Shown here one piece after another: positions 1 to 64,000 of a stretch of 64,000 nt of DNA. Every line of letters begins with the position of its first letter. Position 1 is the stretch's first letter. The notes beneath the pieces were generated by a model. That model was not told the DNA's origin, did no database searches, and saw nothing but the letters and a program-made list of their open reading frames with translations. The DNA is taken from positions 763,634 to 827,633 of the forward strand of contig LDJB01000001.1 of assembly GCA_001028815.1 (NCBI GenBank), given 5' to 3'. This DNA comes from Peptococcaceae bacterium 1109 (GTDB lineage: Bacteria; Bacillota; Limnochordia; Darwinibacteriales; Darwinibacteriaceae). Both the position numbers and the translations under genes were made by a program.

Positions 1-199
1 GTGTGGGGCTGTTGGGAACGAACTCAAGGTTGTCAATGACTTCAAAAAAGAGCTCCTCCCACTTGGGGTCTGACTCAACGGAAGCTATGTTCTTGGCCAC
101 CCGGCGAGCCATATCTTCGGGAGTCTCCACTACCTTTCCTTCTTCTTTGGCAAGGTAGCGCCGCTCCAATACTGTGCGAGCATTAGCAGTGATCTTCAC
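1..199 (-). CDS. nrdJ: Class II (B12-dependent) ribonucleotide reductase, N-terminal part
   Basis: Only the first 66 or so codons are in the window; the gene runs off the left edge. The translation starts MKITANARTVLERRYL and continues with an ETPEDMARRVAKNIA stretch and a VPNSPT end. This is the typical N-terminus of adenosylcobalamin-dependent ribonucleotide reductase, which makes deoxyribonucleotides without oxygen. I chose the GTG start at 199 because GAGG lies five bases upstream and homologous sequence begins there. Two NrdR-type boxes lie 20 to 70 bases upstream, which independently supports the assignment. The cofactor need fits the adenosyltransferase gene at 15367-15930. Family identity is firm; the domains beyond the window cannot be checked. 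Confidence 0.88.
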   Translation of the reverse strand, partial: MKITANARTVLERRYLAKEEGKVVETPEDMARRVAKNIASVESDPKWEELFFEVIDNLEFVPNSPT

Positions 200-219
200 T
201 CTAGCCTCAATCCTCTCTG

Positions 220-267
220 CTACTATATGCAGTTTGTGTCGCTTTATAAGTATACTACATATAGGGT
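220..267 (-). promoter_or_regulatory. Tandem NrdR operator upstream of nrdJ
   Basis: Read on the minus strand, 267-252 is ACCCTATATGTAGTAT and 235-220 is AAACTGCATATAGTAG. Against the palindromic NrdR box ACACTATATATAGTGT, 13 and 10 of 16 positions match. The two boxes start exactly 32 bases apart, the three-turn spacing typical of NrdR operators. The AT-rich stretch between them probably holds the -10 region. NrdR is the ATP/dATP-sensing repressor of ribonucleotide reductase genes. Confidence 0.75.
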
Positions 268-278
268 GCGATGTCCAT

Positions 279-311
279 AAAAAAGCCTAGGTTAGAAATT
301 TCTACCTAGGC
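279..311 (-). terminator. Intrinsic terminator after perR
   Basis: An almost perfect inverted repeat (GCCTAGGT with ACCTAGGC, continuing AGAAA with TTTCT, one bulged base) is followed on the minus strand by six T. It lies directly downstream of the perR stop. Confidence 0.85.
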
Positions 312-320
312 AGTGATGCC

Positions 321-740
321 TTACGCTTCTCGGGCTGCGGCCTGCACTTCCGCGAGGCACTCAGAACAGGTACCGTAGAACTCCAGGCGGTGCCGAAACA
401 CCTTGCCCCCAATCTCCCGGGCCACTTCCCTGTCTAACTCTGCCATGCACTCTATCTCCAGGTCTTCAATTCTCCCGCATTGTTCGCACACAAAATGATA
501 ATGGTCGTGGGCCTTTCCGTCATAGCGTGTGTAGCCGCTTCCGTACGAGAGTTCTTGGACTTCACCCATCTCCACCAGTGTCTTCAGATTGCGGTAGATA
601 GTACCCAAACTAACGTTGGGCATCTCCTTGCGGACCTCTTGGTACACCCAGTCGGCAGTCGGATGGGTGTCGGTGCTCTGCAGCACCCGTAGGATAGCAC
701 CTCGCTGCTTTGTCTTCCGCACAAATCCCTTGGTTGTCAC
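321..740 (-). CDS. perR: Peroxide-responsive repressor PerR (Fur family)
   Basis: A Fur-family metalloregulator of about 139 residues. It has the N-terminal winged helix (HPTAD near residue 26, then NVSLGTIYRNL), the regulatory metal ligands in DHYHF, and two structural zinc CxxC pairs (CEQCG and CSEC). The HPTAD and DHYH arrangement, the aspartate after CGRIE and the HRLEFYG segment match PerR, which senses peroxide through iron-catalysed histidine oxidation, better than Fur or Zur. The longest frame opens at 755, but GGAGG lies inside it, so a GTG at 743 or 740 is the likely start. It is a single-gene unit with its own terminator, facing away from the tRNA-Leu gene. I saw no convincing PerR box upstream. 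Confidence 0.85.
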   Translation of the reverse strand: MTTKGFVRKTKQRGAILRVLQSTDTHPTADWVYQEVRKEMPNVSLGTIYRNLKTLVEMGEVQELSYGSGYTRYDGKAHDHYHFVCEQCGRIEDLEIECMAELDREVAREIGGKVFRHRLEFYGTCSECLAEVQAAAREA

Positions 741-830
741 CACTATTACCTCCACGAATACACAAGCTTAATATTAAAAAGACTCATTATTAGTTTATCA
801 CGGCCCGGGTATTTTCTCAAGAAAAACCTG

Positions 831-859
831 TTGCAAAACTGCCTGCTTCATGGTAATAT
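831..859 (+). promoter_or_regulatory. SigA-type promoter of tRNA-Leu
   Basis: TTGCAA at 831-836, a 17-base spacer and TAATAT at 854-859, ending about 20 bases before the tRNA. Confidence 0.7.
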
Positions 860-879
860 TAACAATGTCAGTCGGACGT

Positions 880-965
880 GCCGAAGTGGTGGAACTGGCA
901 GACACGCACGACTCAAAATCGTGTGAGCTACGCTCATGAGGGTTCGACTCCCTCCTTCGGCACCA
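880..965 (+). tRNA. tRNA-Leu (anticodon CAA)
   Basis: An 86-base type II tRNA with a long variable arm. The acceptor stem is GCCGAAG paired with CTTCGGC. The anticodon stem CACGA/TCGTG encloses the loop CTCAAAA, giving anticodon CAA. The T arm is GAGGG TTCGACT CCCTC. CCA is encoded. A promoter lies upstream and a terminator nine bases downstream, so it is a stand-alone unit. Confidence 0.95.
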
Positions 966-973
966 CTTAAGCT

Positions 974-997
974 ACAGCCTCAGGGCTGTTTTTTTTA
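974..997 (+). terminator. Intrinsic terminator after tRNA-Leu
   Basis: ACAGCC, loop TCAG, GGCTGT, then eight T. Confidence 0.9.
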
Positions 998-1000
998 TGC

Positions 1001-1987
1001 CTAATTGTCCGCGAGCACCCGCCACAGCTCATCTTGGACGAACAGGGGCACTTCTTCCCGCCGCCCGTCTTTGCGCACTAAGATGCGCTCTGCCCTGTCT
1101 GTCATGCGTCCCACGATGTACGCGGGGATCCCAAGCCCAGCTAGGCCATGCACGAGCCCTTGCCCTTCCGCGGCCGCGATGAGCATTGCACCTGAGGAAA
1201 GGAGCTTCAAGGGATCGATCCCCAAAGCCTCCACATACGCCCCAGTCAGGGGCGGAATGTGCACTGCCTGCTCCCACACCTCGCATCCCAAACCTGAGGC
1301 AATGGTGAGCTCCGCGAGAGCCCCAAGGAGGCCGCCTTCAGTGATGTCATGCATCGCGTGGGCCCCATGCTGCGCGGCGTATACCCCCTCAGGCACCACA
1401 CTCAGGCGATCCCGGAACCACTTTAGGGCCTCCTCAGTCACCTCTGACCTTGGCAGCAGGTCGGGAAAGTCTTGCGCAAGGATCAAGGTAGCCTCAATGC
1501 CTACACCCTTAGTCAGGATCAGGTCATCACCAGGGCGGGCGCCACTCGATGTGACGAACCTATCCTTGGGCGCGCGGCCAATGGCGGTCACTGCTACCAC
1601 GCAGTCATTTACCTTACTGGTAATCTCAGTGTGTCCCCCAATGATCTCTACTCCAAGCCCTGCCGCGGCATGCTGGATGTCAGTCATAATCTCCCCGATC
1701 TGCTCTTCCTCAATGTGTTCTGGCAAGAGGAGAACCACTTGGATACCCACAGGGTTACCCCCACAGGCAGCCACATCGTTGCAGGACACATGGACCGCGA
1801 GCTCCCCGATCCCTGCCACAGCTCCTGTGATGGGGTCGCTGGAGATGATGCATACTTCATCGCCGAAGTCAATGATGGCGCTGTCTTCACCTAAACCAGC
1901 GTGGACCAGGACATCGTCCCGTTCCACGCTGATCTTTGAAAGGACTAGCTTTTGGAGGAGTTCCGGTGGAAGTTTGCCTACGCGCAT
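1001..1987 (-). CDS. AIR synthase / HypE-like protein
   Basis: A 328-residue member of the PurM/HypE/ThiL/SelD ATP-binding superfamily. The glycine-rich GEDSAII segment, SDPITG and GGHTEIT in the N-terminal half and the DITEGGLLGAL segment in the middle are typical. It resembles HypE, which dehydrates carbamoylated cysteine during NiFe-hydrogenase maturation. However, it lacks the HypE C-terminal cysteine tail, and no hyp or hydrogenase gene is in the window, so HypE activity is not established. Its ATG shares one base with the pyk stop codon (TAATG), so it is translationally coupled as the last gene of the dnaE-acc-pfk-pyk run. The true substrate is unknown. Confidence 0.75.
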   Translation of the reverse strand: MRVGKLPPELLQKLVLSKISVERDDVLVHAGLGEDSAIIDFGDEVCIISSDPITGAVAGIGELAVHVSCNDVAACGGNPVGIQVVLLLPEHIEEEQIGEIMTDIQHAAAGLGVEIIGGHTEITSKVNDCVVAVTAIGRAPKDRFVTSSGARPGDDLILTKGVGIEATLILAQDFPDLLPRSEVTEEALKWFRDRLSVVPEGVYAAQHGAHAMHDITEGGLLGALAELTIASGLGCEVWEQAVHIPPLTGAYVEALGIDPLKLLSSGAMLIAAAEGQGLVHGLAGLGIPAYIVGRMTDRAERILVRKDGRREEVPLFVQDELWRVLADN

Positions 1988-3405
1988 TACTGCACCTCAT
2001 GGACTTGAATGAGATTGGTGCTGCCCTTGGTACCTACGCTTACCCCCGAAACGATCGTGGTAATCTCCCCTGGGGACACCAGCCCCCGTGCTTTTGCCTC
2101 TGAAACTGCAGTGGCAATCATTTCTTCAATGGACTCTGCTTCATCTACCTTGAGGGCATAAACCCCCCACATTAGGGTGAGCTGTCGCACCACTTCTTCA
2201 TCAGGGCAGAGGGCCAAAATGGTGGCCTTCGGCCGATAGCGAGACACTTCCCGGGCTGTGGTGCCAGAACGCGTGGAGCACAAAATGGCATTTACATTCA
2301 GATCCAGCGTAGTCTGGCACGCGGCGGCGCAGATGGCTTCTGTAACTTTGGTGCGAGTTATGGCCAGCTTTTCGGTGAGAAGGGCTTGGTAATCAATCAC
2401 CTGCTCCATTCTGCGGGCGATCCTGTCCATTACCTGTACAGCCTTTACAGGGTACTTGCCCATGGCTGTTTCCCCAGAGAGCATAACGCAGTCAGTGCCC
2501 TCGAAGATCGCGTTGGATACGTCGGTCACCTCTGCCCTAGTGGGCCGGGCGTTGCGGATCATAGAATCTAGCATCTGGGTCGCGGTAATTACCGGTTTCC
2601 CGGCCTCATTGCACTTGCGGATGAGCATTTTCTGAGCTAAGGGGACTTCTTCTGGGGGAATCTCCACACCTAAGTCGCCCCGGGCAACCATGATGCCGTC
2701 CGCTGCTTGAATGATGTCGTCGATATTCCGGAGGCCCGCTTCACTTTCGATCTTAGCGATGATCAGTTGGTTGCCGCCGGCTTCCTTGATGTACTCCCGT
2801 ACCGTGTGGACGTGCTCGCCCCTGCGCACGAAGGACGCGGCGATAAAGTCCACTCCGTGCTTGACCCCAAAGCGGATGTGTTCGATATCTTCTTGGGTTA
2901 CTGGGGGCAGGGATACATCTACGCCTGGCAGGCTAACCCCTTTCCGCGACGTAACCTGGCCGCCCACCACTACTTCGCAGTGGACGTCATTGCCTTGCAC
3001 CTCCCGCACTACCAGTTCGATCAAACCGTCGTCAATGTACACAATTGAGCCGGGCTTGACGTCCTTAGGCAGGCCCGCATAGTCCACATAGCACCGCTCT
3101 GCATTGCCCAGAGTTTGGTCAACAGTGAGGATGTAGCGCTGGCCTTTCTCCAAAAAGACGCCGTCGGGGTTTTCCATGCGGCCCAGCCGGATCTTAGGGC
3201 CCTGAATATCCAAGAGGATGCCCAGGTTGCGACCGAGCTCAGCCGCGGCAGCGCGCAGAGTGTGAATACGGTTTAGGTGTTCCTCATATGTACCATGGGA
3301 GAAGTTCAGCCGAGCCACGTCCATGCCCGCTTCCAGCAGAGCTCGGGCCATTTCCGGGCTTTCGCTGGCAGGCCCAATGGTACAAACGATCTTAGTTCTC
3401 CGCAC
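1987..3405 (-). CDS. pyk: Pyruvate kinase
   Basis: A 472-residue pyruvate kinase, which converts phosphoenolpyruvate and ADP to pyruvate and ATP in the last step of glycolysis. Visible motifs are the N-terminal MRRTKIVCTIGPASES, the active-site lysine region IIAKIESEAG, the metal-binding MVARGDLGVEIP and TATQMLDSM. The C-terminal allosteric domain is present. The extra phosphohistidine domain found at the C-terminus of many Bacillus enzymes is absent. It follows pfkA with a gap of 16 bases, and the pairing of the two committed glycolytic kinases is conserved in Firmicutes. Confidence 0.96.
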   Translation of the reverse strand: MRRTKIVCTIGPASESPEMARALLEAGMDVARLNFSHGTYEEHLNRIHTLRAAAAELGRNLGILLDIQGPKIRLGRMENPDGVFLEKGQRYILTVDQTLGNAERCYVDYAGLPKDVKPGSIVYIDDGLIELVVREVQGNDVHCEVVVGGQVTSRKGVSLPGVDVSLPPVTQEDIEHIRFGVKHGVDFIAASFVRRGEHVHTVREYIKEAGGNQLIIAKIESEAGLRNIDDIIQAADGIMVARGDLGVEIPPEEVPLAQKMLIRKCNEAGKPVITATQMLDSMIRNARPTRAEVTDVSNAIFEGTDCVMLSGETAMGKYPVKAVQVMDRIARRMEQVIDYQALLTEKLAITRTKVTEAICAAACQTTLDLNVNAILCSTRSGTTAREVSRYRPKATILALCPDEEVVRQLTLMWGVYALKVDEAESIEEMIATAVSEAKARGLVSPGEITTIVSGVSVGTKGSTNLIQVHEVQ

Positions 3406-3421
3406 TTAATTCCCTCCTGCC

Positions 3422-4417
3422 CTAAATGGATGATAGGATGTTCGACAAATGATAGTAATCGAGGTTGATCTGCTTTTCTTGGGCCAAGGCGTACTCCAGG
3501 TCCCAGGACTTCACCACATGGTCAATCTCTCCTACCATCCGGCCGCTCTTACCTTGGTAGACCAGTTCTACAGCGTGGTAAGCGAGGCGGCTCGCCAAAA
3601 GCCTGTCTCGCATGGTAGGGGCACCCCCCCGCTGGATATGGCCGAGGATAGTGATGCGGGTGTCGAATCCTGTGTGCTCCTGTATGTAGCGGCCGATGGC
3701 CATGGCTGGCCCGTCAAAGGTCCCTTCGATGCCGCTGGGATCTGCCCCTTCCGCCACGATTACGATGTTGTATGTCTTGCCTTGCTCATTGGCGTGCTTG
3801 ATGTGTTCGCAGACGTGCTTTACATCATAGGGTACCTCGGGGATGACAATTACATCCGCTCCCCCGGCAAGGCCTGAATAGAGGGCGATGTAGCCCGAGT
3901 GCCTTCCCATGACTTCAACCACATATACCCGCTCGTGGGAGCTGGCGGTGTCTCTAATCTTGTTCACCGCATCCATGACAGTGTTAACCGCCGTATCAAA
4001 GCCGATGGAATAATCTGTGCAGGCGATGTCATTGTCGATGGTAGCAGGGATCCCGATCACTTTGATGCCTAGCTTGTCCAGCTCCAAAGCGCCCTTAAAA
4101 GAACCATCTCCCCCGATGACAATCAGCGCTTCGATTTCATGCTGTTCCAGGGTGGCTGTGGCCTGCCTCCTACCTTCCGGGGTCATAAACTGATCGGAAC
4201 GGGCGCTTTTTAAGATTGTGCCGCCACGCTGTATGATACCTGAGACAGATCTGCTTGTTAGAGGCTCTAACTCTCCCCGAATCAGCCCGTGGTAACCCCG
4301 GTAAATGGCCCAGGGTTCCATGTTGTAGTGAATCGCGGCCCTAACCACTGTCCTAATGGCCGCGTTCATCCCCGGTGCATCGCCTCCACTTGTCAAAACT
4401 CCAACCCTTCTACGCAT
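3422..4417 (-). CDS. pfkA: ATP-dependent 6-phosphofructokinase
   Basis: A 331-residue phosphofructokinase of the bacterial allosteric type, which phosphorylates fructose 6-phosphate. Motifs in order are LTSGGDAPGMNA (ATP loop), GGDGS (the glycine that marks ATP rather than pyrophosphate use), PATIDNDI with the catalytic aspartate, MGRHSG, and GHIQRGG. The start overlaps the end of accA by eight bases, so the two are probably coupled. Its place after the acetyl-CoA carboxylase genes is the standard Firmicutes arrangement. Confidence 0.96.
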   Translation of the reverse strand: MRRRVGVLTSGGDAPGMNAAIRTVVRAAIHYNMEPWAIYRGYHGLIRGELEPLTSRSVSGIIQRGGTILKSARSDQFMTPEGRRQATATLEQHEIEALIVIGGDGSFKGALELDKLGIKVIGIPATIDNDIACTDYSIGFDTAVNTVMDAVNKIRDTASSHERVYVVEVMGRHSGYIALYSGLAGGADVIVIPEVPYDVKHVCEHIKHANEQGKTYNIVIVAEGADPSGIEGTFDGPAMAIGRYIQEHTGFDTRITILGHIQRGGAPTMRDRLLASRLAYHAVELVYQGKSGRMVGEIDHVVKSWDLEYALAQEKQINLDYYHLSNILSSI

Positions 4418-5384
4418 CTATAGGCATCCTTTCTGTCGTAAACTTTCCTATGGCCCTGAATCTGGCCAATCGTTCCTCCACTAGTCGATCAACTGGCACC
4501 TTGCAGATTTCCGCTAAGTAGCGGCGGATGAAAGCCCGCATCTGCTGGCCCATGATCGCATGGTCCCGGTGCGCTCCCCCAATGGGCTCAGTTATAACAT
4601 CATCTATAATGCCAAACTTAAGTAAATCTGCGGGGGTAAGGCGCAGAAGCTCCGCAGCCTGGGGGGCACGGGCCGAATCCCGCCACAGGATAGTGGCGCA
4701 CATTTCCGGTGAGATGACCGAATACCACGCATGTTCCAGCATCAAGATGCGGTCGCCCACCCCAATGGCAAGGGCGCCGCCGCTGCCCCCTTCTCCAGTA
4801 ATAATGCACAAGATGGGGGTCCTGATGAAAGACATCTCTTCGATGCACTGGGCAATCACCAGGCCCTGGCCCCGTTCTTCTGCTTGGATTCCAGGATAGG
4901 CACCCACCACATCAATAAAGGTAATGATGGGACGGCCAAACTTTTCCGCCTGCTTCATGAGGCGTAAAGCCTTCCTGTAACCTTCTGGGTGGGGCAGGCC
5001 GAAGTTTCTCGCGAGGTTTTCCTTGGTGTCTCGCCCCTTCTGGGGCCCAATGACGGTTACTGGTGTGCCTTCAAATGTGCCAACGCCTCCCACGATGGCC
5101 CCATCGTCTCTATAGGTGCGGTCTCCGTGGAACTCATCAAACTCATCCAGGAGCATGCTGATGTAGTCCAAAGCTGTGGGGCGCTTGGGGTGGCGGGCCA
5201 TCATTACCCGCTGAAAAGGAGTGAGGTTCTCGTAGATATCTTTGCGCAGCCGCTCTGCTCGGTGCTCCAGTTCGGCGAGCTCTTTCTCACAGTCGATCCC
5301 GTGGTCAGCTACAAATCTGTGCAGGTCGGCAATGCGCTGTTCCAACTCTACCAATGGCCTTTCCCATTCAAACACCTGTGTCAT
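4410..5384 (-). CDS. accA: Acetyl-CoA carboxylase carboxyltransferase subunit alpha
   Basis: A 324-residue alpha subunit of the carboxyltransferase, which moves the carboxyl group from biotin to acetyl-CoA to form malonyl-CoA for fatty acid synthesis. The carboxyltransferase core is clear: GYRKALRLMKQAEKF, FIDVVGAYPG, and the oxyanion-forming GEGGSGGALAIGVGD. An N-terminal helical region of about 60 residues is normal for AccA. ATG at 5384 follows GGGAGAAA and overlaps the accD stop by four bases, consistent with equal production of the two subunits. Biotin carboxylase and carrier genes are not in the window. Confidence 0.96.
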   Translation of the reverse strand: MTQVFEWERPLVELEQRIADLHRFVADHGIDCEKELAELEHRAERLRKDIYENLTPFQRVMMARHPKRPTALDYISMLLDEFDEFHGDRTYRDDGAIVGGVGTFEGTPVTVIGPQKGRDTKENLARNFGLPHPEGYRKALRLMKQAEKFGRPIITFIDVVGAYPGIQAEERGQGLVIAQCIEEMSFIRTPILCIITGEGGSGGALAIGVGDRILMLEHAWYSVISPEMCATILWRDSARAPQAAELLRLTPADLLKFGIIDDVITEPIGGAHRDHAIMGQQMRAFIRRYLAEICKVPVDRLVEERLARFRAIGKFTTERMPIDA

Positions 5385-6238
5385 TTTCTCCCACCCCGCT
5401 GGTGGTACCTGAGCAGCCGCCCGATAGCCGCGCGCATCTGGGGCCGTTTGACCAGCATGTCAATCATGCCGTGCTCTAGAGCAAACTCTGCGGTCTGGAA
5501 TCCCGGGGGCAACTTCTGCCTGGTGGTTTCTTCTACAATCCGAGGCCCAGCAAAGCCAATAAGGGCCCCTGGCTCCGCGAGGATGATGTCGCCAAGGGAT
5601 GCAAAACTGGCGTAGATGCCGCCCATGGTGGGATGGGTAAGGACGGAGATGAACAGCAGCCCGGCTCTGCTGTGCCGGCCTACCGCTTGCGCGGTCTTGG
5701 CCATCTGCATAAGGCTGAAGATGCCTTCGTGCATACGAGCCCCGCCGCCCCCTCCTGAGAAGATCACAACTGGAAGCTTTTTATCTACGGCAGTCTCGAA
5801 ACCCCGGGTGAGCTGTTCTCCCACCACAGAGCCCATGCTCCCGCCGATAAAAGCAAAATCAATCACGCCTAAGATAACCGGGGTATCAAAGACTTTGGCC
5901 TCACCGATAAGCACCGCATCATCGAGGCCAGTGAGCTGCTGTGCAGCTTGGATTTTCTCGGGGTAGCCGGGGAAGTTCAAGGGGTCTGCAGCATACAAGG
6001 GCGCGAAGGGAGCAAAACTGCCTTCATCAGCGATCATATTCAGGCGCTGCGAAGCAGAAAGGCGAAAATGATGCCCGCAGCGGCAGACAAACATTTCCTT
6101 TTCCAGCTCTTTGTTGTACAGCATCTGGGAACAGTGATCACACCTGGTCCAGAGATTATCTGGCAGCTCCTTGCGCTGTTCCACTTCACTGCGCTTTACC
6201 GTCACGTACTTCGGCTTACTCCGAAACACATTCAGCAT
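5381..6238 (-). CDS. accD: Acetyl-CoA carboxylase carboxyltransferase subunit beta
   Basis: The beta subunit (about 285 residues) that forms the carboxyltransferase tetramer with AccA. The N-terminal zinc ribbon is visible as CDHC and, about 17 residues on, CRCG. The catalytic core includes FSGGGGGARMHEG and HPTMGGIYASFASLGD. I prefer the ATG at 6238 (MLNVFRSKPKYV) over the upstream GTG at 6247, because AAGGTGG lies five to six bases before it. It sits between a DUF2007 gene and accA in the same operon. Confidence 0.95.
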   Translation of the reverse strand: MLNVFRSKPKYVTVKRSEVEQRKELPDNLWTRCDHCSQMLYNKELEKEMFVCRCGHHFRLSASQRLNMIADEGSFAPFAPLYAADPLNFPGYPEKIQAAQQLTGLDDAVLIGEAKVFDTPVILGVIDFAFIGGSMGSVVGEQLTRGFETAVDKKLPVVIFSGGGGGARMHEGIFSLMQMAKTAQAVGRHSRAGLLFISVLTHPTMGGIYASFASLGDIILAEPGALIGFAGPRIVEETTRQKLPPGFQTAEFALEHGMIDMLVKRPQMRAAIGRLLRYHQRGGRK

Positions 6239-6249
6239 TATTACCACCT

Positions 6250-6450
6250 TTATCCGCCAAACGAGGACGCAATGATCTCATTGGCCTCATCAACTTCAGA
6301 TTGGGATACGAGTATTTCCACGCTGCCGGAAGCGCCAGCATGGGGAATGCCTATGGGCCTGAGCATGACGAGAATGCCTGCTCCTTCCAGCAACTCCTTT
6401 AACATTTCTGCAATCGGCCGGTTAGGAGCGATGTACACAACCGTCCACAT
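6250..6450 (-). CDS. DUF2007-type small protein
   Basis: A 66-residue protein beginning MWTVVYIAPNRPIAEMLKEL and ending with a SEVDEANEIIAS helix. The fold pattern (a strand, a helix that scans for a ligand, then a second strand and helix) is that of DUF2007, a PII-like or ACT-like small domain of unknown ligand. The start is the ATG at 6450, preceded by AAAGGAGG; the longer frame from 6501 would run over that site. It lies between mtrB and accD, 11 bases from accD, so it is surely co-transcribed with the carboxylase genes. A role in regulating them is possible but not shown. Confidence 0.7.
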   Translation of the reverse strand: MWTVVYIAPNRPIAEMLKELLEGAGILVMLRPIGIPHAGASGSVEILVSQSEVDEANEIIASSFGG

Positions 6451-6475
6451 CTTGCTGTGGCCTCCTTTATTACCG

Positions 6476-6694
6476 TTACTCATCTGGGATAATTGAACCA
6501 ACGCTGCTAAGTACCTTTGCTTTCCCTCTTATTTTAATCGCAGATGTGTGTTCTGTAAACTGCGCAATCATGATCTCGCCCTTATCCAGCTTCTCCGAGT
6601 GGTGAAACTTGGTGTTGGTTCCTCGGGTCAACCCCATGATGGTGACGCCGTTTTCCAGGGCTTGAATGATTACGAAATCGGCTTTAGGCTCCAC
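6476..6694 (-). CDS. mtrB: trp RNA-binding attenuation protein (TRAP)
   Basis: A 72-residue homologue of Bacillus TRAP, the ring-forming protein that, when loaded with tryptophan, binds spaced GAG/UAG repeats in trp leader RNA. The core is nearly identical to [24 protein letters not shown], then [14 protein letters not shown]. The three RNA-contacting residues of Bacillus TRAP (two lysines and an arginine) are here K35, K54 and R56. The annotated frame from 6715 opens inside the dnaE end; AGAGGAGG lies within it, so the GTG at 6694 is the real start. It is embedded between dnaE and accD rather than beside folE or trp genes. No GAG/TAG repeat array was seen in the window. Confidence 0.9.
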
Positions 6695-6708
6695 AGTATC
6701 CCTCCTCT

Positions 6709-8190
6709 TTACCAAGGCTCAAACAGCTGAACAGCCCGGCAGCACTCCTGAAGCTCTTCTTCTAAACTTGGCTGCCATTTTACCCAGTATGTTTGCGGCA
6801 AGATGTGAAGAATCTCCCGCCCTAAGCGCAGGACTACCGGAACATCGCCCTGATGCCGCGCTATTATCTCCTGGAGAAGAGCTAAGCTTTCTTCCTTTGG
6901 AACGAGAATGACGGTTGGCTTTAGGGGAAACACTCTTTGCCCGCGCAAAACGGTGCCGTCCATGGTGCCGAAAACTGCGGCCAAGGATCTTTCCCTGAGA
7001 GGCAGCTCTCCCTTAACGGACCTAGGCAGAGTAAACTCAACAAAGCCGCTGGGATCATCGATTTCTCCAGTAATCATGCCTCCACTTTCTCGAAACTTAC
7101 TTATTTCCCCTGCCGCAAATGCCAGTCCCCCGCTAATTTGTCGCAAGAAAGCCATGAAGGGCTGCCCGGGGTGCTCCGACAGGTACGCTCCTAGAAGATC
7201 CCGTTCTGCAGTGAGCCTGCTGAACCCGTCGCTGGGCTCAAGCCCAAGCTGTCCATAAAGTGCTTGCCGGCCGCCAAGGGAGTCCACGGCGCCCCCCTGC
7301 ACCAGAGCCTGCAAGGTGTGCTTAGGAAGGTCCACCCGCTGGCGGAGGTCCTGAAAGCTTCTGTACGCTCCTTGGCTCCGTTCCGCCACTATTCTTTGGG
7401 CTGCAGCCTCGCCCACGTGCTTAATAGCAGAGAGCCCTAAGCGAATCCCCTCGCCCTCTGGCCGATGGGAAACCTCGGACATATGCACGTCGGGGAGGTA
7501 CACCGGTATACCCAGCCTGCGGCACTCTCTCAGGTAAGGCTCGAGGGAGCTTCCTGAATGGCCCGCCATTAGTGCTGCAAAAAAGGCTTGGGGGTAGTGG
7601 GCCTTTAGGTACGCGGCCCGGTAGGAAATCAAGGCGTAGCACACGCTGTGGGACTTGTTGAAGGCGTACCCGGCAAACCTGCGAACGGCCGCGAAGAGGT
7701 TCCGGGCATCCTTGGGTGACAAACCGTTTTCCTCACAGCCCCGGATGAATGTCTCCGCCAACTGATTGATGAGGCTCCCATCCTTCTTGCTGATTGCGAT
7801 GCGGAGCAAGTCCGCCTCGTTCCGGCTCATCCCCCCTAAACGGTGCCCCAGCTGAATCACTTGCTCTTGGTAAACCGCGAGGCCGTAGGTCTCCCCTAGG
7901 ATTTCCTTGAGGACAGGATGGGCATAGTGTACCTTTTCTGGCGCGGCCCGGTTTGCAAGGTATGTGGGAACAAGGGACAAAGGCCCGGGCCTTCCCAAGG
8001 CTAACAGCGCGGCCAACTCAGCAAAGGAACGAGGCTGCATGCGCTTGAGAAGATCTTGAAAAAGCTCGCTTTCCAGCTGAAAGATGCCCACCGACTCTCC
8101 CCTGCTCAAGAGGGCAAAGGGTTTTTTCATCATCGAGGGAGATGCTCTCCAGGCCGAACCTGGGTTGAGACCCCTTGACTTGCTCCTCAA
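6709..8190 (-). CDS. dnaE: DNA polymerase III alpha subunit (DnaE), C-terminal part after a frameshift
   Basis: This frame encodes the second half of DnaE. It resumes at [18 protein letters not shown] and covers the rest of the fingers domain, the helix-hairpin-helix region and a short C-terminal OB region, ending near the start of mtrB. The first about 20 residues of the open frame (before position 8127) are out of frame with the homologous protein and are not DnaE. The join to the upstream half lies at the run of six T at 8122-8127. Taking 9682-6709 as one gene gives 990 codons plus one extra base, a normal length for the short Firmicutes DnaE. Confidence 0.85.
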
Positions 8191-9682
8191 TGTGCTTCAG
8201 AAAGGTCAAAGTGCGAAGGCCAAGGAGGTCGATCTTGAGAAGCCCCTGCCATTCCAAGGCATGCATGTCCCCGTGGGTGACAGGCATGTGCCGATCCGCC
8301 CGCACCGCTTGGTAACAAGTGAGGGGCTGGGCGGAGATGACAACGCCTGAGGCGTGGGTGGAGAAATGCCGCTTCAGCCCCGCTATTTTCCCTACTAAGG
8401 CCTTCTCTTTTGCTCCGAGGGCTTTCACCTGCAGGGCGTCTCTTACCATTGTTTCCGCCGTTTTCTCTCCAAAGGTGCCGTAGGTACCGATCAGGGCTAC
8501 GTGCTCCCGGCCAAAGCGGCGCTGGACATAATCGAGGACCTCACCCCGGCGGACATAGCAAAAATCCAGATCGATATCAGGTAGGGTGTGCCGCGCCCGA
8601 TTGAGAAAGCGTTCGAACACTAACCCGTACTCCATAGGATCCACACTTGTGATCCCCAGGCAATATGCAACTACACTGCTCGCGGCGCTCCCCCTGCCTG
8701 GGCCTACAGGAATGCCCTGCTGTTTCGCAAAACGCACAATGTCTGCCACAATGAGGAAGTAATCAGCTAGGCCCATCTCCTGGATAACTTCCAGCTCGTG
8801 GGACAGGCGCTCCTCCACCTCGGGGCTCAGGCTGCCGTAGCGTTCCGCCGCACCTATGCGGACCTCTTCCTCTAAGCTTACGTCTTCCGGGAAGGAGGGC
8901 AACCCCCCTTGTTTGGGCAGCTCAAAGCTGCACAGTTCTTGAATCCGCCTCGTGTTTTCTAACGCCTGAGGGAACCTGCTGAACTCCTGCACAAACTCTT
9001 TCTGGGAAAGCAAAGGCCTGGCCGTAAGGGAAACCTCATGGAGGGAAACCCCTTGCTGCGCCGCAGAGAGTATTTCCAGCACCAAACGGTCTTCTTGCTG
9101 CAGAATACAGGCGTTTTGGCCTGCCACGCACCGTCCTTCCCCAAGCAAAGCGGCCAATCCCTGGGCAGCCTGTTGCTGGGCGGGTGTGTCCCATTCTAGC
9201 TGTACGAACCAGTGGTCGCCAAAGAGTGCATCATACTCCTGGGCGAGCTCTCTTGCTTCTCCCCAGCGCCCCTCTAAAGATAAGGCATAGAGCCTTCCCC
9301 GGGCCCCACCACTTAGCATGACCAGATGTGGGGCAAACTCCGCGAGTTGGCGGAGGCTCACAGGCTGAGTAAGAGAACACAACCTGAGAAGGTGGCTGTA
9401 ACCTTCTGGACTCTTAGCAAAGAAGGTGAGGCGCGCTTGAGCGCCTCCTGCTCTCCTTGGGGTACCAGCAGGATGGGCCACATCAAGTTCTAGCCCGAAC
9501 AGGGGAGTAATGCCTTGTGCCTGGCATTCCCGGGCCAGCTCCACGTGTCCCCCAGTGGTGTTGTGGTCTGTAAGCCCTATGGCATCGTAGCCCAGCTCTC
9601 TCGCGCGCCTTACCAATTCAGGAATGGCAATGGTGGATTCGTTAATGGAGTAATCGCTGTGAGCAAAAAGCTGGATGGCCAG
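8018..9682 (-). CDS. dnaE: DNA polymerase III alpha subunit (DnaE), N-terminal part before a frameshift
   Basis: This frame holds the PHP domain (a degenerate FAHSDYS motif, then LTDHN) and the polymerase palm, including GPGRGSAASSVVAYCLG and the catalytic PDIDLDF. DnaE extends primers during replication. No ATG is available. After an in-frame stop at 9712-9710, the first usable codon is CTG at 9682 with AAGGGGG upstream; starting at the TTG at 9616 would delete the PHP motif. The reading frame matches DnaE up to SLDDEK, then fails at six A (coding strand) and stops at 8018, so the last 36 or so codons are spurious. Five A would restore DDEKPFALL. A sequencing error, a true mutation and slippage all remain possible. 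Confidence 0.85.
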   Translation of the reverse strand: MAIQLFAHSDYSINESTIAIPELVRRARELGYDAIGLTDHNTTGGHVELARECQAQGITPLFGLELDVAHPAGTPRRAGGAQARLTFFAKSPEGYSHLLRLCSLTQPVSLRQLAEFAPHLVMLSGGARGRLYALSLEGRWGEARELAQEYDALFGDHWFVQLEWDTPAQQQAAQGLAALLGEGRCVAGQNACILQQEDRLVLEILSAAQQGVSLHEVSLTARPLLSQKEFVQEFSRFPQALENTRRIQELCSFELPKQGGLPSFPEDVSLEEEVRIGAAERYGSLSPEVEERLSHELEVIQEMGLADYFLIVADIVRFAKQQGIPVGPGRGSAASSVVAYCLGITSVDPMEYGLVFERFLNRARHTLPDIDLDFCYVRRGEVLDYVQRRFGREHVALIGTYGTFGEKTAETMVRDALQVKALGAKEKALVGKIAGLKRHFSTHASGVVISAQPLTCYQAVRADRHMPVTHGDMHALEWQGLLKIDLLGLRTLTFLKHIEEQVKGSQPRFGLESISLDDEKTLCPLEQGRVGGHLSAGKRAFSRSSQAHAASFLC

Positions 9683-9749
9683 ATCCTCCGCCCCCTTTCT
9701 GACAGAATTCTACAGCGTGGTGCATAGACATTGCATGGGGGATGCTTAC

Positions 9750-10076
9750 ATGTTTCTGCGCCTATTTCGAGAAATCCTGTTGGCCTTTGCCTCGAGCCTT
9801 GGGGTCATCCTGGGGGGAACCATCCTGGGGACGTGCGCGGGTTTTCTTACCAAAGTGCCTCCTGGCGCACAGATGCGGGAACTTGCCAGGACGCTCAGGA
9901 TGTGGGCAGTACTGGTGGCAATCGGGGGAACCTTCCCTACGCTCCGGGTAATTGAGAGCGGCCTTTTTTCTGGGCAAGTTTTCGCTCTTGCCCGGAAGCT
10001 CGGAGTGATCGTCTCCGCAATGCTAGGTGCATCCTTTGGATATTGGCTGATCCTCACCCTGACTGGGGGTGAATAA
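9750..10076 (+). CDS. ytrH: Sporulation membrane protein YtrH family
   Basis: A 108-residue membrane protein beginning MFLRLFREILLAFASSLGV, with a glycine-rich first membrane segment, a middle region LRMWAVLVAIGGTFPTLR and a C-terminal membrane segment. Length and pattern match Bacillus YtrH, which is made in the mother cell and is needed for efficient sporulation. The ATG at 9750 has GGGGG eight bases upstream; the longer frame from 9675 reads through the dnaE leader. It is divergent from dnaE and is followed directly by the ytrI-like gene, the same neighbours as in Bacillus. Its biochemical role is unknown. Confidence 0.8.
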   Translation: MFLRLFREILLAFASSLGVILGGTILGTCAGFLTKVPPGAQMRELARTLRMWAVLVAIGGTFPTLRVIESGLFSGQVFALARKLGVIVSAMLGASFGYWLILTLTGGE

Positions 10077-10077
10077 C

Positions 10078-10569
10078 TTGTTCATAGCTATCACAAGCAA
10101 GACCTTGCGGCTCGCGGGTGCCGCGTTCGCTTTAGGCCTGATCAGCGGCGTGGCTGGGGCTGTGCTGTTCAGCATAAACCTTGTGGACCAGCTCTACCTG
10201 GACCGGGAAACGCTCCAGAGTGAGCTTAGTGAGGCTCAATCCCGCATTAATATGCTAGAGCAGAGCCTCACCGAGCGGCGTACCAGAGTTGTGCGTTCGG
10301 TTGCTGTCCGGCTGGATACGGGTGACCAGCACCTCACGCTCAAACTTGCCAATCACGCTCGCCAGCTGGTGGAAGGCCTAATCGGCCAGGAGGTAGCCAG
10401 TATCGACCCGGGCCTCGTGGCCGCGATCTTCCACAAACGGATTGTCAGGGTCGATCAAGGGCAATTCGAGCTCAACTTGGACTACCTGATTATCTCCGAT
10501 ACAGTAACCGTGAGCCTGACTGCCCAAAAGGCCTCTGAAGGGGCGAGCAACGAAAATGGGGCCATGTAG
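10078..10569 (+). CDS. ytrI: YtrI-like sporulation membrane protein
   Basis: A protein of 163 residues with one N-terminal membrane segment (AGAAFALGLISGVAGAVLF), a coiled-coil-like stretch (LDRETLQSELSEAQSRINML) and an extracytoplasmic C-terminal domain. This layout and the position directly after ytrH match Bacillus YtrI. The TTG at 10078 lies eight bases after GGGGG and one base after the ytrH stop. The GTG at 10069 is possible but overlaps that ribosome site. Sequence identity to YtrI cannot be measured here, so the symbol rests largely on context. Confidence 0.65.
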   Translation: MFIAITSKTLRLAGAAFALGLISGVAGAVLFSINLVDQLYLDRETLQSELSEAQSRINMLEQSLTERRTRVVRSVAVRLDTGDQHLTLKLANHARQLVEGLIGQEVASIDPGLVAAIFHKRIVRVDQGQFELNLDYLIISDTVTVSLTAQKASEGASNENGAM

Positions 10570-10575
10570 GCCCCA
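10557..10575. terminator. Possible bidirectional terminator between ytrI and murA
   Basis: A 7-bp GC-rich hairpin (TGGGGCC, loop ATGTA, GGCCCCA) sits between convergent genes and contains the ytrI stop. It lacks a clear T tract on either strand, so termination is uncertain. Confidence 0.4.
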
Positions 10576-10578
10576 CCA

Positions 10579-11880
10579 TTATGCTTGTAGAGGAGACTCT
10601 GCCGCGAAGAGGTCGATCCCTTCCAATGTCTCTTCCCGGACCACCCTGGCACCGAGGCCCCGCAGTTTAGCCTCAAAGCCTTCATAGCCCCGGTCCAGCA
10701 CCTCAACACCGTAAAGTTCCGTTGTCCCTTCTGCCGCCAAGGCCGCAACGGCCAAAGCTGCCCCAGCCCGCAGGTCAGTGATCTCCACGGGAGCGCCGGT
10801 CAACTTGGACACACCGCGAATGATGGCCGTCTCCCGCTCAGTTTTGATATCTGCGCCCATGCGCCTGAGTTCGTCCACATAGCGGAAGCGGTCAAAGATG
10901 GTCTCCCTGATTACGCTGGTGCCATCAGCCACAGCCATGCAGGCCAGGAACGGCTGCTGTAGGTCAGTGGGGAAACCAGGATAAGGCGTGGTTTCCACCT
11001 CCACAGGGAGAAGGCGGCCTGGCGCGATTACCCGCAGCTCATTGGCTCCTTTTTCGATAATTACCCCTGCTTCCTCCAGTTTGATGATGGGCGCCCGGAG
11101 GTGCTCAGGAACCACGTTCTTCAGGAGCACATCGCCGCCGATGATGCTCGCAGCGCACATGAACGTCCCCGCTTCAATACGGTCGGGAATAATGGAATAC
11201 TCAATCCCCCGGAGGGAACTCACCCCTTCGATGCGGATCACATCGGTACCTGCGCCCCGAATCTTAGCCCCCATTCCATTAAGGAAGATAGCCAGGTCCA
11301 CTACTTCTGGTTCCTTCGCCGCATTCTCTAAGGTCGTTACCCCTTCACCGAGGGATGCGGCAATCATAAGGTTAACGGTGGTTCCCACGCTCGAGCGGTT
11401 TATGTAAATCTGTGTACCCTGCAGCCTCTCGCATGTAGCTTTCATAAACCCGTGCTCAATAACAACATCTGCGCCCATCTGGCTAAAGCCCCGGATGTGG
11501 TAGTCCACTGGGCGGGAACCGATCGCGCAGCCGCCTGGAAGCGGCACCTCAGCCCTGCCAAGCCTCGCCAAGAGTAGGCCTGCACAGTAAAATGAAGCCC
11601 GCATCTTCCGCACCAGGTGGTATGGGGCCTGGTACTTGCTTAAAGTGCTGCCATTCACGTGGAGGAGGCCCTTGCGGTCAAACCACACCTCCACTCCAAG
11701 ACTGCGAAGAATTAGACAAATGGTTCCAACATCGCCAACATGGGGGATATTCTCTAGAACGCATTCACCTTCTGTGGCCAGTGCGGCCGCAACGATGATC
11801 GCCAGGGCGCTGTTCTTTGCCCCGCTGATGTTTACCGTCCCCTCGAGCCGCTTTCCACCTTCAATGATTAATCTCGCCAT
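10579..11880 (-). CDS. murA: UDP-N-acetylglucosamine 1-carboxyvinyltransferase MurA
   Basis: A 433-residue enolpyruvyl transferase that performs the first committed step of peptidoglycan synthesis, joining phosphoenolpyruvate to UDP-GlcNAc. Substrate-binding K22 and N23 (SGAKNS) and the active-site cysteine C118 in PGGCAIGSRP are present; the cysteine is the target of fosfomycin. The repeated inverse alpha/beta barrel halves are intact. ATG at 11880 follows GGGGGTGACTGAGG. The gene directly upstream is reoM, separated by 18 bases, and both are read in the same direction. Confidence 0.96.
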   Translation of the reverse strand: MARLIIEGGKRLEGTVNISGAKNSALAIIVAAALATEGECVLENIPHVGDVGTICLILRSLGVEVWFDRKGLLHVNGSTLSKYQAPYHLVRKMRASFYCAGLLLARLGRAEVPLPGGCAIGSRPVDYHIRGFSQMGADVVIEHGFMKATCERLQGTQIYINRSSVGTTVNLMIAASLGEGVTTLENAAKEPEVVDLAIFLNGMGAKIRGAGTDVIRIEGVSSLRGIEYSIIPDRIEAGTFMCAASIIGGDVLLKNVVPEHLRAPIIKLEEAGVIIEKGANELRVIAPGRLLPVEVETTPYPGFPTDLQQPFLACMAVADGTSVIRETIFDRFRYVDELRRMGADIKTERETAIIRGVSKLTGAPVEITDLRAGAALAVAALAAEGTTELYGVEVLDRGYEGFEAKLRGLGARVVREETLEGIDLFAAESPLQA

Positions 11881-11898
11881 CCTCAGTCACCCCCACTG

Positions 11899-12156
11899 CT
11901 AAGTCAAGTTCTTCAGATAATAAGTTACGATTTCCTCAAGCAAGTCGTTCCTGCCAATCCGCTGGATGTTCTCCCGAGCTCCATTGTGGGATGTTATGTA
12001 TGAAGGATCGCCTGAGACTAAGTATCCTACGATCTGCGCCAGCGGGCTGTAGCCCTTCTCTTTCAGGGCACTGTAAACTAGGCGCATGGTAGCGGCGATA
12101 TTCTCTTCCTCATTGTCCACAGCGGCAAACATGCGTGTGTGTTCTGCAGAGTCCAT
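11899..12156 (-). CDS. reoM: ReoM/IreB family regulatory phosphoprotein
   Basis: An 85-residue UPF0297-family protein. The conserved core LKEKGYSPLAQIVGYLVSGD followed by PSYITSHNGAREN is diagnostic. IreB in Enterococcus and ReoM in Listeria are phosphorylated by PASTA-domain Ser/Thr kinases at a threonine near residue 7. Here residue 7 is threonine (SAEHTRMF). In Listeria the unphosphorylated protein promotes ClpCP-dependent breakdown of MurA. ATG at 12156 has GAGGGGG seven bases upstream. It normally sits with ruvX and alaS; here murA follows within 18 bases, suggesting a reoM-murA operon. Confidence 0.9.
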   Translation of the reverse strand: MDSAEHTRMFAAVDNEEENIAATMRLVYSALKEKGYSPLAQIVGYLVSGDPSYITSHNGARENIQRIGRNDLLEEIVTYYLKNLT

Positions 12157-12300
12157 AGCTATACCCCCTCAACTTACTGACATACTAGTTCGCAGGTGCA
12201 GCAGGCAGTTTGAGGGCATTTCCCATTTAGCAAGGATTTCCTCAAACTGGTGTGGAATAAACAGCATAATAAACGACACTTTGTCAGGAAGGTGTTGCAA

Positions 12301-12717
12301 ATGAACGGCCAAAGACTGTACCTGTCCCGAGAGAAACTCATCGGCGGGGTCGCTGGAGGAATAGCAGAATACTTCGGCATCGACCCCACCATTGTCAGGC
12401 TCCTCTTTGTGGTGGGCCTTTGGGCCAACGGCATCACTGTTGCTCTGTATATCGCGGGGATGATTATTATTCCTGAGCGGCCCCTTGGTGATGAATACGG
12501 CTACGAGGACGAAGCTAGCGGCATGGAAGGCCTCCGGAGAGCTGCTCGCAGCTTCACCGATTCAAACAACCCCAAAGCCCTGGGCATCCTCCTCATCGGA
12601 GTGGGGGCAGTTCTCCTCCTAAGATTATTTGTTTCCCTAGATTGGAGTATCATCCTGCCGGTGCTCTTAGTTTTAGCAGGCATAGCCCTTTTGGTGCGGG
12701 GCTGGCGCCAAGGCTGA
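12301..12717 (+). CDS. PspC-domain membrane protein
   Basis: A protein of about 138 residues. Residues 1-65 form a PspC domain (LYLSREKLIGGVAGGIAEYF, then GIDPTIVRLLFV) with a membrane segment. A linker and two further membrane segments follow (ALGILLIGVGAVLLLRLF and IILPVLLVLAGIALLV), giving a PspC plus DUF5668-like layout. PspC proteins belong to envelope stress networks, but no PspA or PspF is nearby. The ATG at 12301 follows GGAAGG. A second, minimal PspC gene lies at 20022-20198. It is divergent from reoM and convergent with the Na/Pi symporter gene. Confidence 0.8.
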   Translation: MNGQRLYLSREKLIGGVAGGIAEYFGIDPTIVRLLFVVGLWANGITVALYIAGMIIIPERPLGDEYGYEDEASGMEGLRRAARSFTDSNNPKALGILLIGVGAVLLLRLFVSLDWSIILPVLLVLAGIALLVRGWRQG

Positions 12718-12730
12718 GACAACTCCGTTC

Positions 12731-14344
12731 TTACTTTTGGGGATAAAGCGTCCCCGCAGCCGCCTCGGCGATGTTGTTGGCGTGGTCTGCAACCCTTTCC
12801 AGATTGCTGATTAGATCAAGGAACAGGATGCCCGCTTCGGTTTTGCAGATCCCTTCGTTGAGGCGGCGGATGTGCTCCACCCGGAAGCGCTTCTCCATGT
12901 CATCGATGATATCATCTCGCGCTATGAGTTCCTTTGCTCTCCCTGCATCTCCTGCGGTAAGTGCCTCCATAGCCTCTCTGAAGATGAGCACAACATCATT
13001 CCGCATTACGGTGATGTCATTCACCGCATCCTCACTCAAGGGTACGCTGTGCTCCACCCGCACTGCTGCAAGCTCACTGATGTTTACCGCATGGTCCGCT
13101 ACCCGTTCAATGTCATTTGTGACATGCATCAAGTTGGTGATCTTCCTAGAAAGGCTCTGGTCAATGCTTGCCTGCGTCTGTTCTGTCAGGTAGTTGGTGA
13201 TAGCCTTTTCCAAGTCGTTCACCAGCTCTTCTCGCTGTCCCAGGTTGCTCAGAGGCTTGAGATCACCTTCCACAAAGGCGCTCACCGCATCTTCAACCAT
13301 GCCGATGGCCACATTCGCCATGCGCACGACCTCTTTCTCCGCTGCCAAGACCGCTCCTGGTGAGTGGCTCATGCGCGGGTCAAGGTACTGAGGCCTAACC
13401 ACGATTTCTTCCTCTTGCCCAGGCACCATCGCCTGCACCAACCGGACAAGGGGTTTGACCAACGGCAGGAGGATCACCGTGTTGGCCACGTTAAAGATAG
13501 TGTGAGCATTCGCGATCTGCCGCGTCACTGCAGGGGAAGTCCCTTGCACCAGGGCCGCAAAGGGTTCTCTCAGGATCAGGAACAACACTCCTCCAAACAG
13601 GTTAAAGAGGAGATGGGCCGCGGCTGCTCGCCGGGCTGAAAGACTGGTCCCGATAGCTGCCAGGGCAGCGGTGATGCAGGTCCCGATGTTCGCCCCGATG
13701 ATCAAGACCAAGCCTGAAGGGAGGTCGATGATCCCCTGCATGGCGAAGGCGATCACAAGGCCTGTGGTCGCACTAGAGCTCTGCACCAAGGTGGTGAACA
13801 CGGCCCCTGCCAGCACTCCCAACAAGGGGTTTTGGCCCAGGTATACAAGGGCGTCCAAGAACGGTTGGTATGTACGGAGCGGGTAAACCGATTCGCTCAT
13901 AGTTGAAAGCCCCAAGAGCAGCAGGCCAAACCCTAACATCCCAGTACCCGCATGGCGTGCAATCCGCCGTTGGGCAAAAAAGCTCAACCCCGCGCCAATG
14001 GCAATCAAGGGGTACGCCAATTGGTAGATATCAAAGGAGACTATCTGAGCAGTGATCGTGGTACCAATGTTAGCTCCCATGATTGTCCCCACCGCTTGCG
14101 ACAAGGTCATAAGCCCTGCGTTTACAAAGCCCACTGTCATAACGGTGGTAGTAGAACTTGACTGAACGAGAGCGGTAACCAATGCGCCGGTGACCACCGC
14201 CATGGCAGGATTAGAGGTAAAGACTTCCAATATGCGGCGAAGCCTCTCCCCCGCAGCTTTTTGTAATCCTTCCGCCATCTGCTGCATACCAATCAAAAAG
14301 ATACCTAGGCCACCCAACAGTCCTAGTACCATGGATAAGTTCAC
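12731..14344 (-). CDS. Na/Pi cotransporter family protein with PhoU-like domain
   Basis: A 537-residue protein. The membrane part has the two inverted Na_Pi_cotrans repeats with the QSSS motifs ALVQSSSTTTVMTV and TLVQSSSATTGLVI. The C-terminal 180 residues are a PhoU-like helical domain (DIERVADHAVNI and NLERVADHANNI). Such proteins take up phosphate with sodium or act as its regulators. I chose the GTG at 14344 because GAGGAGG lies about nine bases before it. The longer frame (to 14572) runs over the divergent glycosyltransferase gene, and its extra sequence looks non-coding (many Cys and Trp). Confidence 0.88.
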   Translation of the reverse strand: MNLSMVLGLLGGLGIFLIGMQQMAEGLQKAAGERLRRILEVFTSNPAMAVVTGALVTALVQSSSTTTVMTVGFVNAGLMTLSQAVGTIMGANIGTTITAQIVSFDIYQLAYPLIAIGAGLSFFAQRRIARHAGTGMLGFGLLLLGLSTMSESVYPLRTYQPFLDALVYLGQNPLLGVLAGAVFTTLVQSSSATTGLVIAFAMQGIIDLPSGLVLIIGANIGTCITAALAAIGTSLSARRAAAAHLLFNLFGGVLFLILREPFAALVQGTSPAVTRQIANAHTIFNVANTVILLPLVKPLVRLVQAMVPGQEEEIVVRPQYLDPRMSHSPGAVLAAEKEVVRMANVAIGMVEDAVSAFVEGDLKPLSNLGQREELVNDLEKAITNYLTEQTQASIDQSLSRKITNLMHVTNDIERVADHAVNISELAAVRVEHSVPLSEDAVNDITVMRNDVVLIFREAMEALTAGDAGRAKELIARDDIIDDMEKRFRVEHIRRLNEGICKTEAGILFLDLISNLERVADHANNIAEAAAGTLYPQK

Positions 14345-14390
14345 TGCGATCTTCCTCCTCGCCTGGATTCTAACACTTTGGAGGTGAAGG

Positions 14391-15395
14391 ATGAGAGTAC
14401 TGCTGCTAGCCGAATTCTTCCTCAGCGGCCAAACCACCCATGTACTGGACCTTGCGGAGCAGCTGCAGCACTTAGGGCACCAGGCACATGTGCGGTTTGC
14501 AAAAGTGCATTCATCCCTGTTCAGCACAGAATACGCGCCCCACCTTAAAGCCCAGGGAGTATCGTTTTCCACTGGGTTTAGCCCGGGCTTCCTTAGTTAT
14601 CTTGTCCGTACCTGGCGCCCGGATATTATCCACGCGCACAGTTCTACCCAATTTGCCCTGGCCAACCGCCTCGCCAAGACGTTTCAAATCCCTTCTATCC
14701 TTACCTGTCACGGTTTAGGATTCAGCCAGTCGAAGCATGTGAAGGCGCTTCAGGGAGCCACCCACGTGATCGCTGTGGGGCCCAAGGTAGCCGCGGAAAT
14801 CTCCCGATTCTGTCCCCGGCTGACGGTCATTCCCAACGGCGTTAACACCACGTACTATGTACCACCCCCTGGCAGCCTCTTACGGGATCAGGTAGTGTAT
14901 ATTGCACGGATGGACAGGGGGAAAATCCCGGCCCTTGCCCAGCTTGCCCACATCCTCCGAAACTGCTTCCGCCGCCACCTCATTGTGGTGGCAGATTGGA
15001 ATCCAGAAGTGCCGGGGACCATTTTCCAGTCTTGGCAGGCGGATATCAGGCCAACGCTGCAACAGGCAGGCATTGTTGCTGCGAGTGGGCGCACTGCTCG
15101 GGAAGCTTTAGCCTGCGGAAATGCGGTCCTCCTCATCCAGCGGGGTTACGATGGCCTGATTACCCCGGCTTTAAGCGGACAACCTGACTTTGACTTTAGT
15201 GGCAATCACAGCCGGTTTCCTTTCTCTCGCCTGCGCAGAGATCTCAGCCGGCTCTTTTCCTGTCCTCCTGCCTTAGAGAGACTTCAGGTTTGGAGCCGGA
15301 GGTATGCGGTGGAAAACCTCAGCAGCGCTCAGATGGCCCAAAAGGTCTTAGAAGTGTATGACGAGGCTAAGCGTCTTCCTTCGAAAGGCCGGTAA
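14391..15395 (+). CDS. Glycosyltransferase family 4-like protein
   Basis: A 334-residue GT-B fold glycosyltransferase. The N-terminal domain begins MRVLLLAEFFLSGQTTHVLD and includes PDIIHAHSSTQFALANRLA and a VIPNGVN motif between the domains. The C-terminal domain has ASGRTAREALACGNAVL, close to the usual E-x7-E sugar-nucleotide site. The sugar and acceptor cannot be told. It is not in a polysaccharide cluster: the divergent neighbour is the Na/Pi symporter and the convergent neighbour is the cobalamin adenosyltransferase, whose 3' end overlaps this gene by 29 bases. GGAGGTGAAGG precedes the ATG. Confidence 0.82.
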   Translation: MRVLLLAEFFLSGQTTHVLDLAEQLQHLGHQAHVRFAKVHSSLFSTEYAPHLKAQGVSFSTGFSPGFLSYLVRTWRPDIIHAHSSTQFALANRLAKTFQIPSILTCHGLGFSQSKHVKALQGATHVIAVGPKVAAEISRFCPRLTVIPNGVNTTYYVPPPGSLLRDQVVYIARMDRGKIPALAQLAHILRNCFRRHLIVVADWNPEVPGTIFQSWQADIRPTLQQAGIVAASGRTAREALACGNAVLLIQRGYDGLITPALSGQPDFDFSGNHSRFPFSRLRRDLSRLFSCPPALERLQVWSRRYAVENLSSAQMAQKVLEVYDEAKRLPSKGR

Positions 15396-15930
15396 TGCGC
15401 ACTGGATGGTCTCCAGTTCCCTCATGCCAGCTTAACCAGCGTGCTGCAGCGTAGAGATAGTCTGCCAGACGGTTTAGAAAGGGCAGCACGTCTCCAAGCT
15501 CTTCTCCTAGAGCACACACTCGCCGCTCCGCCCGCCGGCAAATGGTTCTTGCCACGTGGAGCTGGGCAGCTCCTGGCGGTCCCCCTACCGGCCCTGGCAA
15601 AAGGAAGGCGGTCTGCTCTGGCAGTTCGCCGCTGAGGGCATCAATCCATGCCTCTAGCTGGGTAGCAGACTGCTTTTCTAGCTTCCACCGGCCTTTCGAG
15701 GCCAGGTCTCCCTGGGCAAGGATGGCCCCAATGGCAAACAGCATTTCCTGGATCCAAACCAGCTGTTCACCGAGGCTCGGAGGTGCCCAGGCAGCCGCGA
15801 GGCCAATAGCCGCGGTAAGCTCATCGACGGTGCCGTATGCTTCCACTTGGGGATGGTCTTTCCGCACCCTCTTGCCCCCGAGAAGCTGGGTCATCCCCTC
15901 ATCTCCCTGCCTGGTATAAAGCTTGGCCAT
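15367..15930 (-). CDS. Cob(I)yrinic acid a,c-diamide / cob(I)alamin adenosyltransferase, PduO type
   Basis: A 187-residue PduO-family adenosyltransferase that makes adenosylcobalamin from ATP and reduced cobalamin. The ATP-binding N-terminus KLYTRQGDEGMTQLLGG, the TICRRAERRV helix and the LNRLADYLYAAAR segment are the family signatures. The ATG at 15930 follows GGAGGTGGAAGC. The product is the cofactor needed by the class II ribonucleotide reductase at the left edge. The terminator of the upstream tRNA pair lies in its leader, so it probably has its own promoter, which I could not identify. Confidence 0.9.
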   Translation of the reverse strand: MAKLYTRQGDEGMTQLLGGKRVRKDHPQVEAYGTVDELTAAIGLAAAWAPPSLGEQLVWIQEMLFAIGAILAQGDLASKGRWKLEKQSATQLEAWIDALSGELPEQTAFLLPGPVGGPPGAAQLHVARTICRRAERRVCALGEELGDVLPFLNRLADYLYAAARWLSWHEGTGDHPVRITGLSKEDA

Positions 15931-15950
15931 GCTTCCACCTCCTGCAGGCA

Positions 15951-15977
15951 AAATAAAAACCCCATCCGAAGATGGGG
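15951..15977 (-). terminator. Intrinsic terminator of the tRNA-Gln/tRNA-Glu unit
   Basis: On the minus strand: CCCCATC, tetraloop TTCG, GATGGGG, then a T-rich run. Confidence 0.9.
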
Positions 15978-15984
15978 TAAGTTA

Positions 15985-16060
15985 TGGTACTCCCAAGGGG
16001 ATTTGAACCCCTGTCTTCGCCGTGAGAGGGCGATGTCCTAGGCCCCTAGACGATGGGAGC
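15985..16060 (-). tRNA. tRNA-Glu (anticodon CTC)
   Basis: A 76-base tRNA. Acceptor GCTCCCA/TGGGAGT, anticodon stem TCGCC/GGCGA with loop CTCTCAC (anticodon CTC), T loop TTCAAAT, and encoded CCA. It lies just downstream of tRNA-Gln and about 600 bases from gltX. Confidence 0.95.
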
Positions 16061-16070
16061 ATCTTATTTA

Positions 16071-16144
16071 TGGCTGGGGGACTAGGATTCGAACCTAGAC
16101 TAGAGGAGTCAGAGTCCTCCGTCCTGCCGTTAGACGATCCCCCA
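16071..16144 (-). tRNA. tRNA-Gln (anticodon CTG)
   Basis: A 74-base tRNA. Acceptor TGGGGGA pairs with TCCCCCA. Anticodon stem GAGGA/TCCTC with loop CTCTGAC gives CTG. T loop TTCGAAT; CCA encoded. Ten bases separate it from tRNA-Glu, so the two are one transcript. Confidence 0.95.
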
Positions 16145-16156
16145 GCGACATAAATT

Positions 16157-16185
16157 ACTATACCACATCATCTCAGAAAAAACAA
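16157..16185 (-). promoter_or_regulatory. SigA-type promoter of the tRNA-Gln/tRNA-Glu unit
   Basis: On the minus strand: TTGTTT at 16185-16180, 17-base spacer, TATAGT at 16162-16157. Confidence 0.75.
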
Positions 16186-16203
16186 GAGGCTGAAGTTGTT
16201 TTC

Positions 16204-16614
16204 TCAGAGAATCTCCACGGTCCAGCTGATCTCTGCTGTCTTGGACAGCATGCCCGCGACGGAGCAGTATTTCTCCATACTGAGGCGTACTGCATCGGAG
16301 AGGTGTTTTTCGGTGATACCCTCCCCTTCAGCGCTGAACTTCACATTGATTTTGGTGAACACCTTGGGATAGGCGTCTGCTCGTTCGGCCTCCAGGGAAA
16401 TCTCTAGGTTCCGCAGATTGAGGCGCTTTTTCTGCAGGATGGAAACCACATCGATCCCGGAGCAGCCCGCAAGGCCCATCAGGACCATCTCCATAGGGCT
16501 AGCCGCTGCTCCATCTCCCCCATGTTCAGGGCTGGTATCCATCACCACCGTGTGGTTGGTACCGGAAATGCCTACAAACCCCATTTTTCCATTCCACCGC
16601 ACTCGTGCCTCCAT
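16204..16614 (-). CDS. OsmC family protein
   Basis: A 136-residue OsmC/Ohr-family protein. It shows the typical GGDGAAASPMEMVLMGLAGC segment with the first cysteine and a second cysteine in MEKYCSVAGML. These two cysteines form the peroxidatic pair in OsmC and Ohr. It is closest in layout to the YhfA-like group, whose substrate is uncertain. The ATG at 16614 follows AAAAGGAGG; the longer frame from 16653 overlaps the end of gltX. It lies 22 bases after gltX. Confidence 0.85.
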   Translation of the reverse strand: MEARVRWNGKMGFVGISGTNHTVVMDTSPEHGGDGAAASPMEMVLMGLAGCSGIDVVSILQKKRLNLRNLEISLEAERADAYPKVFTKINVKFSAEGEGITEKHLSDAVRLSMEKYCSVAGMLSKTAEISWTVEIL

Positions 16615-16636
16615 CGTGGCACCTCCTTTTCTGTCT

Positions 16637-18106
16637 TTACTCCCCTTGGGCAATCCAGTCTAGCGCCCGGTCAATTCGGGCTAGGGTGCGTTGCTGCCCC
16701 ACAATCTCAAGGACCTCGTAGATCCCCGGGCTCACGTTGGTGCCGGTTACTGCTACGCGCAGCGGCTGGATCACCTTGCCCAGCTTCAGGTCAAACTCTT
16801 CCATCGCCCCATTAAAGACTGGTTCTAGCTCCTCGTGGCTGAAACTGGAAACACTTGCCAACGCTGCCCGGAGATACTCCAGGACTCCCTTAGCATCCCC
16901 TTTGCCCAAGACCTTTCGAACAGCCTCTTCATTATATGGAAAGTCATCGGTGAAGAAGTACCGGGACATCTCAACCACTTCGCTGATGAGCTTTACTCTG
17001 CTCTGCAGCTCTTTGAGGACAGTCTTGATGAGCTGCTGTTCTTCTTCACTGGGTTCTGCCGGTACCAGGCCAGCCTTTTGCAGGTGTGGGAACGCGTGGT
17101 CATAGAACTCATCGAGGGTGAGTTCCCGGATGTACACTCCATTCATCCACTGTAGTTTTTGGAAATCAAATACCGCGGGGTTCTTCGATACCCGCTCCAA
17201 TGAGAACTTCTCAATCAGTTCGTCCCGGGAGAACAGTGTCTGGCTGTCATCATAGCCCCAGCCCAGGAGAGCAAGGTAGTTTACCATGGCATCGGCAAGA
17301 TAACCCTCATCATGAAACTGCATGACGGATGTGGCCCCGTGGCGCTTGCTTAGGCGCGTCTTGTCAGACCCGAGGATCATCGGGATATGGGCAAACTCTG
17401 GAATTGGGAACCCCAGGGCTTTGTAGAGCTGAATCTGCTTCGGGGTATTGGGGATATGGTCTTCGCCCCGGACAACATGGGTGATTTCCATGAGGGCATC
17501 GTCGATAACAACGGCGTAGTTGTACGTGGGCACACCGTCCGACTTGACGATCACAAAATCATCGATCTGGCTGTTCTGGAAAACCACCGAGCCCCTGATT
17601 AGGTCAGGGATTTCTGTTTGGCCTTCTTTTTCCGAGACAAACCGCACAACAGGTTTGCGCCCTTCTGCCCGGTAAGCACCTTTCTGTTCTTCCGTCAGGT
17701 GCCGGCAGCGCCCGTCGTAATGGATGTCCAGCTTCTGTTCACGCTGCGCTTGGCGCTGTGCCTCAAGCTCTTCTGGTGTGCAGAAACACTCATAGGCGCG
17801 CCCTGCTTCCATAAGCTGCTGCACGTACTTGTGGTAGAGTTCTAGGCGCTCGGTTTGGAAGTAGGGCCCGTACTCGCCGCCAACTTCTGGCCCTTCATCC
17901 CAATCAAGCCCGAGGAAACGCATGCCATCTAGAATGCCTCGGACTGATTCTTCTGTGGAACGGGCCAGGTCAGTATCTTCAATCCGTAGGACAAACGTTC
18001 CGCCGTGATGGCGGGCAAAGAGCCAATTATACAGCGCGGTCCGTGCTCCCCCAACATGGAGGAAACCAGTGGGGCTGGGAGCGAACCGCACTCTCACCTT
18101 ACTCAT
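16637..18106 (-). CDS. gltX: Glutamyl-tRNA synthetase
   Basis: A 489-residue class I synthetase that charges tRNA-Glu. The HIGH-type motif appears as PSPTGFLHVGGARTAL and the KMSKS-type motif as KTRLSKRHGA. A second gltX copy or a glutaminyl-tRNA synthetase is not visible, so it may also charge tRNA-Gln for later amidation, as in most Bacillota; this is inference. It lies 12 bases downstream of the ParA-like gene and upstream of osmC. The cognate tRNA-Glu and tRNA-Gln genes follow closely on the same strand under their own promoter. Confidence 0.96.
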   Translation of the reverse strand: MSKVRVRFAPSPTGFLHVGGARTALYNWLFARHHGGTFVLRIEDTDLARSTEESVRGILDGMRFLGLDWDEGPEVGGEYGPYFQTERLELYHKYVQQLMEAGRAYECFCTPEELEAQRQAQREQKLDIHYDGRCRHLTEEQKGAYRAEGRKPVVRFVSEKEGQTEIPDLIRGSVVFQNSQIDDFVIVKSDGVPTYNYAVVIDDALMEITHVVRGEDHIPNTPKQIQLYKALGFPIPEFAHIPMILGSDKTRLSKRHGATSVMQFHDEGYLADAMVNYLALLGWGYDDSQTLFSRDELIEKFSLERVSKNPAVFDFQKLQWMNGVYIRELTLDEFYDHAFPHLQKAGLVPAEPSEEEQQLIKTVLKELQSRVKLISEVVEMSRYFFTDDFPYNEEAVRKVLGKGDAKGVLEYLRAALASVSSFSHEELEPVFNGAMEEFDLKLGKVIQPLRVAVTGTNVSPGIYEVLEIVGQQRTLARIDRALDWIAQGE

Positions 18107-18118
18107 AAACTTTCCACC

Positions 18119-18892
18119 TCAGTCTTTCTCCTGGAATGTCTTGACCAGGTCACGGGCCAGTTCTCGGTAAGCTAAAGCCCCTGGAACCTGGAACTTGGTT
18201 TCAAAGATTGGTACTCTTGCTGCTGCTGCTTCTGCAAAGCGAATGCTGCGGGTTACCACATGGGGGTAAAGACGCAGCTTGGGAAACTCCTCCCGCAGGG
18301 TTTGAAGGATCTCCCGCGCGTGGCGGGTGCGGCTGTCGAACATGGTAGGCAGCAGCCCTGCCACCTCTAGACTGCTGTTTAACTGCCCCTTCACTCTGCC
18401 GATCAGTCTCAAGAGAGCAATGGTCCCTCGAACGCTGAGGTACTCACAGGAAACGGGGATAATCACCCGGTCCGCTGCAGCCATGGCATTCATAGTGAGT
18501 AGGCCTAAGGATGGCTGGGAGTCGATTAAAACGAAATCGTAGTCATCCCGCACTTCATTAATGATCTTGGTGATGCGCCGTTCTCGGGCAGGCGCATTGA
18601 TCAGCTGAAACTCAGCGATGGAAAGGTCGATGTTTGCCGGGAGGATGTGCACCCCAAACTCGTTGTGGAGTATAACATCCCGCGCGGGGACGTTCCTCAG
18701 CAAACAGTGGTAGACAGTGCGCTCCAAATCCTCCGGTTCGTAGCCCGCGCAGAAAGTAAGCCCCCCTTGGGGGTCGAGATCCACCAAGAGCACCCGCTGG
18801 CCTAGGTCGGCTAAGGCTACGCCCAGATTGTACGTGGATGTGGTCTTCCCAACTCCACCCTTTTGGTTGGCCAGCACATACACTACCGCCAC
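18119..18892 (-). CDS. ParA/Soj-like ATPase
   Basis: A 257-residue P-loop ATPase of the ParA family. The deviant Walker A motif is QKGGVGKTTSTYNL with both signature lysines, Walker A' is VLLVDLDPQGG, and Walker B is FVLIDSQPSLG. No parB gene follows, unlike the soj-spo0J locus, so this may be an orphan ParA that positions something other than the chromosome. GTG at 18892 lies eight bases after GGAGGG. It heads a unit with gltX and osmC. Confidence 0.85.
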   Translation of the reverse strand: MAVVYVLANQKGGVGKTTSTYNLGVALADLGQRVLLVDLDPQGGLTFCAGYEPEDLERTVYHCLLRNVPARDVILHNEFGVHILPANIDLSIAEFQLINAPARERRITKIINEVRDDYDFVLIDSQPSLGLLTMNAMAAADRVIIPVSCEYLSVRGTIALLRLIGRVKGQLNSSLEVAGLLPTMFDSRTRHAREILQTLREEFPKLRLYPHVVTRSIRFAEAAAARVPIFETKFQVPGALAYRELARDLVKTFQEKD

Positions 18893-18966
18893 TTTTGATC
18901 CCTCCTGCACGTCCCTGTTAGTAGTTCAACAGTGCCCCTCGAAACCCTGCCGGCCTTCGGCCTCGA

Positions 18967-18995
18967 TTGACAAAAGAACAGAACTTACATAAGCT
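18967..18995 (+). promoter_or_regulatory. SigA-type promoter for the hydroxyacid dehydrogenase gene
   Basis: A perfect TTGACA at 18967-18972, 17-base spacer, TAAGCT at 18990-18995, about 45 bases before the start codon. Confidence 0.6.
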
Positions 18996-19039
18996 AAAAT
19001 TAGCAGTAAGCATCCTACTTGCAGGAGGTTAATGACACC

Positions 19040-20029
19040 ATGCACAGCATTTTCGTGACACGGGCTCTACCAGGCGACTTCCTCTCGAAGTTTGGAAGCG
19101 CATACAGCGTCAAGGTATACCCCTATGACCGGAACATAACCAAAGATGAGCTCCTTACATATGTGAAAGACTGCAGCGGGCTTATCTCCATGCTCTCGGA
19201 CCCCATCGATGAGGATGTGCTCGCAGCGGGGAAGAACCTTAAGGTTGTAGCCAATTACGCGGTAGGCTTCAATAATATCGATGTCGCAGCAGCCACTGCC
19301 CGGGGCATTGCAGTGGTGAACACTCCCGATGTACTCACGGAGGCCAGTGCCGATCTGGCATGGGCCCTTCTCCTCGCGACAAGCCGGCGGATCCTGGAAG
19401 GTGATGCCATGACCCGAGATGGCAAGTTTCGGGGCTGGGCACCAGAGCTTCTCCTGGGCATGCCCGTCTATGGCCAAACACTAGGTATCATAGGGGCCGG
19501 CCGCATCGGCCGGGCAGTGGCACGCCGGGCAAAGGGCTTCGGCATGCGAATCCTATACCACAACCGCTCCCGCCTAGCCGCGGAAGTGGAAGAGGAACTG
19601 GGCATGACCTATGTGGGCCTAGAGGAGCTTCTCACTGAATCGGATTTCATCACCCTCCACTGCCCCCTCACTCCTGAGACAAAGCACCTCATCGGCGCAG
19701 CGGAGCTCGCCAAGATGAAGCCAACCGCGGTGCTGATCAACACCGCGCGGGGCCCAGTGGTGGACGAGGCAGCCCTGCTCAAGGCCTTAAGGAACAAGGA
19801 GATCTTTGGAGCGGGCCTGGATGTCTACGAGCGCGAACCCCTCTTGACTCCTGGCCTTGCGGACTTGCCCAATGTGGTACTTACCCCCCATATAGCCAGC
19901 GCAGATGTGCGCACCCGCCTTGCAATGGTGGATATGGTGGTGGAAGACGTTATTGCAGTGCTTGAGGGCCATCGGCCCAGTAATCTAGTGAATCCGGAAG
20001 TCTGGGAAAGGAGAAAAGGCGATGAATAA
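19040..20029 (+). CDS. D-2-hydroxyacid dehydrogenase (glyoxylate/hydroxypyruvate reductase-like)
   Basis: A protein of about 329 residues in the D-isomer-specific 2-hydroxyacid dehydrogenase family. The NAD-binding domain contains LGIIGAGRIGRAVARRAKGF. The catalytic residues are in INTARGPVVDE (Arg), LDVYEREP (Glu) and LTPHIASAD (His). The layout resembles D-glycerate or glyoxylate reductases. The exact substrate is not determined. The ATG at 19040 follows GGAGG by eleven bases; the longer frame would begin before that site. A 58-residue PspC gene overlaps its stop codon. Confidence 0.85.
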   Translation: MHSIFVTRALPGDFLSKFGSAYSVKVYPYDRNITKDELLTYVKDCSGLISMLSDPIDEDVLAAGKNLKVVANYAVGFNNIDVAAATARGIAVVNTPDVLTEASADLAWALLLATSRRILEGDAMTRDGKFRGWAPELLLGMPVYGQTLGIIGAGRIGRAVARRAKGFGMRILYHNRSRLAAEVEEELGMTYVGLEELLTESDFITLHCPLTPETKHLIGAAELAKMKPTAVLINTARGPVVDEAALLKALRNKEIFGAGLDVYEREPLLTPGLADLPNVVLTPHIASADVRTRLAMVDMVVEDVIAVLEGHRPSNLVNPEVWERRKGDE

Positions 20030-20198
20030 GCGGCTGCGCCGCTCCCGCGAGCGTAAGATCGCGGGGGTGTGTGGGGGTATCGCGGAATACTTTGGGTTGG
20101 ACCCAACCATAATCCGCCTCGTTTGGCTGTTTGCGGTATTGTTTTACGGTTCAGGTGTTTTGGCGTATATCGTTTGTTGGATCGTCATTCCAGATTAG
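20022..20198 (+). CDS. Minimal PspC-domain membrane protein (58 residues)
   Basis: A short gene beginning MNKRLRRSRERKIAGVCGG and ending IVCWIVIPD. It is a complete single PspC domain: a basic N-terminus, the IAGVCGGIAEYFGLDPTIIR core, then one membrane segment. It overlaps the end of the hydroxyacid dehydrogenase gene by eight bases; GGAAAGGAGAAAAGGCG precedes its ATG, so it is well placed for translation. It is related to the N-terminal domain of the larger PspC protein at 12301-12717. Confidence 0.85.
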   Translation: MNKRLRRSRERKIAGVCGGIAEYFGLDPTIIRLVWLFAVLFYGSGVLAYIVCWIVIPD

Positions 20199-20214
20199 GG
20201 AAATGTATTACCAC

Positions 20215-20254
20215 CGAAGGCTCCGGACATCTTAAGTGATGAAAGGAGCCTTCG
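20215..20254 (+). promoter_or_regulatory. Hairpin that masks the ribosome site of the next gene
   Basis: A perfect 10-bp inverted repeat, CGAAGGCTCC at 20215-20224 and GGAGCCTTCG at 20245-20254, with a 20-base loop. The right arm contains most of the AAAGGAG ribosome site for the ATG at 20258. There is no T tract, so it is unlikely to be a simple terminator. Confidence 0.55.
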
Positions 20255-20257
20255 CCT

Positions 20258-22267
20258 ATGGATGTGGTGATCACAAGAGGCAACCGCCTTGCTGACTCAG
20301 ATTCGCCCTACCTTCTCCAGCACGCTCACAATCCTGTGGATTGGTATCCCTGGGGGGAAGAGGCCTTTCATCGGGCCAAGGAGCTTGATCTCCCCATCTT
20401 CCTGAGTATCGGATACAGCACCTGCCATTGGTGCCATGTCATGGCAGAAGAGTCCTTTGAGGATGAGGAAGTGGCCAGTCTCCTCAATAAGCGCTTCGTC
20501 CCCGTGAAAGTGGACCGAGAGGAACGCCCCGACATAGATATGATTTATATTGACGCCTGCCAGACTGCCACAGGCAGTGCGGGCTGGCCCCTCACAGCTA
20601 TCTGCACCCCCGATGGGCGGCCTTTCTTCTTGGGGACCTACTTCCCCCCTCGTTCCAAACGGGGGCGCACTGGCCTGATTGAGATCCTGGCCACCGTCTC
20701 CGAACACTGGAAGCGGAGCCGTGCCCAGGCAGAACAGGCTGCGGAGGAAATCATGGCCACCCTTCGGCGATTATCCCGCCGCCGGAGAATTCAAGCTGAA
20801 AACGGGGGGGACCCCATGCTCCATGCGGTAGATACCTTTAAGGCACTGTTTGATAAGGAATACGGTGGCTTTGGCAGCGCTCCCAAGTTCCCCATGCCCA
20901 CCAACATTCTGTTCCTCCTCAGGCAGTGGCACGGTACTCAAGATGAGACGGTCCGGGAGATGGTAGAAACCACTCTCACAGGTATGTACCGGGGCGGCAT
21001 CTTCGACCACATTGGTGGTGGCTTCCACCGCTATTCCACCGACGAGCGCTGGCTCGTCCCCCACTTCGAAAAGATGCTTTACGATAACGCCCTTCTAGTT
21101 CTCGCCTACCTAGAAGCTTTCCAAGCTTTTGGCAAGCCTCTGTACCGTAGTGTTGCCCAAAGGGTATTCCGGTATGTTCTTCGGGATATGCAGCATCCTG
21201 ATGGAGGGTTTTACGCCGCGGAAGATGCTGATTCAGAAGGCATGGAAGGGAAGTTTTATGTGTGGCGCCGGGGGGAGATCCTCCATGCTCTCCCAAGCCC
21301 AGTAGGGGAAGAGTTTTGCAGGCTGTATGACATTACCGAGGAAGGTAACTTCGATGGACAAAACATCCCTAACCTCCTCTCCGCTTCAGACAGCGAAGTA
21401 GAGGATGTCGCCAATATGCAGCCATGGCTCGATCACCTCCAGCGCCTTCGGACATACCGGGAACGGCCCCACTGCGACGACAAAATCCTCACAGGTTGGA
21501 ATGGCCTCATGATTGCCGCTTTGGCCCGAGGATACCGAGTCCTCGGCGACGCCCAGCTGCTTCAGGCTGCCCGGGCGGCGGTGGAGTTTATATTAAACCA
21601 GCTCGTAGATGGCGAGGGGCGGCTCTATGCAAGCTTCCGCAAGCGCCGGGGCGTCCCTGCCTTCCTCGACGATTACGCCTTTTTCGGCTTTGGCCTCCTG
21701 GAGCTTTACGAAGCCACCCAAAAGGAGCAGTACCTATCCCTCGCTGCTCAATTTACACAAGGCCTCTTGGAGCTGTTTTCTGATCCCCATGAACCCGGGC
21801 TGTTCTTCACCAGCGGCGATCCCCGGGATCTACCCCTGCGGCCGAAGAGCGTGGATGAAGGGGCATTGCCCTCTGGAACCGCCATAGCCATGTGGAACCT
21901 AGCCAAGCTGGCCCGCCTTGAAGCTGGAGAGCCATGGGACGCTGCACTGGCAAGACTCGTGGAACATGCCTGGGAAATGGTGCAGGAGTACCCCTGGTAC
22001 TACCCTTCCCTCCTCATTGCCCTGCGGACAGTCCGGGGGCAGCACGTGGACATCACGATTACCGGAGACTTGGAAAGCCCGCCTTTCGCTCAGCTCTGGG
22101 CGGCGGTGAACAGTCTCTACCTCCCTGATGCGGCAATCCGGTTCCAGCACCACGGAACCCCGGGAGAGTGCACCGCCCAAGTTTGTCTTGCAGAACGCTG
22201 CTTGCCTCCGGTTTCAGACCCAATACAGCTCATAGACATCCTAGACAAGAAAAAAGCCAGCGTTTAG
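20258..22267 (+). CDS. YyaL-type thioredoxin-domain protein (DUF255)
   Basis: A 669-residue protein of the YyaL/SSP411 family. The N-terminal 160 residues form the DUF255 thioredoxin-like domain with [12 protein letters not shown] and a CHWCH motif (C56, C59). The rest is an alpha/alpha barrel similar to glycoside hydrolases and N-acylglucosamine epimerases, with [12 protein letters not shown] near the end. The family is widespread but its activity is not known. Its start is masked by a hairpin (20215-20254), and a terminator overlaps its last codons, so it is a stand-alone unit. Confidence 0.88.
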
Positions 22268-22277
22268 CTGGCTTTTT
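22251..22277. terminator. Bidirectional terminator overlapping the yyaL-type stop codon
   Basis: AAAAAGCCAGC, loop GTTTA, GCTGGCTTTTT. It serves the upstream protein gene on the plus strand and tRNA-Asn on the minus strand. Confidence 0.88.
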
Positions 22278-22284
22278 CCACGAT

Positions 22285-22359
<75 letters not shown>

Positions 22360-22370
22360 ACACTACAATC

Positions 22371-22399
22371 AATTTAGCACAGGAAAAAGGCAAAGTCAA
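22371..22399 (-). promoter_or_regulatory. SigA-type promoter of tRNA-Asn
   Basis: On the minus strand: TTGACT at 22399-22394, 17-base spacer, TAAATT at 22376-22371. Confidence 0.75.
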
Positions 22400-22418
22400 G
22401 CACCAAATGAACAGTGTC

Positions 22419-22446
22419 ACCAATCCTCCATCCCTTTCATATCCTG
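22419..22446 (+). promoter_or_regulatory. Possible SigK-type promoter for the LysM gene
   Basis: AC at 22419, a 17-base spacer and CATATCCTG at 22438. The SigK consensus is AC, 16-17 bases, CATANNNTA, so all but the last base agree. It lies about 50 bases before the start of a LysM gene of spore-coat type. The motif is short and could occur by chance. Confidence 0.35.
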
Positions 22447-22494
22447 TTATGAGCCGCTAGAGTGCGGTATTTGCACGAAAAGGAGGATTGCACC

Positions 22495-23277
22495 TTGGAG
22501 AAACCTGAGACGAACGTAGAACAGCAGCCTCAGCAAGAATTGGAGCCCTGCGGGAACTGCACAACTCAGTACACGGTCCGGGAAGGCGATAGCTTCTATA
22601 CCATCGCACGCCAGTTCGCAGTAAGCTTTGACCAACTAGCACAGGCCAATGCCCAGCTCTCTGATCCCACCAACCTAGCTCCCGGGCAGACCATTAATAT
22701 ACCGGTGGCTGAGCCGGAGAGCAAAATGCAAGCCCAAACTCAACAAACTGTCACGTGCCCCCCTGGGACATTCCGTTATACGGTTCAGCCTGGCGATTCC
22801 ATGTTCCTTATAGCACGGCGGTTCGGCGTATCCCTCGATGCCCTTATCGCCGCAAATCCCCAGATTCAAAACCCGAATTTGATCTTCCCAGGGCAAATCG
22901 TTTGTGTACCCACCAGCCCGGCACCACCGCCCCCTGTCTGTCCACCAGGAACATTCCGTTACACGGTTCAGCCTGGCGATTCCATGTTCCTTATAGCACA
23001 GCGGTTCGGCGTATCCCTCAATGCCCTCATCGCAGCCAATCCGCAGATTCAGAACCCGAACTTGATCTTCCCGGGACAGGTCATTTGCGTACCATCCGCT
23101 CAGTCTACCATCTGCCCCCCAGGAACCTTCCGGTATACGGTTCAGCCTGGGGACAGCATGTTCCTCATCGCACAGCGCTTTGGAGTGTCACTCAATGCTC
23201 TGATTGCCGCTAACCCACAGATTACTAATCCTTCCCGGATCTTTCCTGGCCAAATCGTCTGCGTGCCGACCCGGTAA
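22495..23277 (+). CDS. Protein with four LysM domains, probable spore coat or cortex binding
   Basis: A 260-residue protein without a visible signal peptide, made of one divergent LysM domain (TQYTVREGDSFYTIARQF) and three almost identical ones (each CPPGTFRYTVQPGDSMFLIA followed by an AANPQI segment and FPGQ). LysM domains bind peptidoglycan sugars. The lack of a signal and the CPPGTF repeats recall SafA-like and other spore coat assembly proteins, which reach the cortex from the mother cell. The TTG at 22495 follows AAAAGGAGG by eight bases. A possible SigK promoter and a terminator flank it. Confidence 0.82.
   Translation: MEKPETNVEQQPQQELEPCGNCTTQYTVREGDSFYTIARQFAVSFDQLAQANAQLSDPTNLAPGQTINIPVAEPESKMQAQTQQTVTCPPGTFRYTVQPGDSMFLIARRFGVSLDALIAANPQIQNPNLIFPGQIVCVPTSPAPPPPVCPPGTFRYTVQPGDSMFLIAQRFGVSLNALIAANPQIQNPNLIFPGQVICVPSAQSTICPPGTFRYTVQPGDSMFLIAQRFGVSLNALIAANPQITNPSRIFPGQIVCVPTR
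22771..23275 (+). repeat. Three tandem LysM-coding repeats
   Basis: Units start at 22771, 22954 and 23128 (spacing 183 and 174 bases). The first two are nearly identical over their first 90 or so bases, including synonymous positions, so they arose by recent duplication or are kept alike by gene conversion. Confidence 0.85.
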
Positions 23278-23290
23278 TGGACCCACGTGT

Positions 23291-23338
23291 GAAGCCTGCA
23301 CTTCCTGGTAATACTAACCCTAGGAGGTGCAGGCTTTT
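23291..23338 (+). terminator. Terminator-like hairpin overlapping the next ribosome site
   Basis: AAGCCTGCACTTCCT (23292-23306) pairs with AGGAGGTGCAGGCTT (23322-23336), one G-T wobble in 15 pairs, then T residues and the ATG at 23339. It ends the LysM transcript, yet its right arm carries the AGGAGG site for the next gene. Confidence 0.75.
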
Positions 23339-23584
23339 ATGTTAAGGGCAGAAATATCCATCTTCCCATCCGCAGAAGACGATCAACTCACCCATCCAAC
23401 ACGCCGGTTTATGACAGAAATGGGCCTGGATTTCGATGTCCGCCGGGACCCGGCGTCCCTCAACACCGCCCTCTACGGCAGTTCAAGGCAGGTCTTTCAA
23501 TCTCTGCAAGAACTGCTAGAATCCGCATCTAACCAGGACAAAGACATGGTCATGGTGGTCACGTTTTACACCACCGCAAACTGA
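23339..23584 (+). CDS. Thiamine-binding-like small protein (MTH1187/YkoF family)
   Basis: An 81-residue protein beginning MLRAEISIFPSAEDDQLTHP and containing YGSSRQVFQSLQELLESA and a final MVMVVTFYT strand. The alternating strand-helix pattern and length match the MTH1187/YkoF domain, some members of which bind thiamine or its precursors. I saw no TPP riboswitch or thiamine transporter next to it, so ligand binding is inference. ATG at 23339 is preferred because the GTG at 23327 lies on the ribosome site. The start is buried in the foot of the hairpin at 23291-23338. Confidence 0.7.
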   Translation: MLRAEISIFPSAEDDQLTHPTRRFMTEMGLDFDVRRDPASLNTALYGSSRQVFQSLQELLESASNQDKDMVMVVTFYTTAN

Positions 23585-23631
23585 GATCGGTCGTGGAGCA
23601 AAAAAATCTTATGAATTACATTGTTAAAGTA

Positions 23632-23690
23632 TTGACGAACACCTCCGGACATGGTAATCTAAATGTGGGCAAGTTAGTGAAAGTGCCCAC
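23632..23690 (+). promoter_or_regulatory. SigA-type promoter with adjacent inverted repeat
   Basis: TTGACG at 23632-23637, 17-base spacer, TAATCT at 23655-23660. Directly after it is a 7-bp inverted repeat, GTGGGCA (23665-23671) and TGCCCAC (23684-23690), spanning the expected transcription start. It could be an operator or a stabilising 5' hairpin. Confidence 0.72.
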
Positions 23691-23720
23691 GTTATTAATG
23701 TCAAGAACGGAGGTAGTCAG

Positions 23721-24413
23721 ATGAAAAGAATGAGTCTTGTATTGGCCCTAGTTCTCGTCCTGTCCTTAAGTGTTGGAGCTTTCGCAGGCAACTGGATCGA
23801 TGGTACCTATGAAGGGTATTCCGACGCTGGTGCTAGAAGCTTCCAATACGCAAAAGTGTACATTGAGAACGGCGAAATCGTTGCTGTAACACTGAGAGAA
23901 TTCACCGATCGTTATCTGGAAAAGGATCCTAACAACTACAACTGGGAACAGTTTGGGGAAGCCCTCCGGACCATGGGCGCCCGCTTCGTGGAAGCTCAAG
24001 GAACGGATGTTGATATCGTGACTGGCGCAACCGGCAGCTCTACCGGCTGGATCCAGGCTGTAGAGCGGGCACTTATTAAGGCCAGCGCCGACAAGCCAGC
24101 CAACAAGTACTTCGATGGCACCTTTATGGGACGCTCCCACTACGATGGCAACCGTGGATATTACAAAGTCGTGTGGGTAACCATTGAAAACGACAAGATC
24201 GTAGACTATAAGGTACAGCGTGTCCTCCCCGACGGCAGCATCCAAGACCCAGCCGCTTACAACTGGCCGCTGGAAGCAGCCCGGGACGCTTACAAGCAGG
24301 CTGCCATGGAACAGACTCCTGGCTTTGTGGATACCATCAGCGGTGCCACCGGCCTCACCTATATGTCCAACATCGCCGTTCGGGATGCCCTGGACAACGC
24401 ATCCACCAGATAA
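23721..24413 (+). CDS. Secreted protein with two FMN-binding domains
   Basis: A 230-residue exported protein. Residues 1-22 are a Sec signal peptide ending GAFA, with no lipobox cysteine. Two FMN_bind domains follow (about 25-122 and 130-229), each starting with a DGTYEGYS or DGTFMGRS strand. The first carries TGATGS at 101-106, matching the flavinylation motif in which ApbE links FMN to the final Ser/Thr. The second has SGATGLT at 207-213, where the acceptor position is Leu and Thr is one further on, so its modification is doubtful. It is monocistronic with a strong promoter and terminator. An ApbE is encoded at 42666-43700. Likely an extracytoplasmic electron carrier; the partner is unknown. 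Confidence 0.82.
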   Translation: MKRMSLVLALVLVLSLSVGAFAGNWIDGTYEGYSDAGARSFQYAKVYIENGEIVAVTLREFTDRYLEKDPNNYNWEQFGEALRTMGARFVEAQGTDVDIVTGATGSSTGWIQAVERALIKASADKPANKYFDGTFMGRSHYDGNRGYYKVVWVTIENDKIVDYKVQRVLPDGSIQDPAAYNWPLEAARDAYKQAAMEQTPGFVDTISGATGLTYMSNIAVRDALDNASTR

Positions 24414-24424
24414 GGCTCATACTT

Positions 24425-24453
24425 AAAAAGCACCCAGCTAGGGTGCTTTTTTT
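24425..24453. terminator. Bidirectional terminator
   Basis: AAAAAGCACCC, loop AGCTA, GGGTGCTTTTT plus further T, between the convergent FMN protein and DUF554 genes. Confidence 0.9.
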
Positions 24454-25126
24454 ATACCCCAAACCAGGCGATGGCCGCCGCGGCCAATATGGCAGGTAGC
24501 AAGTTGCCCACCTTGATCTGGGCCACGCCCAGCATGTTGAGGCCAATGCCGAGAATCAAAAGGCCGCCGGTAGAGGTAAGCTCTGCCAGAACTACATCGC
24601 TTAACAGGGGCGCCACCAAACCCGCACACAGGGCAATAGCGCCTTGGTAGATGAAGAGAGGGATCGCTGAAAAGGCCACTCCAATGCCTAAAGAGGCAGT
24701 GAAGAACACAGCGGTGGTCCCGTCTAGAACCGCCTTAGTAAACAACACTTGATGATCACCGGTCAGGCCGCTGTTTAGTGACCCCACCACCGCCATCGCA
24801 CCCACACAGTAGACTAGAGTGGCGGTGAGGAACCCCTCGGTGAACCTTCCTTTTGCCTTAACCAGGTTTCCCAACCTCTGCCCCATACCCTCCAGGCGTT
24901 TTTCCAAGCCAATCCAGGCTCCTAGCCCTCCCCCCACCACCAATCCTGCCACAGGAATGATGATGTTTGCAGTAGCGAGGCCCATGGAAATGCCGATCAG
25001 GCATACCGCAAGGCCAAGGCCCTGCATAATCGTGTCTTTGATCCGTGGGGACAGCTTCACCAAGCTCCCCAGAAACGCGCCTCCTAAGACAGCCGCGACG
25101 TTAACTACAACTCCTGTAAGAACCAA
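24452..25126 (-). CDS. DUF554 family membrane protein
   Basis: A protein of 224 residues with about seven membrane segments, glycine-rich helices and the family segments GALLG-like VAAVLGGAFLGSLVK near the N-terminus and LILGIGLNMLGV near the C-terminus. This is the YdfK/YqgA-type DUF554 family, a possible transporter with unknown substrate. The TTG at 25126 follows GGAGG by eight bases; the GTG at 25141 sits on that site. No partner gene is nearby. Confidence 0.8.
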   Translation of the reverse strand: MVLTGVVVNVAAVLGGAFLGSLVKLSPRIKDTIMQGLGLAVCLIGISMGLATANIIIPVAGLVVGGGLGAWIGLEKRLEGMGQRLGNLVKAKGRFTEGFLTATLVYCVGAMAVVGSLNSGLTGDHQVLFTKAVLDGTTAVFFTASLGIGVAFSAIPLFIYQGAIALCAGLVAPLLSDVVLAELTSTGGLLILGIGLNMLGVAQIKVGNLLPAILAAAAIAWFGV

Positions 25127-25268
25127 GCTGCATTCCTCCACCCAAAGATGTTATTGAGATGTTCTGCCTTCCCCCCATTTTCCCTGCAAAAAATGGCAGC
25201 CACCCTCTGGGCATAATGGCGGAAACCTGGGGCAAAGAATATGAAAAGAACAGAAAGGAGGGCAAGAT

Positions 25269-25634
25269 ATGTCTAACAGCTACACGATTAACCAGATACG
25301 CCAGATTCTACAACAGATGGAACAGGCTGAGTCTAGGAATGCCCAGCTCCTTCAAGAGCTGCAGCAGGCTGAACAGCATGCCACCCAACAGACGCGGCAG
25401 CTGCAGCAGCTCGTTGCCCAGATTGACGCAAACCTGACCTCCAGCCAGAGTGTCACACCTTTCTATGGCTACCAGGGATCACAGGTGCCCACCCAAGGGG
25501 CTGCCTTCAGTCCACAGGTGAGCACCAGCTTCTTCGGGAGTTACAGCCAGCCTAAGAGTTTTGGTCAGCAGTCTCAGTCACAATATGGCCAAATGGGCCA
25601 GGAAAACTTCGGGTACGGAGGTCCCCAGTTCTAG
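25269..25634 (+). CDS. Glutamine-rich protein, first gene of a spore-coat-like cluster
   Basis: A 121-residue protein not matched to a known family. Residues 1-60 form a glutamine-rich coiled coil (IRQILQQMEQAESRNAQLLQ and onwards). Residues 60-121 are low complexity, rich in Gln, Ser, Tyr, Phe and Gly, with tyrosine-containing YGYQGS, FGSYSQ and FGYGG units. There is no signal peptide or membrane segment. Such tails are common in structural coat proteins that assemble or cross-link. GAAAGGAGGGCAAGAT precedes the ATG. Two CotF-like genes follow within 20 bases each, which suggests a coat role. Confidence 0.6.
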   Translation: MSNSYTINQIRQILQQMEQAESRNAQLLQELQQAEQHATQQTRQLQQLVAQIDANLTSSQSVTPFYGYQGSQVPTQGAAFSPQVSTSFFGSYSQPKSFGQQSQSQYGQMGQENFGYGGPQF

Positions 25635-25654
25635 TCGGGAAGGAGTTGAGAAGG

Positions 25655-25837
25655 TTGCCTCGCCTCACGCAAGTAGAGTTTAACACCATCCGGGAACTCT
25701 TGGGGCCTGCCTTAGCCAATAAAGTGAAGTTTCAAGCCTATACGCAACAGGTACAAGATCCCCAGCTCCGCCAGGTGTTCGAAACAATGTCCGCTGGTTG
25801 TGATCAAAAGGCCAAGCAGCTGCTGGGCTTCCTGTAA
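25655..25837 (+). CDS. Small CotF-like spore coat protein
   Basis: A 60-residue helical protein with the segment LTQVEFNTIRELLGPALANK followed by a YTQQVQDPQLRQVFETM helix. This resembles half of a four-helix ferritin-like Coat F domain. The TTG at 25655 lies nine bases after GGAG; the TTG at 25646 directly abuts that site and is unlikely. It is sandwiched between the Q-rich gene and a larger CotF-like gene, 12 bases apart from the latter. Confidence 0.65.
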   Translation: MPRLTQVEFNTIRELLGPALANKVKFQAYTQQVQDPQLRQVFETMSAGCDQKAKQLLGFL

Positions 25838-25849
25838 AGGGGGATTGAG

Positions 25850-26140
25850 ATGCTCACTGACCGAGAGATGTTTATTGATGCTCTGTGCGGAGTGAAACAT
25901 GAGATCACAGACCTCACCAAAGCAGCCATGGAAGCAAGCAACGATCAGATAAGGCAGAGCTTCATCCAGCATCGCAATAAGGCAGAACAGACCCAGATGG
26001 AACTAGTTGCCATTGGGGTCAGCAAAGGCTGGTATGTACCGGCACCTCCTGCGGATGACGGGGAGGTAAATGCAATCAAGGGGCATTACAACGATGTTCT
26101 CCAGCAAGTGGAGGGCAGCCCCCTCTTAACCCACGTCTAA
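25850..26140 (+). CDS. CotF-like spore coat protein
   Basis: A 96-residue protein (MLTDREMFIDALCGVKHEIT, then KAAMEASNDQIRQSFIQHRN) with two long helices and a C-terminal WYVPAPPADD segment. It fits the Coat F family, found on spores of Bacillus and clostridia. AAAGGGGGATTGAG precedes the ATG. It is the last gene of the three-gene unit, followed by a terminator. Confidence 0.75.
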   Translation: MLTDREMFIDALCGVKHEITDLTKAAMEASNDQIRQSFIQHRNKAEQTQMELVAIGVSKGWYVPAPPADDGEVNAIKGHYNDVLQQVEGSPLLTHV

Positions 26141-26148
26141 CCTGCAAG

Positions 26149-26178
26149 AAAGGGAGCGGCCTCGGCCACTCCCTTTTT
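26149..26178. terminator. Bidirectional terminator
   Basis: AAAGGGAG paired with CTCCCTTT plus TT, between the coat cluster and fabI. Confidence 0.85.
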
Positions 26179-26186
26179 CCATTCCC

Positions 26187-26957
26187 TCATATACCCATGA
26201 TGTTGAACCCTGTATCTACGTAAAGGACCTCTCCTGTAATCCCAGAGGCTAAGCTGCTCACTAAGAAGCATGCAGCATCCCCCACTTCCCTGCTTTCCAC
26301 GTTCCGCCGCAAAGGAGCCTTCCCGGCGTGGTGGTCCAATATCTCCAAAAACCCTGAGACTCCTCGGGCCGCGAGAGTATTGATTGGGCCTGCGGAAACT
26401 GCATTGACGCGCACGCCTTGAGGGCCTAGGTCATTCGCGAGATACCTTACACTTGCTTCCAACGCGGCCTTGGCCACTCCCATCACATTGTAGTTTGGGA
26501 TCACCTTCTCCGCCCCGTAGTACGTCAAGGTAAGAACCCCCGACCCTGGGCTTAGCAGAGGCTGAAACGCCTTGCACAATGCTAAGAGGGAAAACACACT
26601 AACGTCCATGGCAGTTGCAAAGGCTTCCCGGGACGTCTCGATGAATGGGTTCTCCAAGGCTTCCTTCGGGGCAAAAGCCAGCGCGTGGACCAAGCCGTCC
26701 AGCTGGCCTGCAGCGGATTCCGCGGCAGCTGCAGCCGCGCTGATCTCCTCATCATCGGTGACGTCGCACTGTACCAAAGCCAGGGGGGAGCGGCTGAGCT
26801 CACCAAGGAGTGCTTCGACCTTCCCTCGGGAGCGTTCGTTCTGGTACCCCAGGATCAGCTCAGCGCCTTGGGCATCCATGGCTTTGGCAATGGCCCACGC
26901 AATGCTGTGCTTGTTGGCGATGTTGAAGATTGCGATCCGCTTATCTTGCAGAAGCAT
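26187..26957 (-). CDS. fabI: Enoyl-ACP reductase (NADH), FabI type
   Basis: A 256-residue short-chain dehydrogenase that reduces enoyl-ACP in the last step of each fatty acid elongation cycle. FabI hallmarks are the N-terminal IAIFNIANKHSIAWAIA, the catalytic Tyr-x6-Lys in VIPNYNVMGVAKAAL, and the NAVSAGPINTLAA loop. The ATG at 26957 follows TGGAGTG; the frame to 27023 has no ribosome site. A -10-like GATAAT lies about 30 bases upstream on the minus strand. A terminator separates it from rex. Confidence 0.93.
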   Translation of the reverse strand: MLLQDKRIAIFNIANKHSIAWAIAKAMDAQGAELILGYQNERSRGKVEALLGELSRSPLALVQCDVTDDEEISAAAAAAESAAGQLDGLVHALAFAPKEALENPFIETSREAFATAMDVSVFSLLALCKAFQPLLSPGSGVLTLTYYGAEKVIPNYNVMGVAKAALEASVRYLANDLGPQGVRVNAVSAGPINTLAARGVSGFLEILDHHAGKAPLRRNVESREVGDAACFLVSSLASGITGEVLYVDTGFNIMGI

Positions 26958-27042
26958 ACTTTCACTCCATTCTAAAAGATCTGGTATTATCATTTCCCGC
27001 GGGGCATGCGTAATCCTGCGCACCAGAGGCTCCTACAGGTAT

Positions 27043-27070
27043 GAAAAAAGCGCACCGCATAGAGTGCGCT
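27043..27070 (-). terminator. Intrinsic terminator after rex
   Basis: On the minus strand: AGCGCAC, 8-base loop, GTGCGCT, then TTTTTT. Confidence 0.88.
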
Positions 27071-27098
27071 ATCGCCCTGTCGCATCTGGTGAGAGTAA

Positions 27099-27755
27099 CT
27101 AATCTCGGTGACGCTGTTCATTTAGGCGGAAGGACAACCTTAGGAGGCTGTCGGTTAGGTGGATGTGCTCCACGATCACCTCGTCAGGAACCTGGAGGTG
27201 GACTGGGGAGAAGTTCCAAATACAGGGTACATTGTTCGCCACCAACACATCGCAGATGTCCTGGCTCACATGTCCCGGCGTGGCGATAATCCCTATGTCC
27301 GTGGGGTTTTCCTTCAAGTACTGGTCAAGCTCTTCCACGGGTTGGATCACGCAGCACGCATGGTAGTTGCCAACCAAGATTTCATCCACATCAAAGATGG
27401 CCCGGATTTCGAACCCCCGCTTGCGGAAGTTCTCGTAACTGGCCAGAGCCTTGCCTAAATTACCTGCACCGACAAGCACCATGGCATAGGTACGGTTCAA
27501 TCCCAAGATGCGGCTGATGTGCATCAACAGCTCATCCACATCGTACCCGTAGCCCTGTTGGCCAAAGGAACCGAAATAGCTGAGATCAGACCGGATCTGG
27601 GCCGCGGTAAAACTCAGCGCTTCCCCTAATTGGGCAGATGATACCCGCCCTACGCCTTGGTCCCTCAGTTCTGTTAGGTAACGCAAGTAAATGGGCAGCC
27701 GCGTCACAACACCAGATGGGATTCCCCCATCTTTTCTCCGTTCTCTGGAAGACAT
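27099..27755 (-). CDS. rex: Redox-sensing transcriptional repressor Rex
   Basis: A 218-residue Rex protein. The N-terminal winged helix includes RLPIYLRYLTELRDQGVGRV and the recognition region TAAQIRSDLSYFG. The Rossmann domain contains LVGAGNLGKALASYENF and the dimer segment WNFSPVHLQVP. Rex leaves DNA when the NADH/NAD ratio rises and controls fermentative and respiratory genes. A candidate Rex box lies 62 bases upstream of the start. The Rnf complex and the alcohol dehydrogenase in this window are plausible wider targets, though I saw no Rex box before them. Confidence 0.95.
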   Translation of the reverse strand: MSSRERRKDGGIPSGVVTRLPIYLRYLTELRDQGVGRVSSAQLGEALSFTAAQIRSDLSYFGSFGQQGYGYDVDELLMHISRILGLNRTYAMVLVGAGNLGKALASYENFRKRGFEIRAIFDVDEILVGNYHACCVIQPVEELDQYLKENPTDIGIIATPGHVSQDICDVLVANNVPCIWNFSPVHLQVPDEVIVEHIHLTDSLLRLSFRLNEQRHRD

Positions 27756-27816
27756 TTAGCTTCCTCCTCAAACTAGACTTCTAGCATATCCGCAGTTATC
27801 TTCGACGCCCACTGCC

Positions 27817-27834
27817 TTGTATCCTTTTTCACAA
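27817..27834. promoter_or_regulatory. Candidate Rex operator upstream of rex
   Basis: The minus strand reads TTGTGAAAAAGGATACAA. Against TTGTGAA-N4-TTCACAA, 11 of 14 defined bases agree. Autoregulation of rex is common, which supports the call; the right half-site is weak. Confidence 0.5.
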
Positions 27835-27854
27835 TCGTTTTTTTGTGAAAACTC

Positions 27855-28337
27855 CTACTCCACCGTGATCTCCCGCTCCAGGGACACAGCTTCACCAGAA
27901 ACGAGGTCTCGGACTGTAACCTCCGCGCGGTATGTTGCCCGAGGGGCCCACCAGGGGATATCCACCCAGATGTAGAACCACACGGTTTCTGGAGGGGGGA
28001 AGGCCTCTTGGGGCAGAGTGTACTCCACCAAGTCCTCCTGGGAGAAGAGCTTGACTCCCCATCCCGAGCGCAGTGCAATATCTACGCGGAGATCTACTAA
28101 GTTCTCGTCCCCGCTGCCTCCCACAGCAAAGCCTTCAACTTCTAGGTAGGCATAGCCTCGGCTGCCGCGAGGGAAGACGCCGCTGGGATTGGGATCGTAA
28201 TCCCCATCGTCCCGCACATCGTACGCCCATTCTGCCACGGTGATCGCCATCCCTGTTTCTAGCCCTTCATCAGCCCATGCCCACCCCGGTACGGCCAACA
28301 GCAGTAGGATTACTACACAAGCCCACCTTCGGGTCAT
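27855..28337 (-). CDS. Secreted protein of unknown function
   Basis: A protein of 160 residues with a clear signal peptide (MTRRWACVVILLLLAVPGWAWA). The mature part is strand-rich and acidic, with WAYDVRDDGDYDPNPSGVFP and WFYIWVDIPWWAPRATYRAE, and a final strand EREITVE. It looks like a single immunoglobulin-like or beta-sandwich domain. I do not recognise the family. The ATG at 28337 has GGGGGA six bases upstream. It is upstream of rex on the same strand but probably separately transcribed. Confidence 0.6.
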   Translation of the reverse strand: MTRRWACVVILLLLAVPGWAWADEGLETGMAITVAEWAYDVRDDGDYDPNPSGVFPRGSRGYAYLEVEGFAVGGSGDENLVDLRVDIALRSGWGVKLFSQEDLVEYTLPQEAFPPPETVWFYIWVDIPWWAPRATYRAEVTVRDLVSGEAVSLEREITVE

Positions 28338-28416
28338 GCACATTCCCCCAATTCTTTTTCTTGGCTAGGAAAGTCCAAGTATTTATGCCATAATGGTTGT
28401 AAGAAAGGGTGATTCA

Positions 28417-28788
28417 ATGCTCAAAGGACTAACGCAGGGCAAATGGACCCGCCCCACGGACAAATCCGCTGTCTATCTCGAGATTGCCCCAGGATGCAAG
28501 TGGGGGATCCGCGTTACACTCATGGAAGACTACGCCAAAGTGGAAGCCATAGACAGTCCCAACAAGCCCCTTTACAAGGCTCCAGAGCGCTACAGTACCG
28601 TGGTGAAGCCCCCAACATTCTTCGAGAAGCTAAAGGGCCTAACCTTTGAGGATAAGGTTTTGGCTGCCGTCGCGGACAAGCGCAGAGTGGCGGCGGAAGA
28701 AAACCACACTCTAAGAAGTTCTTCAGAAGGCTCACAGGTTCCTGTCAGCAGTGGGCCCGGCCCTTCGAACGAAAAGAGGAAAAATTGA
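28417..28788 (+). CDS. Hypothetical protein
   Basis: A 123-residue soluble protein, basic, beginning MLKGLTQGKWTRPTDKSAVY. The middle contains a strand-rich GCKWGIRVTLMEDYAKVEAI and a helix FFEKLKGLTFEDKVLAAVAD; the C-terminal 25 residues are disordered (Ser, Gly, Pro, Lys). I do not recognise it. AAGAAAGGGTG precedes the ATG. It is followed after 55 bases by the phosphoesterase gene and may be co-transcribed with it. Confidence 0.55.
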   Translation: MLKGLTQGKWTRPTDKSAVYLEIAPGCKWGIRVTLMEDYAKVEAIDSPNKPLYKAPERYSTVVKPPTFFEKLKGLTFEDKVLAAVADKRRVAAEENHTLRSSSEGSQVPVSSGPGPSNEKRKN

Positions 28789-28843
28789 TGCTATCACGAA
28801 CTACTAGATTGAACGCATCTAGGCCGTTGGGAGGATTCTTGTT

Positions 28844-29443
28844 TTGAAGTTTTTGATCGTTGGCGACACTGTCGACCCCCAATTGTACGACCACTTTCGG
28901 CGAGATCGGTTTCCAGAGAGCATCAGCGCTATTCTATCCGTAGGAGACTTGCCTGCCTGGTATTTATCCTACCTCATGTCGGTGTTTAACGCACCGCTCT
29001 TCTATGTTAGGGGCAATCACGATTATTCCTTCGATCTGAATCCCCCTGAAGGCGGCGATAACATCCACGGCAAGGTGATCTCGTTTAAGGGCCTCACCAT
29101 TGTGGGGTTTGAGGGCTCCATGTTCTACCACCATCCCCAAGCCGTCCAATACACGGAGCGGGAAATGTGGTGGACATGGGTGAGAATGCGCTGGCGCTTT
29201 TGGTTCGGCAGGAAAATTGATATCGTCCTAACCCACGCTCCCCCATTCGGCATCCACGATGCTGAAGACCAGTGTCATAAGGGGTTCTTAACCTTTTCAC
29301 GATTGATCCATAAATACCGGCCGCGCTACTTCATCCACGGCCATACCCATCTCAACTATGGGCTCAAGCAAAAACGGGTCGACATTGTCAATGACACCAC
29401 AGTGATCAACGGATACGGCTTTTACATCCTCGACGTACAATGA
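28844..29443 (+). CDS. Metallophosphoesterase
   Basis: A 199-residue calcineurin-like phosphoesterase. The metal-binding motifs are partly unusual: GDTVD near the N-terminus (normally GDxH), SVGDLP (GDxxD-like), VRGNHDY (the GNHD motif), LTHAPPFGIHDAED, and IHGHTHLNYG (GHTH). It starts with TTG at 28844, nine bases after GGGAGG. Its substrate is unknown. It is closely followed by the ParB/DUF4032-like gene, and the pair may act together. Confidence 0.82.
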   Translation: MKFLIVGDTVDPQLYDHFRRDRFPESISAILSVGDLPAWYLSYLMSVFNAPLFYVRGNHDYSFDLNPPEGGDNIHGKVISFKGLTIVGFEGSMFYHHPQAVQYTEREMWWTWVRMRWRFWFGRKIDIVLTHAPPFGIHDAEDQCHKGFLTFSRLIHKYRPRYFIHGHTHLNYGLKQKRVDIVNDTTVINGYGFYILDVQ

Positions 29444-29468
29444 CACTGTGGTAGGAGTGTGATCCCTG

Positions 29469-30389
29469 TTGGTATTACGAGGTCATGTAGAATCATTTGC
29501 AGCCCGCAAAGAGCAGTATCAGCTGACCGATTCGGTGGACCTCGGGCTGCGCATTGTACCCGTGAGCAACATCGTCGGCTCAGTGAACCGGTGGCAAGAT
29601 TTTGACGCTAAGTTCCGCGTTCGCAACCGCACAACCTATCATCGCTATCAAAGGATTAAGCGGGCTGTGGAGCGGGGAGAGATTCTTCCCCCAGTCCAGC
29701 TGTATAAAGTGAAAGATCGCTACTATGTGGTGGACGGCAACCACCGGGTAGCTGTGGCTAAGGAAGTGGGCCAAGCCTACATCGATGCTTATGTAACCGA
29801 GTATCTGCCTCCCGGCGATACAAAGAGCCACCTTCTTTGGCGGGAGCGCTCCGCTTTCCAAAGACAGACGGGGCTCTTGGATATCGAGTTCACTGAGCTT
29901 GGTTCATATGATAAGCTCATCGCTCAGATCAGGGACTACCAAGCGGAACAATCGGCAGAGCTGGGCATGGAACAGCCTCTAGACCATGCTGCAAGCAGCT
30001 GGTATGAGGAGATCTACAAGCCTGTAGTGGAACTGATCCGTAAGCAGAGGCTCCTAGATGACTTCCCCAACCGCACCGAAGCAGATCTGTTTCTCTATGC
30101 CACATACCACAAGCTGGCAAAAAGCCGCTTGACCAACCAGCGTGTATCTTACCGGGATGCACTAGCGGACTTCCAGGTTGAGGAGCATAGGTCCTTTGCA
30201 GAACAGCTGAAGGACCTCATTACGGGCCTCTTCACCCCCGCCGACGAGCACGATCGCTGTCCATACCACTCCCTGATCATGGATGAGGACGGGTTGGTGC
30301 ACGTTACTCCTGACTGCCCTGGCTGCCGCCGCTGCGTGCGCAGCCCAGAGTTCACCATTCAAGATGAGGATTCCCCTCTCTATGACTAA
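29469..30389 (+). CDS. ParB-like domain protein with DUF4032-like C-terminal region
   Basis: A 306-residue protein. Residues about 25-115 form a ParB/sulfiredoxin-like domain (LPPVQLYKVKDRYYVVDGNH, then RVAVAKEVGQ). Residues about 165-240 resemble DUF4032 (YEEIYKPVVELIRKQRLLDD, FPNRTEADLFLYATYHK). The C-terminus has a cysteine cluster, RCPYHS then DCPGCRRC, that could bind zinc or iron. ParB domains of this kind bind or hydrolyse CTP or act as nucleases; here the activity is unknown. It begins with TTG at 29469 after GGAGTG and ends in a strong hairpin. Confidence 0.72.
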   Translation: MVLRGHVESFAARKEQYQLTDSVDLGLRIVPVSNIVGSVNRWQDFDAKFRVRNRTTYHRYQRIKRAVERGEILPPVQLYKVKDRYYVVDGNHRVAVAKEVGQAYIDAYVTEYLPPGDTKSHLLWRERSAFQRQTGLLDIEFTELGSYDKLIAQIRDYQAEQSAELGMEQPLDHAASSWYEEIYKPVVELIRKQRLLDDFPNRTEADLFLYATYHKLAKSRLTNQRVSYRDALADFQVEEHRSFAEQLKDLITGLFTPADEHDRCPYHSLIMDEDGLVHVTPDCPGCRRCVRSPEFTIQDEDSPLYD

Positions 30390-30399
30390 GAAAAACAGG

Positions 30400-30427
30400 C
30401 AGGCTGTTCCCTGGTGGGAGCAGCCTG
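30400..30427 (+). terminator. Probable terminator
   Basis: CAGGCTGTTCCC, loop TGGT, GGGAGCAGCCTG: twelve pairs including one wobble. The downstream T run is weak (ATTCTCATT), so termination may be partial before nth. Confidence 0.65.
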
Positions 30428-30449
30428 ATTCTCATTGGAGGCGAAAGCT

Positions 30450-31091
30450 GTGCAAGCAATCTTGCAGCGTCTAGAAGAAATGTACCCTAACCCAAAGACC
30501 GCCCTTAACCACGAGACTCCCTTTGAGCTGCTGGTGGCAACCATCCTCTCTGCCCAATGCACCGACGAACGGGTGAACCTCATCACCCCCGGCCTGTTTG
30601 CCCAGTATCCTGATGCCCATGCCCTGGCACAGGCCTCTGAGGAGGATGTGGCTGAACTGATCAAGACCGCGGGGCTGTGGCGGAGCAAAGCCAAGAACTT
30701 GGTGGCCGCTGCTGAGATATTGGTGGACAAGTACGGCGGTGAGCTGCCTCGCACCCGGGAAGAGTTGGAGAAACTCCCAGGGGTGGGGCGGAAAACTGCC
30801 AACGTCATCCTGGCCAACGCCTTTAACATCCCCGCCATCGCGGTAGACACCCATGTATTCCGGGTCGCGAACCGCCTCGGGATCGCCCAAGGCAAGACTC
30901 CTCTTGAGGTAGAAAAGCAGCTTATGGAGGCAATTCCGAAAGAAAAATGGGCAGATGCCCATCATTGGCTGATCTACCATGGCCGACAGGTTTGTCAAGC
31001 CAGGAAGCCAAAGTGCCACATCTGCCCCTTAAGCCCCTATTGTCAATATTACGCTGAAAGTACTACACAATCCCATACCACAGGAAGATAA
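30450..31091 (+). CDS. nth: Endonuclease III
   Basis: A 213-residue DNA glycosylase/AP lyase that removes oxidised pyrimidines. The helix-hairpin-helix is ELEKLPGVGRKTANVIL with the catalytic lysine. The catalytic aspartate is in AIAVDTHVFRVANRLG. The 4Fe-4S cluster ligands are in VCQARKPKCHICPLSPYC (C-x6-C-x2-C-x5-C). The GTG at 30450 follows GGAGG by eight bases; the TTG at 30435 sits over that site. Its last 29 bases overlap the convergent antiporter gene. Confidence 0.95.
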   Translation: MQAILQRLEEMYPNPKTALNHETPFELLVATILSAQCTDERVNLITPGLFAQYPDAHALAQASEEDVAELIKTAGLWRSKAKNLVAAAEILVDKYGGELPRTREELEKLPGVGRKTANVILANAFNIPAIAVDTHVFRVANRLGIAQGKTPLEVEKQLMEAIPKEKWADAHHWLIYHGRQVCQARKPKCHICPLSPYCQYYAESTTQSHTTGR

Positions 31092-32913
31092 CTAGCACCA
31101 CTGCAAGCACCACTGCTGCAGCGCCGGCCCCGTCAATACTTAGAGAGGCTCCTGCAGCTTCTTTTGTGCCTTCCCCTTCTGCCCCGCGCCTTTCCACAAA
31201 TCCCTGAGCAGCTCGGAACACTGGCTTGTAAAACAGATACTCGACACTGAGCCACTTGGGCACCTTCACTCTGTCCCCGAACTTCCACACCAGGATAAGG
31301 ACCGCGGCAGCAATGGCGTAAGAAACTAGGGCGCTTTGCATCTCATGGCCCGACCAGTAGGGCACATGGGTGAGATGGTCCACGTCCCCTGGGTTAAAGC
31401 GGATTTCCCCCACAACGGGCAGCGCCAAGGCATTAACCACTCTCTGGGCTTGGGTCCCGATAAACAGTACCACCGCGGTATACACCGCAAACACCCCTTT
31501 GTGGCGCAGGCTAAGGTCCTGAACCCCATCCCAGCTCTGCTTGGGCTTTGCCACAAAGGTCTTCAGCCACAGTTTTGTGATGTAGGCTGCGGTAAGGCCT
31601 CCTGTAAACACAAAGATCCTCTCCAGCCAGAGCAGCATGGGCCAGCCATGAAGATGATAGGCCTCCAGGATGGCTTCATGGATCAACACTTTGCTCACAT
31701 AACCGTTGAAGCCAGGCACCCCGGTTATGGAAGCTGCCGCCACCAAGAAGAACCCAAATGCCCAGGGCATCTGTTTCCTTAAGCCGCCGAGCTTGTCCAG
31801 GTCCAGTTCACCGGTATGGAGGAACACAGCTCCAGCTAATAGGAACAGGAACGACTTAAAGAAGGCGTGGTTGATGGCATGAAGCCACGCTCCCGCAAGG
31901 GCAGCGGCACCATGAGAGCCGAGAAATGCTCCTGTACCAAGGGCGAAAAGAATGTAGCCCATCTGGCTGATGCTTGAGTAGGCCAGCACCTTCTTCATGG
32001 AAGTGCTCATGATGCCCATTACGGCTCCTGCAAACATGGTCCCCGCGCCGATCCAGATAAACAGATACCCGAAGTTCTGCTGGAACACAAAGAGGGCATC
32101 TCCATCAGGCGCGCTGAGGATTGTGAAAAGAAAGCGGAAAAACCCATAGGCCCCAGTCTTGATCATCAGAGCAGATAGCAGTGCTGAAGCTGGGGCGGGC
32201 GCCACTGGATGGGCCCTGGGAAGCCAGATGTGGAGGGGTATTAACCCAGCCTTTACCCCAAATCCTCCGATGACTAGAGCCAGCACCAGCCAGGGACTGA
32301 TCCCCTTCGTCACCAGCGCTGCAAGCATCGGTTCAAAGCGGGTGTGCCCTGCCGCATATTGCAAGACGAACACCGCTGCCAACAAGATGAGCCCACCAAT
32401 AACGCTCATGTACAGGTAGACGTTTCCCGCTGACATGGCCTCCCGGTCCTGTTCATGGATGACCAGCAGGTATGAGGAAAAGGTCATCAGTTCAAAGAAC
32501 ACAAACAGCGTGAGCAAATCGCCTGCTATAAATACTCCTAGAGTGGTTCCTAAGGTAAAGACCGAATCTGAGAAAAAGCGGGTCTTGCTGTGCTCGTGGG
32601 CCATATACTCTCTGCCGAACACTGTGGACAAGAACCAGACCGCGGCTACTACCACGGAGAAGCAGCCGCTTACAAAGTCCACCTTCCAGTACAGGCCAAC
32701 GCCAAGGCATACAGGGATGCTGCATGACAAGACTTCCCCGCCTCGAACAAGCAAGAACTGCCAGAGAGCCGCAGCCAGGGTTAGAAAAGCGACTGCGCCT
32801 GTTGTAAGGCTCCGAGCCTGATCACCTTTCCGGGCCGCGAAGAACACCGCAAAGGACCCCAACAAGGGAACTGACACCACAAATAGTGGCAGATACTTCA
32901 GGAGATATGCCAT
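31063..32913 (-). CDS. NuoL/MrpA/HyfB-type proton antiporter subunit
   Basis: A 616-residue membrane protein with about 14-16 helices. It carries the residues that mark proton-pumping antiporter-like subunits: a glutamate in FVFFELMTFSSYLLV, lysine and histidine in GGFGVKAGLIPLHIWLPRAH, and MKKVLAYSSISQMGYI. The C-terminal extension (from about residue 530) has a final membrane helix. It is the last of four co-directional genes and begins one base after the preceding stop. No NADH, hydrogenase or quinone module is next to it. Confidence 0.85.
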   Translation of the reverse strand: MAYLLKYLPLFVVSVPLLGSFAVFFAARKGDQARSLTTGAVAFLTLAAALWQFLLVRGGEVLSCSIPVCLGVGLYWKVDFVSGCFSVVVAAVWFLSTVFGREYMAHEHSKTRFFSDSVFTLGTTLGVFIAGDLLTLFVFFELMTFSSYLLVIHEQDREAMSAGNVYLYMSVIGGLILLAAVFVLQYAAGHTRFEPMLAALVTKGISPWLVLALVIGGFGVKAGLIPLHIWLPRAHPVAPAPASALLSALMIKTGAYGFFRFLFTILSAPDGDALFVFQQNFGYLFIWIGAGTMFAGAVMGIMSTSMKKVLAYSSISQMGYILFALGTGAFLGSHGAAALAGAWLHAINHAFFKSFLFLLAGAVFLHTGELDLDKLGGLRKQMPWAFGFFLVAAASITGVPGFNGYVSKVLIHEAILEAYHLHGWPMLLWLERIFVFTGGLTAAYITKLWLKTFVAKPKQSWDGVQDLSLRHKGVFAVYTAVVLFIGTQAQRVVNALALPVVGEIRFNPGDVDHLTHVPYWSGHEMQSALVSYAIAAAVLILVWKFGDRVKVPKWLSVEYLFYKPVFRAAQGFVERRGAEGEGTKEAAGASLSIDGAGAAAVVLAVVLVIFLWYGIV

Positions 32914-32914
32914 C

Positions 32915-34387
32915 TTAAGCCCCTCCTCCTAAGAACAGCCTGTGCACAGCGGGCTGAATATAGCCTACGGCAGCATGGGAGAACAAGCCCAGCAAGAGGC
33001 ATGCGGCAGCCAAAGCTACCATCGAAACCTTCGCCCCCAGGGGCAGTTCCATGTGTTGTTCGATGTTTTCATCTGAGCGGAAAAACGCAGCAACTACGAC
33101 GGGCAGATAATATAGGGCATTCAGGACGCTGCTCACCAAGAGCACCGCCAGAAACACCGGCTGCCCTTCCTCCAATGCGCCTATGCCCAGGTACCATTTG
33201 CTGGCAAACCCGCTGAGAGGCGGAACACCCACCATGGAAAGGGCCCCCACGGTAAAGGCCACCATGGGCAGGGGAAATCTCCTTCCGACTCCGGCGAAGT
33301 CCGCAATCCTGCGCCGACCGGTAAGCTTCATGATGGAACCGGCGGCCAGGACAAGCATACCCTTGACAACGGCATGATTGAGAACATGATAGAGCGTCCC
33401 AAGGAGTGCTGTTTCATTCATGATGCCTAGGCCTAAGAAAATGTACCCTACTTGCGCAACAGTGGAATAGGCCAGCATGCGCTTGATATCCGTTTGCTTG
33501 AGAGCCATGAGAGAACCGCCGAGAATTGCGCCCACAGATAGTGCCAAGAGAATGGGCCGCAAGGGCAGCTGGTGGATAAAGCCCGCTTGCAGCACTTGGA
33601 TCATAAATTTAAAGAGAAAAACGATGTTGACCTTCACCAGCAGGGCAGAAATCACCACGCTGGACGGGGTTGCAGCGGATCCATGGGCATGGGGCAGCCA
33701 GGAATGAAGCGGAAACAGCGCCGCTTTTACCGCGATGCCCACAAACACCAAGGCAATCCCGGCCATGGTTGCCAAGGAGTGGCCGCTCACCGCTTGTGGC
33801 AGCGTTTGGGCAAGCACAGCCAGGTTGAAACTGCCTGTGCTCATGTAAAGGCCTGCCAAACCCATAATCAGCATAGCTGAGCCCAGCATGCTCATGAGCA
33901 AATACCTGAGGGCCGCTTCCAGCGCCGGCTTGTCCCCTTTAGCGGCGACCAGCGCCCCAGCACATACAGCCACGACTTCCAAGAAGAGGTACATGGTGAA
34001 GAGGTCCTGGGACAGAGTGACTCCCATTAGGGCTGCAAGCAATATGAGGCATACGCCATAATAATGGGGCACAACCTTTGATCTGATCTCATGATCGATC
34101 AAGCCCTGGGCAAACAGCATAATCACCACAAACAGCCCAGAGAACACCAAGAGCAGCAGTGCGGTCATCCGATCCGCGGAAAGGGGAATACTCCCCACTT
34201 GGTACATGAGGGCGTCAGTGCGTGTTACTAGGCCAGCCACGCGAATTGCGAGGACGAAGGCTCCTGCAGTGATTCCCAGGGAAAACGTTCCCAGGGGCCA
34301 GCCTTCCCTTCTGCCCATGAAAAAGGCCGCGAGCCCGCCCACGAAAGGCAGCAGAATGACCGCAGGAAGAATTAGGGATGTAGTCAT
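32915..34387 (-). CDS. MrpD/NuoN-type antiporter subunit
   Basis: A 490-residue membrane protein of the same antiporter family as its neighbour. Key residues are the glutamate in MYLFLEVVAVCAGALV, lysine and histidine in FVGIAVKAALFPLHSWLPHA, and IKRMLAYSTVAQVGYI. It most resembles MrpD and the MbhH-type subunits. The ATG at 34387 follows AAGGAG and overlaps the preceding gene by four bases. The longer frame to 34645 overlaps that gene in another phase and is spurious. Confidence 0.85.
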   Translation of the reverse strand: MTTSLILPAVILLPFVGGLAAFFMGRREGWPLGTFSLGITAGAFVLAIRVAGLVTRTDALMYQVGSIPLSADRMTALLLLVFSGLFVVIMLFAQGLIDHEIRSKVVPHYYGVCLILLAALMGVTLSQDLFTMYLFLEVVAVCAGALVAAKGDKPALEAALRYLLMSMLGSAMLIMGLAGLYMSTGSFNLAVLAQTLPQAVSGHSLATMAGIALVFVGIAVKAALFPLHSWLPHAHGSAATPSSVVISALLVKVNIVFLFKFMIQVLQAGFIHQLPLRPILLALSVGAILGGSLMALKQTDIKRMLAYSTVAQVGYIFLGLGIMNETALLGTLYHVLNHAVVKGMLVLAAGSIMKLTGRRRIADFAGVGRRFPLPMVAFTVGALSMVGVPPLSGFASKWYLGIGALEEGQPVFLAVLLVSSVLNALYYLPVVVAAFFRSDENIEQHMELPLGAKVSMVALAAACLLLGLFSHAAVGYIQPAVHRLFLGGGA

Positions 34388-34695
34388 TGGTCCATTCTCC
34401 TTAGCCGCTGGATTTCGTCGAGTTCGGAAGTGCCGTAAAAGCCCTTCAGCTGCTGAACCAAAACCAAAGCGAGAGCGATTACCGCTCCAGTTGCAATAAT
34501 TGCTGTGAGAGCGAGCGTTACGGGATAAGCTACGCCATGTCCCTTTGCGAAGCTGGCTGCAAGGAGCATTAGCAGGCTTGACCCTTGCATCACGCCTAAC
34601 CCGGCGATTTTCCTCACCAAGCTGGGCTGGCTGAGGACGATCCAAAACCCGATGAGAAACAGGATTGTGATAAAGGTATAGAACAAGTTACTCAT
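34384..34695 (-). CDS. MrpC/NuoK-type antiporter subunit
   Basis: A 103-residue protein with three membrane helices (FYTFITILFLIGFWIVLSQ; GLGVMQGSSLLMLLAASF; LTALIATGAV-like region ALTAIIATGAVIALALVLV). The helix pattern and length match MrpC, MbhG and NuoK. It overlaps its neighbours by four to eight bases on both sides, so it belongs to a tightly coupled operon. Confidence 0.82.
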   Translation of the reverse strand: MSNLFYTFITILFLIGFWIVLSQPSLVRKIAGLGVMQGSSLLMLLAASFAKGHGVAYPVTLALTAIIATGAVIALALVLVQQLKGFYGTSELDEIQRLRRMDQ

Positions 34696-34930
34696 GGTGC
34701 CCCTCTTCTCCCTGCTGTGTGTTTTTCACCAAACCTACTCCAATTGCAGCGGCAGCGCCTACAGCCAGCGCGCCAAGGCCATCCAGCCAGCGAAGGCCAA
34801 CTCCCGCTTCTGCCCTGCTTTCGACAGGGAGCAAGCTTGCCAGATCACCAAGGGCCGGTAGGTACTGGGCCGCGCTCACAAGGAGTACGCCCAGGACAAT
34901 GAGAATAATCACTTTCACAAGGTTGCTCAC
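34688..34930 (-). CDS. Small MbhE-like membrane subunit
   Basis: An 80-residue protein with two membrane helices (VKVIILIVLGVLLVSAAQYL and GLGALAVGAAAAIGVGLV). Between them lies LPALGDLASLLPVES; the short P-x-x-GD segment and the LDGLGALAVGAAAAIG helix recall MbhE-type subunits of membrane-bound hydrogenases and Mrp antiporters, although it is shorter. The GTG at 34930 follows GGGGGA. It is the first gene of the unit and is preceded by a structured leader. Confidence 0.6.
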   Translation of the reverse strand: MSNLVKVIILIVLGVLLVSAAQYLPALGDLASLLPVESRAEAGVGLRWLDGLGALAVGAAAAIGVGLVKNTQQGEEGHHE

Positions 34931-34954
34931 GCTTTCATCCCCCAGTCTCACACT

Positions 34955-35057
34955 AAAAAGGACCATGAGCAGGCATTCCTGTTCCAGGGCCTTGCATCAC
35001 AATCCTTGCTGAACACGCAAATGGAGGCCGTGAGAACCTCGACGGATCTCGGCCTCC
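34955..35057 (-). promoter_or_regulatory. Structured leader with a terminator-like hairpin
   Basis: The transcript of the antiporter operon should start near 35057. It first forms a hairpin at 35057-35023 (GGAGGCC with GGCCTCC, then GAGA with TCTC, loop GTCGA). A second, long hairpin spans 35007-34958 (AAGGATTGTGA with TCATGGTCCTT, 11 pairs with three wobbles, an inner GCA(A)GGC/GCCTGC and CCTG/CAGG stem) and ends in TTTTT at 34959-34955. Only 24 bases then remain before the start codon. This has the form of a transcription attenuator. Confidence 0.6.
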
Positions 35058-35064
35058 GCTTCAT

Positions 35065-35093
35065 ATTGTAAGAAAATTAACGCATTCTGTCAA
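35065..35093 (-). promoter_or_regulatory. Strong SigA-type promoter of the antiporter operon
   Basis: On the minus strand: TTGACA at 35093-35088, 17-base spacer, TACAAT at 35070-35065. It begins four bases after the spoVD stop codon. Confidence 0.85.
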
Positions 35094-35096
35094 GGC

Positions 35097-37031
35097 TTAG
35101 ACACCGAAGGGCTCGGGCCAGTCAGTGGCCGCAGGAAGGTAATCAGTGTCGGTGAAAACAAAAACTTCCGAGTCCCGGTTTGCCTTATCCCCTCCTGCTG
35201 GCGCCTGGCCCACAACCCGCTCGCCCTCGCCGATGAGCTCTACTACAAACTGAGCTTCCTGAAGGGCCTTGCGGGCCTCTGCCACAGTGAGCCCAACCAC
35301 ATCGGGCACAGTCACTTGGGGATAGCCGCTTTCCGCCAGCGCTTGCCGTTCCACACCCAGGAAGGGCATCACCTGCTGGGTGAGGCGGCTGAACACCGGT
35401 GCCGCGATAATCCCTCCGAAGAAGGCCCCCTGCGGTTCCCACAGGACCAGTAGTGCTGCCATCTGCGGGTCGTGCACTGGGGCAAAGCCTGCAAAAGAAG
35501 TCACAGTCTTAGAATGGGAGTAACGGCCGTTTTCCACCACCTGGGCTGTGCCTGTCTTGCCCGCCACAAAGTAGCCAGGGGCCTCTGCCCGCTTGGCCGA
35601 ACCACGGGTTATCACTCGCCGCAGGGCTTCCTTAACGATCTCCGCTGTAGCAGAACTGATTACCCGGCGTTGTGGTGGGACTTCGGGCCCGATGGTTCCC
35701 TCGGGGGTGACAATCTCCCGTACATAGTGTGGTACGGAGTAAATCCCATCATTGGCAATGGCACCGAAGGCGGCCAAGAGCTGTAAGGGCGTCATGGTCA
35801 GCCCCTGGCCAAAGCCTATGTTTGCCCACGTAACCAAGGGCACTTTGCTTGACGGAGCGTGGACAGTGCCAGGAGCTTCTCCTGGGAAGTCCACTCCCAT
35901 CTTTGAACCAAAGTTGAACTCCAGGAGGTTGGGGTAAAATCTCTCCCCCCCCAAATCCATTCCCAGCTTCGCGTAAAAAGGGTTGCACGAGTTTTGCAGT
36001 GTTTCAAAGAAGGACTGGGGCCCATGCCCTCCCCTGTGCCAACAGCGGATCCTCCAGCCCGAAACGGTGATGTAACCTGGGTCAAAAAAGCCCGTGTTGA
36101 CTGTGGCTACTCCCTCCTCCAGCGCAACGGCCATAGTTACCGCCTTAAAGGTGGACCCTGGCTCATAGGTATCTGTCACTGCGATATTTCGGCGGTTCGC
36201 CACTGGGTAAGCGCTGAAGTTTTCAATATCAAAAGTGGGGTAGATGGCATTAGCCAGGATTTCACCGGTCTTTGGATCAGTGATCACTATCAGCCCCAGG
36301 CGGGATCCAGTCTCTCGCGTAGCCCGCTCCACTTCCCGCTGGGCTACTTGCTGGATGTAGTAGTCAATGGTGAGCACCAAATCGGCCCCCGGGCTCCCTG
36401 GAACGTAACCCCTGATGCCATCGGGAATGGCCTTGCCCACAGCATCTCGTTCAAACACAGCCTGCCCCGGTGTCCCTCTCAGGATACTGTCATAGTAGAG
36501 CTCGATGCCCTCGAGGCCCTGGTTATCCACACCTACGAAACCCAACACTTGTGGGGCCACAGAGCCGTAAGGATATACCCGCTCTGAACTGTCCACTACT
36601 CCCACGCCCGGGAGATTGGCCCGGATCACCGCTTCCGTCTCCTCCAAGGAGACTTTCTTTTTGATCCACTCGCTGGCGGTGCGTTTACTTAGGCGTGCCA
36701 AAACTGCATCGTAATCAAGGTCTAGGATGCCCGCTAAGACGCGGGCGGTGTGCTCTTTGTTCTCCACTTCCGCGGGGACGGCATAGACTGAGGTGGCATT
36801 AACGCTCACCGCCAAGGGGATGCCGTTCCGGTCGTAGATCGTCCCTCGCCGCCCTTCCACGGGAATGCGCTGGATACGCTGCTCTACCGCTTTTGCTTGG
36901 AAGAACTGGTTCCGGGCGATCTGGAGGTAAGCAAGGCGTCCCACTAGCAGTAAAGTAAAGAGCATCACCCCGAAGAGCATAAGCATAACCCGCTGCTGCA
37001 CCAGGACCGTTGAGACTCCTTTGCGCCGCAA
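35097..37031 (-). CDS. spoVD: Penicillin-binding protein SpoVD/FtsI type
   Basis: A 644-residue class B transpeptidase: an N-terminal membrane anchor (VMLMLFGVMLFTLLLVGRL), a dimerisation domain, a transpeptidase domain with the triad motifs PGSTFK, NSCNP and GKTGTAQ, and one C-terminal PASTA domain (VTVPDVVGLTVAEARKALQE). A single PASTA domain is typical of SpoVD, needed for spore cortex; the vegetative Pbp2b/FtsI cannot be excluded from sequence alone. It follows dacF directly and is not in a mra/mur cluster, which favours the sporulation role. It starts with TTG at 37031, two bases after the dacF stop. Confidence 0.82.
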   Translation of the reverse strand: MRRKGVSTVLVQQRVMLMLFGVMLFTLLLVGRLAYLQIARNQFFQAKAVEQRIQRIPVEGRRGTIYDRNGIPLAVSVNATSVYAVPAEVENKEHTARVLAGILDLDYDAVLARLSKRTASEWIKKKVSLEETEAVIRANLPGVGVVDSSERVYPYGSVAPQVLGFVGVDNQGLEGIELYYDSILRGTPGQAVFERDAVGKAIPDGIRGYVPGSPGADLVLTIDYYIQQVAQREVERATRETGSRLGLIVITDPKTGEILANAIYPTFDIENFSAYPVANRRNIAVTDTYEPGSTFKAVTMAVALEEGVATVNTGFFDPGYITVSGWRIRCWHRGGHGPQSFFETLQNSCNPFYAKLGMDLGGERFYPNLLEFNFGSKMGVDFPGEAPGTVHAPSSKVPLVTWANIGFGQGLTMTPLQLLAAFGAIANDGIYSVPHYVREIVTPEGTIGPEVPPQRRVISSATAEIVKEALRRVITRGSAKRAEAPGYFVAGKTGTAQVVENGRYSHSKTVTSFAGFAPVHDPQMAALLVLWEPQGAFFGGIIAAPVFSRLTQQVMPFLGVERQALAESGYPQVTVPDVVGLTVAEARKALQEAQFVVELIGEGERVVGQAPAGGDKANRDSEVFVFTDTDYLPAATDWPEPFGV

Positions 37032-37032
37032 G

Positions 37033-38175
37033 CTAGAACACCTGCCTCAAGAAGATTATCAGGCGGTTGTAGAGGCGCCTCAACCACGAGCCAAGGCCTG
37101 TGCTGTGCTGTGCTACCACCGGCATCCGCCCATACTCACCCCCATCGGGGTTAAGGAGGATGAGCTCTCCCACAACATCCCCCCGGTCAATGGGGGCCTT
37201 GAGGGATTTATCCAACACAACTTTTGTGGTAAGGTCAGCTGCCCCTTCTTCCACCGCGAATACGGAGAGATCCCGGTCGAGGGTGACCCCAATCTCATGG
37301 CGCACCCCATCTGGGACTTCCATGGTGGTCAAGGTAGTGTCCTTGGGGACCAATGTCTGGAGATTGTCAAAGGCCCAGTCAATGAGCATCTCACTCTCAT
37401 TGTTCCGTACCTCACGGGTGCGGGCTCCGAGGACCACCGCAATGAGCCTCCGGCCGTGGCGTGTGGTAGAGGTTATTAAGGTGTGCCCCGCGGGTGTAGT
37501 GGCACCGGTCTTGCCGCCTTCCACACCTGCCAGTTCCCCTAAGAGGGGATGGGTGTTTTTGATTTCCCGCCCCTGGGCCTTCAGGAAGTAGTTTTCCGCG
37601 GCAAAGATTTCCCGGAAGAGCTTGTGCTGCATGGCCGTGCTGAACAGGCGAGCTTGGTCGTAGGCGGTGGAGAAGTTATCGCTGAAGATTGAGAGAAGCC
37701 CAGTGCAGTCCACATAATTCGTATCCTCCAACCCCAGCTCCCGAGCGCGAGCGTTCATTAGCTTTACGAACTCCCCTTCCGAACCGCCGATGTACTCAGC
37801 TAAGGCAACTGCAGCATCGTTGGCTGACTGGAGCGCAGTGGCGTAGAGGAGTTCCTCAACAGTGTAAACCTCCCCCGCCTTCAGTTTGATTTCCGTGCCA
37901 TCCCGGCTTTCAGCTCGGGCGCTGGCGGTCACTTTATCACTCAGGGAGATCTTGCCCGCTTCCACAAGCTCCACAGCGTACAGTACTGTCATCACTTTGG
38001 TTATGCTGGCTATGGACCGCCGCTGATAGCCGTTACGCTCCGCGATTACCCGTCCTAGATCAGCATCGTAAAGCAGATACGCGATGGAGCTGATCTCCGG
38101 CGGGGGGCTAGCCGCGGCGCCCACGCTAAAACCAAGGGCGAGCAACACCAGCAGCACTACCTTGAGGCTCTTCAC
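37033..38175 (-). CDS. dacF: D-alanyl-D-alanine carboxypeptidase (DacF/PBP5 type)
   Basis: A 380-residue exported serine carboxypeptidase that trims the pentapeptide side chains of peptidoglycan. It has a signal peptide (KSLKVVLLVLLALGFSVGAA), the SxxK motif in SIASITKVM, SxN in LQSANDAAV, and KTG in GGKTGATTPAG. The C-terminal PBP5 beta domain and a final amphipathic anchor (LRRLYNRLIIFLRQVF) are present. The GTG at 38175 follows GGAGGG by seven bases; the 31 extra codons upstream run through the promoter region. Pairing with spoVD suggests a function in the spore cortex. Confidence 0.88.
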   Translation of the reverse strand: MKSLKVVLLVLLALGFSVGAAASPPPEISSIAYLLYDADLGRVIAERNGYQRRSIASITKVMTVLYAVELVEAGKISLSDKVTASARAESRDGTEIKLKAGEVYTVEELLYATALQSANDAAVALAEYIGGSEGEFVKLMNARARELGLEDTNYVDCTGLLSIFSDNFSTAYDQARLFSTAMQHKLFREIFAAENYFLKAQGREIKNTHPLLGELAGVEGGKTGATTPAGHTLITSTTRHGRRLIAVVLGARTREVRNNESEMLIDWAFDNLQTLVPKDTTLTTMEVPDGVRHEIGVTLDRDLSVFAVEEGAADLTTKVVLDKSLKAPIDRGDVVGELILLNPDGGEYGRMPVVAQHSTGLGSWLRRLYNRLIIFLRQVF

Positions 38176-38281
38176 CTGATTCCCTCCGATGGCGCGCAGA
38201 TTGTTCTTTAATTCATACGTTCCCACCCTCCCCATTAGTACATATACTGTAATCGATACCTTCAACACGGAGGGGCAGCTT

Positions 38282-39313
38282 ATGGAAGTGAAGCAGGTGG
38301 ACGATTATTCGGGCTTCAACGAGTATGTGGCCCGCCACCCGCACGGGTCAGTCCTGCAAACCACAAACTGGGGGCAGCTTAAGGAAACCACAGGCTGGGA
38401 GTGGCATCCTCTGGCCGTCTTTGACGGTGGAAAGATTGCGGCGTCGGCCTTAGTGTTAGCCCGGCCCTTGAAGGGCTTGGGCATCCACATCCTATACTCA
38501 CCCCGAGGGCCCCTGTTTTCATCCTTAGAAGCCCTAAGCAAACTCAGTCAGGGCGTCCGGGAGCTGGGCACGAAAAAACGGGCCTTTGCCTGGAAGGTGG
38601 ATCCTGCCCTCCCCCCAGAGGATAAGCGATGGCAGAAGTTCGTCCAGGAGCAAAGGCTAGCCAAAGTGGTGAGTGACTCTAACTTCGGGGGAGTACAGCC
38701 CAAATATGTCATGGATCTGGATATCACCCCACCGCTCCAAGACATCCTGGCCCAGATGAAAAACAAAACACGTTACAACATACGCTATGCGGCCCGCAAA
38801 GGGGTGAAAGTTATCCGGAGCCGCCGCAAGGAAGACCTAAGTGTGTTTTACGCCCTCCTCCAGGAAACAGCCGCCCGGGACGGTTTCGCAGTGCGAGATC
38901 TGAGCTATTTCGAGAGCATGTGGGATTACTTAATTGAGGCTGGCCTAGCCCAGCTCTTCCTCGCGTATCACGGGGAACTCCCCCTGGCAGGGGCCATTGC
39001 CTTTCGCCTAGGACGGCGGGCTTGGTACGTCTACGGCGCGTCCAGCGATGAACTCCGAAACCTCCAGGCAAGCCATCTCATGCAGTGGGAGATGATTAAG
39101 TGGGCAAAAGCCTTTGGCTGTGCCGTCTACGATTTCCGGGGCGTCTCAGGGGAGCTTGATCCAAATAACCCGCTGTACGGCCTCTATCGATTCAAGGAAG
39201 GGTTTGGCGCAACCCTTCGGGAGTATGTGGGAGAGTTTGACCTCGTCCTCAACCGGCCCCTCTACCACATGTGGCAAGCAGCGCTGAAACTCCAAGCTCG
39301 GCGGCGGACATGA
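38282..39313 (+). CDS. FemX/MurM-like aminoacyltransferase
   Basis: A 343-residue FemABX-family protein of two GNAT-like domains (HGSVLQTTNWGQLKETTGWE early; VYDFRGVSGELDPNNPLYGL and FKEGFGATLREYVG late). Family members add amino acids from tRNA to the peptidoglycan cross-bridge. The ATG at 38282 follows GGAGGGG. It overlaps alr by four bases, so supply of D-alanine and side-chain modification may be co-expressed. Which amino acid it adds is not evident. Confidence 0.85.
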   Translation: MEVKQVDDYSGFNEYVARHPHGSVLQTTNWGQLKETTGWEWHPLAVFDGGKIAASALVLARPLKGLGIHILYSPRGPLFSSLEALSKLSQGVRELGTKKRAFAWKVDPALPPEDKRWQKFVQEQRLAKVVSDSNFGGVQPKYVMDLDITPPLQDILAQMKNKTRYNIRYAARKGVKVIRSRRKEDLSVFYALLQETAARDGFAVRDLSYFESMWDYLIEAGLAQLFLAYHGELPLAGAIAFRLGRRAWYVYGASSDELRNLQASHLMQWEMIKWAKAFGCAVYDFRGVSGELDPNNPLYGLYRFKEGFGATLREYVGEFDLVLNRPLYHMWQAALKLQARRRT

Positions 39314-40464
39314 ACTGGGGCAGTTGGATCGAGGTTGACCTGGACGCCCTCGCACACAACTTCCGGGAAATCCAGGCACAAACTGGGGCCAGCGTGTGCC
39401 CTGTGGTAAAAGGGGATGCCTACGGGCACGGTGCTCCAATGGTGGTGCGCCATTTGGCCAAGTACGGAGCACAGTGTTTTGCCGTAGGCGATGTGGAAGA
39501 AGCGCTGACGGTACGAGCCCATTCACAGGCACCTCTGCTGCTCCTTACCCCGCCCCTTCCAGAACAGGTTCCGGAGGTTATCAAGTACCGTTTGATCCCA
39601 ACGGTGGTAAGTGCCGAGCTAGCCGAGACTCTAGCTGGCGCCGCTGCGGCTCGGCGGCTTCGGTTACCGGTGCACCTCAAGGTGGACACAGGCTTGGGCC
39701 GCCTTGGGGTCCTGCCCAAGGATGCCCTTCCCTTAGCCAAGCTCATCGCAGGGTTCCCCAGCCTGAAACTGGCTGGCCTCTACACCCATTTCGCTGACGG
39801 GACAAACCGGGCCAGGACCGAACGGCAGCTTAAGGAGCTGCTCCAGATCAGAGATCTCTTATCCCGGGAGGGCATCACCAATGTGATCTGGCACGCGGCA
39901 AACAGCCCCGGCTTCTGCCTTGGCCCCCACACCCATTTGGACATGGTCCGCATTGGCACTCTCCTGTACGGCCAGGGCTACTCAGGCTCCCGCATGGAGC
40001 TCAAAGATACCTGGAAGCTTTACGCGCGGGTCATTGCGGTGAAGGAAATTCCAGCTGGGAGCTTGATTGGCTATGGCGGGACCTATCGGGCTCCAGAGAA
40101 TATGGTTATTGGGGTTATTCCAGTGGGGTATTCCCACGGCCTTCAGCTCGAGCCTGAGTCCACCGTAGGAGTGCAGTTCCGCCGGGCCCTCCGCCGCCTG
40201 GCCAGGCCCAGCCAAGACTGTGCCTTCCTTGGAGAACAGCCTCTCCCTATCGTAGGCAAGGTAGGCATGAACCTAACCTGCCTGGACCTACGGGGCGCGG
40301 CAAACCCCCGCCCCGGTTTGGTGGTGCGACTCCATGCCAGGCGAGCCACAATCAGCCGGGGGATCGCTAAAGCTTACATCACAAGGGGACGGGTGATCGC
40401 GTATTGGCGCGACGGGCGTTTCTTCCTACCGGCGTTTGACAGAGGAACCAGGTCTTATGTATGA
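39310..40464 (+). CDS. alr: Alanine racemase
   Basis: A 384-residue PLP enzyme that converts L-alanine to D-alanine for cell wall synthesis. The PLP lysine is K34 in CPVVKGDAYGHGA, the barrel ends with the phosphate-binding ANSPGF-like region, and the C-terminal domain holds the catalytic tyrosine in IPVGYSHGL. A KVGMNLTCLDL segment corresponds to the usual RVSMDQ region; the loss of the usual aspartate there is a minor divergence. Its ATG overlaps the upstream TGA (ATGA). The longer frame from 39271 is an artefact. Confidence 0.93.
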   Translation: MNWGSWIEVDLDALAHNFREIQAQTGASVCPVVKGDAYGHGAPMVVRHLAKYGAQCFAVGDVEEALTVRAHSQAPLLLLTPPLPEQVPEVIKYRLIPTVVSAELAETLAGAAAARRLRLPVHLKVDTGLGRLGVLPKDALPLAKLIAGFPSLKLAGLYTHFADGTNRARTERQLKELLQIRDLLSREGITNVIWHAANSPGFCLGPHTHLDMVRIGTLLYGQGYSGSRMELKDTWKLYARVIAVKEIPAGSLIGYGGTYRAPENMVIGVIPVGYSHGLQLEPESTVGVQFRRALRRLARPSQDCAFLGEQPLPIVGKVGMNLTCLDLRGAANPRPGLVVRLHARRATISRGIAKAYITRGRVIAYWRDGRFFLPAFDRGTRSYV

Positions 40465-40494
40465 TTAAGCTAGTACCAGCAAGGGAGGATCGCC

Positions 40495-40764
40495 ATGGGG
40501 CCTGACATGAGGAAAGACAACATTCTCCAGCGTCTGAAGCGTATTGAGGGGCAAGTCCGGGGCATCCAGCGGATGATCGGGGAAGAGCAATCCTGTGTGG
40601 ACATCCTCATGCAGATCGCTGCTGTACGAGCAGCCTTGGACAAAGTGGGGCTGGCGGTCTTTGAAAGCCACAGCCGCCAGTGCATCAAACAAGCGCTAGT
40701 CGATGAAAACCGGGAGGAAGCCCTAGAGGACCTACTTAACACCATGAGCCGCTTCCTCAAATAG
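40495..40764 (+). CDS. CsoR/RcnR family metal-sensing repressor
   Basis: An 89-residue all-helical DUF156 protein. The Cu(I)-type ligand set is visible: C34 in EEQSCVDILMQI, then H59 and C63 in ESHSRQC. This C-H-C pattern fits CsoR rather than nickel RcnR or formaldehyde FrmR. The target, usually a copper ATPase or chaperone, is not in the window. GGGAGG precedes the ATG, and a strong terminator follows immediately. Confidence 0.83.
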   Translation: MGPDMRKDNILQRLKRIEGQVRGIQRMIGEEQSCVDILMQIAAVRAALDKVGLAVFESHSRQCIKQALVDENREEALEDLLNTMSRFLK

Positions 40765-40808
40765 AAAAGCAGGCTAGGGAACGGATCACTCGTTCTGTGC
40801 CTGCTTTT
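40765..40808. terminator. Bidirectional terminator
   Basis: AAAAGCAGGC pairs with GCCTGCTTTT, with an inner GAACG/CGTTC stem. It separates csoR from the convergent M23 peptidase gene. Confidence 0.9.
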
Positions 40809-40809
40809 A

Positions 40810-41667
40810 CTATGGCAAAAACTCTAAGGGATTGACAGGGTATTCCCCGATTTTGATACGGAAATCCAAGTGCGGGCCTGTTGCCCGGCCTGTGCTTCCG
40901 ACTAGGGCAATCTGCTGGCCGCCCTTGACTGTCTCCCCGACTCGCACCAGGAGCTTACTGCAGTGCCCATACCACGAGCTGTAGCCATTTCCGTGGTCGA
41001 TGACTACCGCTAGGCCAAAGGCACCCATGGAACCGGCACTGACTACTTTGCCTGGGGCAGCTGCCTTAACGGGCGTCCCTCGAGAAGCGGCAATATCCAC
41101 ACCCGCGTGGAAGTGCCGCACTCTCAGAATGGGGTGAGTGCGCCAGCCGTACCCAGAACTAATCTTGCCCTGCACAGGCCAGCTGAACTGGATGCGCGGT
41201 GTGCGGCGAGGCCCGGTGGAGCTTACCTGGCTGAGGTTAGGTATGAGCAAGCGCTGGCCCACATAAAGCTGGTGCGGGTTATCCAGTTTATTGCGGCGCA
41301 TAAGTTGGTTGACCGTGGTGCCGTAGGCGAACGCTATATTAGAAAGCGTGTCGCCCCGCTGGACGATGTAGGTGATGACACTTTCCTCTAGCATGCGTAG
41401 GGCAGCTTCGGTCTCCCGGCCCACAATTCCATCAGGGGCAATCCCCACCAACTCCTGCACCTGGATCACGGCAGCTTCCGTCTGTTTGCCGAAGATCCCA
41501 TCCACCTGCAAGTCATGGCCGAGGTAGACCAGGCGTTCCTGCAGGGCGCGCACCGCCTCCCCCCGCATGCCCTCCCGCAGGACCTGGGCAGAAGCTTGAC
41601 CAACACTGAAGAGTGCTAAGAGGGCGCAGACTGCGATCACCGCTGCTGACTTGGCCAGCCGCCTCAT
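40810..41667 (-). CDS. Exported M23 endopeptidase with peptidoglycan-binding and LysM domains
   Basis: A 285-residue cell wall hydrolase. In order: signal peptide ending SAQA-like QASAQ, a PG_binding_1 domain (LREGMRGEAVRALQERLVYL, then VDGIFGKQTEAAV), a LysM domain (YIVQRGDTLSNIAFAYGTTV) and an M23 metalloprotease domain (HFHAGVDIA, HGNGYSSWYGHC, HLDFRI supply the zinc ligands). It cuts peptide cross-links. ATG at 41667 directly follows a T7 tract of the upstream terminator, and its GGGAGG ribosome site overlaps the hairpin foot. A role in spore or vegetative wall remodelling cannot be separated. Confidence 0.9.
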   Translation of the reverse strand: MRRLAKSAAVIAVCALLALFSVGQASAQVLREGMRGEAVRALQERLVYLGHDLQVDGIFGKQTEAAVIQVQELVGIAPDGIVGRETEAALRMLEESVITYIVQRGDTLSNIAFAYGTTVNQLMRRNKLDNPHQLYVGQRLLIPNLSQVSSTGPRRTPRIQFSWPVQGKISSGYGWRTHPILRVRHFHAGVDIAASRGTPVKAAAPGKVVSAGSMGAFGLAVVIDHGNGYSSWYGHCSKLLVRVGETVKGGQQIALVGSTGRATGPHLDFRIKIGEYPVNPLEFLP

Positions 41668-41718
41668 AAAAAAACCTCCCGCAACACATGTCTCCCAATA
41701 TTATGGGTGTGCTGCGGG
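41668..41718 (-). terminator. trxB terminator overlapping the next ribosome site
   Basis: On the minus strand: CCCGCAGCACA pairs with TGTGTTGCGGG (one mismatch), enclosing CCCA/TGGG, followed by AGG and seven T, then the ATG of the M23 gene. Confidence 0.85.
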
Positions 41719-41738
41719 ATAAATATACCAAAACTGGG

Positions 41739-42647
41739 CTATAGTGATTGAATGTACTCAAATGCACTCATGGCTGCCACCGCTCCATCTGCCGATGCAG
41801 TGACAATTTGGCGCATGGGTGTGTCTCTCACGTCGCCTGCAGCGAATACTCCAGGGATGGCCGTGGCCATCTTAGCATCGGTGATAACGTAGCCCGAGTC
41901 GTTAAGAACACCTGTGCCCTGCAGAAAAGTGGAGTTTGGGTAAAACCCGATATAGACGAAAACCCCATCACCCTCCAGGACTTCCGTAGTACCATCAACT
42001 GTATTACGCACCCGGACGCCTGTAACCTTGCCCTCTCCCAGGATCTCTTCCACCACGGTGTTCCAGACAAACTCCATCTTGGGGTTCTTGAAGGCCCGTT
42101 CCTGGAGATACGGCTGGGCTTTGAGAGTATCACGGCGGACAAGGACGGAGACCTTGGCTGCGTACTGGGTGAGGAACATCCCCTCCTCCACCGCGGAGTC
42201 ACCTCCACCTACCACAAAGACATGCTTGCCTTTGAAAAAGGCGCCATCGCAGGTGGCACAGTAGGATACTCCACGTCCTTGGAACTCTTTTTCCCCAGGG
42301 ACCTCCAAGTACTTGGGAAGAGCCCCAGATGCGATGATCACCGCCTTGGCTTGAACCTCTTCTGAACCCACCTGCAAAACCTTGGGCTGTCCTTCTAACT
42401 GCACTCCTGTGACCTCTCCTGTTTTCCACTCCACGCCCAGCTCAACGGTTTGCTGGTGCATGTGGGCAGAGAGGTCAGGCCCAAGGATGTGCTTGAATCC
42501 AGGGTAGTTCTCAATGTCCAGGGTGTTTTGCATCTGGCCGCCGGGGAGCCCCCGTTCGATAATGAGCACCTTCAGGTTTGAGCGGGCTCCATACAGTCCT
42601 GCGGCTAAGCCCGCGGGGCCTCCGCCAATGATTGCCACATCGTACAT
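41739..42647 (-). CDS. trxB: Thioredoxin reductase
   Basis: A 302-residue low-molecular-weight flavoprotein reductase. FAD motif IIGGGPAGLAAGLYGAR, redox-active C130 and C133 in SYCATCDGAFF, NADPH motif VVGGGDSAVEEG and the C-terminal FAAGDVRDTPMRQI are all present. It regenerates thioredoxin; ferredoxin- or flavin-linked relatives exist, but the NADPH-binding arginines of the region VRRDTLKA favour the standard enzyme. It lies just downstream of apbE, as the last gene of the rnf run. Confidence 0.92.
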   Translation of the reverse strand: MYDVAIIGGGPAGLAAGLYGARSNLKVLIIERGLPGGQMQNTLDIENYPGFKHILGPDLSAHMHQQTVELGVEWKTGEVTGVQLEGQPKVLQVGSEEVQAKAVIIASGALPKYLEVPGEKEFQGRGVSYCATCDGAFFKGKHVFVVGGGDSAVEEGMFLTQYAAKVSVLVRRDTLKAQPYLQERAFKNPKMEFVWNTVVEEILGEGKVTGVRVRNTVDGTTEVLEGDGVFVYIGFYPNSTFLQGTGVLNDSGYVITDAKMATAIPGVFAAGDVRDTPMRQIVTASADGAVAAMSAFEYIQSL

Positions 42648-42665
42648 CCATGCGTCCCTCCTTGT

Positions 42666-43700
42666 TTACAGGGTGACTGCTGATTCAGCCAGCCCCGAAG
42701 AAATCCACACTTGATTGTCACTGCCCACGAGGATCCCTTCCACGCCTGGCAGTTTCTCCACAAGTTCCTTACCTTTCTCCCAGCCAAGGACGAAAACTGC
42801 GGTTGATAGGGCATCAGCCCGGGCAGCGCTTTGGGCCACGATGGTCACGCTCTTCAGTTCCCGAGCAGGGTATCCGGTGCGGGGATCTAGAATATGGTGC
42901 CAGCGTGCTCCATCTTGGATAAAGAAACGCTGGTAGTCGCCGGAAGTCACCACACTGTTATTCTGGAGGGGAATCACCCAGCTGATCTGGCTGGGGTCAT
43001 TGGGGTTCTGCACCCCAACCCGCCATGGCGTGCCATCAGGACGCGCGCCGATCACGGAAATATCTCCCCCCGCGTTCACAATGGCCCGCTGCATTCGGTG
43101 CTTCACAAGGTAGCTCCGAGCTTGATCCACAATGTAACCCTTGGCGATACCGCCTAGGTCTAAGACAGACCCTTCAGGAATGCGCACGCGCTTCCCTGCC
43201 TTATCCACTTCAACCTTGCGGTAATCGATTGTAGCCAGAGCCTCGGCAATTTCTTCACTGGACGGCACCTTATAGTCACCCGTACCAAATCCCCATAGGC
43301 TTACCAAGACTCCAACAGTAATGTCGAATGCTCCCTTAGTAAGCTCTCCAATCTCCAGGCCTAGGGAGATTACCTCTATCGTAGGCTCAGAAACGCTCAC
43401 CCATTCCCCAGCACTGCTGTTAATCTTTGCTACCTCGCTGTGGACAATATGGCGGGAAAGAACCTCTTCGAGACGTTCCATCTCGCCAAAGGCCTGTTTC
43501 ACGTAGGTTTCTGCATCCCGGCCGAAGGCCGAGATGTCAACGGATGTATCCATCAAGAAGCGGGTTGCTTGGGCTTGACTCTCTTGCGCCTTGACATAGG
43601 GCAGGTAGAAGAAGAAATAGCCCCCAGCCACCAACCCAAACACGACTGCTGCTGCAACGAGGGCCAGAATCACTCGGCGAGATCTTGCACTGGCAGCCAA
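42666..43700 (-). CDS. apbE: FAD:protein FMN transferase ApbE
   Basis: A protein of 344 residues that covalently attaches FMN to Ser/Thr in extracytoplasmic proteins. It has an N-terminal membrane anchor (VILALVAAAVVFGLVAGGYF), MDTSVDISAFG, the LDLGGIAKGYIVD segment, and the VNAGGDISVIG and HHILDPRTGYPA segments that bind FAD and magnesium. TTG at 43700 follows GGGGGG; the longer frame lies inside rnfB. Its position after rnfB and the SGATVSS site in RnfG identify RnfG as a substrate; RnfD and the secreted FMN protein at 23721 are likely others. Confidence 0.93.
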   Translation of the reverse strand: MAASARSRRVILALVAAAVVFGLVAGGYFFFYLPYVKAQESQAQATRFLMDTSVDISAFGRDAETYVKQAFGEMERLEEVLSRHIVHSEVAKINSSAGEWVSVSEPTIEVISLGLEIGELTKGAFDITVGVLVSLWGFGTGDYKVPSSEEIAEALATIDYRKVEVDKAGKRVRIPEGSVLDLGGIAKGYIVDQARSYLVKHRMQRAIVNAGGDISVIGARPDGTPWRVGVQNPNDPSQISWVIPLQNNSVVTSGDYQRFFIQDGARWHHILDPRTGYPARELKSVTIVAQSAARADALSTAVFVLGWEKGKELVEKLPGVEGILVGSDNQVWISSGLAESAVTL

Positions 43701-43711
43701 CAAGATCCCCC

Positions 43712-44545
43712 CTAACTGGCGCGTCTCTTCTTCAGAACCGGTTTGCCCTCTTGATACTCGATGGTGTTGACAGGGCAGACTGCCACGCACTTCCGGCAGT
43801 TGATGCACTTATCATAGTCGATTCTGGCAAGATTGTCTTCTACTGTGATGGCATCTACTGGGCATTCCTTTTCACAGCGACGGCAAGCAATGCAGCCTAC
43901 AGAGCATACGCCCCGTACGTCTTTGCCCAGGGCTAAGGAGCGGCAACGGATGTGCACCCCTTGCGGCTCTTCCGCCAGAACGATAATATCCCGGGGGCAA
44001 GCCCGGACACACATGCCGCACCCTGTGCATTTTTCCTCGATAACCACGGGCAGGCCGTTGTCGTCCATATACATGGCACCAAAAGGACAGGCCTCTACGC
44101 AAGTACCCAGCCCCAAACAGCCGTAGCTGCAGCCCTTAAAGGACCCGTTCTGGGTGCTTTGGGCAATGCGGCAGTCCCGGGGGCCATTCCACTCGGCAAA
44201 CAGCTTGGCCTCAGCGTGGCCTCCTTTACACAACACCTGGGCCACCTTGCGGTTGGCCCCTTCAACAGGTTCCATCCCCAGAATCTTAGCCACGAGGGCC
44301 GCAACCTTCGAACCTCCAACAGGACAGCCATCCACTGGTGCTTTCTCACCTGCAGCTGCCTCAGCAAAAGCTCGGCAGCCAGCATACCCACAGGCACCGC
44401 AGTTGGCCCCGGGCAGAACCTCTTCTATTTCATCAACCTTGGGATCGGTTTCCACCGCGAACTTCTTCGAGGCGACAACCAATCCCCCGGCGAGTACTGC
44501 GCCTAGCATCCCCATGCTAATGAGGGAAATCAGACTAGTGCTCAA
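43712..44545 (-). CDS. rnfB: Rnf complex subunit RnfB
   Basis: About 277 residues. An N-terminal membrane helix, the Rnf-specific cluster motif LPGANCGACGYAGC, a second cysteine group (GCSYGCLGLGTCVEACPFGA) and two ferredoxin-type 4Fe-4S motifs (CTGCGMCVRACP; CINCRKCVAVCP). RnfB takes electrons from ferredoxin. TTG at 44545 follows GGGAGGG. Confidence 0.94.
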   Translation of the reverse strand: MSTSLISLISMGMLGAVLAGGLVVASKKFAVETDPKVDEIEEVLPGANCGACGYAGCRAFAEAAAGEKAPVDGCPVGGSKVAALVAKILGMEPVEGANRKVAQVLCKGGHAEAKLFAEWNGPRDCRIAQSTQNGSFKGCSYGCLGLGTCVEACPFGAMYMDDNGLPVVIEEKCTGCGMCVRACPRDIIVLAEEPQGVHIRCRSLALGKDVRGVCSVGCIACRRCEKECPVDAITVEDNLARIDYDKCINCRKCVAVCPVNTIEYQEGKPVLKKRRAS

Positions 44546-44570
44546 CAAGAACCCTCCCTATAAAAACAGA

Positions 44571-45143
44571 TTAGACAAGCCCGGCGAATCCGCTAAAGGC
44601 TAGGGACAAAAGGCCCGCAATGATAAATGCGATCCCTGTTCCAGCCAAAGGCTTGGGCACATCGGCGAACCTCAACTCTTCCCGGATACCGGCCATAAGC
44701 ATGAGCGCGATAGTAAAACCAATGCCCGCACCTAATCCAAAGATCAGCGATTGGATAAAGGAGTACGCACCTTGCACCGCGATTAGGGAAAAGCCCAATA
44801 CCGCGCAATTGGTGGTAATGAGGGGCAGGTAAATCCCTAAAGCCCGGTACAGCCCGGGGCTGGTCTTATGGAGGAACATCTCCACCAACTGCACCATGGA
44901 GGCAATCACCAGGATAAAAACAGGCGTCTGAAGGAAAGGCAACCCGAATGGCTCCAGAACATACCACTGCAAGAGCCACGTGAGGGCCGCTGTAACTACC
45001 ATAACGAAAGTAGTGGCGGCACCCATGCCTAAAGCCGTCTCAGTCTGTTTCGATACACCCATGAACGGGCAGATGCCCAGGAAACGCACGAGAACGAAGT
45101 TGTTGACAAACACGGCACCAATGAAGATAAGGAATAGTTCCAT
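44571..45143 (-). CDS. rnfA: Rnf complex subunit RnfA
   Basis: A 190-residue membrane protein with six helices, paralogous to RnfE. Segments FVNNFVLVRFLGICPFMGVS and TTNCAVLGFSLI carry the conserved cysteines that hold the membrane iron-sulfur centre between RnfA and RnfE. ATG at 45143 follows GAGGCGG. It lies between rnfE and rnfB. Confidence 0.95.
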   Translation of the reverse strand: MELFLIFIGAVFVNNFVLVRFLGICPFMGVSKQTETALGMGAATTFVMVVTAALTWLLQWYVLEPFGLPFLQTPVFILVIASMVQLVEMFLHKTSPGLYRALGIYLPLITTNCAVLGFSLIAVQGAYSFIQSLIFGLGAGIGFTIALMLMAGIREELRFADVPKPLAGTGIAFIIAGLLSLAFSGFAGLV

Positions 45144-45156
45144 CTACTTCCGCCTC

Positions 45157-45762
45157 CTAACTGGCCTTACGCAGCCTGGTACTGATCATGTTCATGCCGG
45201 CAATGAGTAATCCCACTGTGATAAACGCCCCAGGAGGCAGGGAAAACACACCGAACGTGGCGGCTGTATCTGAAACCAGCTGGACGCCGAAGAGGGAACC
45301 GGCACCGAGCATTTCCCGCACGGCCCCGATGAGCGTTAATGCCCAAGTAAAGCCTATTCCCATGCCTAACCCGTCAAAGGCAGCGTAAATAACAGGCTTC
45401 TTTGAAGCATAGGCTTCGGCCCGGCCCATCAAGATACAGTTTACCACAATCAGCGGAATAAAGATACCCAGCACACGGTGGAGATCAGGCAGCATTGCAT
45501 GCATCACTAGATCAACTACCGTGGAGAATGTGGCGATCACGATAATGTAGCAAGGGATGCGCACCTTTTCTGGGATCACGTTCCGCAGAATGCTGATTAG
45601 GATACTAGAGCACATCAGCACGAATGTCGTGGCCAGTCCCATGCCTACGCCGTTTAGCGCCGTTGATGTAACGGCAAGCACCGGACAAAGGCCAATCTGC
45701 AGCCGAAATGTGGGGTTGTCGTTCCAAATGCCGTTGAGAAAGTCTTTAATCAAGGCACCCAT
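45157..45762 (-). CDS. rnfE: Rnf complex subunit RnfE
   Basis: About 201 residues, six helices. NPTFRLQIGLCPVLAVTSTA and LIVVNCILMGRAEAYA carry the two conserved cysteines matching those of RnfA. The ATG at 45762 follows AAAGGAG; the 13 extra codons upstream overlap the rnfG end. Confidence 0.94.
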   Translation of the reverse strand: MGALIKDFLNGIWNDNPTFRLQIGLCPVLAVTSTALNGVGMGLATTFVLMCSSILISILRNVIPEKVRIPCYIIVIATFSTVVDLVMHAMLPDLHRVLGIFIPLIVVNCILMGRAEAYASKKPVIYAAFDGLGMGIGFTWALTLIGAVREMLGAGSLFGVQLVSDTAATFGVFSLPPGAFITVGLLIAGMNMISTRLRKAS

Positions 45763-45763
45763 C

Positions 45764-46354
45764 TTACCTACTCCTTTCGTAAGCAGCGGCGGCATCTGCA
45801 AAACCTCTGCGGACTGCCTCAGCTACTGCCCTGCTAGAGACGGTAGCTCCCGAGATGCCATCAATGTCCCTACCAATGGCGATGGGGTCATCCAAAGTCT
45901 TGCCTTTAAACTGATTCCTAAAGCTCGCTTCCTCGATCTTAGAACCCAGTCCGGGTGTTTCCGCGTGATTGAGGACTGCAAGGTTGAGGATTTCACCGCT
46001 CTCACCATCAACGCCCACTAGAATGCGCACTGCTCCTCCGTAGCCTGGGCCTTCGCCCACAAACGCGTAACCTAGTGCCTTGTCCTGAGCATCGAAGCCT
46101 ACAAAGATCTGAGTGGTAGTCTGTTCCACCTCACGGGATGTCTCTGGATCGTCCTGCACCAATGTACTGGGGGCAGTGCCGAGAGGTTCGACCCGGACCG
46201 CACCGGGCAAGACCTCAAAGACCGAGCTCTCCATCTGCCGCAGCTGGTTTTCGGCAATGATCGCGCCAGTCCAGTCGTACACAAAGGATAGGACGCCGCC
46301 GGATACCATGGCAATTACCGCGAGCACTACAATCATGCGTACCGATTCGTTCAA
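45764..46354 (-). CDS. rnfG: Rnf complex subunit RnfG
   Basis: About 196 residues: an N-terminal membrane helix (MIVVLAVIAMVSGGVLSFVY) and an extracytoplasmic FMN_bind domain ending with IDGISGATVSSRAV, the site where ApbE attaches FMN. The TTG at 46354 overlaps the rnfD stop (TTGA). It passes electrons between the membrane iron centre and the RnfD flavin. Confidence 0.93.
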   Translation of the reverse strand: MNESVRMIVVLAVIAMVSGGVLSFVYDWTGAIIAENQLRQMESSVFEVLPGAVRVEPLGTAPSTLVQDDPETSREVEQTTTQIFVGFDAQDKALGYAFVGEGPGYGGAVRILVGVDGESGEILNLAVLNHAETPGLGSKIEEASFRNQFKGKTLDDPIAIGRDIDGISGATVSSRAVAEAVRRGFADAAAAYERSR

Positions 46355-47268
46355 CCTCGCTGCACCCCCTGTCCATAAATCCGCGGACGTGTCCACCGGT
46401 TGATGAGTGGCGTGACCGCATTCATGAAGAGAATCGCATAAGTGACACCTTCAGGCATGCTTCCCCAGGTGCGGATGAGCATCACCATAAAGCCGATTCC
46501 GATCCCGAAGATCCAGCGCCCCCGGGGAGTGTATGGGGATGTCACCATGTCTGTCGCCATAAAGATGGCTCCAAAGAGGAGGCCTCCAGCAAGGAGCTCA
46601 AAGATGGGGTTGGCTCCGGTCAAGAAGCTCATTGCAATCACAGTACCGAGCACCCCAAGGGTGATGCGGTGATCTAATATACCCCGATAGAACAGGTATA
46701 TACCGCCAAGCAAGATGGCAAGGGCAGATGTCTCACCGAGGGAACCTGCCACCGACCCAAAGAACAAGCCCGGTAGGCTTGCCCGGGCAGCACCTACTGC
46801 TAAGGGAGTAGCCCTGGTTATGGTATCAAAGGGGCCGGTCCATGCAGTCATGGGCCCCACAAACGAAGCGGTGAGGAATGCCCGCCCGACCAAAGCAGGG
46901 TTAAAGATATTGTGTCCCAACCCGCCGAACACCTGTTTGCCGACGGCAATGCCTACCGCTGAACCGACGATAATCATCCAGCTAGGCAATGTAGGGGGTA
47001 CAGTCAGGGCCAGGAGTATGCCTGTGACGAGGGCACTGCCGTCCCAGATGGTAATAGGTTTCCCCCGCAGTTTCTGGAACAGCGCCTCCGTGGCTACCGC
47101 AGCCGCACCTCCCAGGAGGACCAGCCTAATCGCGTTAAACCCAAAGAAGTACACTGCAGCCGCGACCGCGGGCAGGAGTGAGATGAGCACGTCAAACATT
47201 ATCCTTGGGGTAGTATCGCCATCACGTACGTGGGGGCTTGGCGAGATGATTAACTTCAGGTTTTCCAT
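46351..47268 (-). CDS. rnfD: Rnf complex subunit RnfD
   Basis: A 305-residue membrane protein with about nine helices (MIIVGSAVGIAVGKQVFGGL and others). The segment ITRATPLAVGAA includes the TRATP-type threonine that is covalently flavinylated in RnfD/NqrB. It starts with ATG after GAGGGTGG. Conduit for ions in the complex. Confidence 0.94.
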   Translation of the reverse strand: MENLKLIISPSPHVRDGDTTPRIMFDVLISLLPAVAAAVYFFGFNAIRLVLLGGAAAVATEALFQKLRGKPITIWDGSALVTGILLALTVPPTLPSWMIIVGSAVGIAVGKQVFGGLGHNIFNPALVGRAFLTASFVGPMTAWTGPFDTITRATPLAVGAARASLPGLFFGSVAGSLGETSALAILLGGIYLFYRGILDHRITLGVLGTVIAMSFLTGANPIFELLAGGLLFGAIFMATDMVTSPYTPRGRWIFGIGIGFMVMLIRTWGSMPEGVTYAILFMNAVTPLINRWTRPRIYGQGVQRG

Positions 47269-47281
47269 GTTCCACCCTCCC

Positions 47282-48598
47282 TCAACTAGTCCGTTTTCGG
47301 CTTGCGGCTACAATCTGATTCTTCGCCACCCGAATGTATTGGAGAAGGGGCCGCTTCGACGGACAGATGTAAGTGCAGCAACCGCATTCGATGCAATCCA
47401 TAGCGCCGTACTCTTTGGCTTCGTCCCACATCTCGTGCATACCGAAAGCCTCCAACCGGAGGGGCAGAAGATAGGCTGGACATACATCCACACAGCGAGC
47501 GCACTTGATGCAGGGCATGGGCTCTGGAACAACGGCCTCTGCCTTGCTCAAAGCCAGAATCCCATTCACAGTCTTTGTCACTGGTGCTTCCAGACCGTGC
47601 TGGGCCAAGCCCATCATGGGCCCGCCTACCAACACTTTGCCAGGTTCTTCTTTGAATCCCCCGGCAGCTTCCACCAGGTGTTTTATGGGAGTGCCGATGG
47701 GCACTAAGAAGTTGCGAGGTTCATTGATCGCGGAGCCGGTGACCGTTACGATCCTATCCACCAGAGGTTTTCCGTCCCGCACCGCTTGGGCCACAGCCAC
47801 GGCGGTCGCCGCGTTCTGGACAATGACTCCCGCTTGGAAAGGCAGGCCATTGCTGGGTACTTCCCGACCCGTGATGGCCGCAATCAGCTGTTTTTCCCCG
47901 CCTTGGGGATACTTTGTGTCTAGAAGGACAATCTCTATCGCGCCGGCGTGCTTTTTGAGCTCGGCTACCGAGTCCAGTTTGTTGTCTTCCACACCAATTA
48001 CGATCTTCTTCGCGCCGCAGGCTTTCGCCAGGAGCTTGGCCCCGAGGATCAGGTCTCCTGCATATTCCAACATCAAGCGGTGGTCGGAGGTGAGATAAGG
48101 TTCACACTCACTACCATTGATAATCAGAACGTCAATTACCGCATCCTTAGGAGGGCTGAGTTTCGCCGCTGTGGGGAAACCTGCTCCACCCATCCCCACT
48201 ATCCCCGCGGCCCTGATCTTGTCCAAGATCGCGCCGCGATCAAGCTGAACAGGATCATAGTGGGGTTCCAGGTCAACCCATTTGTTCTGGCCGTCGTTCT
48301 CAATAACAACAGAAAGCACTGACCGGCCATTGACGTGCGGCTGATCAGTGACTGCCACAACCTTTCCAGATACAGGGGAGTGCACCGGGGCACTGATTGG
48401 CTGGGAAGCTTCCCCAATGACCTGTCCGGCCAGGACTTCATCTCCTCGTTTTACTGTCGGGACAGCGGGAGCTCCAATATGCTGAAGCATTGGAACAACA
48501 ACTGTCTCGGGTGCTGACAAAATCTCGATTGGACTTGCAGCCGTTAGTTCTTTCGCGTATTTCGGATGAATGCCTCCGAAAAACGTCTTCAGTGACAT
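47282..48598 (-). CDS. rnfC: Rnf complex subunit RnfC
   Basis: About 438 residues, soluble. It has an N-terminal barrel-sandwich domain (PAVPTVKRGDEVLAGQVIGE), the NADH/FMN-binding SLBB-type region (GMGGAGFPTAAKL; INGSECEPYLTSDHRLMLEY) and two C-terminal 4Fe-4S motifs (CIKCARCVDVCPAYLLP; CIECGCCTYICPSKRPL). It exchanges electrons with NAD. The start is the ATG at 48598. First gene of the rnfCDGEAB-apbE unit. Confidence 0.95.
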   Translation of the reverse strand: MSLKTFFGGIHPKYAKELTAASPIEILSAPETVVVPMLQHIGAPAVPTVKRGDEVLAGQVIGEASQPISAPVHSPVSGKVVAVTDQPHVNGRSVLSVVIENDGQNKWVDLEPHYDPVQLDRGAILDKIRAAGIVGMGGAGFPTAAKLSPPKDAVIDVLIINGSECEPYLTSDHRLMLEYAGDLILGAKLLAKACGAKKIVIGVEDNKLDSVAELKKHAGAIEIVLLDTKYPQGGEKQLIAAITGREVPSNGLPFQAGVIVQNAATAVAVAQAVRDGKPLVDRIVTVTGSAINEPRNFLVPIGTPIKHLVEAAGGFKEEPGKVLVGGPMMGLAQHGLEAPVTKTVNGILALSKAEAVVPEPMPCIKCARCVDVCPAYLLPLRLEAFGMHEMWDEAKEYGAMDCIECGCCTYICPSKRPLLQYIRVAKNQIVAASRKRTS

Positions 48599-48660
48599 GT
48601 ATCCTTTCACCTCACACCCAAGATGTCTTTTGGCACACCATGTACTTATTCTTTAGAATA

Positions 48661-49122
48661 TCAATTTATCCTTCCCTCTGTAAAGCCAAGTTGGCGCCAG
48701 GCCTCATATACTACGATGGCAACAGTATTTGCCAGATTAAGCGACCTTACCCGCACCTGGGGAACGGTAATGATCTGTTCACACCATTCCTCCAGAATAG
48801 AGGCGGGCAGCCCGCTGCTTTCGCTGCCGAACACGAAGTAGTCATCTGCTTCGTACGTGGGCTGTGTGTAGTCCCTTGTCCCCCCTGTCTCCACGAAAAA
48901 CAGCCTAGCCCCGCATCTAGAGGCCAAGAAATCCTCCCAGGAATCATGAACTTCTAGCTGCAGGTGTTCCCAGTAATCAAGCCCCGCACGACGCAAGCGT
49001 TTGTCGGTGAGGAAAAAGCCTAACGGGCGAATCAAGTGCAGCCTTGTGCCTGTTGCAACGCAGAGCCTAGCGATGTTGCCAGTGTTGGACGGTATTTCCG
49101 GTTCAAACAGAACCACATTCAT
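48661..49122 (-). CDS. trmL: tRNA (cytidine(34)-2'-O)-methyltransferase TrmL
   Basis: A 153-residue SPOUT methyltransferase beginning MNVVLFEPEIPSNTGNIARL. The knot motifs FVFGSESSGLPASIL and VRSLNLANTVAIVVYEAWRQ are typical of TrmL, which methylates the wobble base of tRNA-Leu(CAA) and tRNA-Leu(UAA). A tRNA-Leu(CAA) gene is at 880-965. ATG at 49122 follows GGGAGTGG. Confidence 0.93.
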   Translation of the reverse strand: MNVVLFEPEIPSNTGNIARLCVATGTRLHLIRPLGFFLTDKRLRRAGLDYWEHLQLEVHDSWEDFLASRCGARLFFVETGGTRDYTQPTYEADDYFVFGSESSGLPASILEEWCEQIITVPQVRVRSLNLANTVAIVVYEAWRQLGFTEGRIN

Positions 49123-49194
49123 GCCTGCCACTCCCTGGTTATAAACGCGAGAAACGAAGGACCCTCACCCTTCGTCTCCAACGCGGTATAATGC

Positions 49195-49905
49195 TTAGAA
49201 ATAATAGCGGACAAACCCCTGGAGGCGATCGCCATTCCAGCCTGCTCCAATGGACATGGGCTCATCAGGGACATCTAAGAGGCCATAGGCGGTAAACCCC
49301 TCTTCCCGATACGCCAGATCCAGCTTTAACGTCTCGCTTGGTTCCAAGTAAGTTAGGCCAACGCCAAAGCTGCTGCCCAGCTGCGCAGAGAGGCGCCAGG
49401 TCCCGCCCCGCCGAAGCTGCAGGTACGGCTGGATTATGTAGTCGATGCCCCCGTCATCGTCTACGTACAGCTGCGCTGTTCCACTCAGGCCGTGGCCATA
49501 CTCGCCGTACATACGGTTATACTCACCGTAGGCGCCTACGTGGGGAGCCACATTGTCCATAAACGTAGACAAGATCGGCCGCTGGGTGTTAGCCACAAAC
49601 ACTTCTAAAGTATATCCCACATTGCCCACATTAACCTGTTTGTGCCCGCCAATCCAGCTGGATACGTTGTCCACATTATCGTCCAGGGACAAATAGCCGA
49701 TAATCCCGGTTTTTTCGTACCCGAAAAAGCCGATGGTCCTGACCGTTTCCTGAGACAAGCCTAAGCCCGCCTGCCAGCCACCGGCACCGTACCCGATCAG
49801 CATATCGCCCTTGAGAGACGCCCGAGCTGTCCCTTGCCCCAGGAGGCACCACAAAGCCAGGCATAAAATTGTCCACCTCAGAAAGCTAACACGCTCTACC
49901 TTCAA
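49195..49905 (-). CDS. Exported beta-barrel-like protein
   Basis: A 236-residue protein with a signal peptide (WTILCLALWCLLGQGTARA). The mature part is glycine-rich and composed of about ten short amphipathic strands (GYGAGGWQAGLGLS; SAQLGSSFGVGLTYLEP; LKLDLAYREEGFTAYG), and it ends with a strand whose last residue is Phe (LQGFVRYYF). That ending is the recognition signal of outer-membrane barrels. I do not recognise a family. TTG at 49905 follows GGGGGA, 12 bases after the LolA-like gene. Confidence 0.65.
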   Translation of the reverse strand: MKVERVSFLRWTILCLALWCLLGQGTARASLKGDMLIGYGAGGWQAGLGLSQETVRTIGFFGYEKTGIIGYLSLDDNVDNVSSWIGGHKQVNVGNVGYTLEVFVANTQRPILSTFMDNVAPHVGAYGEYNRMYGEYGHGLSGTAQLYVDDDGGIDYIIQPYLQLRRGGTWRLSAQLGSSFGVGLTYLEPSETLKLDLAYREEGFTAYGLLDVPDEPMSIGAGWNGDRLQGFVRYYF

Positions 49906-49917
49906 GCCAAAATCCCC

Positions 49918-50709
49918 CTACAATCGCACTTCCTTCGCTGCCGGCAGCCGTACCAGGGTCTCTGCAGACAGATCTTGATCTAACACTACGTTTGTAAAGG
50001 TCAGGCTTCCCAACAAGACCTCATCCTCGTAGACCAGGACCTTATGGGGAACGAATGTATCACTGCGTACCTCTACATACTGGACCTGATCCTCAAAACC
50101 GGTCAACCGCAAAGTGTAGCTGATAACCTCTCCCTCTTCTGCCGCACCCACTAATGCCACTTCATACTGAGAGAAATCAAACAGAGTCTCCAGATCGAGA
50201 TCGGTTATGCTCAGAGCATTGGCAGCCTGGCCGCTCAAATCCTCCATGCGCTGCACAGCGATTTGGTTGTTCACCGGCATGTACATCCGCACTTCCATGG
50301 CCTTCTGATCAGCCACGTAGATCTGGCCTTTCAAAGCACTGGGCTGGAAGAACTCCATGCGGACTATCTTGTGGGCAAGGCTTGCACAGAGTTTCAGCGT
50401 CACTACTTCCTGCCTCTCTCCCCGGTTTTCCACTACTTCCACGTCGGCGGTCAGGTCTTGCAGCCCGGCAATTGCTTGGTTAATCTGTGTCACCACATAA
50501 TATGCTTCTTCATCCATCCCGACTGCGGCCAAGGCCTCTTCGAGGTTAAACTGCTTCACTTCTTCTTCCAAAGTGTCCGTTAGCTTAATTTCAGGCAGCT
50601 TAAGGGTAATGCTCGCAGGTGTGTCGTTTTCTCCAGCCATCACTGGAGCAGCTGTGATTAGTAGTACGATGAATAGAAGATGTAATAACTTCGAAGCTGA
50701 GTTTGTCAT
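49918..50709 (-). CDS. Exported LolA-like / lipoprotein-sorting-type protein
   Basis: A 263-residue exported protein. After a signal peptide (LLHLLFIVLLITAAPVMAGE) and a low-complexity acidic stretch, the domain AYYVVTQINQAIAGLQDLTA, EFFQPSALKGQIYVADQKAM, VRMYMPVNNQIAVQRM matches the LolA/LppX-type fold that carries lipid or lipoprotein. The ATG at 50709 follows AAGGGGAG. It is co-transcribed with the beta-barrel-like gene. Firmicutes homologues of unknown role also exist in single-membrane species. Confidence 0.68.
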   Translation of the reverse strand: MTNSASKLLHLLFIVLLITAAPVMAGENDTPASITLKLPEIKLTDTLEEEVKQFNLEEALAAVGMDEEAYYVVTQINQAIAGLQDLTADVEVVENRGERQEVVTLKLCASLAHKIVRMEFFQPSALKGQIYVADQKAMEVRMYMPVNNQIAVQRMEDLSGQAANALSITDLDLETLFDFSQYEVALVGAAEEGEVISYTLRLTGFEDQVQYVEVRSDTFVPHKVLVYEDEVLLGSLTFTNVVLDQDLSAETLVRLPAAKEVRL

Positions 50710-50754
50710 GATGAACGGCTCCCCTTGCTGTTTGTTAAATGCAGATGAACGCAC

Positions 50755-50783
50755 TTGCACTCGTGTGCCCTAAGAGGTAGAAT
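50755..50783 (+). promoter_or_regulatory. SigA-type promoter of fmdB-like gene
   Basis: TTGCAC at 50755-50760, 17-base spacer, TAGAAT at 50778-50783. Confidence 0.78.
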
Positions 50784-50815
50784 AGTCCCTAGAAATCATT
50801 GAGGAGGGACGCCAG

Positions 50816-51046
50816 ATGCCGAAGTATGATTATCGGTGTGACCATTGCGGTCGGTTCGAACTAGAACAGAGTATCAAGGATGACCCTGTATCTGTCTGTC
50901 CAACCTGTGGAGGAAAAGCGGAACGCTTGATCAGCAAAAACGTGGGTATTATTTTTAAGGGCTCCGGCTTTTACGTGAACGACAGCCGGGCCACTCCTCC
51001 ACCGGCATGCAATAATACGGAATGTAACAAGGAGTGCGCCTCCTAA
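50816..51046 (+). CDS. FmdB-family zinc ribbon protein
   Basis: A 76-residue protein with the FmdB zinc ribbon: YDYRCDHCGRFELEQSI, then VCPTCGGKAERLISKNVGI, followed by FKGSGFYVNDSR. The C-terminus has an additional CNNTECNKEC cluster. The family is often annotated as regulatory, but its function is not known. Own promoter, ribosome site (GAGGAGGG) and terminator. Confidence 0.85.
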   Translation: MPKYDYRCDHCGRFELEQSIKDDPVSVCPTCGGKAERLISKNVGIIFKGSGFYVNDSRATPPPACNNTECNKECAS

Positions 51047-51058
51047 ACGGTGCACCCA

Positions 51059-51086
51059 CCCCGCCAGTGCGGGGTTTTCTTTTCTT
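51059..51086 (+). terminator. Intrinsic terminator after the FmdB-like gene
   Basis: CCCCGC, loop CAGT, GCGGGG, then a T-rich run of 12 bases. Confidence 0.9.
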
Positions 51087-52035
51087 AGTAGCCCTTTTCC
51101 CGCTCTACCACATTCCGCACAGGGCGCCCAGTCTCTACAAAACTCGCCCAATTCTCCAAGAATATCTCCAAGGCTCGTGCCTTGAAAAACGGTGTGAGGC
51201 CGCTGTTATGGGGTGTTATGATCACATTTGGCAAGCTCCACAGCTCGCTTTCTGCCGGTAAGGGCTCCTGCGGGAGCACATCGAGGCCTGCCCCGGCAAG
51301 TTCCCCTGCCTTAAGCACCTCAACGAGATCCTGTTCGGGAATAAGCGACCCTCTCCCCACGTTGATGACTACAGCGTGTTTCGGCAGCCTCCGCAGGCGT
51401 TCCTTGTGCAAGAAGCCCGCGGTCTTCGGTGTATGGGGCAAGGCACAGACTAAATAGTCCAGCCTGGGCAGGTGCTGATCCAGCTCCGAAAGGGCGTATA
51501 CTTCCGAAGCATAGCCCTCATCACCTCGGGGCACCGTGCGAAAGGCAATCACTTGGCAATCAAACCCAGCCAAGCGCTTCGCCACATGCCTACCGATATC
51601 ACCGAATCCTAAGATGCCCACGCAACTCTCCGTTAGCTCCCGGAAGGAGTATGGCTTCGCCCACTGCCAAGTGCGGCTGTGCTGGTAATCTCGGGCAACG
51701 TGGAGCCCCCGGTTAAATGCGAGGATCATGCCCATGACGTGCTCGGCGATGTTCGGCCCAAAGATGCCGCTGCCGTTAGTGAGCACCATTTCCGGGTTGC
51801 CCCAAGGCACGCTCACCACCCGTTCTACCCCAGCATAAGGGATCTGCAGCCAGTGGCAGCGCTCGGCCCGGGCGAGCAAGCTGGGATGAACAAACCCAAA
51901 AATGACATCAGCCTGGGATATCAACTCTCCTAGTTGCTCTTTTGATTCAGCCTGGAGAACAGCAGCCCCTGTCCGATCCCTGATCAGTTCCACATCGTTT
52001 GCATCTAACATATCCCATGAAACGAGAATGTTCAT
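51085..52035 (-). CDS. D-2-hydroxyacid dehydrogenase
   Basis: A 316-residue NAD-dependent dehydrogenase with VGILGFGDIGRHVAKRLAGF as the nucleotide motif. Catalytic residues are in INVGRGSLIPEQDLV (Arg), LDVLPQEPLP (Glu) and ITPHNSGLT (His). It differs in subgroup from the dehydrogenase at 19040-20029: the N-terminal domain is shorter and resembles the GhrA/YP_-type phosphoglycerate dehydrogenase-like group. Substrate unknown. ATG at 52035 follows GGAGGAACGAT. Confidence 0.82.
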   Translation of the reverse strand: MNILVSWDMLDANDVELIRDRTGAAVLQAESKEQLGELISQADVIFGFVHPSLLARAERCHWLQIPYAGVERVVSVPWGNPEMVLTNGSGIFGPNIAEHVMGMILAFNRGLHVARDYQHSRTWQWAKPYSFRELTESCVGILGFGDIGRHVAKRLAGFDCQVIAFRTVPRGDEGYASEVYALSELDQHLPRLDYLVCALPHTPKTAGFLHKERLRRLPKHAVVINVGRGSLIPEQDLVEVLKAGELAGAGLDVLPQEPLPAESELWSLPNVIITPHNSGLTPFFKARALEIFLENWASFVETGRPVRNVVEREKGY

Positions 52036-52054
52036 ATCGTTCCTCCGTTTGGAG

Positions 52055-53482
52055 TTACGGCACTTGCAGCTGAGGCCTTGTTAGCCTGATCGTATCCCCA
52101 TCCCGCTCAATTGTGGGCGAGAGCAAGGAACGCCTCTCTACCACCCGGGGAACAGGGTTGAACACTACGACTGGCTGCGTCTGGGGGCCTTCCACTAAGT
52201 ACCAGTGGGAACCATCATTAAAGACTACTCCGCTGCCGTCCTCCACCCATTGCACATCCAGCACGTGACTTCCTCTATAAAGGGCCACGCTGGCCTGCTC
52301 AGGCACATAGCCCACCACTAGCTGGGCGCTCGCCCCATCATCCACCACATAAGCCAAGCGCTTGCCCGCTGGATCCCATTCGAGCGAGGAGAGCCTGCTT
52401 TCGGGATACTGCCGCCACTGGTGGACAACCCTGCCATAGCGATCCAAAAGCCACACTCCCTGGCTTTCCCCTTCATCCACAACTACTGCCAAATACTGGC
52501 CGCTAGGTGACCACGCCGCTTCCGTTACATGCTGGTCACCCAGCCACATCCGCTCTTCTTGAAGCTGGGTATCGTGTATCACCAAGTTGGTGGTGGTATT
52601 ATCACCAGAACGCAGTTCTACTGCGAAACGGCCTATCACATCTTTTCGAGGATCTGATGGGTATTTCCTGCCGTCGCCTAACACTTTGGCCGCTGTGGTT
52701 TCGTCTAATTTTACAGGATCGCTCCAAAAGTTAGCCAGTTCTTGGGCAGCCCTCGCCCTCCGTGAGGCACTGGGGGGATGAGTGCTGAAAATCCCTGCCG
52801 AAGGCTCTTCAGACTCAATAGATAAAAGGTAGTCCATTAACATTACGGCACCTGCAGGATCAAATCCTGCTGCAGCGGCCAATTTCTGTCCGAGAAGATC
52901 CGCCTCATACTCAGCTTCCCTCCCCCACCCCAAGCGCAGCAGCTGCAGGAGGGTTGCGCTCGCTACCCTCACCACTTCCGCGTTGGCTAAATCCAACCAC
53001 ATCATGCCCACTTCCACTAAGACCGTCATACCCAGCTGCCGCAGGACGTTGTTGATCCCATGCTTCAGTTCCACGTGGGCCAGCTCGTGCCCTAAGACTG
53101 CCGCGAGTTTGTGGGGATCACCGTTGAGGTCACGCAAAAGGCCTCGAGTGATAAACAAGAAACCCCCGGGTACAGCAAAAGCATTGAGTTCGGAAGAGTT
53201 GAGCACTGTCAGGGAATATGGGATCACATCTTTCCTAGCTGTGGCCTGTACCAACCGCTGAAAGACCTCGTCAAGCCACTGCCGCTCCCACACGGGTAGG
53301 TCGTACTCGCCGCCGTAAGACTTCACGAGCTCCGGCACGGCCCCCGCGCCAACGCTCCGCTCGAACTGGTCCATGAAACCGCCGTTGGCCGCCGCGGGGA
53401 AGCCACCAAGCACTAACAGGGTAATAAGTACCGCCAACAGCTGTCGAGATCCTGTACTCCGCTTCAGAACAACCACCGCCAT
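52055..53482 (-). CDS. M48-family metalloprotease with beta-propeller-like C-terminus
   Basis: A 475-residue exported protein. A signal or anchor segment (LLAVLITLLVLGGFPAAA) is followed by an M48 protease domain with the zinc motif LGHELAHVELKHG and the third ligand region REAEYEADLLGQKLA. The C-terminal half has TolB-like blades (TEAAWSPSGQYLAVVVDEGE; SSLEWDPAGKRLAYVVDDGA; VQWVEDGSGVVFND). It resembles BepA and YfgC-like quality-control proteases in its first half. It overlaps the preceding gene by 19 bases and is likely co-translated. Confidence 0.83.
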   Translation of the reverse strand: MAVVVLKRSTGSRQLLAVLITLLVLGGFPAAANGGFMDQFERSVGAGAVPELVKSYGGEYDLPVWERQWLDEVFQRLVQATARKDVIPYSLTVLNSSELNAFAVPGGFLFITRGLLRDLNGDPHKLAAVLGHELAHVELKHGINNVLRQLGMTVLVEVGMMWLDLANAEVVRVASATLLQLLRLGWGREAEYEADLLGQKLAAAAGFDPAGAVMLMDYLLSIESEEPSAGIFSTHPPSASRRARAAQELANFWSDPVKLDETTAAKVLGDGRKYPSDPRKDVIGRFAVELRSGDNTTTNLVIHDTQLQEERMWLGDQHVTEAAWSPSGQYLAVVVDEGESQGVWLLDRYGRVVHQWRQYPESRLSSLEWDPAGKRLAYVVDDGASAQLVVGYVPEQASVALYRGSHVLDVQWVEDGSGVVFNDGSHWYLVEGPQTQPVVVFNPVPRVVERRSLLSPTIERDGDTIRLTRPQLQVP

Positions 53483-53982
53483 TCTTCGAGCACCACGGCT
53501 AGCGCCTCCTTGGTTGCTGCAAAACTTCCTTGTTCATCACTGAAAGTGATGCTCACCGCCTGATCTTCGCCGAGGAGAGCGATCACCCTGAGTTCAAACT
53601 GCCGGTGCCCACTGCTCGCTTTGTAGGAGTAGGCAGCACTCGCCCCCGCAACGCCTTGGAGCATGGCCTGCTCTGGGCCTTCTTCCATCTGGAAGGATTC
53701 CAAGCCGCCAGGCCCTTTCAGGTGGCTGAGGGCGTAATAAAGATACTCCACTGCATCTTCATATGTAACAGGTTCTAACACCTCAAAGTAGACCAAGTTG
53801 TAGTTCCCAGGCCCGTAGAAAACACTCAAGTTCCCGCTGCTCTGCTGGGCTTGGTAAACCCATTCCCGGGGAATGGAGGTTTGAAACAAACCTTTCGGAT
53901 CAACAAAAACAGAGTTGTCGGCGACAGCGGGCAGGGCCGCGGCCAGGGCTAGTATGAGAACCACCGCCAAAGGGCGAATCAT
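53464..53982 (-). CDS. Exported PsbP-like protein of unknown function
   Basis: A 172-residue protein with a signal peptide (MIRPLAVVLILALAAALPAVA). The mature domain FVDPKGLFQTSIPREWVYQ, YNLVYFEVLEP and the long helix near the end resemble PsbP/Mog1-type folds used in many lipoproteins and exported proteins. Overlaps and precedes the M48 protease, so it may be a substrate or partner. GGGAGGAAGGCTTC precedes the ATG. Confidence 0.65.
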   Translation of the reverse strand: MIRPLAVVLILALAAALPAVADNSVFVDPKGLFQTSIPREWVYQAQQSSGNLSVFYGPGNYNLVYFEVLEPVTYEDAVEYLYYALSHLKGPGGLESFQMEEGPEQAMLQGVAGASAAYSYKASSGHRQFELRVIALLGEDQAVSITFSDEQGSFAATKEALAVVLEEWRWLF

Positions 53983-54006
53983 GAAGCCTTCCTCCCATCC
54001 GTGCAG

Positions 54007-55014
54007 TTAACACGACTGGCGGACAACCAGTTGTGCGGGTAGAATTCTATGATTGGGAATGGGGCCCGTAGCGTGGATTTGCTCAACCAAAATCTCCGCA
54101 GCCGCCTGACCCAGCTCGTAGATGGGCACCCGCACCGTAGTCAGAGGGGGATCGATGCATGCACCCAACACCGTATCGTTGAAGCCAATTACACCTACAT
54201 CGGTACCAACGCGAACACCCAGCTCCTGAAGGGCGCGAATGGCCCCCACTGCTAGGAGATCATCTACACAAAACAACCCGGTAAACGCTTTACCCTTACC
54301 CAGAAGCCCCTTCACCGCCTGGTAACCGCCATCCAGAGAAAAGTCGGAATAGGCGATGAGGTCCTCATCTACCTCTAAGCCGTGGGCTGTCAGGACCTCC
54401 ACATAGCCCTGCATACGATCAATGCTTACGACTAAATCGGGGTCACCGGCCAGACAGGCCACGCGCTCAAAACCACGCTGTAAGAGAAGTTCCGCCGCTT
54501 CCCGGGCCGCAGCCACATTGTCATTGTTCACCCAGCTAATGGCCTCAGGGCCCGCGTGCCTCCCAATCAAGACAAAGGGGAACTCTTCATCCGCTAACGC
54601 GGGAATAAGTTGATCATCGCGATGAGATGCTAAGAGCACAACGCCATCCACTTGCCTCTGCCTGAGCATATTTAGGCACTCCAGATCCTCACTGCTCGTA
54701 CCGCTATTAGTGGACAGGACCAAGCTTAAGTGGTGCTGGCGGGCCACAGAGGATATTCCCCGGATTACATCGGGGAAAAAGGGATTGGAAAATGCTTGTT
54801 CTGTGATGCGGCTCCTGATCACTCCCAGGCTGTTGCTTGTCTGGTTCACCAGGCTGCGGGCGATGGCGTTGGGATAATAACCCAGCTCCCGCATTGCCTG
54901 TCGCACCTTGTCTTTGGTAGTCTGACTGATGCGGGGATGATCTGCAATGACGCGGCTCACTGTGGAAGGAGAAACTCGCGCACTCCTGGCAACATCAATA
55001 ATGGTTACGCCCAT
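54007..55014 (-). CDS. LacI-family transcriptional regulator
   Basis: A protein of 335 residues. The N-terminal helix-turn-helix reads VTIIDVARSARVSPSTVSRV, with the hinge helix NAIARSLVNQTSNSLG, followed by a periplasmic-binding-protein-like sensor domain (VDGVVLLASHRDDQLIP; FVLIGRHAG; TDVGVIGFNDTVLGACIDPP). The effector cannot be predicted. The ATG at 55014 is preferred to 55038 because AGGGGTG lies six bases before it. It faces the glutamate-synthase-like gene, with a palindrome between. Confidence 0.9.
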   Translation of the reverse strand: MGVTIIDVARSARVSPSTVSRVIADHPRISQTTKDKVRQAMRELGYYPNAIARSLVNQTSNSLGVIRSRITEQAFSNPFFPDVIRGISSVARQHHLSLVLSTNSGTSSEDLECLNMLRQRQVDGVVLLASHRDDQLIPALADEEFPFVLIGRHAGPEAISWVNNDNVAAAREAAELLLQRGFERVACLAGDPDLVVSIDRMQGYVEVLTAHGLEVDEDLIAYSDFSLDGGYQAVKGLLGKGKAFTGLFCVDDLLAVGAIRALQELGVRVGTDVGVIGFNDTVLGACIDPPLTTVRVPIYELGQAAAEILVEQIHATGPIPNHRILPAQLVVRQSC

Positions 55015-55038
55015 CGCCCGCACCCCTAACGCCGTCAT

Positions 55039-55055
55039 TTGTATGGAAAATACAA
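55039..55055. promoter_or_regulatory. Candidate operator palindrome between the LacI-type and glutamate-synthase-like genes
   Basis: TTGTAT, GGAAA, ATACAA: a perfect 6-5-6 inverted repeat in the 80-base gap between the divergent genes. The odd spacing differs from the usual even LacI operators with a central CG, so the binder is inferred. Confidence 0.5.
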
Positions 55056-55094
55056 CGCCTCAAAGGCAATTCCTGCTACACTGGAGGGAAGACC

Positions 55095-56543
55095 ATGGCT
55101 GATCCCATTACCGTCGGCCTACTCGCGCTGGGCGGTGGGTTTGTCGCCGGCCGCCTCCTTATTTCACAAGTCCTGCGATCCGCAACGAAGATCATCATGA
55201 CCGACCCATATGCAGAAAACCTCGCGGAGTTCTACAGCGCGGCCCGCCGTACAGGCATCCAGGACATTATCGAGACTAATCTCCGGGCGGAGGAAGGCAA
55301 GCTCATCCGCAGGCCCCTAGGGAGCCCGAGACAGTTTGTGAACATGCACGGTATTATGTTTAACACAGCGCACCTCAGCCGTCAACCAACCTCCGTGGAA
55401 ATCCCCATCGGGACCCGGACCATCATCGGCCAGTATGCGGCCAAGCCTCTGATAGTGGAGACGCCCCTCTTGGTCTCGGGAATGGCCTACGGGCTTGCCT
55501 TGTCCGCGGAGTTTAAGTACGCGCTGGCCCTGGGAAGCCGGAAAGCGGGGACTGCCACCAACACCGGAGAAGGCCCCTATCTTCCCAAGGAAAGGGAACT
55601 GGCAGGGAAGCTCATAATCCAGTATCCCAGGGCGCCTTGGAACAGATCACCCGAGATCCTCAAACGGGCAGATGCTGTGGAAATACAGATCGGGCAGGGG
55701 GCTTCCGCGAGTACAGCCCACCATGTCCTCCCATCCGCGCTGGGAAAGGATCTGAGAAAACGACTGGGCCTCCTTCCAGGTGAGTCCAGTGTAATCTACT
55801 CCCACATGCCTGAACTGGGCCACTGGGGCAACCTCAAGGTGCTTGTGGACTACCTCAGAGAACTCACCAAAGGAGTTCCCATTGGGGTGAAGTTCGCCTT
55901 TTCCCACTATCTCGAAGATGACATAGACATCTGCCTCGACGCAGGGGTGGATTTTCTAGCCCTGGAAGGCGCGGAAGCGGCCACCGTAGGGGCCCCGCCT
56001 ATTCTTGAGGACGACTTCGGCCTGCCCACCTTGATCGGGCTGTGCCGGGCAGTGGAGCACCTCAAGGCCAAGGAGCCAGAGGGCCGGGTAAGCCTGATCG
56101 TAGGCGGTGGCTTTACTTCGCCAGGACAGTGCCTCAAGGCCCTGGCCCTTGGAGCAGATGCCATCTATCTCGGGACGATGGCCCTCTTTGCCGCATCCCA
56201 CACGCAGGTGCTCAAAGCACTGCCTTTTGAGCCGCCCACGCAAGTCGCGCTTTACCGGGGAAAAGCGAGCCACAAGTACAACTGGCGAGTTGGCGCAGAG
56301 GCCCTCCGCAAATACCTCGACTCTTGCACCGCAGAGCTGCGGGAAGGAGTACGGGCCCTAGGCAAAACAGCCATCTCTGAAGTAAACCGGGATGACCTGG
56401 TGGCTCTCGATGAACAGACCAGCCAGATTACGGGCCTACCCTTGGCCTACGGTAAGGGCAAAACCTGGGCCTTTGCCGCTCCAGGCGGGAAGTGGAACAG
56501 CCAGCGTTCCCGCCCTGCACCAAAGTCAAATTCTTCCACGTAG
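55095..56543 (+). CDS. FMN-binding glutamate synthase family protein
   Basis: A 482-residue protein with an N-terminal membrane-associated helix, then a (beta/alpha)8 GltB-type FMN domain (LIVETPLLVSGMAYGLALSA; GTATNTGEGPYLPKE; VEIQIGQGASASTAHHVLP; VGGGFTSPGQCLKALALGAD). It lacks the amidotransferase domain and the cysteines for the 3Fe-4S cluster expected of glutamate synthase, so its reaction is unknown. ATG at 55095 follows GGAGGG. Its last 97 bases overlap the convergent radical SAM gene. Confidence 0.82.
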   Translation: MADPITVGLLALGGGFVAGRLLISQVLRSATKIIMTDPYAENLAEFYSAARRTGIQDIIETNLRAEEGKLIRRPLGSPRQFVNMHGIMFNTAHLSRQPTSVEIPIGTRTIIGQYAAKPLIVETPLLVSGMAYGLALSAEFKYALALGSRKAGTATNTGEGPYLPKERELAGKLIIQYPRAPWNRSPEILKRADAVEIQIGQGASASTAHHVLPSALGKDLRKRLGLLPGESSVIYSHMPELGHWGNLKVLVDYLRELTKGVPIGVKFAFSHYLEDDIDICLDAGVDFLALEGAEAATVGAPPILEDDFGLPTLIGLCRAVEHLKAKEPEGRVSLIVGGGFTSPGQCLKALALGADAIYLGTMALFAASHTQVLKALPFEPPTQVALYRGKASHKYNWRVGAEALRKYLDSCTAELREGVRALGKTAISEVNRDDLVALDEQTSQITGLPLAYGKGKTWAFAAPGGKWNSQRSRPAPKSNSST

Positions 56544-58132
56544 ATCCGCCGCCCCATCTCCCGCGGGGGACGGCCCTTAAGTTCGGGAACAAGGGTTTCG
56601 ATGACCCCGCTCTGGATGAGCTCGTTTTCTCTGCTCCGATCTGGCGTGCCTCCGAGCCACGTCGGTGTAGGCCGCTTAGGCTCCCTAAGACGGAAATCCC
56701 ACCGCAAGTACTCCCTCAACAATGGGTAGCTCTCTCCATATAGGTCGTTGAGTATTTGATACAGTCCCAAAAGGGAGTGGCTCACCCAGTGATAATCCCT
56801 CTCCTGCCAGCGGCAGGCTAAGTCATGGAAGAACGAAAAGGGAGAACCGAACTCCTTTGTCAGGTAGCCGAGAGACTTGGTAAAGCGCTGCGAATTGTAG
56901 TAGCGCTCCACCAGGTCTTCTACGATATGCAAGTGGCGCAGTTCGGCGTGTGAGATATGATTCGTCTGCAGGACTTCATAAGGTGCCCGCTGCGAGTACA
57001 GGCAGCCGAACTGTTCTGCCTCGTCCCGGAGTCGAGAACCCCTTAAGAGTTTTAGGAACCCTAGATGGATCCTGTGTGGATTTAGCTGGTAAGCAAAGTC
57101 AAAGGACTGGCCAAAGCGGTCAAAGCTTTCTTCAGGCAGCCCTGCAATGAGATCCAAAAGGACCCGTACCTTGGTGTTGCCTGTCAGGAACTTCACCTTC
57201 CAGGCTAGCTCATCTAGGTCCTGGCCGCGGCTCACCGCCGCCAAGGTGGGCGGGTTGGTGGACTGCACTCCGATTTCAAACTGCAGCCGCCCTTCCGGGG
57301 ACGTTGTTAAGAGTTCTAGGAGTTGGGGAGTAAGTATGTCCCCACCCACTTCAAGCTGAAAGCGAGTAGTAGTATCCAACCCAATCATGAACTCTATGAG
57401 CTCGAACGCCCGGCCAGGATCGAAGTTAAAGGTCCGGTCTACAAACCTGATTTGTTCGCAGTTAGCCTCTGCAAGACGCTCTAGCTCAGTCTTGCAGCGA
57501 TCTAGGGGGAACTTTCGCACAGGGCCCATCACTGATGACAGACAGTAAGCACACCGGAAGGGGCAGCCCCGGGTGGTCTCGTAGTACACGATGCGGTTCT
57601 CCAGGCCCGTGACATCATCGTATACCTCGGGGATGCTTCCTAAGTCCACGTGCCTTGTGGGGTTCTGACGAATCTCTTCACCCCAGCGAAAGGCAAGCCC
57701 TGGGATGGCCGCAAGCTCTTCTAAGCTGGGGTTACCCCTGGATTCATCCCACAGTTTCAGGAACGCGGGCCAAGCCTCCTCTCCTTCCCCAGCCACGATA
57801 TAATCTATCTGTGGATGTTTCTCCAGCCAAAACTCTACATCAAAGGAGACCTCCGGCCCGCCCAAAACAATGGTGAGACCAGGATTGACTAGGCGGAGGT
57901 CGGCTGTAATCTGCAGCACCTGTTCAATGTTCCAAATATAACAGGAGAAGCCCAGTACATCGGGCTTCCTCCTGCTCAAATCTCCGGCGATTTGCGCCAA
58001 ATCCTGGTTGATATTGTACTCCACAGCTTCGTGGTCAAACCCCCGAGCTGCTTTACTGAGGTATCGCAGGGCGAGGCTGGAGTGGGTATACTTGGCATTC
58101 AGTGCCGCTAAGACTACCTTCATGGCATGCAC
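56447..58132 (-). CDS. B12-binding-domain radical SAM protein
   Basis: A 561-residue protein. Residues 1-140 form a cobalamin-binding-like domain (KVVLAALNAKYTHSSLALRY; VLGFSCYIWNIEQ; IVLGGPEVSFDVE). The radical SAM cluster motif is CPFRCAYC, within YYETTRGCPFRCAYCLSS, and the barrel continues to about residue 400, followed by a DUF4080 region. Targets of this family are unknown. It overlaps the nucleoside kinase stop by 13 bases. It adds to the cobalamin-related genes of this window. Confidence 0.85.
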   Translation of the reverse strand: MHAMKVVLAALNAKYTHSSLALRYLSKAARGFDHEAVEYNINQDLAQIAGDLSRRKPDVLGFSCYIWNIEQVLQITADLRLVNPGLTIVLGGPEVSFDVEFWLEKHPQIDYIVAGEGEEAWPAFLKLWDESRGNPSLEELAAIPGLAFRWGEEIRQNPTRHVDLGSIPEVYDDVTGLENRIVYYETTRGCPFRCAYCLSSVMGPVRKFPLDRCKTELERLAEANCEQIRFVDRTFNFDPGRAFELIEFMIGLDTTTRFQLEVGGDILTPQLLELLTTSPEGRLQFEIGVQSTNPPTLAAVSRGQDLDELAWKVKFLTGNTKVRVLLDLIAGLPEESFDRFGQSFDFAYQLNPHRIHLGFLKLLRGSRLRDEAEQFGCLYSQRAPYEVLQTNHISHAELRHLHIVEDLVERYYNSQRFTKSLGYLTKEFGSPFSFFHDLACRWQERDYHWVSHSLLGLYQILNDLYGESYPLLREYLRWDFRLREPKRPTPTWLGGTPDRSRENELIQSGVIETLVPELKGRPPREMGRRIYVEEFDFGAGRERWLFHFPPGAAKAQVLPLP

Positions 58133-59766
58133 GCCCCCCCGATAAACTCCCGCAGGATCGAGTTGCAGGGGATCACTTCTGAGACAGGCACAGTGCGGAA
58201 GTGGTTTAGGAAGGTGAGTAGGCGCTGAGCTTCCCCATACTCTTCCGCTTCAGGGGTAATGGCCTTAAGGAGCGGCTCTACTGCACCCTTGAGCACAGAG
58301 AGCTCGTACACCAGGGACGAGTTGAACATGACATCCGCGCTTTCCTGGAAGGGGAAAATGTACCGCTCTTCCCCCCGCCGCACCGACGGCCACATGTGAA
58401 CGGTGTCCCGCGCGGAGTGCCCCCGGAAGTGATGATCCCTAACAATCCGCCTCAGCATGCGGGCGTCCGTGGTGGAAATTCTGGTGTGGTTGTCAATGTT
58501 CAGGTTTGTGAGGGCAGAAATGTAAATCTTGAACTTCCGCCCCTGGGGAATGGCAGCAGTGAGTTGGTCATTCAGTCCGTGAATCCCCTCGATAATGATG
58601 GGCTGATCCTGTGTGATGCGGAGAGTCCTTCCTGTCCACTTCCGCTTTCCTTCCTTGAAGTCAAAAGAGGGCAGCTCCACCTCTTCCCCTTGGATCAGCT
58701 TGGTGAGATGGGTGTTAAACAGCTCTAGGTCGATAGCTTCCAGAGCTTCGAAATCAGCCTTGCCATCTTCATCAAGGGGCGTCTTATCCCGATCCACGAA
58801 GTAGTCATCCAGGCCAATGGTAATCGGCCACAGGCCGTTCACCCGCAGCTGGACCAATAGCCGCTGGGCAAAGGTAGTCTTCCCCGAACTGGAGGGCCCA
58901 GCGATCAGGATAATGCGCAGGCGCTCCCGCTCCCTGGTGATCAAGTCAGCTATCTGGGCAATCTGCTTTTCGTGGTGGGCCTCACAGACCCGCACCAGGT
59001 CCGCAAACTTACCATCAGCCACTGCCTTGTTCAATGCGGGCACATCAGGGATCCCCAAGTTGTTTTGCCACTGCTCTGCCTGGAAAAAGACATTAAACAG
59101 CTTTCCTTGCTCAACATAGGGCGGGACCAGTTTTGGATTAGCCCGGCGAGGATATTCCAGGATAAAGCCAGGAAGATAATACCGCAGCTTAAAGTACTTC
59201 AGCACACCGGTGCTAGGCACCAGTACTGCGGTGAGCCAATCGTAGTAATCGCCGCAGCGGTAGACAGGCAGCACCTCTTCATCATCATAATGAGCAAGCA
59301 AGCGGAGCTTGTCCTTTAGCCCTTGCTCCCGGTATCTTGCCCTGAGGTCCCTCACGGGGAGGTGGAGCAGTTCAAAGGAGAGGTCTTCCTCCACCAGCTC
59401 CTGCATACGCCGCTGCACGTTCTGAATATCCTTTTCAATCACAGGGCGCTCCCATGCGATTTCGCCGTAAATGCCGTTGGCAATGGAATGCTTTATGGAA
59501 ATCACGGCCCCAGGCAAGGTTTCGTAAGCGGCCTTAACAAACAGGAAGACCAAGCCCGCCCGATAAGCCCGCATCCCATCCTCAGTGGTGGTATTAAGGA
59601 ACTCCACTGTGCAGTCATGGCGAAGCTCTTCCTGAAGGCCGTAGACTCCGTTATTGATCCTTGCCACCACGCAGTCCTGGGGCACGTTCAGGTTCTCCGC
59701 CACATACCGCAAGGTACTTCCCTTGGGCACCGTGATTTCCTGCTCTCTCCACTGCACCTTGATCAT
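58120..59766 (-). CDS. Nucleoside kinase with TGS-like N-terminal domain
   Basis: A protein of 548 residues. An N-terminal TGS-like domain (EITVPKGSTLRYVAENLNVP) and a second domain similar to the threonyl-tRNA synthetase editing region (HSIANGIYGEIAWERPVI) precede a uridine-kinase-like P-loop domain (ILIAGPSSSGKTTFAQRLLV; IGLDDYFVDRDKTP; IEGIHGLNDQL). This arrangement is common in Firmicutes; the kinase may act on uridine or cytidine. The ATG at 59766 follows GGGGTG and overlaps the region just before the exporter gene end. Confidence 0.85.
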   Translation of the reverse strand: MIKVQWREQEITVPKGSTLRYVAENLNVPQDCVVARINNGVYGLQEELRHDCTVEFLNTTTEDGMRAYRAGLVFLFVKAAYETLPGAVISIKHSIANGIYGEIAWERPVIEKDIQNVQRRMQELVEEDLSFELLHLPVRDLRARYREQGLKDKLRLLAHYDDEEVLPVYRCGDYYDWLTAVLVPSTGVLKYFKLRYYLPGFILEYPRRANPKLVPPYVEQGKLFNVFFQAEQWQNNLGIPDVPALNKAVADGKFADLVRVCEAHHEKQIAQIADLITRERERLRIILIAGPSSSGKTTFAQRLLVQLRVNGLWPITIGLDDYFVDRDKTPLDEDGKADFEALEAIDLELFNTHLTKLIQGEEVELPSFDFKEGKRKWTGRTLRITQDQPIIIEGIHGLNDQLTAAIPQGRKFKIYISALTNLNIDNHTRISTTDARMLRRIVRDHHFRGHSARDTVHMWPSVRRGEERYIFPFQESADVMFNSSLVYELSVLKGAVEPLLKAITPEAEEYGEAQRLLTFLNHFRTVPVSEVIPCNSILREFIGGACMP

Positions 59767-59770
59767 GCCA

Positions 59771-60208
59771 TCACCCCGACTTCCTTTGCCTATTCTTCCT
59801 TGCACTAAACACCCGAAATCCGGAACTGACTACAGTAATGCCGCCGGCTATGGCCCCTGCTGCGAAAAAGGTGGCCGCCATGAGTTCCAGCCCCGCTCCA
59901 TACTCATTGTGTAGAAAATGCATCATAGTAGTATAAGCCATACCCCCTGGCACCAGAGGAATGACGCCAGGGATCAGGTACACGATCACCGGCTGGTACC
60001 TCTGCCTGGCAAGAACCTCACTGATGAGCGCGACAGCCGCGGACGCGAGGAAATAGGCACCTACCTCCCCGATCAGCCGCGCGCTGGAGAACACCAGCCA
60101 GCCGCCTGCCCCCACCAAGCCGCAGTGCACAATCTCGCCCCGAGGCACTCGATATATCAGGGCAAAGGCAGCAGCCGCGATAAACCCTGCTGCAATGGTG
60201 ATTCCCAC
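59771..60208 (-). CDS. Threonine/serine exporter subunit, ThrE C-terminal half (YjjB-like)
   Basis: A 145-residue membrane protein with four or five helices (YFLASAAVALISEVLARQRY; YLIPGVIPLVPGGMAYTTMM). It corresponds to the DUF3815/YjjB half of ThrE. Its start meets the stop of the partner gene at 60208, so the two are translated together and form a split exporter. Confidence 0.85.
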   Translation of the reverse strand: MGITIAAGFIAAAAFALIYRVPRGEIVHCGLVGAGGWLVFSSARLIGEVGAYFLASAAVALISEVLARQRYQPVIVYLIPGVIPLVPGGMAYTTMMHFLHNEYGAGLELMAATFFAAGAIAGGITVVSSGFRVFSARKNRQRKSG

Positions 60209-60951
60209 TATAATACCCCCAAGCTCAAGACACTTGCCACGCCAGCGGCCACTGCCAAGGCAATAGCCAACGCCTCAGCACCCCGTGAAACACCGGATAC
60301 TAGTTCACCGCTGAGCATATCCCGGAGGGCAGTGGTCATAATTACTCCGGGCACCAAGGCCATCACTGCCCCAATGATTACTTTACTCATATCAAAGGCA
60401 AAAAACTCCAGGCAAATCTGGGCCGCAAGTGCCGCTAACCCTCCCCCTAGCGCCGCGGTGACCACGGTGGGAACGGGCAGGCGCCTGAGCCATGTACTGA
60501 AAACGACCACCAGAAAGCCGATAAGCCCCGCTGCGAACGCATCGGTCAGGTTTCCCCCAAACAGCATAGCAAAGGCGCCGCACCCTGCGCCGCCCGCGAG
60601 GAAAACAGGCAAGCTGTGCTGGGCCTCCGGTTGAGTGAGCTTCTCTAAAGCTTCCTGAAGCTCCGCTGTGCTGATAGTGCCGCTGGAATAGGCACGGCTT
60701 AGGGCATTCACTGATGCGATCCGCTCCAGATGGTTGTTTACTCTGCGGATGCGCCGGACGCGCGTGAAAACCTGCCCCTGGGGAGAATAGAGGGAAACGA
60801 ACAACCCCGTGGGGGTAGCAAATACCTCGACTCTGGCAAAGCCTGCGGCCTTGCCCATACGTTCTACCGTTTCTTCAACCCGGTGTATCTCTGCACCACT
60901 GGTGAGAAGCACTTCTCCGGCTGTAAGGATGAGATCAACACAGGCTTCCAC
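60208..60951 (-). CDS. Threonine/serine exporter subunit, ThrE N-terminal half (YjjP-like)
   Basis: About 247 residues. A cytoplasmic domain (LILTAGEVLLTSGAEIHRVE, TPTGLFVSLYSPQGQVFTRV) is followed by five membrane helices, including MALVPGVIMTTALRDMLSGE. It matches the DUF1212/YjjP family. The GTG at 60951 follows GGAGG by eight bases; the longer frame from 61032 covers that site and the divergent promoter region. With the next gene it forms a complete ThrE-like exporter. Confidence 0.83.
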   Translation of the reverse strand: MEACVDLILTAGEVLLTSGAEIHRVEETVERMGKAAGFARVEVFATPTGLFVSLYSPQGQVFTRVRRIRRVNNHLERIASVNALSRAYSSGTISTAELQEALEKLTQPEAQHSLPVFLAGGAGCGAFAMLFGGNLTDAFAAGLIGFLVVVFSTWLRRLPVPTVVTAALGGGLAALAAQICLEFFAFDMSKVIIGAVMALVPGVIMTTALRDMLSGELVSGVSRGAEALAIALAVAAGVASVLSLGVL

Positions 60952-61051
60952 AATATCTGCCTCCACTGGAATATTCGAGGCTTGGGGCTTAAACCCTTTA
61001 GCAGGAATGTACTGGAACTTGTGGAAAAACACCTAGAAGGAGGCTGAAAGT

Positions 61052-62170
61052 ATGACAGTTAATGATTCACGGTTAGTCGCAGAGTTCTTAGAATTAGTCC
61101 AAATCGACAGTGCCCCCAAGGACGAGCGCAAGATGGCCGACGCTCTCCTAGGTAAGCTGCAAGCCCTAGGCTTTGATGCCCAGGAAGATGAGACAGGGGA
61201 GAAAATCGGGGGCAATGCAGGCAACGTCTGCGCATTTTTAGATGGGGATCCCAACCTTCCTGCTCTGCTCTTCTCCGCCCACATGGACCGAGTCTCTCCA
61301 GGATACGGCATTAAGCCCATTGTGGAAGACGGCAGGATTAGAAGTGATGGAACCACCATCCTGGCCGCGGATGATGTGGCAGGAATCTGCGCCATTTTGG
61401 AAGGCATTCGCATCATTCAGGAACAGAACATCCCCCACGGCCGCATCGAAGTGGTGTTTACTGTCGCGGAAGAAGGGGGGCTCTTCGGGGCAAAGAACCT
61501 CGACACCACTCCCTTCAAGGCCCAAGCAGGCTTCTTCTTAGATTCCACTGGGCCAGTAGGCACCATCATCGTCCAGGCCCCTGCCCAGAAAAGCCTCAAG
61601 GTAAAGATCCACGGCCGTTCAGCCCACGCAGGTGTAGCCCCAGAGGAGGGCATCAATGCCATCGTGGTGGCAGCCAAAGCCATCAGCAGCATGAAGCTGG
61701 GCCGGATTGACCCTGAGACAACGGCGAACATTGGCGTGATCCGGGGCGGTGCGGCCACCAATATTGTACCAGACCTTGTGGAGCTTGAGGGGGAAGCCCG
61801 CTCCAGGAACGAAGCCAGTCTTGAAGCCCAAACAGCCCACATGGTGGAGGCGCTCCAGGCCGCCTGTGCTGAGTATGGTGCGGAAGCTGAGATTAACGTA
61901 ACTCACAGCTACTCTGCTTATCATATGAAGCCAGAGGACTATGTGGTGCAGCTGGCAGTGAAAGCCTCCCAGGGCATCGGTGTTGAGCCCATTCAGCAAG
62001 GGACCGGAGGCGGCAGTGACGCAAACATCATCAACAGCCGGGGTATCCCCTCGGTAGTATTGGGGCTGGGTTACGAAAACATCCACAGCACCGCGGAATC
62101 AATCCCCGTTTCGCAGTTAGTGAAGGCTGCGGAGCTCGTGGTATCTATCATCCAAGCAAGTGGAAGGTAA
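61052..62170 (+). CDS. M20/M42-type metallopeptidase (PepT-like)
   Basis: A 372-residue zinc peptidase. Metal ligands are visible in LLFSAHMDRVSPG (His, then Asp), LAADDVAGICAILEG, FTVAEEGGLFGAK (Glu-Glu) and HSTAES-like IHSTAESI near the end. A dimerisation domain (KIHGRSAHAGVAPEEGINAI) is inserted, so it is of the M20 type with PepT-like features. AAGGAGGCTGAAAGT precedes the ATG. It is divergent from the exporter, which may move the released amino acids. Confidence 0.9.
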   Translation: MTVNDSRLVAEFLELVQIDSAPKDERKMADALLGKLQALGFDAQEDETGEKIGGNAGNVCAFLDGDPNLPALLFSAHMDRVSPGYGIKPIVEDGRIRSDGTTILAADDVAGICAILEGIRIIQEQNIPHGRIEVVFTVAEEGGLFGAKNLDTTPFKAQAGFFLDSTGPVGTIIVQAPAQKSLKVKIHGRSAHAGVAPEEGINAIVVAAKAISSMKLGRIDPETTANIGVIRGGAATNIVPDLVELEGEARSRNEASLEAQTAHMVEALQAACAEYGAEAEINVTHSYSAYHMKPEDYVVQLAVKASQGIGVEPIQQGTGGGSDANIINSRGIPSVVLGLGYENIHSTAESIPVSQLVKAAELVVSIIQASGR

Positions 62171-62193
62171 AAGGGGCCGAGGGCCCCTTTTCT
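62169..62193. terminator. Bidirectional terminator
   Basis: AAAGGGGCC, loop GAG, GGCCCCTTT plus T, between the convergent peptidase and alcohol dehydrogenase genes. Confidence 0.88.
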
Positions 62194-62194
62194 A

Positions 62195-63301
62195 TTATCC
62201 CAACAAGCTCTGGCGGTAAATCTCTTCAACAGTGCGAGGGCCCGGGTTGCCGATGGTGTTAGCCGCGTTCTTCGTAGCTGCGGCCCGCTGAGCCCAAGCA
62301 GGTAGATCTGCCGGATTGATCTGCAGCTCACGCCGGACGTCCTTGAAAAGGTCCTCCATGAGCTGTTCAAACTCGAGGAGGCTCGTGAGGCCCAGGGCAA
62401 CCATTACTTCCCCCACTTTTTGCGGGGCTGCCTGGTGAACGTACTTCAGGTAGGACGCAAACAAGAGGCCGTTTGCCTGGCCGTGGGGCAGCCCGTGGAA
62501 ATAGGTCAAGGGGTACCCCATGGCATGGACAACGGTGGTCCCTGTTTGGGCAATGGTCATGCCGCCCAGGGTTGAGGCGATCATGAGTTCTGCCCGGACT
62601 GTCCGGTCAAAGCCCCGGTTCCTAAGAGCAGGAATGCACTTACCCCACAGGCGCATGCCCTGCAGGGCTAGGCCGCTGGCGATCACATTGACCCGCATGG
62701 AGAGGTAGCCTTCCACGAGGTGAGAGAGGGCATCTACCGCGGTGTCAATCGTGATCTCTGGGCTCAATGACTCTGTGTACTTCGGATCCAAAAGGGCCAC
62801 TTGGGGAAACATGTCATAGCCCCCCAGCCCCCGTTTAGTCTGATCCTTGTCTATGGTGAGCACAGCATATTGCGTCACTTCGCTTCCTGTCCCCGCGGTT
62901 GTTGGGATTGCGACCACAGGTAAGGCTGGGTTTTCCCATCCGCCACTATACAGTTCCAATGGGTCTTTCTCATTCCGGGCGAGAACGGCCATGACCTTAG
63001 CCGCATCTAGGGGAGAGCCGCCGCCAATCGCCACCACGAAGTCACACCCTGCCTCCCTGGCAAGCCTGCCCCCTTCAGCCACCGTGGCCAAGGAAGGGTT
63101 GTTCTCCACTTTTCCAAAGAGTTCATACTCAACACCGATAGAGTCCAGCACATCATCGAGGGCACCGCTTGCCTTCGCGGACGACCGCCCTGTCACAATC
63201 AAGGCCTTTTTTCCTAAGACCCAATCAGAGGTGTGGCTCTTCACACATTCTGGCCCATAAAACACTTTGGTGGGCATTCCATAAGTAAACTTCGTCAGCA
63301 C
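62195..63301 (-). CDS. Iron-containing alcohol dehydrogenase
   Basis: A 368-residue group III alcohol dehydrogenase. NAD-binding GGGSPLDAAKVMAVLA and PTTAGTGSEVTQYAV; metal ligands in TAVDALSHLVEGYLS and in GYPLTYFHGLPHGQANGL. The family includes butanol, 1,3-propanediol and lactaldehyde dehydrogenases; the substrate is not clear. The GTG at 63301 lies eight bases after GGAGG, whereas the ATG at 63307 is too close. It is 13 bases downstream of the MATE exporter gene. Confidence 0.9.
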   Translation of the reverse strand: MLTKFTYGMPTKVFYGPECVKSHTSDWVLGKKALIVTGRSSAKASGALDDVLDSIGVEYELFGKVENNPSLATVAEGGRLAREAGCDFVVAIGGGSPLDAAKVMAVLARNEKDPLELYSGGWENPALPVVAIPTTAGTGSEVTQYAVLTIDKDQTKRGLGGYDMFPQVALLDPKYTESLSPEITIDTAVDALSHLVEGYLSMRVNVIASGLALQGMRLWGKCIPALRNRGFDRTVRAELMIASTLGGMTIAQTGTTVVHAMGYPLTYFHGLPHGQANGLLFASYLKYVHQAAPQKVGEVMVALGLTSLLEFEQLMEDLFKDVRRELQINPADLPAWAQRAAATKNAANTIGNPGPRTVEEIYRQSLLG

Positions 63302-63314
63302 AGCCATAGCCTCC

Positions 63315-64000
63315 TTACACTCTAATGAGTTTCCATTGACCACTGCGGAAACGTTGGTTTATTAAGAAGCTCCGGAAGAACAGATCCACTACCATCCCTA
63401 TCCAAGCACCTACAAGGCCAATCCCCAAAACGACCGCAAGAACATAGGCGACGCAGATTCTTACAAGGATAAATCCTAAGAGGGTGATCTTGACGATGGC
63501 CCTGGTATCGCCTGCACCTCGTAAGGCCCCTGCTAGGACCATGATGGTGGCCAGAGCCGGTTGTGAAACCGCAACCAAGCGCAGACACACCACTGCGAGC
63601 TCCATGACTTCTGGATCCGCGGAGAAAATGGACACAAGTGGCCGGGGAAAGAGTAAGAACACCACCCCCATAACAGACATGACCACAACAGCCATCCGCC
63701 GAGACTCGTACCCTGCCTTCTCAGCTTCATCGGGCCGCTCCGCGCCAAGGTTCTGTCCCACTAGGGTGGTAGCTGCCACGGCAAACCCTGCCCCAGGCAT
63801 AAAGGAAAGGGACTCCGCGTTAAGGGCCACTTGGTGGGCTGCATAGGCCACTGTCCCAAGGGACGAGACTATCATCGTATAGGCCAGCTGTGCGACGCGC
63901 ATGATCCCCTGCTCGACCCCTGCGGGGACTCCGATGTTCATGATGCGCTTAATCATCACTGCGTTGGGCCTGAAAGAATCGGAGAGCTTCACCAAAACCA
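63315..64000 (-). CDS. MATE-family efflux transporter, C-terminal part
   Basis: The gene runs off the right edge; 228 codons are visible with about six membrane helices (RIMNIGVPAGVEQGIMRVAQ; AYAAHQVALNAESLSFMPGA; GFAVAATTLVGQNLGA). This is the C-terminal half of a NorM/DinF-like exporter that uses sodium or proton gradients to expel drugs or metabolites. It precedes the alcohol dehydrogenase by 13 bases. Confidence 0.88.
   Translation of the reverse strand, partial: VLVKLSDSFRPNAVMIKRIMNIGVPAGVEQGIMRVAQLAYTMIVSSLGTVAYAAHQVALNAESLSFMPGAGFAVAATTLVGQNLGAERPDEAEKAGYESRRMAVVVMSVMGVVFLLFPRPLVSIFSADPEVMELAVVCLRLVAVSQPALATIMVLAGALRGAGDTRAIVKITLLGFILVRICVAYVLAVVLGIGLVGAWIGMVVDLFFRSFLINQRFRSGQWKLIRV

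Follow-up and report, generated by a model that had tools for sequence, protein, structure and literature searches.

Na+-I riboswitches (the DUF1646 motif) provide the precedent for a terminator-type leader that controls cation-transport genes (PMC9337991), and the Li+-I, Li+-II and Na+-II riboswitches (the nhaA motifs) likewise lead genes for monovalent cation transporters (PMC9646797). Interference of ribosomes with intrinsic terminators is established as well (PMC4824070, PMC5021804). A literature search found no report of attenuation at an Mrp operon. In the 64-kb stretch of DNA analysed here, termed 'the window', a set of Mrp/complex-I-like genes is preceded by a leader that resembles these systems in part. 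Like the Na+-I class, it would be a leader RNA with a terminator-type expression platform and cation-transport genes downstream; unlike that class, it has no Rfam match, and its predicted folds contain no mutual exclusion of aptamer and terminator. With the nhaA motifs it shares a place ahead of apparent monovalent cation transporter genes; it matches none of them, however, and its genes are Mrp/complex-I-like rather than nhaA. An earlier reading of this DNA, made from the sequence alone (the 'sequence-only reading'), had recognized no known riboswitch class here and had named Na+-I (DUF1646), Li+ (nhaA) and c-di-AMP leaders as natural comparisons. The first statement was borne out by Rfam, which returned no match at the gathering score, nor at E<=10 in 34800-35200. 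The comparisons were not, for none of the covariance models for Na+-I, Li+-I/II, ydaO (c-di-AMP) and the other Rfam riboswitches matches the leader. In their setting, and possibly in their output, the Na+-I and Li+ riboswitches are similar to it; in sequence they are not.

Layout of the promoter, the leader and the flanking genes

All of the parts lie on the minus strand, in the 5' to 3' order promoter, hairpin 1, linker, hairpin 2 with TTTTT, and first start codon. The upstream gene (35097-37031) encodes, by its domain matches, a SpoVD/PBP2-like transpeptidase with a PASTA domain. Directly 3' of its stop codon is a near-consensus sigma-A/70-type promoter, TTGACA-17-TACAAT (35093-35065), the best match within 7.5 kb and one of only two sites in the window, on both strands, that match at 11 of 12 positions; windows simulated with matching dinucleotide composition contain none or one. 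The other such site, TTGACA-18-TATGAT at 40436 on the plus strand, is near the end of an alanine-racemase-like ORF. No terminator is present in the window sequence between the spoVD-like stop codon and the promoter, and hairpin 2 is the only visible end for spoVD-like transcripts.

The first gene downstream (34688-34930, with a GTG start at 34930) encodes an 80-aa protein, likely of the membrane, that belongs to no Pfam family and has a homologue (49% identical) only in the genome of the sister species. It is followed by genes which Pfam and NCBIfam assign to a MnhC/NuoK-like subunit (Oxidored_q2; 34384-34695), a MnhD/NuoM-like subunit (Proton_antipo_M; 32915-34387) and a HyfB/NuoL-like subunit (Proton_antipo_M; 31063-32913). 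The sequence-only reading had called this an antiporter operon. The Mrp/complex-I-like set is only partial, however, and a role in transport or antiport is something we infer.

If transcription starts at approximately 35057, the leader is 127 nt long; its predicted fold as a whole has a free energy of -51.4 kcal/mol (z -2.94). Each hairpin was scored against 200 shuffles, none of which equalled it. Hairpin 1 (35057-35023; -22.7 kcal/mol, z -4.96) lies where the transcript is expected to begin and comprises a 7-bp outer stem (GGAGGCC/GGCCTCC), a bulge, an inner stem (GAGA.CC/GG.TCTC) and the loop GTCGA; no U-tract follows it in the window. Hairpin 2 (35007-34958; -23.5 kcal/mol, z -3.49) resembles a terminator, with arms AAGGATTGTGATGC and CCTGCTCATGGTCCTT flanking a variable loop. 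It closes with a TTTTT run (34959-34955) that ends 24 nt before the GTG, and it ranks second in stability among the hairpins that abut the window's 87 runs of at least five T. In its near-perfect promoter, in a leader of about 127 bases that opens with a two-part hairpin, and in the 24-base gap, the sequence-only reading described the locus correctly. It was right, too, that read-through is obligatory: hairpin 2 stands between the promoter and the genes, so transcripts from this promoter must pass it. The promoter upstream, the stable hairpin with its U-tract, and the position of both before the start codon are the arrangement looked for in an intrinsic-terminator attenuator.

As to hairpin 2 itself, the 11 outer pairs that had been claimed are present, but the outermost of them join AA to the initial U's of the run, and as a terminator the structure is better described as a GGA...UCC stem with UUUUUAG behind it. 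Many of its pairs are A-U or G-U and its tract contains only five U, which speaks against attenuation, since the other terminators in the window are compact and G+C-rich. Folding of successively longer prefixes predicts that hairpin 1 is the first to form and then persists. The linker (35022-35008) and the beginning of hairpin 2 can pair into a weak hairpin (TTTGC/GCAAG, or TTTGCGT with ATGCAAG; approximately -3 to -5 kcal/mol), a pairing with the 5' arm worth at most about -5 kcal/mol over which hairpin 2, at about -25 kcal/mol, prevails. This weak alternative is the sole one in the predicted folds, which contain no strong competing antiterminator and no alternative pairing of hairpins 1 and 2 with each other.

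An ORF running through the whole leader (MKRRPRS...) was considered and rejected: its ATG precedes the expected +1, and a relative from another genus (G005, below) has an in-frame stop. A shorter candidate leader ORF of 14 codons (34997-34953; MQGPGTGMPAHGPF, then a stop codon) has its ATG in the 5' arm of hairpin 2, where AAGGA precedes it at a distance of 5 nt.

Conservation and distribution

Two relatives carry parts of the leader: the sister species of the window genome (here, G001) and a member of another genus of the same family (G005); the window genome itself is G000. In G001, the promoter and hairpin 1 region, from the end of spoVD onward, is 92% identical over 82 nt, and the promoter is near-identical. 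Hairpin 1 retains every one of its 13 pairs; the differences between G000 and G001 are confined to the loop and the bulge, with one base gained in each. Hairpin 2 is absent from G001, where GTTTTTG follows directly after hairpin 1 and is itself followed by an extra small gene. This gene (L036:3332-3565), which separates the leader from the gene for the 80-aa protein's homologue, encodes a membrane-protein-like product of 77 aa with no significant Pfam family.

In G005, hairpin 2 sits before the mnhD-like gene and ends in TTTTTT. The contig begins 17 nt ahead of it, and the contig that carries spoVD terminates within TTGACAGGG, where the promoter would lie, so the stretch before hairpin 2 falls in an assembly gap; with that limit, hairpins 1 and 2 occur together only in the window genome. 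Between G000 and G005, the arms of hairpin 2 are identical at 27 of 27 nt, and the loop has diverged while keeping the same length. The neighbouring genes are much less similar (spoVD 70.5% identical, mnhD 58.6%), and when the two-arm template was slid across them, no placement scored 27/27; the arms are therefore under constraint. By sequence, each leader appears to have a single terminator-like hairpin after its promoter: hairpin 2 in G000 and G005, and hairpin 1 with a U-tract in G001.

The outer helix of hairpin 2 is fully paired in both G000 and G005. Its two changes, G-C to G-U and A-U to G-U, are compatible with pairing but one-sided, and strict covariation is therefore absent. Covariation in homologous leaders had been proposed as a check on the sequence-only reading, and it gave no support: with two sequences per hairpin, neither hairpin displays a two-sided compensatory change. 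As the evidence stands, the leader does not qualify as a new riboswitch class: covariation across diverse homologues is lacking, there being two sequences per hairpin and no more homologues in the genomes searched.

The order to which the window genome belongs is small and was represented here by 37 genomes. A search for the exact two-arm pattern in approximately 85,000 GTDB species returned G005 (L078, JAAYMS010000181.1, 'Bacillota bacterium') and two other matches, judged to be chance, which lie in coding-looking sequence and have no U-tract. The same pattern gave two matches, both chance-looking, in 2.9 million viral contigs. Covariance models of hairpin 2 (R1) and hairpin 1 (R2) found no further homologues in 73 genomes of the class, nor did R1 in 398 genomes of the phylum; two weak matches beyond the known copies were at chance level. 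As far as can be seen, the leader element is restricted to this clade.

Other relatives have a different element at this place. In 13 of 19 other family members (G002, G003, G004, G006, G008, G009, G010, G012, G014, G016, G018, G021 and G022; alignment A1), the spoVD-like gene is followed directly by AGGRRAW-N13-16-GAAT, which fits the sigma-H consensus RNAGGAWWW / RNNGAATWW (PMC8510167). The motif is rare, with three matches on both strands of the 64-kb window; in G002 and G012 it lies approximately 40-45 nt before the first antiporter-like gene. Gene order in G002 is that of the window: spoVD, two antiporter-like genes and a convergent nth. No sigma-H-like element is present at the locus in G000 or G001, and the window's clade seems to have swapped the sigma-H-like promoter for a sigma-A-like one and to have gained a terminator-like leader. 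Relatives appear to rely on a promoter of sigma-H-like (sporulation-transition) type for the syntenic genes; if the leader works as an attenuator, a shift in the logic of control can be traced here at a single locus.

What the leader might do

We favour, with moderate confidence, a clade-specific transcription attenuator that would also end the upstream spoVD-like transcript. RNA polymerase would start at the promoter (35093-35065), hairpin 1 would form right at the start of the RNA, and hairpin 2, together with its U-tract (35007-34955), would then act like an intrinsic terminator, at which some polymerases would halt while the remainder continue into the MnhC/MnhD/NuoL-like genes. Transcripts arriving from the spoVD-like gene would be terminated there also. 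The most economical control would be occupation of the 5' arm, either by a ribosome (at AAGGA-N5-ATG) or by an RNA-binding factor. The promoter-like sequence, the order of the parts, their stability and the retention of the terminator arms by another genus are all observed. It also favours this reading that G001 retains a terminator-like hairpin behind the promoter although the one used differs. From these, we infer that termination takes place in the cell and that the fraction of polymerases reading through is regulated. The hairpin probably works as a valve, restricting transcription of the ion-pump genes, and if the leader is an attenuator, a small clade controls a membrane ion-transport operon through premature termination. 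The leader is real, constrained and narrowly distributed; its regulatory role is putative. The earlier proposal of attenuation by an ion, a metabolite or a protein is supported by the placement of the hairpin and the constraint on all 27 arm positions. Sensing has so far gained no support: there is no two-sided change, and the competing fold reaches about -5 against -25 kcal/mol.

Transcripts of the upstream spoVD-like gene must end here as well, so hairpin 2 could be a plain terminator of that gene that happens to follow the next gene's promoter, with constant, unregulated read-through. The spoVD-like stop codon directly before the promoter, with no other terminator between, agrees with this, and a single terminator-like hairpin per genome would be enough. 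We consider it somewhat unlikely, however: an insulator is expected upstream of the next gene's promoter, not downstream, and a plain terminator would conserve pairing rather than sequence, yet every arm nucleotide is kept, three wobble pairs included.

It is rather unlikely, though conceivable from the sequence, that the leader represents a cis-regulatory RNA of narrow distribution and of a kind not described before, whose terminator arm would itself be a sequence-specific recognition site or a ribosome-entry site gating the Mrp/complex-I-like ion-transport operon. A ribosome-gated attenuator, in which a ribosome initiating at AAGGA-N5-ATG in the 5' arm would block the terminator and expression would track translation capacity, is doubtful, whether it is taken as one form of general attenuation or as standing beside it. 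In both genomes that carry hairpin 2, the 5' arm AAGGATTGTGATG can be read as SD-N5-ATG for a short ORF, of 14 codons in G000, ending at the T run, and 29 codons in G005, overlapping the mnhD-like start. The predicted pairing of this SD with the anti-SD is worth -6.6 and -7.0 kcal/mol in the two, and blocking the 5' arm removes hairpin 2 from the predicted folds. Against this, many terminators can be expected to contain AAGGA opposite TCCTT, and the spacing from SD to ATG is short. The loop codons have changed between G000 and G005 at all three codon positions (5, 3 and 4 changes at positions 1, 2 and 3), and the leader peptide is not conserved, so that initiation itself would be, at most, what counts. 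The SD-ATG within a terminator arm recalls ribosome-mediated attenuators with leader ORFs; unlike those, this ORF has neither a conserved peptide nor a run of regulatory codons. In both genomes the 3' arm of hairpin 2 also contains an ATG that shares the reading frame of the downstream gene (MVLF..., window 34966-34931; MVFF..., L037:59-103); N-terminally extended products from it are formally possible, and starts with better SDs are present downstream.

That hairpin 1 is the sensor and hairpin 2 the expression platform of an undescribed riboswitch or RNA thermometer strikes us as very unlikely. The order of the parts would suit it, as would the position of hairpin 1 at the start of the transcript, its conservation in G001 and the lack of an Rfam match; but the two hairpins share no alternative pairing in predicted folds, there is no covariation, and both occur together only in the window genome, the G005 upstream stretch being in the assembly gap. 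Least probable of all is a DNA operator, in which the inverted repeat at +1 (35023-35033/35047-35057) would bind a repressor and the RNA fold would be incidental: the position is classical for an operator, but the loop and bulge insertions between G000 and G001 would shift the half-sites while being harmless to an RNA hairpin, and hairpin 2 is left unexplained.

Two protein-binding sites were also considered. The ribonucleic antiterminator (RAT) of BglG/LicT begins GGATTGT, as does the 5' arm of hairpin 2; the 3' half differs, and the candidate was rejected since the genome encodes no CAT_RBD protein, in a search that was positive in four control genomes. The inner part of hairpin 1, GATCCGTCGAGGTT, resembles the PyrR binding loop consensus (RF00515). 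It was rejected as a PyrR site because no PyrR RNA match is found here, a conserved loop G is missing and the operon is not a pyr operon. The genome's only PyrR match, at G000:C1:416285, is below the gathering score (E 3.1e-5) and has the loop GGTCCCGTGAGGCT; this PyrR-type leader (L076:1501-1597, corresponding to G000:C1:416285-416381) consists of a hairpin and a T run before a pyrR-like reading frame.
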